From Alphaproteobacteria bacterium (GTDB lineage: Bacteria; Pseudomonadota; Alphaproteobacteria; Micavibrionales; Micavibrionaceae): 32,070 bases of DNA. This document shows, piece by piece, positions 1 to 32,070 of this stretch (within the stretch, counting starts at the first letter, position 1; every line of letters begins with the position of its first letter). The stretch covers positions 1 to 32,070 of the forward strand of contig JANQIB010000003.1 of NCBI GenBank assembly GCA_028282385.1, given 5' to 3'. A program made the position numbers and the translations under genes. The notes below the pieces were generated by a model that ran no database searches, was not told the DNA's origin, and saw nothing but the letters and a program-made list of their open reading frames with translations.

Positions 1-806
1 ATCGGTTTGCCGGTGACCGCGCGCATCGACATGGCCGCGCCGCCGCGCGCATCGCCATCCACGCGGGTCAGCATGATCCCGGTAATGCTGACGGCTTCAT
101 CAAAGGCGCTGGCGGTCTGCACCGCGTCCTGCCCGGTCATCGCATCAACAACGAGAAGGGTTTCAACGGGCTCAGCAATTTTGCGAACCTCTTTGACCTC
201 GTTCATTAGGTCTTCATCAATTGACAGGCGGCCTGCCGTATCGAGCATCACAACGTCATAACCGCCAAGGCGGGCTTCTTCGATAGCGCGCTTTGTAATC
301 TCGGTTGGGGTTTGGCCCTTAATAATCTCCAGCGTATCGACGCCGGTTTGTTCTCCAAGCACCGCGAGCTGATCCTGCGCCGCCGGGCGCTGGGTATCGA
401 GCGAGGCCATCAGGACTTTCTTGCGCTGCTTATCCGTCAGGAACTTGGCAATTTTTGCCGTCGAGGTGGTTTTCCCGGAGCCTTGCAGACCGACCATCAG
501 ATAGGCACTTGGCGGCGCGCTAAAAGTCAGTTCTTCAGACTGGCTGCCGAGCATCTCGACCATTGCATCATGGACGATCTTGATGACCTGCTGGCCCGGA
601 GAGACCGACTTGGTGATTTCCGCGCCGACGGCCTTTTCCTTGATGGTTTCGATGAAGTCTTTGACGACGGGCAGGGCGACGTCAGCTTCCAGCAGCGCCA
701 CGCGGATCTCGCGGGCGGCGTCATTGACGTCATCTTCACTCAGCCGGCCTTTACCCGTCAGGCCGGAGAAGATACCTCCTAATTTATCGCTCAGACTACT
801 GAACAT
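1..806 (-). CDS. ffh: Signal recognition particle protein Ffh (5' part, truncated by window edge)
   Basis: Ffh is the SRP GTPase that binds signal peptides on nascent chains and delivers ribosomes to FtsY at the inner membrane. Read on the minus strand from the ATG at 804-806 (MFSSLSDKLGG), about 268 residues are visible: the helical N domain, then the G domain with a P-loop GLQGSGKTT (bases about 466-499), continuing to the window edge at a DARGGAA-M-S-RAVTGKPI block typical of Ffh. The C-terminal part of the G domain and the methionine-rich M domain lie outside the window. An AAGGA ribosome binding site sits a few bases upstream of the ATG. The frame has no stop before the edge. The receptor gene ftsY is nearby at 4433. 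Identification is firm from the motifs. Confidence 0.96.
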   Translation of the reverse strand, partial: MFSSLSDKLGGIFSGLTGKGRLSEDDVNDAAREIRVALLEADVALPVVKDFIETIKEKAVGAEITKSVSPGQQVIKIVHDAMVEMLGSQSEELTFSAPPSAYLMVGLQGSGKTTSTAKIAKFLTDKQRKKVLMASLDTQRPAAQDQLAVLGEQTGVDTLEIIKGQTPTEITKRAIEEARLGGYDVVMLDTAGRLSIDEDLMNEVKEVRKIAEPVETLLVVDAMTGQDAVQTASAFDEAVSITGIMLTRVDGDARGGAAMSMRAVTGKP

Positions 807-821
807 TTATCCTTCCTTGTC

Positions 822-896
822 TGTCATCCTGAGCGAAGCGAAGGATCTCATTCTATGTCGATGAGATTCTTCAGCCCTTCGGGCTTCAGAATGACA
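822..896. repeat. Palindromic repeat, family C copy 1
   Basis: The element begins TGTCATCCTGAGCGAAGCG and ends in an imperfect inverted copy, TTCAGAATGACA. It lies directly upstream of ffh. Related copies are at 6246-6349 and 7407-7454, so this is a dispersed repeat. RNA from it would fold into a hairpin. Confidence 0.8.
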
Positions 897-1021
897 ATGT
901 AAAAGCGCCCCGATGAGCGTAACTTCGCCGATCGGGGGATACCGTTAGGCATTGATGATTTCACCAATGACCTGAAATTTGGGTGTTTTATGGGGGAATG
1001 GGCCGGAAATGTCAACATATT

Positions 1022-1115
1022 CGTCATTGCGAGCCTTCGTAGAAGGCGAAGCAATCCAGAGTCACAAGCTCGGTATTACTGGATTGCTTCGTCGCTGGCG
1101 CTCCTCGCAATGACG
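1022..1115. repeat. Palindromic repeat, family A copy 1
   Basis: This is a nested inverted repeat. The outer arms are CGTCATTGCGAG (1022-1033) and CTCGCAATGACG (1104-1115), a perfect 12-bp match. The inner arms are GAAGCAATCCAG (1048-1059) and CTGGATTGCTTC (1079-1090), also perfect. It is a tail-to-tail dimer of a unit of about 38 bp. Other copies are in hisS (18464-18536) and before the CBS gene (29948-30033). Confidence 0.88.
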
Positions 1116-1230
1116 TGTTAAGGGAGCTTATGATCAAATTCACCAAAATGCACGGGCCGGGTAGGAGGGGGCAGTATGACCGGCCCGGTGGCGTATGTGT
1201 TTGAGTGCACTCTTTCCTCATCTTAAAAGT

Positions 1231-1259
1231 TTGATATCTTTGTTATTTTTGTATATTAT
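1231..1259 (+). promoter_or_regulatory. Predicted sigma-70-type promoter for the 1268 gene
   Basis: TTGATA at 1231-1236 and TATTAT at 1254-1259 each match the consensus at five of six positions and are separated by exactly 17 bp. The surrounding DNA is AT-rich. Initiation about 7 bp after the -10 box falls at about 1266, only two bases before the ATG at 1268, and no ribosome binding site precedes that ATG. An alternative -10, TATAAT at 1261-1266, is too far from the -35. Confidence 0.55.
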
Positions 1260-1267
1260 GTATAATT

Positions 1268-2101
1268 ATGGCGGATAAAAAAGATCCCTTCGAAGGCCCA
1301 CCTAATGTGACTCCCCTTTTTGGCAAAAAGGGGATGGATTCTGCTGCCGATAGGGTTAAAGAACATCGGGGAGAGGCTTTTGGTCGAGGCTTGGAAGAGA
1401 TGTGGGCCAAAGATGAGATTGGGCCGGATGAGGAAGGCGATATTGAAGCTTTTATAAAATTTGATCAGGAAAGACTTGAACGAAAAATAAAACAGGGAAT
1501 TATTGTTGGCGAGGGCGCCATCGATTTTGTCCGGGAACAAAAAGCAAAAGAATGGGAAGAGATGCGCGGCTGGAATTATGCGGATTATATGAAGCATATA
1601 GAGATTGTTCAGATGGCCCCCTTAACCGCACAAAGTCAGGCTGAAATCCGTGATTATATTGAAGAAAAAAGACGCGAATGTGAATCTTTCGAGGATGATG
1701 AACGAGAGGAAATAGAAGATCTTTTGAAAGAGGAGACCTTTGATGTCAGGAACATGCTGGAAGGGGAATGGCAAAGGCATAAATTCTCTCTGACGCAAAT
1801 CCCTCGTATAATCCAGGAAACATATATTGACCCGGTTGACCGGGCAGGTCTTGAAAAAAGGTTTCAAAACATTTTAGGGCAGGCTGTCCTTGCCGGTGAA
1901 AAAGAACTGGAAGCAGACAAGTTACTTGTGTTGACTCATATCCTTTCGCGGGACAAAGGCAGAATAAACCCTGCAACACTCAAAGTGTATTTGGGTGAGC
2001 TTGTTGAAAAAGGTGTTTTTACACAGGAGCAGGCGCGTGGTTTGCAGGGGGGGCTGATCATTCATGAAGGCGGACATAAACCGGATGATCCGGGGCTCTG
2101 A
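1268..2101 (+). CDS. Hypothetical charged, helix-rich cytoplasmic protein
   Basis: I do not recognise this 277-residue protein. It is very rich in Glu, Lys, Asp and Arg, has no signal peptide or membrane segment, and looks largely alpha-helical; residues about 125-165 (bases about 1640-1760) are especially Glu/Arg-rich and could form a coiled coil. The C-terminal half has regular hydrophobic spacing and may be a folded helical domain. The ATG at 1268 is the first usable in-frame start. It has no Shine-Dalgarno sequence and sits just beyond a good promoter, suggesting a near-leaderless mRNA. A later in-frame ATG at 1334 has an AAGGGG abutting it and is an alternative start. Codon use suits a real gene with somewhat higher AT than its neighbours. 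The next gene, at 2153, is co-directional. Confidence 0.72.
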   Translation: MADKKDPFEGPPNVTPLFGKKGMDSAADRVKEHRGEAFGRGLEEMWAKDEIGPDEEGDIEAFIKFDQERLERKIKQGIIVGEGAIDFVREQKAKEWEEMRGWNYADYMKHIEIVQMAPLTAQSQAEIRDYIEEKRRECESFEDDEREEIEDLLKEETFDVRNMLEGEWQRHKFSLTQIPRIIQETYIDPVDRAGLEKRFQNILGQAVLAGEKELEADKLLVLTHILSRDKGRINPATLKVYLGELVEKGVFTQEQARGLQGGLIIHEGGHKPDDPGL

Positions 2102-2152
2102 CCTGTCGTTTCTCTATTTGACGGTGTTATTAAAAATATTTAAAACACCCCT

Positions 2153-3076
2153 ATGCAAAAAACAGTTTCCGAAGAGATAGAGATTTACCGGTTTGACTCC
2201 GGGCAGGCGGGGCCTGCCCTGACGATTACAGGTGCGGTGCACGGCAATGAACCATGCGGGCCGAAGGCGCTGCGCCGTTTGATTGATCTGCTGGAGAGCG
2301 GGGAGATTGAAATCACACAAGGGAGCCTGACCCTGATCCCTGTCTGTAATCCGCGCGCTTATGAACAAAATGTCAGGTTTGTCGAATATAACCTCAACCG
2401 TTCCATGTATCCGCGGGCAGAGGATGAGATCGAACATTATGAAGACCGGTTGCGGTCTGTCCTGTGCCCGGTTTTAGAAAAAACGGATTATCTGCTCGAT
2501 CTTCATTCCTGCACGGCGCCGAGTGATCCGTTCCTGATTGTTGATGGCGATCTGACATCACCGGATTACAGGCGCTTTGTCGATGCTGCCGGGACGGGCT
2601 ATGTGCTCTGGGGGTGGTCGGAGGCTGTCGGACAAAGTGAAACGCCGGAAGATCCAAGCCATGCGCAAGGGATGGGGGAGTATGCCCGCCTGCACGGCGC
2701 GCATGCTTTGACAATTGAATGCGGAAATCACGATCATCCGCGCGGCGCGGATTTTGCGTTTCAGGCGGCGCTGGGTGTGATTGAAGCGGTGGGCGTTGCG
2801 GTCATTTCTGAAACTGTGAAGCCAGATGATGTTTTTGAAAAAGAGAAAAAAGTCATTCGCTTTAAGTCTGTCACGTTCAAGCAGCAGGAAGGCCGCTTTT
2901 TCCAGGACTGGGTCAATCTGCACCCGGTTCAAAAAGGCACACCTGTTGCCGAAGAGGAAGGCGGGCAGGTTTTTACCATGCCCGAAGATGGATTTCTGAT
3001 CATGCCCAAAGAGAACGTCAAGATTGGTGAGGAATGGTTTTATGTTGGGGTGGAAGAGGAGTTCCTGGCATCATGA
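2153..3076 (+). CDS. Succinylglutamate desuccinylase/aspartoacylase (AstE/AspA)-family zinc hydrolase
   Basis: This is a predicted zinc-dependent amidohydrolase of the M14-like AstE/AspA family, whose members deacylate N-acyl amino acids or related amides. The zinc site is visible: H30-G-N-E33 near the N-terminus and H118 in LDLHSC. Further family signatures are N80-LNR83 and E189 in IECGNHD. The length of 307 residues is normal for the family. The C-terminal approx. 90 residues form a small beta-rich domain, as in relatives. The substrate cannot be read from sequence; there is no arginine-catabolism operon around it, so AST-pathway AstE is unlikely. No strong Shine-Dalgarno precedes the ATG. 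Its TGA overlaps the ATG of mtaB (ATGA at 3073-3076), implying translational coupling. Confidence 0.85.
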   Translation: MQKTVSEEIEIYRFDSGQAGPALTITGAVHGNEPCGPKALRRLIDLLESGEIEITQGSLTLIPVCNPRAYEQNVRFVEYNLNRSMYPRAEDEIEHYEDRLRSVLCPVLEKTDYLLDLHSCTAPSDPFLIVDGDLTSPDYRRFVDAAGTGYVLWGWSEAVGQSETPEDPSHAQGMGEYARLHGAHALTIECGNHDHPRGADFAFQAALGVIEAVGVAVISETVKPDDVFEKEKKVIRFKSVTFKQQEGRFFQDWVNLHPVQKGTPVAEEEGGQVFTMPEDGFLIMPKENVKIGEEWFYVGVEEEFLAS

Positions 3077-4431
3077 CAAAAAAGGCCCCGGAGCTTGTGA
3101 CCTTTGGCTGCCGCCTCAATACCTATGAGAGCGAGGTGATGCGCGCGCATGCAGCGAATGCCGGGCTTGAAGAGGCGATTATCTTCAACACTTGTGCGGT
3201 TACCAAAGAGGCAGAACGCCAGGCACGTCAGGCGATCCGGAAAGCGCGGAAGAAAAATCCAAAAGCTAAAATTTTGGTCACGGGCTGTGCGGCGCAGATT
3301 AACCCGGAGATGTTCGCCGGGATGGAGGAAGTCGACCGGGTGATCGGGAATGACCTGAAGCTGAAGGGTGAGGTATGGAAGGATTTAAACCCCTCACCCT
3401 CCCACGCTACGCGCGGGCCCCTCCCTCTCCCTATGGGAGAGGGCAACGAAGCTTCGCCGCAAAGCGGCGTTAGCGGAGTGGGTGAGGGGTTATATAACCA
3501 TCCTAAAATTCTTGTGAACGACATCATGTCGGTGAAAGAAACGGCCGGACATTTGATTGAAGGCGTGGAAGGTCATGCGCGGGCCTTCATCCAGGTGCAA
3601 AATGGCTGCGATCACCGCTGCACGTTTTGTATTATTCCTTACGGGCGAGGGAATTCCCGGTCTGTCCCGATTGGTGAAATTGCCGCGCAGGTGAGAAAAC
3701 TCGTCGAGAGCGGTTATAACGAAATTGTCTTTACCGGCGTGGATGTGACGTCTTACCGCGCCGATCTGCCGGGGCAGCCGACACTGGGCCAGATGATAAG
3801 GCGGGTGCTGGCGCTTGTGCCGGAACTTCCAAGGTTGAGGTTATCTTCTCTCGATCCGGTGGAAATTGACGACGATCTTTGGCGGTTGATTGCAGAAGAA
3901 GAACGTTTGATGCCGCATCTTCACATGTCTTTGCAGGCCGGTGATGACATGATCCTCAAACGGATGAAGCGCCGCCATTTACGCGCGGATGCAATTGCCA
4001 TGTGTGAGCGGGCGAGGGCGTATAGGCCGGATATGGCGTTTGGCGCGGATATTATTGCCGGTTTTCCAACCGAAACGGATGAGATGTTTGAAAACACCAT
4101 GCGCATTGTTGAAGAGTGCGACCTGACCTTTCTGCATGTCTTCCCGTATTCGGAGCGGGAGGGAACCCCGGCGGCCAAAATGCCGCAAGTGCCGCATGAG
4201 GCCCGCAAAGAGCGCGCCGCCCGTTTGCGGGAACTGGGCAGGCGGCAAATGCAAAAATTCCTGCAAAATCATGCCGGAAAAGAATATGAGGTGATTGTTG
4301 AGCAGAATAATACCGGCCGCACACCCCATTTCGCGCAGGTCAGGCTTGACCAAAATCAGGTGGCAGGCCGCCTGATCCGTGCTAAAACAATAGAAGTAGA
4401 GGGTGATTATTTAACAGGAGAAATAATTTAA
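3073..4431 (+). CDS. mtaB: tRNA t6A37 methylthiotransferase MtaB (radical SAM), with repeat-derived insertion
   Basis: MtaB converts t6A37 to ms2t6A37 in tRNAs reading ANN codons, using two [4Fe-4S] clusters. The product is 452 residues from the ATG at 3073, which overlaps the previous stop as ATGA; in-frame starts further upstream would only extend into the preceding gene. The N-terminal UPF0004 domain carries the auxiliary-cluster cysteines C13, C41 and C72. The radical SAM cluster is C179-x3-C183-x2-C186 in NGCDHRCTFC. A TRAM-like C-terminus follows. Residues about 106-140 are low-complexity (Pro, Ser, Gly-rich) and are encoded by a family B palindromic repeat. This insertion lies between the UPF0004 and radical SAM domains and keeps the frame open. 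ftsY follows one base after the stop, the usual alphaproteobacterial order. Confidence 0.93.
   Translation: MTKKAPELVTFGCRLNTYESEVMRAHAANAGLEEAIIFNTCAVTKEAERQARQAIRKARKKNPKAKILVTGCAAQINPEMFAGMEEVDRVIGNDLKLKGEVWKDLNPSPSHATRGPLPLPMGEGNEASPQSGVSGVGEGLYNHPKILVNDIMSVKETAGHLIEGVEGHARAFIQVQNGCDHRCTFCIIPYGRGNSRSVPIGEIAAQVRKLVESGYNEIVFTGVDVTSYRADLPGQPTLGQMIRRVLALVPELPRLRLSSLDPVEIDDDLWRLIAEEERLMPHLHMSLQAGDDMILKRMKRRHLRADAIAMCERARAYRPDMAFGADIIAGFPTETDEMFENTMRIVEECDLTFLHVFPYSEREGTPAAKMPQVPHEARKERAARLRELGRRQMQKFLQNHAGKEYEVIVEQNNTGRTPHFAQVRLDQNQVAGRLIRAKTIEVEGDYLTGEII
3388..3491. repeat. Palindromic repeat, family B copy 1, in frame inside mtaB
   Basis: Terminal arms AACCCCTCACCC (3388-3399) and GGGTGAGGGGTT (3480-3491) are perfect 12-bp inverted repeats. 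An internal hairpin pairs CCCTCTCCC (3423-3431) with GGGAGAGGG (3435-3443). The whole element is translated as part of MtaB. Related paired copies are at 8425-8602 and 17036-17201. Confidence 0.9.
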
Positions 4432-4432
4432 G

Positions 4433-5611
4433 ATGGCGTTTTGGCGGAAAAGCAAAAAACAAGAGCAGGAGCAAAAGGAAGATGAGCTTTTGCACCATAA
4501 GGACGATCCGGCGATTGAACCGCCGACGGAATCCGAGCCGGAACTGAAGAGTGAATTTGTCGATGAAGAGCTTGAAGAAACGACAAATGACATTATTGAT
4601 GACTGGAATATGATGCCAACACCCAAGCATACGCCTGTTGATGATGCGGATGAGTACGAAGATCTTAAAGATCATAGCGAAGAAGGCGGATGGTTTTCAC
4701 GCCTGACGCGTGGCCTGTCCAAATCGTCTTCGAAAATCGGGCAGGGCATTACCGATATTTTCACCAAATCCAAACTGGATGAAGAGAGTTTACAGGATCT
4801 GGAAGACCTTCTTATTACAGCAGATCTCGGTCCGCAAACGGCCAGCGATGTTGTGAAAGCGTTTTCTGCGCGCAAATTCGAAAGCGATGTGACGCCGCAG
4901 GATATCCAGGCGGCGCTGGCCGAGGAGATTGCAAATATCCTGAAACCCTATGCCAAACCTTTGGAAATTCAAAACCCCGGGAGTGGCCCGTTTACGATTT
5001 TGGTGTGCGGGGTTAACGGCGCCGGAAAAACCACGACGATTGGCAAGCTCGCCTATCAATGGCATATGAAGCAACCCCATCACAAAGTGATGATGGCGGC
5101 GGGTGATACGTTCCGCGCAGCGGCGGTGGAGCAGCTCGAAATCTGGGCAGAGCGCGCGCATGTCCCGCTGGTCAAAAAAGAAATTGGTGATGATGCGGCC
5201 GCTGTTGCTTTTGAAGCCTATGAGAAGGCGCAAAAAGAGGGCAGTGAAATTTTAATGATTGATACAGCCGGGCGGCTTCAGAATAAGTCAAACCTGATGG
5301 CCGAGCTGGAGAAAATTATCCGTGTCCTGAAAAAGCAGGATGAAAACCTGCCGCATGCGGTTCTTTTAGTTCTGGATGCAACGACCGGGCAGAATGCACA
5401 TTCACAGGTGCAGGCCTTTAAAGAGGCAGTTAACCTAACTGGCCTGATTGTCACAAAACTCGATGGGTCTGCCAAAGGCGGCGTTGTGGTGTCCTTAGCC
5501 AAAGAATTCGGATTACCAATTCACGCCGTTGGCGTTGGCGAAAAAGAAAACCATCTCAGCCCGTTTAAGGCCGACGAGTTCGCCAAGGCATTGGTCGGGC
5601 TCAAGGATTAA
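4433..5611 (+). CDS. ftsY: Signal recognition particle receptor FtsY
   Basis: FtsY is the membrane-associated SRP receptor GTPase that docks Ffh-ribosome complexes at the translocon. The 392 residues comprise an acidic, low-complexity A region (about 1-85), the helical N domain (about 100-180) and the G domain. GTPase motifs are GVNGAGKT (193-200), the DTFRAAA box (225-231), DTAGR (277-281) and TKLD (341-344), followed by GSAKGG. The A region starts with a short basic stretch (RKSKK), which could help membrane contact. An AGGAG lies at 4416-4420, inside the end of mtaB, and the ATG begins one base after the mtaB stop, so the two genes are very likely co-transcribed. Length and domain order are normal for the family. 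Confidence 0.97.
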   Translation: MAFWRKSKKQEQEQKEDELLHHKDDPAIEPPTESEPELKSEFVDEELEETTNDIIDDWNMMPTPKHTPVDDADEYEDLKDHSEEGGWFSRLTRGLSKSSSKIGQGITDIFTKSKLDEESLQDLEDLLITADLGPQTASDVVKAFSARKFESDVTPQDIQAALAEEIANILKPYAKPLEIQNPGSGPFTILVCGVNGAGKTTTIGKLAYQWHMKQPHHKVMMAAGDTFRAAAVEQLEIWAERAHVPLVKKEIGDDAAAVAFEAYEKAQKEGSEILMIDTAGRLQNKSNLMAELEKIIRVLKKQDENLPHAVLLVLDATTGQNAHSQVQAFKEAVNLTGLIVTKLDGSAKGGVVVSLAKEFGLPIHAVGVGEKENHLSPFKADEFAKALVGLKD

Positions 5612-5638
5612 AAACGATTTGCCGTCAGGGCATTATTA

Positions 5639-6244
5639 ATGGACAAAGAGACATATTCGAATTTTGATGAGTTGGACTTTTTGCCGGTTCTAAACAGGGA
5701 AAATTATATTTTTGAGACGGATTTTTTAGTCCGGAAAATTCCAGAAAAAAGCAGCTTGCTCCAAATTGGGAGTATGGAGGGTCAGCGTGCAGTTCGTTTA
5801 ATGCAGGTGCGGCCAGATATTAAAATGACAGGCATGGAAATCGAAGCGCAGCTTGTGGAAAAAGCGCGCGACAAGGTTAGGGCAGAAGGGGTGTCTGCTG
5901 ATTTTATCCAGGCGGATATCACAGAACCGCCACAACCATTACCTGGTTTTGACTATGTTATTTGTTTAAACAATACTTTGGGGTTTATTCCTGAATATAA
6001 CAAAGCTATTCAGGAAATGCGGCGTATTGGGGACAATGTTTATATTTCTGTTTTTGGCGAATTGTTTTCAGATGATCTGGCAAGAGAATATTTTGACCGG
6101 GTTGGTATAAGTCTGGACCGGATTGATGGGGATTATTTATTTACAAGTATAGGTAGATTACGGCGATTTAGAGAAGAGGATGTTTTAAATTTCAGGCCAA
6201 AAGAAATTATAAGCACGCCTTTAGGGTATTTAGCTAGTATTTGA
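5639..6244 (+). CDS. SAM-dependent methyltransferase-like protein (class I fold)
   Basis: The 201-residue product resembles a small class I SAM methyltransferase. Motif I is LLQIGSMEGQ (about 40-49), a loosened form of the usual Gly-rich loop. It is followed by an acidic strand end, GMEIEA (65-70), a motif II-like FIQADI, and a post-motif FDYVICLNNTLGFI that matches the strand 4 region. The substrate is unknown. It begins 27 bases after ftsY and may be the last gene of that unit. Base composition is more AT-rich than ftsY: hand counts of three 60-base lines (5701, 6121 and 6181) give 32-35% GC, although another line reaches 48%. This suggests acquisition or relaxed constraint. The stop is followed after one base by a family C repeat that fills the gap to rpoH. 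The family call is moderate; loss of activity is possible. Confidence 0.7.
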   Translation: MDKETYSNFDELDFLPVLNRENYIFETDFLVRKIPEKSSLLQIGSMEGQRAVRLMQVRPDIKMTGMEIEAQLVEKARDKVRAEGVSADFIQADITEPPQPLPGFDYVICLNNTLGFIPEYNKAIQEMRRIGDNVYISVFGELFSDDLAREYFDRVGISLDRIDGDYLFTSIGRLRRFREEDVLNFRPKEIISTPLGYLASI

Positions 6245-6245
6245 C

Positions 6246-6349
6246 TGTCATCCCGACTGAGGCCGGAGGCCGCATGGAGGGATCTTTGAAAGTTGATAAT
6301 TATAAGATCCTTCGACTGCGCGCCCAGGGGCGCTTCGCTCAGGATGACA
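6246..6349. repeat. Palindromic repeat, family C copy 2, filling a convergent gap
   Basis: It starts TGTCATCCCGACTGAGG and ends GCTCAGGATGACA, with internal GGATCT and AGATCC arms. It occupies nearly the whole space between the stops of the methyltransferase-like gene (6244) and rpoH (6355). Its hairpin could act as a bidirectional transcription barrier, although no clear T-tract is attached. Confidence 0.82.
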
Positions 6350-6354
6350 TTTTC

Positions 6355-7242
6355 TTAACTCCCCAAAAACAGATTTGCAGGATCGTCAACCGACGGGGCC
6401 AATGTCTCTTTCAGTTTTTCCATCGCGCGGGCTTCGAGCTGGCGCACACGTTCCTTGGAAATGCTGAGTTCCTTGCCGAGTTCTTCCAGCGTCACGGTTT
6501 CATATTGCAGGTGACGATCCCGGATAATTTTTTGTTCCCGGTCGGAGAGTTGCCCCAGGGCCTCATTTAGCCATTTGGAACGGGTCTTCGCATCATGGAA
6601 ACCAATGACATTTTCTTCCGGGGTCGGGCGGTCATCAGCCAGGAAGTTTTGAAACTCTTCCGTGCCGTCTTCGGAGATCACCACATTCAGTGAACTGTCC
6701 CCGCCATTCATACGGGCTTCCATTGTCTCGACATCTTTGACCTTCACGCCAAGCTGATTGGCGATCATTTCACGGCCTTCTTCACCCAGCCCGTCAAACC
6801 CGCTATGGCGTTCGATCCGTGCGCGCAGGCGGCGCAGGTTAAAGAACAGGGATTTTTGTGCGGAGGTTGTGCCGGTGCGAACGATCGACCAGTTGCGCAG
6901 GATATAATCCTGAATGGCCGAGCGGATCCACCAGCTGGCATAGGTTGAAAAGCGGAGCTCACGTTCGGGCTCAAACCGTTCAGCAGCCTGCATCAGGCCG
7001 ATATTGCCTTCCTGGATCAAATCCTCCATCGGCAGACCGTAATGTTTAAATTTAGCCGCGGCCGCGACAACCAGGCGCGTATAAGAGCGGATCAACTCAT
7101 GCAGAGCGGCCTCATCCTGATTGTCTTTCCAGCGCCGGGCGAGATCCAGCTCGTGCTCTTTTTCAAGCATCGGTTCATTCATCGCCGTGCGGATGTAATC
7201 CAGATTTGATTTACGGGTTTGTGTATCGTCAGAATATGCCAT
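6355..7242 (-). CDS. rpoH: RNA polymerase sigma-32 factor RpoH
   Basis: RpoH directs RNA polymerase to heat-shock promoters. The 295-residue product has region 2 (DLIQEGNIGLMQAAERFEP, then FSTYASWWIRSAIQDYILR), the RpoH-box-like QKSLFFNLRRLR that distinguishes sigma-32 from RpoD, and a region 4 helix-turn-helix (LEELGKELSISKERVRQLE) near the C-terminus. Length is typical of alphaproteobacterial RpoH. The start at 7240-7242 has an AGGAGG a few bases upstream, which fixes it. The 242-base upstream region holds AT-rich DNA and half of a family C repeat. I saw no convincing heat-shock promoter there. The gene is convergent with the methyltransferase-like gene, with a repeat between the two stops. 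Confidence 0.96.
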   Translation of the reverse strand: MAYSDDTQTRKSNLDYIRTAMNEPMLEKEHELDLARRWKDNQDEAALHELIRSYTRLVVAAAAKFKHYGLPMEDLIQEGNIGLMQAAERFEPERELRFSTYASWWIRSAIQDYILRNWSIVRTGTTSAQKSLFFNLRRLRARIERHSGFDGLGEEGREMIANQLGVKVKDVETMEARMNGGDSSLNVVISEDGTEEFQNFLADDRPTPEENVIGFHDAKTRSKWLNEALGQLSDREQKIIRDRHLQYETVTLEELGKELSISKERVRQLEARAMEKLKETLAPSVDDPANLFLGS

Positions 7243-7406
7243 GTTCAGCCTCCTTGCCTAATTAGAACCTTTTTAGTCCTATTTAGAGTCTTATATACGT
7301 GAGATTCTTCGCTGAGTGGGCAAAAAAGTTACAGGCTGGCTATATTTGTAATGAAATTACAGGGGATATCGGAGGTTAAGTAATAATTGTTTTAGAATAT
7401 GTATAA

Positions 7407-7454
7407 AGATCCTTCGGCTTCGTTCACCGGGGGTTCACTTCGCTCAGGATGACA
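7407..7454. repeat. Half copy of palindromic repeat family C
   Basis: AGATCCTTCGGCTTCG through GCTCAGGATGACA matches the right half of the element at 6246-6349. No left half is present. It lies just beyond the stop of the phosphatase-like gene at 7485 and upstream of rpoH. Confidence 0.7.
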
Positions 7455-7484
7455 TTTTTATCGGCTTTGCTACGCAAAGGCTTT

Positions 7485-8309
7485 CTAGACTTCCATGATT
7501 TCGTAAATATCTCCAGCGGCGCTCATTTGCGCGCCGACGAGGGAGCCGCCAAAACCGCAGCCACCATCAAGGGAGGCAGTGACGCAGTTGATCCGGATAC
7601 CTTCATGGGCCGGGTCAAAACCGCGGATAACCTTTTCAAACGGGCGGTAGGGATCGGTCATTTTGTTGAAATCAGCGCCGGACCAGCACAGATCATCTCC
7701 CTGATCATCCAGTTTACGGTTTTCATTTACCCCGGCATTGACGAACAGGATCGGATAGCGGTCTTCATCAGGCAGGCTGGTAAAGGCGGCGCGGCGGTGA
7801 CAGGTCATAAAGGTATCGTGACCGGGATGGCGGCGCAGCGTCTCGCGGATCCCGTTGGTCCAGCGGGTCAGGGGCATGATGCCTTCACGCGCGGCATTGA
7901 TCCCGTCATGCGGGCTAATCCCATAATGTTCTAGCGTTGCGCCCATGCCGTTGCCGAGCATCCACAGGAAGCTATCGACCGGGTCGGGGCAGAATTGAAG
8001 CTGGATCAGGCGCGACCACATATCTTCCTGCGCGCCGCGTAAATAGACAATATCATCTACCTGAACGCCGGGCAGAGACAGGATCATGCGCCGGAAGGTC
8101 AAAAGCTCATCAATCGTTTCCACCGGCTGCGGGCCAAAGCCGGTATAGTTGCCAAGATAGACCAGTCGGTCCCCGGCCTGGAAGCTGCGGTAAATTTCAT
8201 CATGCAGGGAGATCAGGCGCTCTGCATCACTGTGAATGGCGGACACGCTCCAGACCCGGCGCGGTGGGCCAAGGGCGGAAAATCTGTTATCTGCTGGTTG
8301 TTTGCACAT
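7485..8309 (-). CDS. Phosphatase-fold (PPP/ApaH-like) protein with degenerate active site
   Basis: The 274-residue protein has the layout of PPP-type metallophosphatases, but the ligand residues are replaced. The first block reads SAIHS (23-27) where GDxHG is expected. The second is GNYTGFGP (53-60) where GDYxDRGP is expected. The third is RGAQED (91-96) where RGNHED is expected. The later ligands read VNAG (190-193) for VHAG, and IRGF (228-231) for the GH motif. A conserved C-terminal stretch with SLDGG and FGGSL remains, so the fold is recognisable. Only the first-block His and a few framework residues survive. The protein therefore probably has no phosphatase activity and may bind a ligand or partner instead. 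The ATG at 8309 is the first start; its ribosome binding site is weak. The gene lies upstream of, and co-directional with, rpoH, separated by 242 bases. Confidence 0.75.
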   Translation of the reverse strand: MCKQPADNRFSALGPPRRVWSVSAIHSDAERLISLHDEIYRSFQAGDRLVYLGNYTGFGPQPVETIDELLTFRRMILSLPGVQVDDIVYLRGAQEDMWSRLIQLQFCPDPVDSFLWMLGNGMGATLEHYGISPHDGINAAREGIMPLTRWTNGIRETLRRHPGHDTFMTCHRRAAFTSLPDEDRYPILFVNAGVNENRKLDDQGDDLCWSGADFNKMTDPYRPFEKVIRGFDPAHEGIRINCVTASLDGGCGFGGSLVGAQMSAAGDIYEIMEV

Positions 8310-8424
8310 ACCCCAGGATCTTTATATTTGTAAAAAGGGCCGGAAAGCGGCCAGTGACCCATCTGGTGAATTACCAGAATCTCTTCTATTTTACAGGAGA
8401 ATCAGGGATTTGGAAGGGAAAAAT

Positions 8425-8602
8425 CCCTCTCCCTCAAGGGAGAGGGCAACAAGACTTGGCTTTTCGTAAGAAAGGGCGTAGTCGAGGGGGTGAGGGGTTA
8501 TAATCTTTCCTAAAACAAATATTTTACCCCCTCACCCAGCTTCGCCTAAGTTCAGCCTGTGGCTTCACTAAGGCTGCGCAACCCTCTCCCCATGGGAGAG
8601 GG
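8425..8602. repeat. Paired inverted family B repeats (copies 2 and 3)
   Basis: The left unit runs from the hairpin CCCTCTCCC (8425-8433)/GGGAGAGGG (8438-8446) to GGGTGAGGGG ending at 8497. The right unit is its inverse, from CCCCTCACCC at about 8528 to the hairpin CCCTCTCCC (8582-8590)/GGGAGAGGG (8594-8602). An AT-rich spacer of about 30 bases separates them. The pair takes up most of the 343-base gap 8310-8653. The rest of that gap has two small hairpins (near 8340 and 8364-8378) and a terminator, and no credible gene. Confidence 0.88.
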
Positions 8603-8603
8603 A

Positions 8604-8638
8604 TAAAAAAACAGGGCCCCGCAAGAGGCCCTGTTTTT
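8604..8638 (-). terminator. Rho-independent terminator after the carD operon
   Basis: Stem ACAGGGCC (8611-8618) pairs with GGCCCTGT (8627-8634) around an 8-base loop. It is flanked by an A-run (8604-8610), which reads as a T-tract on the minus strand, and a T-run (8634-8638). It lies 15 bases past the stop of the 8654 gene and could work in both directions. Confidence 0.85.
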
Positions 8639-8653
8639 ACTAAGAGAAGGAGG

Positions 8654-8857
8654 TTACTTAGAAAATTGTTGTTGTTTATAAAACTCCGGGTATCTTCTCC
8701 TGTGGGTTTCAGGATAATCTTTCCCCATGCCCAGCCGTCTGCAATATTCTTCAGCAGCAGGGCCGAGCTTCTGAAATATCTGCGCAATACGCGGGGCGTT
8801 TTTTGCAGAAAGCTCGTCTAATTGTTTGCTGTATTGTGAGTCAGCAACAATGGCCAT
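8654..8857 (-). CDS. Small hypothetical protein in the carD operon
   Basis: I do not recognise this 67-residue protein. It is charged and probably helical, with a run of Arg near RRRYPEF and no signal peptide or membrane segment. Its ATG comes three bases after the carD stop, and a strong intrinsic terminator follows its own stop, so it is very likely the second cistron of a carD transcript. The tight spacing, the terminator and a plausible codon pattern support a real gene. A role linked to CarD would be inference from position only. Confidence 0.68.
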   Translation of the reverse strand: MAIVADSQYSKQLDELSAKNAPRIAQIFQKLGPAAEEYCRRLGMGKDYPETHRRRYPEFYKQQQFSK

Positions 8858-8860
8858 TTT

Positions 8861-9403
8861 TTACGCAGCCTTTTTGTCGTCGTTGGCCGGCGCGGCTTGC
8901 TTTTTCGCGCTCATGCCCATCGCTTTTTCAAGGCGGGTCATAGCTTTTTCTTCCGAGGTTTTTTCCACAGCGGCAACTTCACGGGCCAGGCGTTCCAGCG
9001 CAGACTGGTAGATCTGGCGTTCGGAATAGGACTGCTCGTTATCATCGTTGCTACGCTTTAAGTCACGAAGAACTTCTGCAATCGCAATCGGATCGCCGGA
9101 ATTGATCTTCATTTCATATTCTGCCGCGCGGCGTGACCACATGGTCCGGCGCACACGGGATTTGCCTTTCAGTGTCTTCACCGCATCTTTCAGGCGGTTG
9201 GAAGAGGACAGCTTGCGCAGGCCGGATGTTTCTGCCTTCACGACAGGAATTTTGACGCGCATTCGGTCTTTCTCAAAGTTGATGGCATAGAGTTTTACTG
9301 TGATTCCGGAAACTGTTTGTGTTTCCACGCCTTCAATCTGTCCAACACCGTGCACCGGGTAGACTACGAAATCACCTTTTTTAAAATTATCGTTCTGAGC
9401 CAT
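8861..9403 (-). CDS. carD: CarD/CdnL-family RNA polymerase-binding transcription regulator
   Basis: CarD/CdnL proteins bind the RNA polymerase beta subunit and stabilise open complexes, mainly at rRNA and other housekeeping promoters. The 180-residue product starts with the RNA polymerase-interacting Tudor-like domain (KKGDFVVYPVHGVGQIEGVE, residues about 7-26, then the IPV and LRKLSS segments). The helical DNA-binding domain follows, with WSRRAAEYEMKINSGD and an ERLAREVAAVE helix. The C-terminal tail is Lys/Ala-rich. The length is close to that of alphaproteobacterial homologues. The upstream region 9404-9787 contains a family F palindrome and no gene that I can support. The small gene at 8654 follows after three bases. 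Confidence 0.95.
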   Translation of the reverse strand: MAQNDNFKKGDFVVYPVHGVGQIEGVETQTVSGITVKLYAINFEKDRMRVKIPVVKAETSGLRKLSSSNRLKDAVKTLKGKSRVRRTMWSRRAAEYEMKINSGDPIAIAEVLRDLKRSNDDNEQSYSERQIYQSALERLAREVAAVEKTSEEKAMTRLEKAMGMSAKKQAAPANDDKKAA

Positions 9404-9510
9404 CAGTCTAATCCTTTCATCCTGTTATATATCTATGTTGATTTTTCCGTCAGAAAAGACGGGCAGCGAATATATGCACATTCAATGCCAGTTTTTTCTT
9501 AAGCTTCCAT

Positions 9511-9591
9511 TGTTTCATTTGGTCTGCGTTGCGTCGTCGCTGATGTAGGTTATCTACACTGCGCGCCGCCGCGCCTAGCCCAAATGAAACA
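9511..9591. repeat. Palindromic repeat, family F copy 3 (divergent)
   Basis: Perfect 12-bp arms TGTTTCATTTGG (9511-9522) and CCAAATGAAACA (9580-9591) enclose a central hairpin TGTAG (9544-9548)/CTACA (9554-9558). The GTAGGTTATCTAC core matches those of the copies at 12628-12705 and 23195-23262, but the arms differ. The remainder of the 384-base gap (9404-9787) is AT-rich, with one small GTGCG/CGCAC hairpin near 9655-9680 and no supported gene. Confidence 0.75.
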
Positions 9592-9744
9592 CTGTTTGCT
9601 TCGGACTTTATTATGTTGGAGAGATTGAGCCTGCTTTATGTATAACTTAATGTGCGTGGGGGTTGGCCCTCTATCGCACCCGATCCGGTCTTTTCTCTAT
9701 CAACTTATGCAGGGGAGTATACTTAAAAAATCGTTAATTTTCAA

Positions 9745-9766
9745 CGTGTATTTTCCCAAAAACACG
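9745..9766 (-). terminator. Possible terminator downstream of fdxA
   Basis: An imperfect hairpin (CGTGT-A-TTTT, CCC loop, AAAAACACG) lies 22 bases after the fdxA stop. On the minus strand it is followed by AT-rich DNA, including a T-run near 9725-9730. The stem is A/T-rich, so this is a weak call. Confidence 0.4.
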
Positions 9767-9787
9767 AAAAAATTTTAACATAATTCT

Positions 9788-10126
9788 TTAATCACCTTCT
9801 CCGGGATTTGAGCTAAAGTGTTCTTCTAACTTATTTTTTTTGCTTTTGAAGTCATCTGCCTCTGGAAGGGGATCTTTTTGCCGTGTAATGTTTGGCCATT
9901 TTTCAGAATATTCCCGGTTCAGCTCCAAAAACTTGTCTGCCTTCGAATCGATATCCGGGAGAATCGCCTCGATCGGGCATTCAGGTTCGCACACGCCGCA
10001 ATCGATACACTCATCCGGATGAATGACGAGCATATTTTCTCCTTCGTAAAAACAGTCGACAGGACAGACTTCCACGCAGTCCGTGTATTTGCATTTAATA
10101 CACACATCTGTGACAACAAATGTCAT
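9788..10126 (-). CDS. fdxA: 7Fe ferredoxin FdxA
   Basis: This is a small soluble electron carrier with one [3Fe-4S] and one [4Fe-4S] cluster. The 112 residues contain the expected cysteines: C9, C12, C17, C21 and C25 in the first half, and C40-x2-C43-x2-C46-x3-C50 in the second. The C-terminal approx. 50 residues form the charged extension (with [16 protein letters not shown]) typical of alphaproteobacterial FdxA. An AGAGG lies about ten bases upstream of the ATG at 10126. The gene is transcribed divergently from the small ORF at 10227 across a 100-base region rich in A and T. A hairpin after the stop may terminate the transcript. Identification is firm; the redox partner is unknown. Confidence 0.95.
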
Positions 10127-10226
10127 GGGAGAGTACCTCTATTCTCTAGCGCCGTATTTTGCGCAACTTCAGAGCGGATGCAACCGATTTTCTAAAAATT
10201 AACCTTTTTTTGAGAGAATAAAAGGT

Positions 10227-10430
10227 ATGAGGCGGAGTAGTTCCGAAATTATTCAGAGTATTCTGAAGCGGGCATTTGAGGAGGGCCGGACCGGCAGGGT
10301 CCTGATGATCCACGAAGCACGGCAAGCCGCCCGCGATGTTCCCAAAGACCACCGGAAGATTTTAAATGACCTGCGCCTGTTCGGGCAGGTGGTGCCGACG
10401 GGCAGTATTTTCTCAACAATGATTCATTAA
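10227..10430 (+). CDS. Small hypothetical protein
   Basis: The 67-residue ORF has a coherent composition: an amphipathic N-terminal helix (SEIIQSILKRAFEEG), a basic middle and a hydrophobic tail. Third codon positions favour G/C, as in neighbouring genes. I do not recognise it. An AAAAGG lies just one base before the ATG, closer than ideal. Its last four bases overlap the end of the LD-carboxypeptidase gene in a convergent arrangement, and fdxA is divergent to it. No other gene fits this interval. It may be a real small gene or a remnant of a longer one. Confidence 0.5.
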   Translation: MRRSSSEIIQSILKRAFEEGRTGRVLMIHEARQAARDVPKDHRKILNDLRLFGQVVPTGSIFSTMIH

Positions 10431-11332
10431 GCGACCGGACTTTCCAGCAATGTGAGTTCTGCGCCGTCGAGCTGCGCACGGCAGCCGATGGGGAAGGTTG
10501 GCAAATCTTCACCATGACCGAACGGGGCGTTCATCAGAACCGGGATATTCAGGCCGGCTGTATGTTCTTCGATCACATCTTTCAGGGTAAAGCCAAACGG
10601 GCGGTTTTCACTGTCTTTTACATCGGTAAACTGCCCGGTAACAAGGCCGGATATTTTTCCAAGAATACCGCTAACACGCAAATGGCCGAACATGCGGTCA
10701 TATCGGCTAAGGTGATCCCCAACATCTTCCAGGAATAAAATGGCGCCGTCCAGGTCAGGAAGCAGCTCTGTGCCGATCAAAGCCTGGAATGAAGAGAGGT
10801 TACCGCCAAAGAGTTTGCCTTCCGCGTTGCCTGCCTTCAAAATCTCACTGCCCGGTAATTCAATGTTTTCGACCTTGCCGGAAACCATATCGATCATATG
10901 TTGGGAGTTTTTGTGGGTTGGCAATTCACGGTAGAGCGGCCCGTGAAAAGTAATGAGGCCGCATTTAGTATAAAGCCCGTTTAGCAGCGCTGTCATGTCG
11001 CTGTAACCGATCAGAATTTTTGGATTTTTGCGGATAAGATCAAAATCAATTTTATCCAGCATGGTAATGGCCCGGTTTCCACCGCGCGCACCCATAACCA
11101 TCTTCATGTCCGGATTTGAAAACAGGTCGTGAAAAGCATCTGTTTTTTCCTGTGCGCTGCCAGCGGATTGATTAAGACGAGCAAGTGCCTGTGGGTGGTG
11201 AAAGGCTTGATAGCCTTCTTCCTTTAAAAAATTCTGAGCAACGGTCAGGTCGGTTTCTTCAAGCCAGCAGGAGGTTGATAAAACACCAATCATATCACCT
11301 TTTTGAAGCGCGGCTGGCTTGAGCGTTTCCAT
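10427..11332 (-). CDS. ldcA: S66-family LD-carboxypeptidase (LdcA/MccF-like)
   Basis: S66 serine peptidases cleave the terminal D-Ala from murein tetrapeptides during peptidoglycan recycling; MccF relatives cleave microcin adducts. From the ATG at 11330-11332 (METLKPAALQKGDMIGVLS) the product is 301 residues, normal for the family. The catalytic triad is visible: Ser111 in IGYSDMTAL, Glu202 in ILFLEDVG, and His273 in NAPFGHGED. The start is chosen because upstream in-frame sequence overlaps the flavoprotein gene, whose stop ends two bases before this ATG. It is the last gene of the minus-strand run with the flavoprotein, phrB and DHH genes. LdcA versus MccF function cannot be settled from sequence alone; cytoplasmic LdcA is the more likely since no signal peptide is present. 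Confidence 0.9.
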   Translation of the reverse strand: METLKPAALQKGDMIGVLSTSCWLEETDLTVAQNFLKEEGYQAFHHPQALARLNQSAGSAQEKTDAFHDLFSNPDMKMVMGARGGNRAITMLDKIDFDLIRKNPKILIGYSDMTALLNGLYTKCGLITFHGPLYRELPTHKNSQHMIDMVSGKVENIELPGSEILKAGNAEGKLFGGNLSSFQALIGTELLPDLDGAILFLEDVGDHLSRYDRMFGHLRVSGILGKISGLVTGQFTDVKDSENRPFGFTLKDVIEEHTAGLNIPVLMNAPFGHGEDLPTFPIGCRAQLDGAELTLLESPVA

Positions 11333-11333
11333 G

Positions 11334-12614
11334 TTACGCCTCATCCTCCGGCGCGGCGTAAGTGCCTGCCGGCGAGCTTTCTCTGATTTGCCATGGGCGT
11401 AAATCCGGGCCGATGCTTTCAGCCACACGTAGTCCCGCAGACAGACCGTCTTCGTGGAAACCATAGCCGCACCACGCCCCGCAATACCATGTATTTCTTT
11501 TCCCCTGTATTTTTCGGAGGTCTCGCCAGACTTTCATCGCATCCCCGGTGAAAACAGGGGTGGAGAAATTCATTTCATGTAGGATATTGGCCGGCTTTTT
11601 TGCAGGGTTGAGCGTTAAGAAGTAATTCTGATCTGTTCCTAAAGAAGGCTGCATTTTGTTCAGCCAATGGGTGGTGCAAACCTTACCGTCTTTCGTGGAG
11701 TGACTGTAATTCCAAGCCGACCAGACAGGTTTCAGGCCGGGCATAAGGCTCTCATCCTGGTGCAGGTAAGCTTTGTTCAGGGTATAAGGAACATGTCCGA
11801 GAATTTCTTTTTCCGCATCGCTGGCATCCTGCAAGAGCCTGAGCGCCTGATCTGTATGGCAAGCCATGACAACCGCATCATACAGGCCGAGATTGCCGCG
11901 GCTGTCAGCGACTTCAATACCTTCGGCGCGCCGGTAAACAGAAACGGCGGCAGTGCCGAAAAGAATTTTATCTTCGAAAGGGGCAATCATTTTTTCAACA
12001 TATGACGCGTTTCCTTCCTCAACACTCAGCCATTGAGGACTGTTTTTTGACATGATGCCATTGCTTTTGATGATACGGATAAAGGCGCGCGCAGGCATTT
12101 TTAAAATACTGCTTGTACCCACCGACCACATGCAGGCGGCCAGAGGCAAAAGGTGGTTCTTCACGAAATATTGTGAATAGCGATGTTTTTTTAAATAAGC
12201 ACCCAGTGGCATATTCGGTTCTTTGCTGTCGAGATATCCCGGCGCGGTGGTGTAAAAGCGCTTCATATCTTTACTCATAGCCAGAAAAGCCGGTGAGACC
12301 TTGTTTTTGGGCTGAGCAAAAAGATTATGCATGGCATATTCCAGTTTTCCGCCATCGGTCGAGAGTGCAAAGCTCATGTCAGATTTGGCGGTTGGAATAT
12401 CCAGAATATCCAAGAGCGTGGTAAAATTCGGCGAGGTTTGGTCATTGAACAGATTAAAGCCGATATTAATTGGCGGGTGGCCTTCAAGAGAGAGGCTTGA
12501 AGCGTGACCGCCGGGACGGTCATGGCGCTCATAGACCGTAATGTCATGTGTATTGTGCAAAAGCCAGCTGGCTGCATTCCCTGAGATTCCCGTACCTATT
12601 ACCGCAATTTTCAT
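11334..12614 (-). CDS. COG2907-type FAD/NAD(P)-binding amine-oxidase-like protein
   Basis: The 426-residue protein opens with a Rossmann dinucleotide motif, IGTGISG (6-12), after strand KIAV. The second strand end is VYERHDRPGGHASS, the form typical of COG2907 flavoproteins, which belong to the amine oxidase/phytoene desaturase superfamily. A C-terminal FAD-binding segment reads WYCGAWCGYGFHEDGLSAGLRVAE. COG2907 genes commonly neighbour cfa, DUF1365 and photolyase genes in proteobacteria and are linked to modification of unsaturated membrane fatty acids. Here only phrB remains adjacent, so the exact reaction is uncertain. The ATG at 12614 and its AAGGAA binding site form part of a segment shared with the family F repeat at 23174-23192. 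The LD-carboxypeptidase gene follows one base after the stop. Confidence 0.85.
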   Translation of the reverse strand: MKIAVIGTGISGNAASWLLHNTHDITVYERHDRPGGHASSLSLEGHPPINIGFNLFNDQTSPNFTTLLDILDIPTAKSDMSFALSTDGGKLEYAMHNLFAQPKNKVSPAFLAMSKDMKRFYTTAPGYLDSKEPNMPLGAYLKKHRYSQYFVKNHLLPLAACMWSVGTSSILKMPARAFIRIIKSNGIMSKNSPQWLSVEEGNASYVEKMIAPFEDKILFGTAAVSVYRRAEGIEVADSRGNLGLYDAVVMACHTDQALRLLQDASDAEKEILGHVPYTLNKAYLHQDESLMPGLKPVWSAWNYSHSTKDGKVCTTHWLNKMQPSLGTDQNYFLTLNPAKKPANILHEMNFSTPVFTGDAMKVWRDLRKIQGKRNTWYCGAWCGYGFHEDGLSAGLRVAESIGPDLRPWQIRESSPAGTYAAPEDEA

Positions 12615-12627
12615 TTCGTCATTTCCT

Positions 12628-12705
12628 TTTATTTTTGCAGTGCGTTTCCGCGCTCCTGACGTAGATTATCTACGCTGCGTCGCTTGCGCCTGCTGCAAAA
12701 ATAAA
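12628..12705. repeat. Palindromic repeat, family F copy 1
   Basis: Perfect 13-bp arms TTTATTTTTGCAG (12628-12640) and CTGCAAAAATAAA (12693-12705) enclose a central hairpin GTAGATTATCTAC (12661-12673). Between repeat and gene, bases 12612-12630 (CATTTCGTCATTTCCTTTT) are identical to 23174-23192, including the start codon of the following gene. The element fills the gap between phrB and the flavoprotein gene. Confidence 0.87.
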
Positions 12706-12729
12706 ATCAAACGACGACTGTCTTTTAGA

Positions 12730-14175
12730 TTAGTCGGTCTTTTTTGTTTGTTCAAAGGCTTTTAAGGCCTTATCCCGCGCCGCTTTGTGGTCGACAATGG
12801 GGTTTGGATAGGTTTGACCAAGCGTGATATCGGCTTGATCCAGTACATCTTGCGGTGCTTCCCATGGTTTATGGAGGTATTTATCCGGTAGATTCTGAAG
12901 TTCCGGCACATAAGTGCGGACATACTCCCCGTCCGGGTCGAATTTTTCCCCCTGTGTGACCGGGTTGAAAATACGAAAATAAGGCGCCGCATCCGCGCCG
13001 CAGCCGGCGATCCATTGCCAGCTTGCGCTGTTATTGGCCAGATCCGCATCAAACAGGCAGTCCCAAAACCATTCCGCGCCGCGGTGCCAGTGGGTGAGTA
13101 AATGTTTGACCAGAAAAGAGCCGACAATCATACGGCAGCGGTTATGCATATAGCCGGTTTGCCAAAGCTCACGCATGGCGGCATCAACAATTGGGTAGCC
13201 GGTCTGACCGCGTTTCCAGGCTTCAAGTTTTTTGCTCTGTTGGGAGACCCACGGAAAACTGTTAAAGCGCGGCTGAAGATTTTCCCAAGGCAGGGAGGGA
13301 AAGTGATACAGCATCGAATAGGAAAATTCCCGCCAGCCAAGCTCACTCATAAAGCAATCGGCGCCGTGCTCATAACCCGGCGCGGCAGCGCGGGCCTGCG
13401 CTTCGTGCCAGGCTGTGTGTGGAGAAATCTGCCCGAAATGGAGATACGGGGAAAGACGCGAGACATTTTCTTTGGCCGGAAAATTGCGACCGTCTTTATA
13501 ATCCTGAAGCCCCTCTTCCAGGAAAACCTTAAGGCGTTTATGCGCACCTTTTTCCGAGATATCCCAGGGCTTCACAATTCTTTCTGTCCAGTATCCCTGG
13601 CGCTTTGGCAGGAGATCAAGGTCAAACACGGACAGACCATTCTTGGGTTTATAACATTCAATATTTTTGGGTGTGGGAAGAGGGGTGCGCGGCGGGTCTG
13701 AACTCAGGCACCCTTTCCGGTAATAAGGCGTAAAAACTTTATACGGCGTGCCGTCAAATTTTTTGATATTCCACGGCTCCCAAAGAAGAGATCCGTTAAA
13801 GCTTCTTCCCTCAATATTATAATCGACGAGCTCTTCCTTGATTTTCCGGTCGCGCCGGATACGCCAATATTCATAGCAGCGGTTCCAGTAAACGCGCCGC
13901 GCCCCTGTTTGTTTGGCAAGATCGAGGATAATTTTTTTCGGATCTCCTTTGGCCAGCCATAACTTGCCGCCAAGATTTTTATTCAGATCCTCAAGGGCGT
14001 GATGAAGCCAGACACGCGAGGCGCCCCCCATACCATGCGCGCCCGCATTTTCATCATCAAGGATATAGACCGGCAGAATGGTCTTCTGATCACTGCAGGC
14101 GCTGTGCAGGGCGGGATTATCAGCAAGGCGTAAATCCTGCCGGAACCAGACAATAATGAGGGACGGGTCAATCAT
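12730..14175 (-). CDS. phrB: Deoxyribodipyrimidine photolyase (CPD photolyase, class I)
   Basis: Photolyase uses light energy through reduced FAD to split cyclobutane pyrimidine dimers. The 481-residue product begins with the antenna alpha/beta domain (IIVWFRQDLRLADNPAL). The FAD-binding helical domain follows: WREFSYSMLYHFP, the GQTGYPIVDAAMRELWQTG signature, HNRCRMIVGSFLVKHL, and WDCLFDADLANNSASWQW with the conserved Asn/Trp cluster, then the GADAAPYFRIFNP segment. Length and motif order match class I CPD photolyases. The start is 11 bases after the DHH gene stop, so the two are co-transcribed. A 6-4 photolyase is less likely because the sequence lacks that group's iron-sulfur-type architecture. 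A family F repeat follows the stop. Confidence 0.95.
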   Translation of the reverse strand: MIDPSLIIVWFRQDLRLADNPALHSACSDQKTILPVYILDDENAGAHGMGGASRVWLHHALEDLNKNLGGKLWLAKGDPKKIILDLAKQTGARRVYWNRCYEYWRIRRDRKIKEELVDYNIEGRSFNGSLLWEPWNIKKFDGTPYKVFTPYYRKGCLSSDPPRTPLPTPKNIECYKPKNGLSVFDLDLLPKRQGYWTERIVKPWDISEKGAHKRLKVFLEEGLQDYKDGRNFPAKENVSRLSPYLHFGQISPHTAWHEAQARAAAPGYEHGADCFMSELGWREFSYSMLYHFPSLPWENLQPRFNSFPWVSQQSKKLEAWKRGQTGYPIVDAAMRELWQTGYMHNRCRMIVGSFLVKHLLTHWHRGAEWFWDCLFDADLANNSASWQWIAGCGADAAPYFRIFNPVTQGEKFDPDGEYVRTYVPELQNLPDKYLHKPWEAPQDVLDQADITLGQTYPNPIVDHKAARDKALKAFEQTKKTD

Positions 14176-14186
14176 CGACCGGAATT

Positions 14187-15146
14187 CTATCCGTCCGTAT
14201 TAATACGCTCAATGATTTCCTTGATTTGATCTTCAGCTTTCAGGTTATTGATCTGGCAGGTTCCTGCAGCCTGGTGACCGCCGCCGCCATATTTGAGCAT
14301 GAGTTTGCCGATATCGGTCTTGCTGGTTTTGTTGAGGATTGATTTACCGACGGCCAGCACGGTGTTCTGTTTGTTCTTGCCCCACATGACATGCATTGAG
14401 ATGTTGCACTGGGGAAACAGGCCGTAAATGACGAAACGGTTTCCGGCCCAGATAGTTGGTTCTTTACGCAGATCGAGCATAACCAGATTTTTGTGAATAA
14501 CAGAGCAGCGTTCAATCTGTTCTTTAAATTTCATTTTATGTTCTTCGTACAGATCCACACGTTCCTTGACGTCCGGAAGGTTCAGGATGTCTTCAATCGT
14601 ATGGCGCTGCATCAGTTCATCGATCAGTTTCATCATGAGCTGGTAGTTTGAAATGTTAAAATCGCGGAAACGGCCCAGGCCTGTCCGTGAGTCCATGATA
14701 AAGCTGAGCAGATCCCAGCCTTCAGGATTCAGAATATCTTCTTTGGAAAAGGCTGCACTGTCGGCTTTGTCAACGGCCTTGATCATATCTTCGGGAATAT
14801 CGGGGAAAGCTGCCGCGCCACCGAAATAATCATAAACGACGCGCGCGGCGGACGGGGCGTCCGGGTCAATAATGTGATTGACCGGCTTTTCTTTAACGCG
14901 TTCTGTCTCAGAGGCGTGGTGGTCGAACGCCATATAGACGCCGTGCACATAAGGCAGGTTGGTTGTAATATCACCGTCATCAACGTCGATGTGTCCGTCC
15001 TGCATGTCTTTTGGATGAGCGAAGTTAATATCATCGATAATATCGAGCGTTTTAAGGAGGACGGCACAAACCAGTCCATCCATATCTGAGCGCGTAATCA
15101 AGCGATAGCGTTTATTGTCTTCAGGTAAAATTTTAACAGCTGACAT
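14187..15146 (-). CDS. DHH/DHHA1-family phosphoesterase (exopolyphosphatase-like)
   Basis: The 319-residue protein belongs to the DHH superfamily of Mn-dependent phosphoesterases (RecJ, NrnA, PPX relatives). Near the N-terminus RSDMDGLVCA (about 19-28) replaces the usual DxDG block, an acidic ligand cluster DVDDGD follows, and FDHHAS is the name-giving DHH motif. The C-terminal DHHA1 domain ends with GGGGHQAAGTC, the substrate-binding Gly-rich loop. Candidate substrates are short nucleic acids, cyclic dinucleotides or polyphosphate; the sequence does not decide. An AGAGG precedes the ATG at 15146. The gene lies 26 bases after clpX and 11 bases before phrB. No membrane or signal segment is visible. 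Confidence 0.87.
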   Translation of the reverse strand: MSAVKILPEDNKRYRLITRSDMDGLVCAVLLKTLDIIDDINFAHPKDMQDGHIDVDDGDITTNLPYVHGVYMAFDHHASETERVKEKPVNHIIDPDAPSAARVVYDYFGGAAAFPDIPEDMIKAVDKADSAAFSKEDILNPEGWDLLSFIMDSRTGLGRFRDFNISNYQLMMKLIDELMQRHTIEDILNLPDVKERVDLYEEHKMKFKEQIERCSVIHKNLVMLDLRKEPTIWAGNRFVIYGLFPQCNISMHVMWGKNKQNTVLAVGKSILNKTSKTDIGKLMLKYGGGGHQAAGTCQINNLKAEDQIKEIIERINTDG

Positions 15147-15172
15147 CAGTGCCTCTTTGTCGTGTTTTAGGA

Positions 15173-16486
15173 TTAGCCGGCTTCTGCCTCATTTTCCGCG
15201 TCATCTTTTGCTTTAGACTTTTTCTTTTTCTTTGTATCGGAGTGAACAAAGACAGGCTGTTTCCCATCATTAACCGTGGCTTTACTGACCACAACTTTTT
15301 CGACATCTTCCATATCGGGCAGTTCAAACATCGTATCCAGAAGCATATTTTCCAGGATCGAGCGCAGGCCCCGCGCACCGGTTTTCCGGTCGATCGCTTT
15401 CAGGGCAATGGCTTTCAGCGCGTCTTTTTCAAATTCAAGTTTTGCGCCTTCCAGTTCGAAGAGCTTTTGATATTGCTTCACCAGCGCATTTTTCGGCTCA
15501 GTCAGGATGGTAATCAGCGCATCTTCATCCAGCTCTTCCAGTGTGGCGATCACGGGTAGACGACCAATAAATTCAGGGATAAGTCCGAATTTCTGGAGAT
15601 CTTCCGGCTCGAGTTTTTTCAAAAGCTCACCAATGCCGCTATCATCTGCCGCTTTGACATCCGCGCCAAAACCGATGGTGGAGCCGCGGCCTTTATTGGC
15701 CAGGATTTTATCAATGCCGGCAAACGCCCCGCCGCAGATAAACAGCATATTGGCGGTGTCGACCTGCAGGAATTCCTGCTGCGGATGTTTGCGTCCACCT
15801 TGTGGCGGGACAGAGGCGACCGTGCCTTCCATCAGTTTCAGGAGCGCCTGCTGCACACCTTCGCCGGAGACGTCACGGGTGATGGACGGGTTATCGCCTT
15901 TGCGTGAAATTTTGTCGATTTCGTCGATATAGACAATCCCGCGCTGGGCCCGGTCGACATTATAGTCGGAGGCTTGAAGCAGCTTGAGAACGATATTCTC
16001 AACATCTTCCCCGACATAACCGGCTTCGGTCAGGGTTGTCGCATCGGCCATGGTGAAGGGCACGTCGATAATTTTCGCCAGTGTCTGGGCAAGCAGGGTC
16101 TTCCCGCAGCCTGTCGGTCCGACCAGCAGGATATTGGATTTTGAAATTTCAACATCGGCGCCGGAGCCGGTTGCGCCATGTTCGAGACGCTTATAGTGGT
16201 TGTGAACGGCAACAGACAGAACACGCTTGGCAGATTCCTGACCAATCACGTAATCATCCAAAACAGATTTAATTTCGCTTGGTGCCGGAACGCCGTCGCC
16301 GGAGCGCACAATCTGGGATTTATCCTCTTCGCGGATAATATCCATGCATAGCTCAACGCATTCATTGCAGATAAAGACATTCGGTCCCGCAATGAGCTTG
16401 CGAACCTCGTGCTGGCTTTTGCCGCAGAACGAACAGTAAAGCGTGTTCTTGCTATCGGTTTTATCTTTGTCTGATGATTTACTCAT
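15173..16486 (-). CDS. clpX: ATP-dependent Clp protease ATP-binding subunit ClpX
   Basis: ClpX is the AAA+ unfoldase that feeds substrates to ClpP. The 437 residues contain the N-terminal zinc-binding domain (C18, C21, C40, C43), Walker A GPTGCGKT (123-130), the pore loop GYVG (156-159), Walker B IVYIDE (184-189) and an RKH loop in PQGGRKHP. The sensor and C-terminal regions follow. The tail is longer than usual: a poly-Lys/Ser stretch then an acidic, Ala-rich end ([19 protein letters not shown]). clpP, often the upstream partner, is not in the window; instead clpX is divergent from sufE and heads a minus-strand run toward the DHH and phrB genes. A GAGGA lies about a dozen bases before the ATG. 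Confidence 0.97.
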
Positions 16487-16644
16487 GGCGCCGTTTGTAT
16501 CCTCGTGAATCTCTATTAACCAAGTTAGCCCAGCGTTTTACTCTCATGCAAGAGGCGAAATGAAAAACCTCTTGGACTATCACTTCATTATACTCTATCA
16601 AAGCCTGAAATGGGTTAAGGAACATTAAATCGATTATAGAAAAT

Positions 16645-17070
16645 ATGACACAGCGCAACATAGAGGACCTTGCCGAAAACTTTGCGCTCTTCACCGATTG
16701 GGAAGAGCGCTATGGCTATCTGATTGAGCTGGGCAAGGACCTGCCGCCAATGGATGAGGCGTTCAAAACTGATCATACATTCGTGCGCGGCTGTACCTCA
16801 CGGGTCTGGCTTGTGGCAGAAAAAGACGGGCAGGGGCGCTATCATTTCACTGCCGACAGCGATGCGCATATTGTCCGTGGATTAATTGCCCTCTTGCTCG
16901 CGGCCTACCAGGATAAAACCGCGGAGGAGATCGCGGCGATAGAAATTGAAAGGTTTTTTGAAAAAATCGGCCTGAACGAACATCTGTCCCCCAACCGCCG
17001 GAATGGTTTTTTCGCGATGGTGGAAAAAATAAAATCCCTCTCCCTTCAGGGAGAGGGCAACGAGGCTTAA
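16645..17070 (+). CDS. sufE: Cysteine desulfuration protein SufE, C-terminus supplied by a repeat
   Basis: SufE accepts persulfide sulfur from the SufS desulfurase and passes it to the SufBCD scaffold for Fe-S assembly. The 141-residue product carries the active cysteine C50 in VRGCTSRVWL, and the family-typical GLNEHLSPNRRNGFFAMVEKI block near the end. The last approx. ten residues (SLSLQGEGNEA) and the TAA at 17068-17070 are encoded by a family B palindromic repeat that starts at 17036. The native 3' end therefore appears overwritten just past the conserved fold, and the protein is probably still functional. No other suf genes are in the window. The gene is divergent from clpX across 158 bases. 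Confidence 0.93.
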   Translation: MTQRNIEDLAENFALFTDWEERYGYLIELGKDLPPMDEAFKTDHTFVRGCTSRVWLVAEKDGQGRYHFTADSDAHIVRGLIALLLAAYQDKTAEEIAAIEIERFFEKIGLNEHLSPNRRNGFFAMVEKIKSLSLQGEGNEA

Positions 17071-17201
17071 AGCCGACAGGTTTTTAGCCGCAGTGGGTGA
17101 GGGTGTTTTTCTATAGATTCAGGCACCCTCACCCAGCTCCAGCTAAATTCGCGCTGGTGCGCTCATTAAGCTTGCACAACCCTCTCCCTCAAGGGAGAGG
17201 G
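17036..17201. repeat. Paired inverted family B repeats (copies 4 and 5)
   Basis: The left unit runs from the hairpin CCCTCTCCC (17036-17044)/GGGAGAGGG (17049-17057) to GGGTGAGGG ending at 17103. The right unit is the inverse, from CCCTCACCC (17126-17134) to the hairpin ending in GGGAGAGGG (17193-17201). It has the same head-to-head arrangement as 8425-8602. The left unit contains the sufE stop codon; the right unit ends ten bases before the stop of the convergent gene at 17212. Confidence 0.88.
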
Positions 17202-17211
17202 AAATGTTATT

Positions 17212-17898
17212 TTATCTATTTGTATTCGTCGGCACGCCCGGTTTAGGAAGCTGTTTGCCTTCTTTTTCCGTGATGGAATTCAGGATGTCTTTAAAGACCT
17301 CATCGCCTTCGGCATGTTCGCCGCCGATCAATTCGGCCTGCACGGTAAAGACCGAATTCGGCCCGACCCAGAGCTGCGCGGTATAAATTTTCCCCTGGCG
17401 GCCTGTTTCTCCCGTGCCGGTGAGCGTTGCCTGCTTGGTCATTTCCCGCTCATCATAATTGATATTATATTCCCTGATGAATTTGCGTCCGACCATGGCT
17501 TCCAGCGCCGTGCTCATCACGCGCTCATTATAACGTGCCATGTTTTCCGGCGTGGAAGGCATACAGCTCACGCTGACATCCACAGTCGTGGACAGGTCAT
17601 AGACCATTGTGTAGCTGGTGACCTGGTAGCAGGTTTCCTGCTCCGGCGGGCAGCGGCGCGCGGTGAATGGCGGCTCCGGGAACACAATTTCAAAGTCGCA
17701 ATAATCCGGCGCGTAAGTGCGGGCGGCGAGATCCTCTTCAGCTTTTTTAAGGTCGGCCTCCATCTTTGCCGCATCTTCGGCGGTGATGCCTTGTTCCGGT
17801 GTGCTTTCTTCTGCAGGCGCTGCGTCGTCCTGTGCAAAGGTCGTGCCGGGCAGGGCCATCATGCTTAGGGTCAGTAAGAGGCTGAGTGTTTTGGTCAT
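17212..17898 (-). CDS. Hypothetical secreted/periplasmic protein
   Basis: The 228-residue product has a clear Sec signal peptide (MTKTLSLLLTLSMMALPGTTFA, likely cleaved before QDD), then an acidic Glu/Ala-rich linker (about 24-60). A globular region with four cysteines (DYCDF, RRCPP, ETCYQ, SVSCMP) follows that could form two disulfides. The tail is Pro/Thr/Asn-rich. I recognise no family. The ATG at 17898 is chosen because it overlaps the hisS stop as ATGA and has a GGAG seven bases upstream; a TTG at 17910 would be the only longer start. It is probably coupled to hisS. Its 3' end lies next to the paired family B repeats. Confidence 0.75.
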   Translation of the reverse strand: MTKTLSLLLTLSMMALPGTTFAQDDAAPAEESTPEQGITAEDAAKMEADLKKAEEDLAARTYAPDYCDFEIVFPEPPFTARRCPPEQETCYQVTSYTMVYDLSTTVDVSVSCMPSTPENMARYNERVMSTALEAMVGRKFIREYNINYDEREMTKQATLTGTGETGRQGKIYTAQLWVGPNSVFTVQAELIGGEHAEGDEVFKDILNSITEKEGKQLPKPGVPTNTNR

Positions 17899-19289
17899 GG
17901 TTTGCTCCAATCTGCCGGATCGGCTTGTTCCTGCGTGCCTTCATTCATGTCTTTGATTTCATGAGCTTTACCATCTTCGAACGGTGGAAACCAGACAAAC
18001 GGGATGCCTTTCTTCTCAGCGTAAGAGAGCTGCTTACCGATTTTTTGCGGGGCGTGGTACATCTCGACCTTAAAGCCGCGTTCCCGTAAGGTACGCGCCG
18101 TTGCGGCGGCTTCACTGCGTTTTTCTTCCGAGGGCAGGGCCATCAGGATATCGGCAGGACCTTTGGCGGCGGGTTTCAGGTGCCCGGTTTGTTTGAGCAC
18201 ATCAAACAGGCGGGAAAAGCCGATCGAGATTCCAACGCCCGGCAGGTGTTTATTGATGAAAGAACCAGCCAGGTCGTCATACCGCCCGCCGGAACAGACT
18301 GAGCCGGTAAATTCCGGCACGTCGAGAAGTTGCGTCTCATAGACCGTACCGGTGTAATAATCCAGCCCGCGGACGATGGAGAGATCGCCGGCAACAGCGT
18401 GGTCTGGCAGATAGGAGAGATAATCGAGAACAAAGGAAAGTTCTTCGATGCCTTCATTTATTGTCTGGATTGCCGCGTCGCTGACGCTCCTCGCAATGAC
18501 GTCATTGCGAGCGATGAAATCGCGAAGCAATCCAGAAAAGTCTTTTGGTATGGCTTTGATTTTTGCGAATTCAAGAATGAATTCGGCTTGTTTGTGGGCT
18601 TCATCTGCATTGATATCCAGGGCAGATTTAAGAATGCTTATTAAAGTTGTTATAAGTTCAGTTTGTTTTTCTTTTTCAATTTTATCGATAGTTCTTGTAA
18701 TCGAAACAATATCTTTATCGTTTGATACTCCAAGAGCGTTGAGCATTCCTATCAGAATTTTCCGGTTACTAATCCTGTGCTGGATCCGGCCGATATCAAG
18801 CCCGTCAAGCGTGTCGTAAATCATCGCCGGGATTTCGGCGTCGAAATGGATCGGCAGGTGATCGACATTGATGACGTCGATATCGCACTGTGTGAATTCC
18901 CGCATCCGGCCCATTTGCGGACGCTCGCCGCGCCAGACGCGTTGCATCTGGTAGCGCTTAAACGGGAAGGTCAGATCGTTGAAATGCTGGGCGACATAAC
19001 GCGCCAGCGGCACGGTCTGGTCAAAATGCAGGGCGAGGCGGGCGTCTTTACTGTCATCATCCTCTTTATGCAGGCGCTCAAGGACATAGATTTCCTTATC
19101 AACTTCGCCCTTGGCGAGGAGCACGTCGATTTCTTCCACGCTCGGCGTTTCAATCGAACAAAAGCCATAACTTTCAAAGGTGGCGCGGATATGATCCAGC
19201 CAGCGTTGTTCTACCGCCCGCCATTCCGGCAGCCATTCCGGAAAACCGCTAATCGCTTTGGGTTTATAGATTTTACGTTTTTCACTCAT
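17895..19289 (-). CDS. hisS: Histidyl-tRNA synthetase with a repeat-derived insertion
   Basis: HisRS charges tRNA-His. From the ATG at 19289 (MSEKRKIYKP) the product is 464 residues; an in-frame ATG at 19301 lies in repeat-like sequence and is less likely. Class II motif 2 is VWRGERPQMGRMREFTQ (118-134), and the HisA motif is RGLDYYTG (307-314) followed by GGRYDDL. The C-terminal anticodon-binding domain is present (DILMALPSEE onward). Residues 251-275 are encoded by a family A palindrome (18464-18536), inside the helical insertion region between motif 2 and HisA. The adjoining stretch encoding residues about 177-250 is sharply AT-rich (about 32% GC over 18541-18720 by hand count, against 58% at 18781-18840). 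The downstream secreted-protein gene overlaps by ATGA. Confidence 0.94.
   Translation of the reverse strand: MSEKRKIYKPKAISGFPEWLPEWRAVEQRWLDHIRATFESYGFCSIETPSVEEIDVLLAKGEVDKEIYVLERLHKEDDDSKDARLALHFDQTVPLARYVAQHFNDLTFPFKRYQMQRVWRGERPQMGRMREFTQCDIDVINVDHLPIHFDAEIPAMIYDTLDGLDIGRIQHRISNRKILIGMLNALGVSNDKDIVSITRTIDKIEKEKQTELITTLISILKSALDINADEAHKQAEFILEFAKIKAIPKDFSGLLRDFIARNDVIARSVSDAAIQTINEGIEELSFVLDYLSYLPDHAVAGDLSIVRGLDYYTGTVYETQLLDVPEFTGSVCSGGRYDDLAGSFINKHLPGVGISIGFSRLFDVLKQTGHLKPAAKGPADILMALPSEEKRSEAAATARTLRERGFKVEMYHAPQKIGKQLSYAEKKGIPFVWFPPFEDGKAHEIKDMNEGTQEQADPADWSKP
18464..18536. repeat. Palindromic repeat, family A copy 2, in frame inside hisS
   Basis: The outer arms TCTGGATTGC (18464-18473) and GCAATCCAGA (18527-18536) are perfect 10-bp inverted repeats. 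The centre holds CGCAATGACG next to TCATTGCGAG. Compared with 1022-1115 the two half-units are joined at the opposite end, giving an inside-out arrangement. It is translated as 25 residues of HisRS. Confidence 0.9.
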
Positions 19290-19316
19290 ATTTCTTGTCA
19301 TCCCGAGCTTGCTTTA

Positions 19317-19347
19317 AACCACGAATGAACGCGAATATACACGAATT
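19317..19347. repeat. Half copy of family E repeat
   Basis: AACCACGAATGAACGCG followed by AATATACACGAAT resembles one arm of the ACCACGGATCAACACAG element at 21418-21500. A fragment resembling family C (GTCATCCCGAGC) lies just before it, directly upstream of hisS. Confidence 0.5.
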
Positions 19348-19376
19348 TCTTCAAAATCAAAAAAGATGTCATCCCG

Positions 19377-19461
19377 GACTTGATCCGGGATCTATGCGGT
19401 TTGCCCGCCCTTAAAGAAGGCTGATCTATTTTTATAGATTCCGGCCTTCGCCGGAATGACA
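19377..19461. repeat. Palindromic repeat, family D
   Basis: It starts TGTCATCCCGGACTTGATCC and ends ATTCCGGCC...GGAATGACA, with internal hairpins (ATCCCGGACTTGATCCGGGAT; TTCCGGCCTTCGCCGGAA). It sits seven bases past the cobT stop in the cobT-hisS gap, where it could help end cobT transcription. Confidence 0.8.
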
Positions 19462-19467
19462 GGGATA

Positions 19468-21315
19468 TTATTGATCCAGCTTAAACACGCGTTCCAGGCG
19501 CTGGATCAGGGCTTCGGCCAGTTCATCTGCATCGGCGATGGTGAGTGCGCGGGAATAATAGCGGGTGACGTCATGGCCGATCCCGATCGCGGTGAGTTCG
19601 ACTTGTTTTAACCCTTCAATCCATGCAATCACCTGACGCAGATCTTTTTCGAGGATATTGGACGGGTTCACGGACAGGGTTGAGTCATCCACCGGCGCGC
19701 CGTCAGAAATGATCATCAGAATTTTGCGTTGCTCAGGCCGGCGGGCGAGACGGTTATGCGCCCAGACCAGGGCTTCGCCGTCGATATTTTCTTTGAGGAG
19801 ACCTTCCTTGAGCATCAGGCCGAGATTTTTGCGCGCGCGGCGCAGCGGGGCATCGGCGCTTTTATAAACAATATGGCGCAGATCATTGAGCCGCCCCGGA
19901 TGATCCGGCCGTCCATTGGCAATCCAGAGATCACGGGACTTGCCGCCTTTCCACGCGCGGGTGGTAAAGCCGAGAATTTCAACTTTCACGCCGCAGCGTT
20001 CCAGCGTGCGGGCGAGAATATCGGTACAGATTGCGGCAATCGCAATGGGCCGCCCGCGCATCGAGCCGGAATTGTCAATCAGAAGGGTCACGACCGTATC
20101 ACGGAACTTTGTATCTTTTTCCCGTTTGAAACTGATCGGGATGCCCGGGTTTGCAATGGAGCGGGCCAGCCGCGTGGCATCGATATAGCCTTCTTCCTGG
20201 TCAAAAGCCCAGGAGCGTTGCTGGCGCGCCATGAGTTTACGCTGCAGGCGATTGGCGAGTTTGGCCACCAGCGAATGAAGCGAGCCGAGCTGATGATCCA
20301 GCATATCGCGCAGCCGGGTCAGTTCTTCCGGATCGGCGAGCTCCTCGGCCTTGATAATTTCATCGTTGGCCGTTGTATAGATCCTGTACGACCCGCCGGG
20401 GCCGTCCGCATAACCGTCCTGGGTGCCTCGCATTTCCGCACCGATTTCCCCGTCTTCATCGAGGGAAGCGCTTTGTTCGGAAACATCTTCTTCCCCCATT
20501 TCACTTTCAGAGAGATCGGAATCATCCGCGGCATCCTGTGCGTCGGCACCTTCCGTGCCTTCACTGTCTTCGGCCTGTTGCTGGTCCGGCTGTTCTTCCG
20601 GGGCTTTGTCCTGTCCGTCCTGCTCATCCAGCGTGTCACTTTCTGACGGATCATCGCCTGTGCCTTCGCTGGGTATAAAGCCCAGATCGGACATGAGCTG
20701 TTTGGACAGTTTTGCAAACGCGGTCTGATCTTCCAGAACGTCTGATAGTTTTGAAAACCCGTCCTGCCCTAATTTTTCTTCAATCCATGGCGACCATTTT
20801 TCACTGAGCGCTTTGGCATGGCCGGGAACAGGCTCTCCGGTTAAAGCCATGCGGGCGAGGGCATGGATGGCATCCCCGGCGGCGATATCTTCACGTGTGT
20901 CTGCTTTCTCATAACCGAGCCGGGCGCATTTATCGTTGAGCGCTTCATTCAGGTTTTGCTGAATGCCGGTCATGTTCCGCGCGCCCAGTGCTTCGCAGCG
21001 CGCCTGTTCCAGCGCATCAAAAACTTCCGAGGCTGAGAGGTCCATCGGTGCATTGCGCAAATGCAGCGCACGGGAGTGATGTTTAAGCCGCAGGGCTTTC
21101 GCATCTGCCGCGCCGCGGAGCAGAGCCTTTGCTTCTGTTGAAATCTCCGCATCCGGCAAGGGCAGGCGCGCGGCTTCTTCAGACGGGATTGATGGGCGGT
21201 CGGCGCTTTCACTGGCCGAATAACTCACCGCCGTATTTTTCTTTCCTGCGAGCGCGCGTAATACCGCCGCGGTTGCGGATTTAAATTTTTCGGTTTGATT
21301 GTTGAGTTTATCCAT
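19468..21315 (-). CDS. cobT: Aerobic cobaltochelatase CobT subunit
   Basis: CobT, with the AAA+ CobS and large subunit CobN, inserts cobalt into hydrogenobyrinate a,c-diamide in aerobic B12 synthesis. The product is 615 residues from the ATG at 21315 ([11 protein letters not shown]); a longer frame to 21378 would run into repeat DNA. The N-terminal helical domain spans about 1-215. A strongly acidic linker rich in Asp, Glu, Ser and Gln covers about 217-300. The VWA domain begins near 405 with the MIDAS motif D414-N-S416-G-S418. No cobN or other cob genes are visible. cobS lies upstream on the same strand, separated by 237 bases of family E repeat. The cobST pair is retained in many alphaproteobacteria, so B12 synthesis is not proven by this window. 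Confidence 0.93.
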
Positions 21316-21365
21316 ATATAAAATGTTATCCCCGCCTCCGTGCGGGGATCCGGTTTTTATCTTAA

Positions 21366-21544
21366 TGCCAAGACGCAAAGAACGCCAAGAATATGCCGCG
21401 AAGCGGCAATAATTTTAACCACGGATCAACACAGATAGACACAGATAAAAATATAACTGAGCATTAATCCGTGTGCATCTGTGTTTATCTGTGGTTTTTT
21501 AAATGCCTGCGGCGCTTTGGCTTTGCGGTCTTGGCGGCTTGGCA
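21366..21544. repeat. Nested inverted repeats, family E, between cobS and cobT
   Basis: The outer arms begin TGCCAAGACGCAAAGAACGC (21366 on) and end GGTCTTGGCGGCTTGGCA (to 21544). An inner, separate inverted repeat runs from AACCACGGATCAACACAG (21418 on) to CATCTGTGTTTATCTGTGG (to about 21494). This looks like one element inserted in another. It fills most of the 237-base gap in what should be a cobST operon; no gene is visible. Confidence 0.85.
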
Positions 21545-21552
21545 TGAAATTT

Positions 21553-22572
21553 TTATTTCTCGGCCAAAAGCTCCACCCCAAAGGCGCGCTGATAATATTC
21601 GGCGACGGTGGGCCATTCGAGTTCGTCGCATTTATTTAAGAAACTAAAACGAAAGGCCAGTTCCCGGTCGCCAAAAATCTGCATGTTTTCGGCCCACGTG
21701 ATCACGGTGCGCGGTGACATGGTGATGGACAGGTCGCCGTTAATGAAACCCTGCCGGACCATGCCGGCAACATTGACCATGGCTTCGATGGTTTGTTCTT
21801 CAACTTCCGGCACTTTGGCTTTGACGATATCAATCTCGGTTTTGACCGGCAGGTAGTTGAGCTGCACGACGACGTTCCAGCGGTCCATCTGCGCCTGGTT
21901 GATCTGCTGCGTGCCGTGATACAGGCCCGTCGTATCGCCAAGCCCGATTGTGTTGGATGTTGCAAACAGGCGGAAAGCCGGGTGCGGGCGGATCACCATA
22001 TTCTGGTCGATCAGGGTTAAACGGCCCTCGGCTTCCAGCACACGCTGGATCACGAACATCACATCCGGGCGGCCTGCATCATATTCATCAAAGATCAGAG
22101 CGACCGGGTTCTGGACCGACCAGGGCAGCAGGCCTTCTTTCCATTCGGTAATCTGTTTGCCTTCTTTCAGGACGATCATATCTTTACCGAGCAAATCAAT
22201 CCGGCTGACATGGCTATCGAGGTTGATCCGTACGCACGGCCAGTTGAGGCGCGCGGCGATCTGTTCAATATGGGTGGATTTCCCGGTGCCGTGATAGCCC
22301 TGGATCATCACGCGGCGGTTATGTGCAAAACCGGCCAGAATAGCCATCGTCGTGTCATGATCGAACTGGTATGTTTTATCGATCTGTGGCACGTTGGGCG
22401 TATCTTCTTTAAAGCCCGGCACTTTCCAGTCAATATCCAGCCCGAACGTCTCCCGCACATCATAGAATGTATCAGGAATTGACGTATATTTGCCTTCCTT
22501 GCCTTTGACCTTGGTCAGGTCGAAGGAGGCGCTCATCGGTTCATTGTCGGGTTCGGCGGAGGTTTCGCTCAT
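21553..22572 (-). CDS. cobS: Aerobic cobaltochelatase CobS subunit (MoxR-type AAA+ ATPase)
   Basis: CobS is the ATPase ring of the cobaltochelatase, working with CobT in remodelling CobN. The 339-residue product has the CobS-typical N-terminus ([19 protein letters not shown], about 31-49), Walker A GYHGTGKS (92-99), Walker B ALIFDE (158-163) followed by YDAGRPD, and a sensor region with LFATSNT. The C-terminal lid ends in [15 protein letters not shown]. The length matches the family. The gene begins seven bases after the J-domain gene, so the two are very likely co-transcribed. The ribosome binding site is weak, which suggests translational coupling. cobT follows after the repeat-filled gap. 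Confidence 0.95.
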
Positions 22573-22579
22573 TCTCGTC

Positions 22580-23176
22580 TTACTTCTCTATTTTTTCAAA
22601 TTTCTCATAGGCCAGTTTCAGGATTGTATAGGACATATTGATCTGTTTGAGAAGGTCTTCGGCGTCTTTATCGCCGGGATTGAAATCAGGATGGTATTTT
22701 TTGGCGAGTTCCTTGTAGCGCGTCTTGATGATTTTAAGGTCTACCGGCGGTTCCAGCCCGAAAATGGCGAGCGCCTCCATTTCCGGTGTATTCCGGTTTT
22801 CTTCGAATGTATAGCGGCCTTCGCTTTTGGGTGGGTCCTGCTCTGTATAGTGATAGGTCCGCCAGGCCTGGTTATAAAGCTCTTCGGCAAAATCCGCGCC
22901 GGCATCGTAGCGGCGGGTTGGCCGGTCGCCGTACAGGGAATTCAGAATATGATCTTCAACTTCCTGCGCATTCATCCCCTCAAAGAAGTTCCAGGCCTTG
23001 TTATATTCAGTGATATGTTCCTGACAGAACCAGTAATGCTCCGACAGAGAACGGTCTTTAGGCGCGCGAAAATCCCCGGTACCGGTGCAGCCGGGCATAT
23101 CGCAGGCACGGGTTTTCTGACGCGGCTTTTTGTCGTCAAATTCAGGACTGTGCGGTTTTAGGTTTATTTTCGGCAT
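22580..23176 (-). CDS. DnaJ-domain protein with N-terminal zinc-finger-like region
   Basis: The 198-residue protein has a C-terminal J domain: [16 protein letters not shown] with HPD at 162-164, followed by [20 protein letters not shown] domains stimulate the ATPase of DnaK-type chaperones. The N-terminal part carries C25, C30, C51 and H54 (C-x4-C-x20-C-x2-H), which may bind zinc. It lacks the G/F and repeat zinc domains of true DnaJ. Its position upstream of cobS, and divergent from bolA, is common in alphaproteobacteria, suggesting a client linked to the CobST complex or to bolA-related Fe-S metabolism; that is inference. The start codon and the AAGGAA binding site belong to a 19-base segment identical to that before the COG2907 gene. 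Confidence 0.9.
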
Positions 23177-23194
23177 TTCGTCATTTCCTTTTGC

Positions 23195-23262
23195 TTTTAC
23201 AGTGCGTTGCTGCGCTCCTAAAGTAGGTCATCTACTTGTCGTCGCTTGCGCCTGCTGTAAAA
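23195..23262. repeat. Palindromic repeat, family F copy 2
   Basis: Arms TTTTACAG (23195-23202) and CTGTAAAA (23255-23262) enclose a central hairpin AAGTAG...CTACTT (23221-23236). The flank 23174-23192 is identical to 12612-12630. The element occupies the divergent promoter region between the J-domain gene and bolA. Confidence 0.85.
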
Positions 23263-23318
23263 ACAAAATAAAACGACTACAACCTTCCTATTATACAGGA
23301 AAAGAAAGAAGAAAAGAT

Positions 23319-23597
23319 ATGTCTGTTGCTGATGAGATCAAGCGAATTCTGGAGGACACATTCTCTCCTGTGCACTTAGAGGTTCGCAACGACTCTCACA
23401 AGCATAAAGGCCATGCCGGAGATGACGGGTCAGGGGAGAGTCACTTCCACGTGACAATCGTTTCACAAACCTTCGAAGACCTCTCCCGTCTTGACCGGCA
23501 GAGAGCCGTTTATGATGCATTAGACGGCATTGTCGGCACAAAAGTTCATGCCCTGTCCCTGAAGACCCTTTCCACACGAGAGTATATCAAAGAATAA
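23319..23597 (+). CDS. bolA: BolA-family protein
   Basis: BolA proteins partner with monothiol glutaredoxins in Fe-S trafficking, and some bind DNA. The 92-residue product has the family shape: an N-terminal helix (DEIKRILEDTFSP), the HLEVRNDSHKHKGH loop rich in His, the GESHFHVTIVS strand, and an RLDRQRAVYDAL helix, ending near the conserved HALSLKTLS. The ATG at 23319 is used because this point starts the BolA homology and upstream in-frame codons are repeat-encoded. A TATTAT-like -10 candidate lies about 30 bases upstream with no clear -35. It is divergent from the J-domain gene. Confidence 0.92.
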   Translation: MSVADEIKRILEDTFSPVHLEVRNDSHKHKGHAGDDGSGESHFHVTIVSQTFEDLSRLDRQRAVYDALDGIVGTKVHALSLKTLSTREYIKE

Positions 23598-23706
23598 AAA
23601 CACATCTTTTGGTTGTGTTGATGATCCCCGTATGTATTATTACGGGTGTATGACGGGTTTTCTATGTTGTTATTTTCTAACAATCACAATTAAAGGGATG
23701 GAAAAT

Positions 23707-24087
23707 ATGTTCCAGAAAAATGGTGTAATGAACACAGAAACAACCAAGAGTACACTGATTTCCCGTAATATAACTGTTTTGGGGAAACGCACCTCTGTCA
23801 GGCTGGAACCTGAAATGTGGCGTGCCCTCAAAGATATTGCCCGGCGGGAGAGCTGCACGATTCATGATTTATGTTCTTTGATTGCTTTGCGCAAAAACGT
23901 GCATACATCATTAACCGCGGCGATCCGTGTCTTTTTAATGCTTTATTACCGCGCAGCGGCCACTGAAGAAGGGCATAAAAAAGCAGGGCACGGTGATTTT
24001 GATTCCATGAAAGTGCGGGCTGGAATGCCGGCGGACTGGAAAGGAAATGTTGGAACGGCAAGAAATACACAATATGCGGCGGTTTGA
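23707..24087 (+). CDS. Ribbon-helix-helix (RHH_4-type) regulator
   Basis: The 126-residue product carries the alphaproteobacterial RHH_4 signature: SRNITVLGKRTSVRLEPEMWRALKDIA, with the DNA-contacting strand around TSVRLEP, then a variant of the CTIHDLCSLIALRK helix, and SLTAAIRVFLMLYYR as the closing helix. RHH proteins bind DNA as dimers; the target here is unknown. The start at 23707 has AAAGGG (23692-23697) nine bases upstream. An in-frame ATG at 23698 is the alternative. The gene ends four bases before the convergent accA stop, leaving no room for a separate terminator. The C-terminal approx. 40 residues are non-conserved and polar. Confidence 0.85.
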   Translation: MFQKNGVMNTETTKSTLISRNITVLGKRTSVRLEPEMWRALKDIARRESCTIHDLCSLIALRKNVHTSLTAAIRVFLMLYYRAAATEEGHKKAGHGDFDSMKVRAGMPADWKGNVGTARNTQYAAV

Positions 24088-24091
24088 CAGA

Positions 24092-25036
24092 TTAGATCCG
24101 GCCCATCGCCAGGTATTTTTCGCGCCGGGCTGTGATAATCTTGTCTTTATCCCACGGGGTGAGATCATTCAGCGCCGCTTCGATTTGTTTTTCAACATTG
24201 TGAATGGTTTCTTTGTGGGTGCGGTGAGCGCCGCCAACCGGCTCTTTGATAATGCCGTCGATCAGCTTCAGTTGATGCAGATCCTGCGCGGTCAGTTTAA
24301 GAGCGGAGGCCGCATCACCGGCATGGGAGGCACTGCGCCAGAGAATAGAGGCGCAGCCTTCAGGTGAAATTACCGAATAAATAGAATGTTCGAGCATGTA
24401 GACCCGGTCTGCCGTTGCAATGGCAATCGCGCCGCCGGAACCGCCTTCGCCGATAATGACGGAGATGATTGGCACGCCGACATTTAAACAGGTTTCAATC
24501 GAACGGGCGATCGCTTCCGCCTGGCCGCGTTCTTCCGCGCCGCGCCCTGGATAAGCGCCGGCCGTATCGACAAGTGTCAGGATTGGAAGCTGGAACTGGC
24601 CGGCCATTTTCATCAGGCGCTGGGCTTTGCGGTAACCTTCCGGGCGTGCCATGCCGAAATTATGATGCAAACGGCTTTCCGTGTCGTGGCCGCGTTCATG
24701 CCCCATCACGACAACAGAGCGTCCCTGGAACCGGCCAAGTCCACCAAGCAGAGCATTGTCTTCGGCAAAGTTCCGGTCACCGGCCAGCGGTGTGAAATCA
24801 GAAATAAAACCGTTCACATAGTTCAGGAAATGGGGACGGTCACCGTGGCGGGCCACCTGGACTTTTTGCGCCGGAGTTAATTTCGCGTAGGCGTCATTGA
24901 GCAGGCGCACGATTTTATTTTGCATGCGTGAAATTTCATCATCGATATTCAAAGATGAATCGCTGTCGACTTTTTGCAGTTCGGCAATCTTGCCCTCAAG
25001 CTCCAAAATCGGTTTTTCAAAATCAAGCTGGCTCAT
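24092..25036 (-). CDS. accA: Acetyl-CoA carboxylase carboxyltransferase subunit alpha
   Basis: AccA and AccD transfer the carboxyl group from biotin to acetyl-CoA, giving malonyl-CoA for fatty acid synthesis. The 314-residue product shows family hallmarks: the N-terminal helix LDFEKPILELEGKIAELQ, RPHFLNYVNGFISDFTPLAGDR, VVMGHERGHD, GYRKAQRLMKMAGQF, DTAGAYPGRGAEERGQAEAI, and the IGEGGSGGAIAIATADRVYMLEHSIYSVISPEGCA oxyanion region. Length matches the family. It is convergent with the RHH regulator (4-base gap) and lies about 100 bases after the small Cys-rich gene on the same strand. accD is not in the window. Confidence 0.97.
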   Translation of the reverse strand: MSQLDFEKPILELEGKIAELQKVDSDSSLNIDDEISRMQNKIVRLLNDAYAKLTPAQKVQVARHGDRPHFLNYVNGFISDFTPLAGDRNFAEDNALLGGLGRFQGRSVVVMGHERGHDTESRLHHNFGMARPEGYRKAQRLMKMAGQFQLPILTLVDTAGAYPGRGAEERGQAEAIARSIETCLNVGVPIISVIIGEGGSGGAIAIATADRVYMLEHSIYSVISPEGCASILWRSASHAGDAASALKLTAQDLHQLKLIDGIIKEPVGGAHRTHKETIHNVEKQIEAALNDLTPWDKDKIITARREKYLAMGRI

Positions 25037-25142
25037 TTGTCGTAAAACCCTCTAAATCAAAGTCCAGAATATTTAGCAAATCAGGGCAGGGAAGGCAAAT
25101 GGACTTATGCCATTGTTCCGGTTGTTATGTTTTTATACGATT

Positions 25143-25340
25143 TTAAGATTTCAGGTTAATTTCGGGAGTGCCCGTGCAGGACGTGCAGCCACAGCCGCAG
25201 CCGTGAGTTGTTGTTTCAAGCTTTTTATTGCCGGTATCGACTTCGGAATGCGTTGCGTTTGCTTTTTCCGGTTGTCCAAATTGCAGGGCAGCGGCAACAA
25301 CCATAAACACACCAAAGACTTTTAAAATGATTTTGCTCAT
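25143..25340 (-). CDS. Small secreted Cys/Gly-rich peptide, unknown
   Basis: The 65-residue product from the ATG at 25340 has a Sec-type signal peptide (MSKIILKVFGVFMVVAAALQ, likely cleaved after KANA). The short mature part of about 36 residues ends in HGCGCGCTSCTGTPEINLKS. The four clustered cysteines would suit metal binding, disulfide cross-linking or peptide maturation. I recognise no family. A GTG at 25364 would give a longer N-terminus, but the signal peptide begins naturally at 25340, with an AGGG upstream. It lies between accA and xerD on the same strand. A hairpin terminator lies upstream of it, toward xerD, so it probably has its own promoter in the AT-rich stretch 25345-25410. Confidence 0.7.
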   Translation of the reverse strand: MSKIILKVFGVFMVVAAALQFGQPEKANATHSEVDTGNKKLETTTHGCGCGCTSCTGTPEINLKS

Positions 25341-25415
25341 GCAGCTTATTCCCTCATAAAACACCCTAATACATATTTTATCATTATTATAAGTATAATA
25401 TCAAAAAACAAAAAA

Positions 25416-25440
25416 CGCCGTGAAAACACGGCGCTTTTTT
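25416..25440 (-). terminator. Rho-independent terminator after xerD
   Basis: CGCCGTG (25416-25422) and CACGGCG (25427-25433) form a perfect 7-bp stem with an AAAA loop. T-rich tracts lie on both sides: A-runs at 25403-25415 read as T on the minus strand, and TTTTTT is at 25435-25440. It sits 23 bases beyond the xerD stop and can act bidirectionally. Confidence 0.9.
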
Positions 25441-25462
25441 AAAACCTTAATTTAAAATCTAA

Positions 25463-26455
25463 TTATTTTTTCCCGGCTGTTTTGCTCATCGGGTGTTTGT
25501 CTTCCACCGTGTCTTTGAGCTTGTCGCCAAGAATATGTGTATAGATTTGCGTTGTCGCAATGTCGGCATGGCCGAGCATTTTCTGCACACTGCGGAGGTC
25601 CGCGCCGCGGGCCAGCAGATGCGTGGCAAAAGCGTGACGCAGGATATGCGGGCTGACTTTACCTTCTTCGATCTCTGCCGCGCGGGACAGGTCTTTGAGA
25701 AGCTGAGCAAAGCGCTGACGTGTCAGGTGGCCTTTTTCAGATGTCTTGGACGGAAAGACCCACTGGGCCTGCGTGCCTTTATCATCCGGGCCGATAAACT
25801 GCGTCCGCACAGCCATATAATCTTTCATCGCTTTTTGTGCCGGATCAGACAGAGGTACCATGCGCTCACGGCCGCCTTTTCCTTCAACCATCAGGTATTG
25901 CGTATCTTCGGCGATCGCTGACATTGGCAAACCAACAAGCTCAGAAACGCGAAGACCGGTTGCATAGAGCATTTCCAGCAGGCAAACCAGACGAACTGAA
26001 TCTGCGCCGCCGCCTTCACCTGCTGTTTTGATTAGGTGAGAGACTTCCTGCTCGCTCAGCGTTTTCGGCAGAGTGCGTGTTTGTTTCGGGCTTTCAATTG
26101 TAGATGTCGGGTCCTCTTCACGAACGCCTTCTGAAATCAGATATTTGTAATATTGACGCAGGGCAGACAAACGGCGTGCGACAGTGCGAACCGCGATTTG
26201 CGCTTTGTTAGAACCCTTTGTATGAATTTTTTGACTTAAATCCTGAATATAAGCTTTGAGGTCCGCTGTACCGGCAGCGTTAATATCATTGCCGCGTTCC
26301 TTCTTCAGGAACTGGCTGACATCTGCCAGGTCACGCTTATAGGCCTGAATCGTGTTATTTGCTGCGCCGCGCTCCGCCGCCAGCATATCAAGAAACGAAT
26401 AGACGCTCGGATGTAATTCCGGCTCTGGTAATTTTGGACGACCTGGACGACCCAT
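25463..26455 (-). CDS. xerD: Site-specific tyrosine recombinase XerD
   Basis: XerD, with XerC, resolves chromosome dimers at dif. The 330-residue product has the SAM-like core-binding N-terminal domain (SVYSFLDMLAAERGAANNTIQAYKRDL). The catalytic domain follows, with R169 (TGLRVSEL), a Lys in EGKGGRERMVP, H270-x2-R273 (SPHILRHAFATHLL), H296 (LGHADIATTQIYTH) and nucleophile Y305. The length is slightly more than usual owing to short insertions. The start is fixed by a GGAG inside the preceding gene's end; the stop of that gene is two bases upstream. It is housekeeping Xer rather than a mobile-element integrase, as the neighbours are conserved chromosomal genes. Confidence 0.94.
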   Translation of the reverse strand: MGRPGRPKLPEPELHPSVYSFLDMLAAERGAANNTIQAYKRDLADVSQFLKKERGNDINAAGTADLKAYIQDLSQKIHTKGSNKAQIAVRTVARRLSALRQYYKYLISEGVREEDPTSTIESPKQTRTLPKTLSEQEVSHLIKTAGEGGGADSVRLVCLLEMLYATGLRVSELVGLPMSAIAEDTQYLMVEGKGGRERMVPLSDPAQKAMKDYMAVRTQFIGPDDKGTQAQWVFPSKTSEKGHLTRQRFAQLLKDLSRAAEIEEGKVSPHILRHAFATHLLARGADLRSVQKMLGHADIATTQIYTHILGDKLKDTVEDKHPMSKTAGKK

Positions 26456-26457
26456 TT

Positions 26458-28161
26458 TTATTCTCCTTTTTTGTTAAAGATGATTTCCGCGAGGCCCCTT
26501 TGGGCGGCCATTTGGACATCATCTATGTATCCCACATTTTTCAGACTGCTCAGCGTTACGCTTATAACGGATGGCGGTGTCTCAGTGATCCGCGCATCCA
26601 GCGCTTTTAGAACGTTCAGAACAGTAAGTCCAGATTGTTCTTTTCGCGCCGGTGTCTTTATGTCTTTTTCGAGACTGTCCAGATCCATTCCATAATCGGA
26701 AGGCTCTGTCAAGCTCGATTGTTTTTCATAAACTATTAACAATTGTTCGTCAAGCATCTTTTTTCTATTCAAACTTTCAAGAATTGCAAGGGCTTGGCCA
26801 AAATGATCCGGAAAAATAATATTTTCACTCTCTAAGGGGAAAACTTTGTTTTTTTCAAGGTTTTCTTTATTTCCGGTGAGGGCGCTAACTATCTGTAAAT
26901 ATACATAATTTTTAAAATCTAAGGTTGCGACCTCTCGTAGCCGCTCTATCCAGACATCCGGAATGTCTTTGCCGGCATACAAAAAGATACTGATTATTTT
27001 CAGGATATCTTTTTTTTCACTCTTTTCAGGATTATAGGTCATCAAAAGCGGGCTATAGGCGGCTAAAACGGGTAAGGATAATTCTGTGGATAACTTTTCC
27101 GTGAGAGCCGTGGCCTTTTCTGCTTCGTCTTCAGTCTTTTCAATGCGCTGATAATCCTCATCCGCTTTTCTGAAGGTTGCAGGGGAAATCAGGTCTCTTT
27201 CCAGGGCTTCGCGCAGGAAAGGGATTTTCAGCTGATCAGGCAGAGTCTTGTCCCGCCGGTAAAGCATCAGCAGGTCTGAGGGCACGGTCGCAATAATATC
27301 GGGGGTAAACAGGTTTGCGTCATATTGAATACGGCTTTTGGCAAAAACCAGTCCGCGCTCCAAAGGGGTGAGGGCAGACAGGCGGCGTGTATCAAGCGCA
27401 GGAATGGAAAAAAGCTCATCGGTAAAGACGGATAAAAGCGTGTCGCTACCTGTCAGGGCAGTTATATCTTCGTTGTAACCAAGTTCCAGGGCGCAGGCGG
27501 AATCGAGTTTTTTGAAAAACGCCCTGTCCATGTAATTTGCGGCGATGACTTTTTCTTCCAGGCAGGCGGTGGGCAGATCGCCATTATAAAGAATCAATAA
27601 AACGCCGATTTCGGCCAGCTTTTCATGCGGCGGGGTTTTAACGCTATCCGTATAGAGCTTGTAGGCTTCGTCATACCAGCCATTTGCAATGAGTTTTTGA
27701 AGGCGGATCGTCAGAAAATCCTCGCCCTGTTCCAGGATGTCGGGGCTGTCAACGTCATCCATCTCCGCGGCAGTCAGTGAAAGCCGTGTTTTAAATTTCT
27801 GCATGCCCGGAAAAGGCTGATCCGGTTTCAGAGCTTTCAAAAGCGGGGTGATGTCTTCGCGGTCCTGGTCTTTCCAGAGGGCCTTTCCCAAAGAACCGCC
27901 AATGATAGTATGGTAGCTCCCGGATTCTTCATAAGGCTTCATCTCTTCTGCTGAAATCATTTGAGGTTCTGCTGGTGGGACTTCTTCAGGCGATTCTTCG
28001 ACGGGCGGAAGATCCTCCTGCGCAGGATCAAAATTCTCTAAAAGACCGTCTATGAGGATTTCATCCAGCCAGATATCCTCTTCCATATCTGCCCTGGCCG
28101 TCAACGGACCCGCGGCGCAGAGTGCAAAAAGCAGGAAAGAAACAATCATTTTCAAAGCCAT
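26458..28161 (-). CDS. Large exported protein of unknown function, upstream of xerD
   Basis: The 567-residue product begins with a Sec signal peptide (MALKMIVSFLLFALCAAG, likely cleaved after ARA). An acidic Pro/Glu-rich linker follows (about 43-70). The remaining approx. 490 residues look all-helical, with recurrent amphipathic segments resembling alpha-solenoid or TPR-like packing (for example NGWYDEAYKLYTDSV). There is no catalytic motif, lipobox or membrane segment. I do not recognise the family. The ATG at 28161 has AAGGAG six bases upstream; the TTG immediately before it is not needed. It overlaps no gene and ends two bases before xerD, indicating one transcript. It is divergent from aroK across 114 bases. 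It may be a periplasmic structural or envelope-associated protein; that is inference. Confidence 0.78.
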   Translation of the reverse strand: MALKMIVSFLLFALCAAGPLTARADMEEDIWLDEILIDGLLENFDPAQEDLPPVEESPEEVPPAEPQMISAEEMKPYEESGSYHTIIGGSLGKALWKDQDREDITPLLKALKPDQPFPGMQKFKTRLSLTAAEMDDVDSPDILEQGEDFLTIRLQKLIANGWYDEAYKLYTDSVKTPPHEKLAEIGVLLILYNGDLPTACLEEKVIAANYMDRAFFKKLDSACALELGYNEDITALTGSDTLLSVFTDELFSIPALDTRRLSALTPLERGLVFAKSRIQYDANLFTPDIIATVPSDLLMLYRRDKTLPDQLKIPFLREALERDLISPATFRKADEDYQRIEKTEDEAEKATALTEKLSTELSLPVLAAYSPLLMTYNPEKSEKKDILKIISIFLYAGKDIPDVWIERLREVATLDFKNYVYLQIVSALTGNKENLEKNKVFPLESENIIFPDHFGQALAILESLNRKKMLDEQLLIVYEKQSSLTEPSDYGMDLDSLEKDIKTPARKEQSGLTVLNVLKALDARITETPPSVISVTLSSLKNVGYIDDVQMAAQRGLAEIIFNKKGE

Positions 28162-28275
28162 CAAAATCTCCTTGAGGGGCCGACTCTACGCGCCGCGCGC
28201 AGAGTTTTCAATTGCCCGGCATATGTATTTATGTCACTTAAGTCCGTTACTGTGTATAAACAAGTAGGCGTTTTT

Positions 28276-28845
28276 ATGGCTGAATTAACAAAAGATTTCA
28301 TGCAGGCAGTTCACGATTATCTCATCAAAAACAAGAAAAGCCTGGCGCTCATCGGGATGATGGGAGTCGGCAAGAGCGAGGTCGGCCAGATTTTGGCACG
28401 AAAGCTCAGCCTGCCTTTGCAGGAAGTCGATGAAATCATTGTTGAAAGCGCCGGAAAATCCATTGCTGGTATTTTTAAGGAAGAAGGGGAAGCCCGTTTT
28501 CGGGAGCTTGAATTACAGGTGACCGGCAGGCTTTTATCAGAGCCCTGTATTCTGTCTACGGGCGGCGGCGCTTATATTGAGGCGAGCACCCGCGGGGTGA
28601 TTGATCAGAACGCGATTGCAGTTTGGCTCAATGCTGACCCCAAAGAGGTTTATGACAGAATTAAGGGGGATCAGGCCAGGCCTTTGGTTGGGCTATCCTA
28701 TGAAGATTATGAAAGCAGGCTGGACAGCAGGCTGGATGATTACCGCAAGGCCCCGGTTCATGTGGATTGCCGCGGTCTGAATGTTGATGAGGTTGCCGAA
28801 AAAGTGCTTTCAAATACTGCCGAACACCTTAAACTCTCCTTATGA
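28276..28845 (+). CDS. aroK: Shikimate kinase
   Basis: Shikimate kinase phosphorylates shikimate at O3 in aromatic amino acid synthesis. From the ATG at 28276 (MAELTKDF) the product is 189 residues; a start at 28231 would add 15 residues upstream and is possible. Walker A is GMMGVGKS (27-34). The shikimate-binding acidic segment reads EVDEII (50-55), where the usual two Asp are one Glu and one Asp. Other conserved residues are the R-F-R block EARFRELEL (72-80), GGGA (96-99) and the lid Arg in QARPLVG. Its stop overlaps the aroB start as ATGA (28842-28845), so the two are translationally coupled. Confidence 0.95.
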   Translation: MAELTKDFMQAVHDYLIKNKKSLALIGMMGVGKSEVGQILARKLSLPLQEVDEIIVESAGKSIAGIFKEEGEARFRELELQVTGRLLSEPCILSTGGGAYIEASTRGVIDQNAIAVWLNADPKEVYDRIKGDQARPLVGLSYEDYESRLDSRLDDYRKAPVHVDCRGLNVDEVAEKVLSNTAEHLKLSL

Positions 28846-29936
28846 CACAAACACTTACTGTTGATCTGGGCGCGCGGTCCTATCCGGTTCATATCGGGCA
28901 GGGGATATTAGACGCGGCGGCAGAGCATATTCCGCTCGATCTTACGGGCCGGAAAATTTTTATCCTGTTTGATAAAAATACTGAAAGCTATGCCGCGTCG
29001 CTTGAGCAGGCGCTGGCGGGGAAAACAGGGGAGATTTGTTCTTTTGGCATTGAGGGCGGTGAACTGACCAAGAGCCTGGCAAAGTTGGATGAGGTTTTAG
29101 GCTGGATGCTGGAGCGCCGCGTGGATCGTCATAGTATCCTGTTTGCGTGTGGCGGCGGAGTGATTGGCGATCTTGGCGGGTTTACAGCGTCTGTGACGTT
29201 ACGCGGCATTCCTTATGTGCAGGTGCCGACAACCTTGCTTGCGCAGGTCGATAGTTCGGTCGGCGGGAAAACGGGGATTAATTCACCGCATGGAAAAAAC
29301 CTGATTGGCAGTTTTTATCAACCGGCTGCCGTGCTTTGTGATCTGGACACGCTGCAAACACTTCCTGAACGTGAGCTCAAGGCCGGTTATGCGGAGATCG
29401 TGAAATATGGCCTGATCAACAAGCCTGATTTTTTTGACTGGCTAAAACAAAACGGTGAAAAGCTTTTGGCGCTGGAGAGCGGAGCGCTTGCTCATGCGGT
29501 GTTCACAAGTTGCCAGGATAAGGCGGAGATCGTCGCTGCCGATGAGCGTGAATCAGGTCAGCGCGCGCTGCTCAATCTTGGTCATACTTTTGGTCATGCT
29601 TTTGAGGCCTCTGCCGGATATGATGGCAGTCTTTTGCATGGTGAAGCGGTTTCAATTGGCATGGTTTGCGCTTTTGCCTTATCTGTCAAAATGGGATTAT
29701 GCGCGCAGGACGATTTTGAAACCATGCGCGCGCATTTGATTTCGATGGGATTAAAAACATCGTTGCAAGGCACTCCCTTAAAAGATGATGCAGAAGCGCT
29801 TTATGGTTTGATGCAAGGGGATAAAAAGATGGACCGGGGTGTTTTAAAATTTATTTTAGTGCGCGGAATCGGTCAGGCGTTTGTGAGTAGTGATGTTAAA
29901 AAAGAAGATGTCATAGAGGTTTTGGAGAATGTTTAG
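28842..29936 (+). CDS. aroB: 3-Dehydroquinate synthase
   Basis: AroB converts DAHP to 3-dehydroquinate using NAD and a divalent metal. The 364-residue product shows the NAD-binding GGGVIGDLGGF, the VPTTLLAQVDSSVGGKTGIN core, HGKNLIGSFYQP, the metal ligand Glu in LKAGYAEIVKYG, and His in LLNLGHTFGHAFEA followed by LLHGEAVSIGM. The length is typical. It starts inside the aroK stop (ATGA). A family A palindrome follows the stop and separates it from the CBS gene. Confidence 0.97.
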   Translation: MTQTLTVDLGARSYPVHIGQGILDAAAEHIPLDLTGRKIFILFDKNTESYAASLEQALAGKTGEICSFGIEGGELTKSLAKLDEVLGWMLERRVDRHSILFACGGGVIGDLGGFTASVTLRGIPYVQVPTTLLAQVDSSVGGKTGINSPHGKNLIGSFYQPAAVLCDLDTLQTLPERELKAGYAEIVKYGLINKPDFFDWLKQNGEKLLALESGALAHAVFTSCQDKAEIVAADERESGQRALLNLGHTFGHAFEASAGYDGSLLHGEAVSIGMVCAFALSVKMGLCAQDDFETMRAHLISMGLKTSLQGTPLKDDAEALYGLMQGDKKMDRGVLKFILVRGIGQAFVSSDVKKEDVIEVLENV

Positions 29937-29947
29937 GGACATAACCC

Positions 29948-30033
29948 GTCATTGCGAGGAGGCCGTAAGGCCGACGCGGCAATCCAGAACCGCAATCACG
30001 ATTTCTGGATTGCTTCGCTACGCTCGCAATGAC
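29948..30033. repeat. Palindromic repeat, family A copy 3
   Basis: The outer arms GTCATTGCGAG (29948-29958) and CTCGCAATGAC (30023-30033) are perfect. The inner arms are GCAATCCAGAA and TTCTGGATTGC. It has the same arrangement as 1022-1115. It lies between aroB and the CBS gene, ending 19 bases before the latter's start. Confidence 0.88.
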
Positions 30034-30052
30034 AAAGAAGGGTACGTATGAC

Positions 30053-31318
30053 ATGGATTTTTGGGTTTCAGTCGGTTTTATTTTTGTTTTGATTTGCCTG
30101 TCCGGATTTTTCTCCGGCTCTGAAACGGCGATGACAGCAGCCTCGCGCGGGCGTTTGCATGGCTGGGAGAAGGAAGGCAGCAAGGGCGCTGCGCGGGTTA
30201 ACAAATTGCGGGAGAAAAAAGACCGCCTGATCGGCGCGCTTTTACTTGGTAATAACCTTGTCAATATTTTGGCCTCGGCGATGGCTACCAGCGTGCTGAT
30301 TAAGCTCTTTGGCGAGGCGGGGGTCGTTTATGCTACGCTGGGCATGACGTTACTGGTTTTGATTTTTGCCGAAGTGTTGCCAAAAACTTACGCCCTTCAC
30401 CATGCCGATAAAATGTCGGTGGCGATTTCACCTGTCATCCAGCTTTTCGTCTGGATCTTTGCCCCCTTTGCGACCTCTATTACATGGTTCGTGCGCAGTA
30501 TTCTGAAACTGCTTGGCGCGGATGTATCTAAAGTGTCTGCAGGGTCTCATACGGAAGTGCTGCGCGGGGTGATTGAACTTCACGAGGGAGCCGAGCAGGA
30601 AGTGCAGGATCAGCGCGCGATGCTCCGTTCTATTCTTGACCTGGCCGATGTTGAGGTGGAAGAGATTATGACCCACCGGAAAAATGTTGAGATGATCGAT
30701 GCGGACGATCCGGTTGAAAAAATCATCGATGATGTGCTGCAAAGCCCCTATACGCGTTTGCCGGTCTTTAGTGGGGAGAAAGACAATATTATCGGTGTAC
30801 TTCACGCCAAGGCACTCTTGCGCGAACTGCGCGCGCATGCCGGAACCCATACGCATATGGAGATTGCCGAGCTGGCGGCTGAGCCGTGGTATATCCCGGA
30901 GAGCACAACCTTGTATGACCAGCTTCAGGCCTTTCGCTCGCGGCGTGAGCATTTTGCCGTTGTGGTCGATGAGTATGGTGCGTTTATGGGGATTGTCACA
31001 CTCGAAGATATTCTGGAGGAAATCGTCGGTGAAATTGATGATGAGCATGACATTGCCGTCTCCGGTGTGCGCAAACAGGTTGGCGGCGGCTTTTTGGTCG
31101 ATGGAGATGTGACGATCCGCGATCTGAACCGGGAATTTGACTGGGAGCTGCCAGATGATGAGGATTATTCAACGCTCGCCGGGTTGATTATCCACGAGGC
31201 CAAGGCCATTCCGGAGCCGGGGCAAACCTTTACCTTTTACGATTTCCGTTTTGAGATTGTAAAAAAGCAGCGCAACCAGATCACGCTGGTACGCGTTTTG
31301 CCACCTTTAGGCGATTAA
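30053..31318 (+). CDS. HlyC/CorC (CNNM/DUF21-CBS) transporter-family protein
   Basis: The family is linked to Mg2+/Co2+ efflux or homeostasis, though the biochemical role is debated. From the ATG at 30053 (MDFWVSVGF) the product is 421 residues; the frame also opens at 30029 inside a repeat, which is less likely. The DUF21 domain (about 1-180) has several membrane helices (VSVGFIFVLICLSGFF first) and the signature SGSETAMTA. A CBS pair follows: the MTHRKNVEMIDADDP start and the second half HFAVVVDEYGAFMGIVTLEDILEEIVGEI. A CorC_HlyC C-terminal domain ends with LVRVLPPLGD. An AAGAAGGG lies about eleven bases upstream. The stop overlaps the convergent secA stop by four bases. Confidence 0.92.
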   Translation: MDFWVSVGFIFVLICLSGFFSGSETAMTAASRGRLHGWEKEGSKGAARVNKLREKKDRLIGALLLGNNLVNILASAMATSVLIKLFGEAGVVYATLGMTLLVLIFAEVLPKTYALHHADKMSVAISPVIQLFVWIFAPFATSITWFVRSILKLLGADVSKVSAGSHTEVLRGVIELHEGAEQEVQDQRAMLRSILDLADVEVEEIMTHRKNVEMIDADDPVEKIIDDVLQSPYTRLPVFSGEKDNIIGVLHAKALLRELRAHAGTHTHMEIAELAAEPWYIPESTTLYDQLQAFRSRREHFAVVVDEYGAFMGIVTLEDILEEIVGEIDDEHDIAVSGVRKQVGGGFLVDGDVTIRDLNREFDWELPDDEDYSTLAGLIIHEAKAIPEPGQTFTFYDFRFEIVKKQRNQITLVRVLPPLGD

Positions 31319-32070
31319 CCCACTTTCCCGTGACAATATTTGTACTTTTTGCCGGAGCCGCAGGGGCAGGGGGCGTTACGTGGCGTCTTGGTCCAGGTTG
31401 CCGGATCGTTTGGGTCAAATTCGTTGCGGATCGGTGCAATCACGGGTCCCGGGGCGGCGCGTTTCTTTTTCTGTTTCTCGGTAAGCTCTCCTGTGCCCAT
31501 GAGCGCCGGATCTTCGCGGCCTTCATTTTGATAAGCGAACTGTGCGCCGGCCTGTTTTTTGATGGCTTCGACAATACGCGGATCGACCTGCACTTCGACA
31601 AGGCTTAAGGTTTGCGTCACGCTTTCACGGAGGTTGCCGAGCATTTGTTCAAAGAGTGCAAATGCTTCGGTCTTATATTCATTGAGCGGATCCCGTTGGC
31701 CGAAGGCGCGTAAGTTAATACCCTGCCGCAAATGATCAAGCGCCAGCAAATGTTCTTTCCAGTGCTGATCCAGAAGTTGTAACACGAATGCTTTTTGCAT
31801 GTCGCGGAATGGTTTTTCCCCGGCAGCGGCGATTTTGCTTTTCATTTTTTCATCGGAAGCTTCAATAATCCGCTCTTCCATTTCCGCTTCGCCGATTCCT
31901 TCTTCTTTTGCCCAATCTTTGATTGGCAGGTCGAGAGTTAGAACGCGCTGGCATTCGGTGGTGAGCAGGTCGGTATCCCACTGTTCAGCATAAGAGCCCA
32001 TCGGGATGCAACGCTCGACAATATCAATGATGACGTCGTGGCGCATTTCAGTGACAAGCTCGTCAATCTC
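31315..32070 (-). CDS. secA: Preprotein translocase subunit SecA (C-terminal part)
   Basis: SecA is the ATPase motor that drives preproteins through SecYEG. Only the final 251 residues are in the window, continuing past the right edge with EIDELVTEMRHDVI. Visible parts are the helical wing and scaffold region (DMQKAFVLQLLDQHWKEHLLALDHLRQGINLRAFGQRDPLNEYKTEAF), the polar linker, and the C-terminal SEC-C zinc motif NAPCPCGSGKKYKYCHG, which binds SecB and zinc. The stop lies next to the CBS gene's stop in a tail-to-tail overlap. The motor domains and start are outside the window. Confidence 0.97.
   Translation of the reverse strand, partial: EIDELVTEMRHDVIIDIVERCIPMGSYAEQWDTDLLTTECQRVLTLDLPIKDWAKEEGIGEAEMEERIIEASDEKMKSKIAAAGEKPFRDMQKAFVLQLLDQHWKEHLLALDHLRQGINLRAFGQRDPLNEYKTEAFALFEQMLGNLRESVTQTLSLVEVQVDPRIVEAIKKQAGAQFAYQNEGREDPALMGTGELTEKQKKKRAAPGPVIAPIRNEFDPNDPATWTKTPRNAPCPCGSGKKYKYCHGKVG

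Follow-up and report, generated by a model that had tools for sequence, protein, structure and literature searches.

TM_ECO is a potential intrastrand triplex motif, CCCTCNCCCN3-6GGGNGAGGGN3GGGNGAGGG, of which 3,610 copies were reported in 262 proteobacterial genomes with no function assigned (Holder et al. 2015, PMC4666352). In E. coli MG1655 these copies are always intergenic and unassociated with mobile elements, the TM_ECO loci were reported to be unstable without a known mover, and in vitro the E. coli motif was observed to form an intrastrand triplex (PMC4666352). The Rickettsia palindromic elements are repeats of approximately 100 to 150 bp that occur in frame in housekeeping genes (Ogata 2000, reviewed in PMC10969869; PMC3767692). 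The DUF559 proteins (PF04480), with which one palindromic repeat family is connected below, resemble Vsr and include VsrA of Caulobacter (PMC12907096), E. coli YcjD, and the solved structure PDB 3hrl. To date, DUF559 has been proposed to act in mismatch repair, in Caulobacter (PMC12907096). No link between DUF559 and palindromic repeats or in-frame insertions was found in the literature that could be searched, most subscription papers lying outside it, and the priority of such a link is uncertain.

The window examined here, meaning the whole analysed stretch of 32,070 nucleotides, comes from a Micavibrionaceae MAG of 1.77 Mb, which is labelled G000 among the compared genomes. The product of its mtaB gene scored 447.7 bits against NCBIfam TIGR01579 (cut-off, 357), and the UPF0004 and Radical_SAM domains were mapped to residues 8–92 and 173–344, respectively (Pfam PF00919 and PF04055). 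The first-pass annotation had described a palindrome at 3388–3491 that is translated between these two domains. Both its perfect 12-bp terminal inverted repeats and its hairpin with a 9-bp stem were located there, and the element is read in the mtaB frame (start at 3073) as residues 106–140 (Table 1). The element is 104 bp long when its AA/TT ends are counted and 100 bp when it is taken as CCCCTCACCC...GGGTGAGGGG. Compared with dinucleotide shuffles, the 110 nt around the element gave z values of −6.6 as DNA and −6.5 as RNA, and none of 200 shuffles was as good. An Rfam search of the window gave no matches.

Table 1. Positions of mtaB, its inserted element, and the related doublets in the window
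Feature	Position	Strand	Remarks
mtaB, tRNA t6A methylthiotransferase, 452 aa, with in-frame insert	3073..4431	+	TIGR01579, PF00919, PF04055
Whole inserted palindromic element	3388..3491	+	encodes MtaB residues 106-140
Left terminal inverted repeat AACCCCTCACCC	3388..3399	+	perfect 12 bp
Central hairpin CCCTCTCCC-TAT-GGGAGAGGG, TM_ECO-type core	3423..3443	+	9-bp stem, 3423-3431/3435-3443
Right terminal inverted repeat GGGTGAGGGGTT	3480..3491	+	perfect 12 bp
Intergenic mirrored doublet	8425..8602		hairpin - GGGTGAGGGG - 30-bp spacer - CCCCTCACCC - hairpin
Second intergenic mirrored doublet, same family	17036..17201		hairpin search and genome copies

The MtaB sequences of relatives were aligned around the insertion site. 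The linker was short in 25 of the 29 (no more than approximately 4 residues above the shortest), with a gap exactly at the element, and MtaB of the genus-mate G001 represents the empty site, in which W-GAPQEEK is directly followed by VLVNDIM. Longer, unrelated linkers were present in the relatives G003, G059, and G080, and this site thus accepts additional length anyway. MtaB of G005, which belongs to another genus, contains a half-element, LFPSPSPADAGSPPSPLGER, at the same position and in the same frame; this may reflect either an insertion in a common ancestor that G001 later lost or a separate insertion event. No target-site duplication was seen when the sites were compared with G001, whose flanks are too diverged to exclude one.

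The cluster cysteines C13, C41, C72, C179, C183, and C186 were invariant among 20 orthologues, in agreement with the earlier statement that the insert disturbs none of them. The dN/dS values of the mtaB flanks against G001 were 0.05 and 0.08, indicating strong purifying selection, and these values integrate the whole divergence from G001, not just the time since insertion. The description of MtaB as a working enzyme is therefore reasonable. Since the insertion, too, MtaB presumably still works, and the insert is presumably retained in the protein. In an AlphaFold model, residues 108–142 had pLDDT values below 50, in a shallow alignment (20 rows) that left other parts low too; such values are to be expected of a floppy loop.

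A search for exact hairpins gave 56 copies in the genome, compared with 0 for a reversed control pattern, and 5 copies within the window, compared with 0.00 expected. Similar copies were found in many other places of the genome. The closest full-length copy of the MtaB element is that in YgfZ (86% identity), and its left half is 89% identical to the flank of a DUF559 gene on contig C149. A gap in orthologues and repetition through the genome were the two checks named in the first-pass annotation, and both outcomes support its proposal that a mobile or proliferating palindrome had been inserted. Related copies had also been described there for the non-coding DNA of the window; they are present, though with another architecture, as the two mirrored doublets of Table 1. 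The first of these resembles a DUF559 unit minus the gene. Element copies were also seen at many contig ends of G000 (C86, C105, C110, C125, C139, C156, and C157), and the repeats therefore probably fragment this assembly.

Two architectures were distinguished in the genome, namely mirrored doublets, hairpin-x-GGGTGAGG...CCTCACCC-y-hairpin (n = 21), and single-hairpin copies, whose full form is CCCTCACCC-x-hairpin-y-GGGTGAGGG (n = 15). By hand curation, 11 of the 15 full single copies were located in genes, whereas none of the 21 doublets was in an ORF (p = 2e-6); this curated set was picked after inspection of the data. With an automatic rule, 12 of 28 single copies and 0 of 21 doublets were in ORFs (p = 4e-4), one of these ORFs (C149:2264) looking spurious. 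The doublets were nearly always closed in all six frames (mean, 0.06 open), which would alone explain their intergenic location. The single copies had a mean of 3.1 of six frames open, similar to that of shuffles, and showed no stop-codon avoidance beyond base composition.

Intact single-hairpin copies were mostly located in frame within genes, whose identities were assigned by NCBIfam as those of MtaB, Mfd, YgfZ, LipB, TrmB, PepN, Lpd, and PriA. The element is read in all three reading frames among these hosts. Compared with G001, the inserts added 81 nt to PepN, 84 nt to Lpd, 57 nt to LipB, and 48 nt to Mfd, and the corresponding pieces of TrmB (two inserts) and YgfZ are contiguous in G001. 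In addition, the PriA insert was missing from the orthologues of G005, G058, and G071, and the YgfZ insert from that of G005. Copies in Der and in a LysM/M23 peptidase were rejected as clean insertions, since the G001 linkers are nearly equal in length (differences of +6 and +15 nt only). Past the first insert of PepN (L181) there is a second unusual stretch, HLSSRTPQAEGSHSTDGDFSASPRNDTI, which may be another translated repeat.

Two other repeats were observed in the window. Histidyl-tRNA synthetase contains RNDVIARSVSDAAIQ, the in-frame translation of a CGTC-type repeat at 18465–18502 in hisS (17895–19301, minus strand). This repeat differs from the MtaB element, is 92% identical to 1079–1116, and is present at the same site in G071 (another genus) and missing from G001, G005, and G058. 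A 107-bp direct repeat occupies 12612–12718 and 23174–23280; the two copies are 84% identical and intergenic, and the first has 25-bp inverted arms.

Judged by its 9-mers and hairpin, the MtaB repeat is assignable to the published TM_ECO family, although its outer GGGTGAGGG arm begins 36 nt past the hairpin instead of 3 and the strict pattern consequently failed. It shares with TM_ECO the C-rich and G-rich 9-mers CCCTCNCCC and GGGNGAGGG and a hairpin loop of 3–6 nt, and paired inverted copies occur both in TM_ECO and here. By eye, the strict pattern is matched by several of the present copies, such as those of Mfd and LipB (CCCTCTCCCTAACCCTCTCCCC..GGGGAGAGGG). In contrast to TM_ECO as described, many of the copies here are intragenic, and DUF559 is flanked by members of the family. 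The short length, the 12-bp terminal inverted repeats, and the high copy number are also reminiscent of MITEs. The first-pass annotation had considered the element akin to the Rickettsia palindromic elements. This comparison held for behaviour, because palindromes are found in frame in unrelated housekeeping genes (at least eight here) whose proteins are apparently functional; the sequence, on the other hand, belongs to TM_ECO, a widespread repeat whose connection with DUF559 could not be read from the letters of the window, and the likeness to the Rickettsia elements is best regarded as one of behaviour only. The present family also differs from the Rickettsia elements in that it occurs in another alphaproteobacterial order and is accompanied by a candidate nuclease gene.

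The genome contains two DUF559 genes, both among palindromic elements. The gene on C149 is located exactly between hairpin-GGGTGAGGGG and CCCCTCACCC-hairpin and adjoins rimM. The other lies within the PriA reading frame on C17; further along this contig come PriA and a solo element immediately ahead of the Walker A region. The upstream part of this PriA was found at the end of contig C125, inside another element copy, and we thus infer the C125–C17 junction. In G000, G069, and G056 (loci L190 (C149), L202, and L204), a DUF559 unit directly precedes rimM, which suggests a repeated landing spot.

Among the relatives, motifs were present within 150 bp of DUF559 in 20 of 31 loci and on both sides in 17, and the motif density was 9.5/kb near the gene compared with 0.135/kb farther off. 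The layout is regular, with GGGTGAGGG before the DUF559 gene and CCCTCACCC after it. The 30 MtaB control loci gave 9 motif matches in 118 kb, of which 7 belong to the inserted elements that G000 and G005 carry in MtaB itself, and no motif was nearby at any of 30 RAYT (PF01797) control loci of the relatives, that of G000 included. Phylum-wide, 21 of 29 DUF559 loci were flanked by motifs, 12 of them on both sides, with densities of 10.3 and 0.95/kb near and farther off; these loci are the best-scoring matches, a non-random sample. Approximately one third of the DUF559 loci had no exact motif nearby.

The copy number of the hairpin was compared with the presence of DUF559 in 115 genomes. The median number of hairpins was 7.5 with a strong DUF559 match and 0 without one (counts, p ~1e-12), and at least one hairpin was found in 31 of 36 and 18 of 79 genomes, respectively (p ~1e-10), these statistics ignoring relatedness between genera. 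DUF559 carriers were richer in hairpins in 10 of 10 informative genera, i.e., those with both states and any difference. No relation was observed between hairpin count and RAYT presence in the 115 genomes (p = 0.28). It speaks against a mobilising role of DUF559 that the assembly of G005, which has the half-element in MtaB, contains no DUF559.

DUF559 itself was also found as an in-frame insert. It is present in the PriA frame in eight genomes, and PriA domains were detected by Pfam on both sides in the six fusions checked in full. At one PriA site, G001 has a whole DUF559 unit, G000 a solo element, and G005, G058, and G071 nothing. In a DUF559 tree, the genes from G000 and G001 grouped as sisters (97/92), yet they are at different PriA sites, and the tree neither favoured nor rejected a single origin of the PriA insertions. 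Furthermore, DUF559 lies inside TrpF in G017 and inside HsdM in G143, a genome outside Alphaproteobacteria. A Pfam scan of the PriA, TrpF, and HsdM fusions detected host domains and nuclease families only, and no splicing domain. In other genomes DUF559 is joined in frame upstream of RimM, SufD, SufS, MurA, and CbiG, which may have separate starts. The arrangement upstream of the cysteine desulfurase SufS was seen in two genomes of different families (L205 and L216).

The DUF559 gene of E. coli K-12 is ycjD, whose product matches PF04480 at 167 bits and which was present in 3,364 of 5,426 genomes. The TM_ECO copy at 1351205–1351239 of K-12, number 9 of the published table (PMC4666352), is 167 bp from the annotated 3' end of ycjD, and a degenerate copy overlaps this end. 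In a sample of 60 spread E. coli records, one partial record being left out, the median number of matching places was 22 with ycjD (n = 37) and 7.5 without it (n = 22; p ~1e-9); because E. coli lineages confound this comparison and the ycjD place itself was counted, we take it as supporting evidence only. Despite the ycjD match, E. coli did not appear in the control list of the family search, so that absence from this list is no proof of absence.

We consider it probable (approximately 0.7) that the MtaB insert is a solo TM_ECO-like copy and that a DUF559 nuclease moves or maintains the units of this family. The complete unit would be hairpin-GGGTGAGGG-[DUF559 gene]-CCCTCACCC-hairpin, and the DUF559 protein, a Vsr-like PD-(D/E)XK nuclease, would cut DNA at or near the terminal or hairpin motifs, by which the unit would be moved or maintained. 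Solo copies and gene-less mirrored doublets would be non-autonomous derivatives of this unit. The insert would accordingly be one such solo copy of the proliferating CCCTCNCCC/GGGNGAGGG palindrome that landed in the interdomain linker of MtaB, by chance had an open frame in phase with the gene, and is probably translated as a tolerated, flexible loop rich in Pro, Ser, Gly, and Glu. Insertions into genes would persist at tolerant loops that are entered in a frame without stops, and it is through in-frame read-through that units and solo copies could settle inside essential genes. The arrangement resembles REP/REPIN-RAYT systems in that palindromes flank a small DNA-processing gene and non-autonomous mirrored doublets occur elsewhere (PMC2817692, PMC3116915). 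It differs from them in that the gene is DUF559 (Vsr-like PD-(D/E)XK) and not a Y1/HUH tyrosine transposase, the element ends in CCCCTCACCC/GGGTGAGGGG without a GTAG or CGTC tag, and many copies are translated in frame.

The mobilising role is one that we infer from association, and DUF559 could instead be a passenger or beneficiary of the repeat. In this reading the element and its in-frame copies are real, DUF559 genes were repeatedly trapped between hairpin-rich repeats acting as recombination hot spots, and the repeat would have spread by another route, such as replication slippage, recombination, or a host enzyme. The instability reported for TM_ECO loci without a known mover (PMC4666352), the third of DUF559 genes without an adjacent motif, and the hairpins in 18 of the 79 genomes that gave no strong DUF559 match are all consistent with such a passenger. 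However, the regular GGGTGAGGG-gene-CCCTCACCC layout with motifs on both sides in 17 of the 31 relatives' loci, and the prediction of copy number by DUF559 within genera (10 of 10), argue against it, as does the lack of any such association for RAYT, another small mobile-element gene of the same genomes. A passenger role thus appears rather unlikely. That RAYT itself moves the element as a REP/REPIN-like repeat has a known precedent in the REP-RAYT pairs (PMC2817692, PMC3733652), and the genome has one RAYT-family gene (PF01797, C102:10364). On the other hand, none of the 30 RAYT loci, its own included, had the CCCTCACCC/CCCTCTCCC motif nearby, hairpin counts showed no relation to RAYT presence, and the element ends carry no GTAG/CGTC tags. 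RAYT as the mover was therefore unsupported when tested and is very improbable.

It could also be supposed that the MtaB linker is merely a loop of variable length in which a palindrome arose in place, or that mtaB is an assembly chimera. The unrelated linkers of G003, G059, and G080 would fit the former, and the copies at several contig ends of the MAG, where the repeat breaks assemblies, the latter. However, the MtaB element is 86% identical to the YgfZ copy and similar to many others, its flanks form one mtaB frame with 84% (residues 143–450) and 83% (residues 1–103) identity to G001, and the separately assembled genome of G005 contains an element at this MtaB site. We regard this explanation as very improbable.

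A wider form of the nuclease reading, in which Vsr-like DUF559 nucleases would mobilise palindromic elements throughout Proteobacteria, TM_ECO of E. coli among them, as a nuclease-driven counterpart of REP-RAYT, is held tentatively, at slightly less than an even chance.

Rickettsia and Wolbachia are the main bacteria in which in-frame palindromes are known. The present genome belongs to a separate lineage and carries them in at least eight housekeeping genes whose orthologues are without them. The DUF559 link provides a concrete candidate mover for the TM_ECO repeats, and E. coli K-12, with ycjD next to a copy, offers a means to test it. If the link is true, DUF559, which is annotated as of unknown function, would gain a role. 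It may also be asked how much extra domain can be tolerated by proteins such as PriA or TrpF, which have nuclease-gene units within them.
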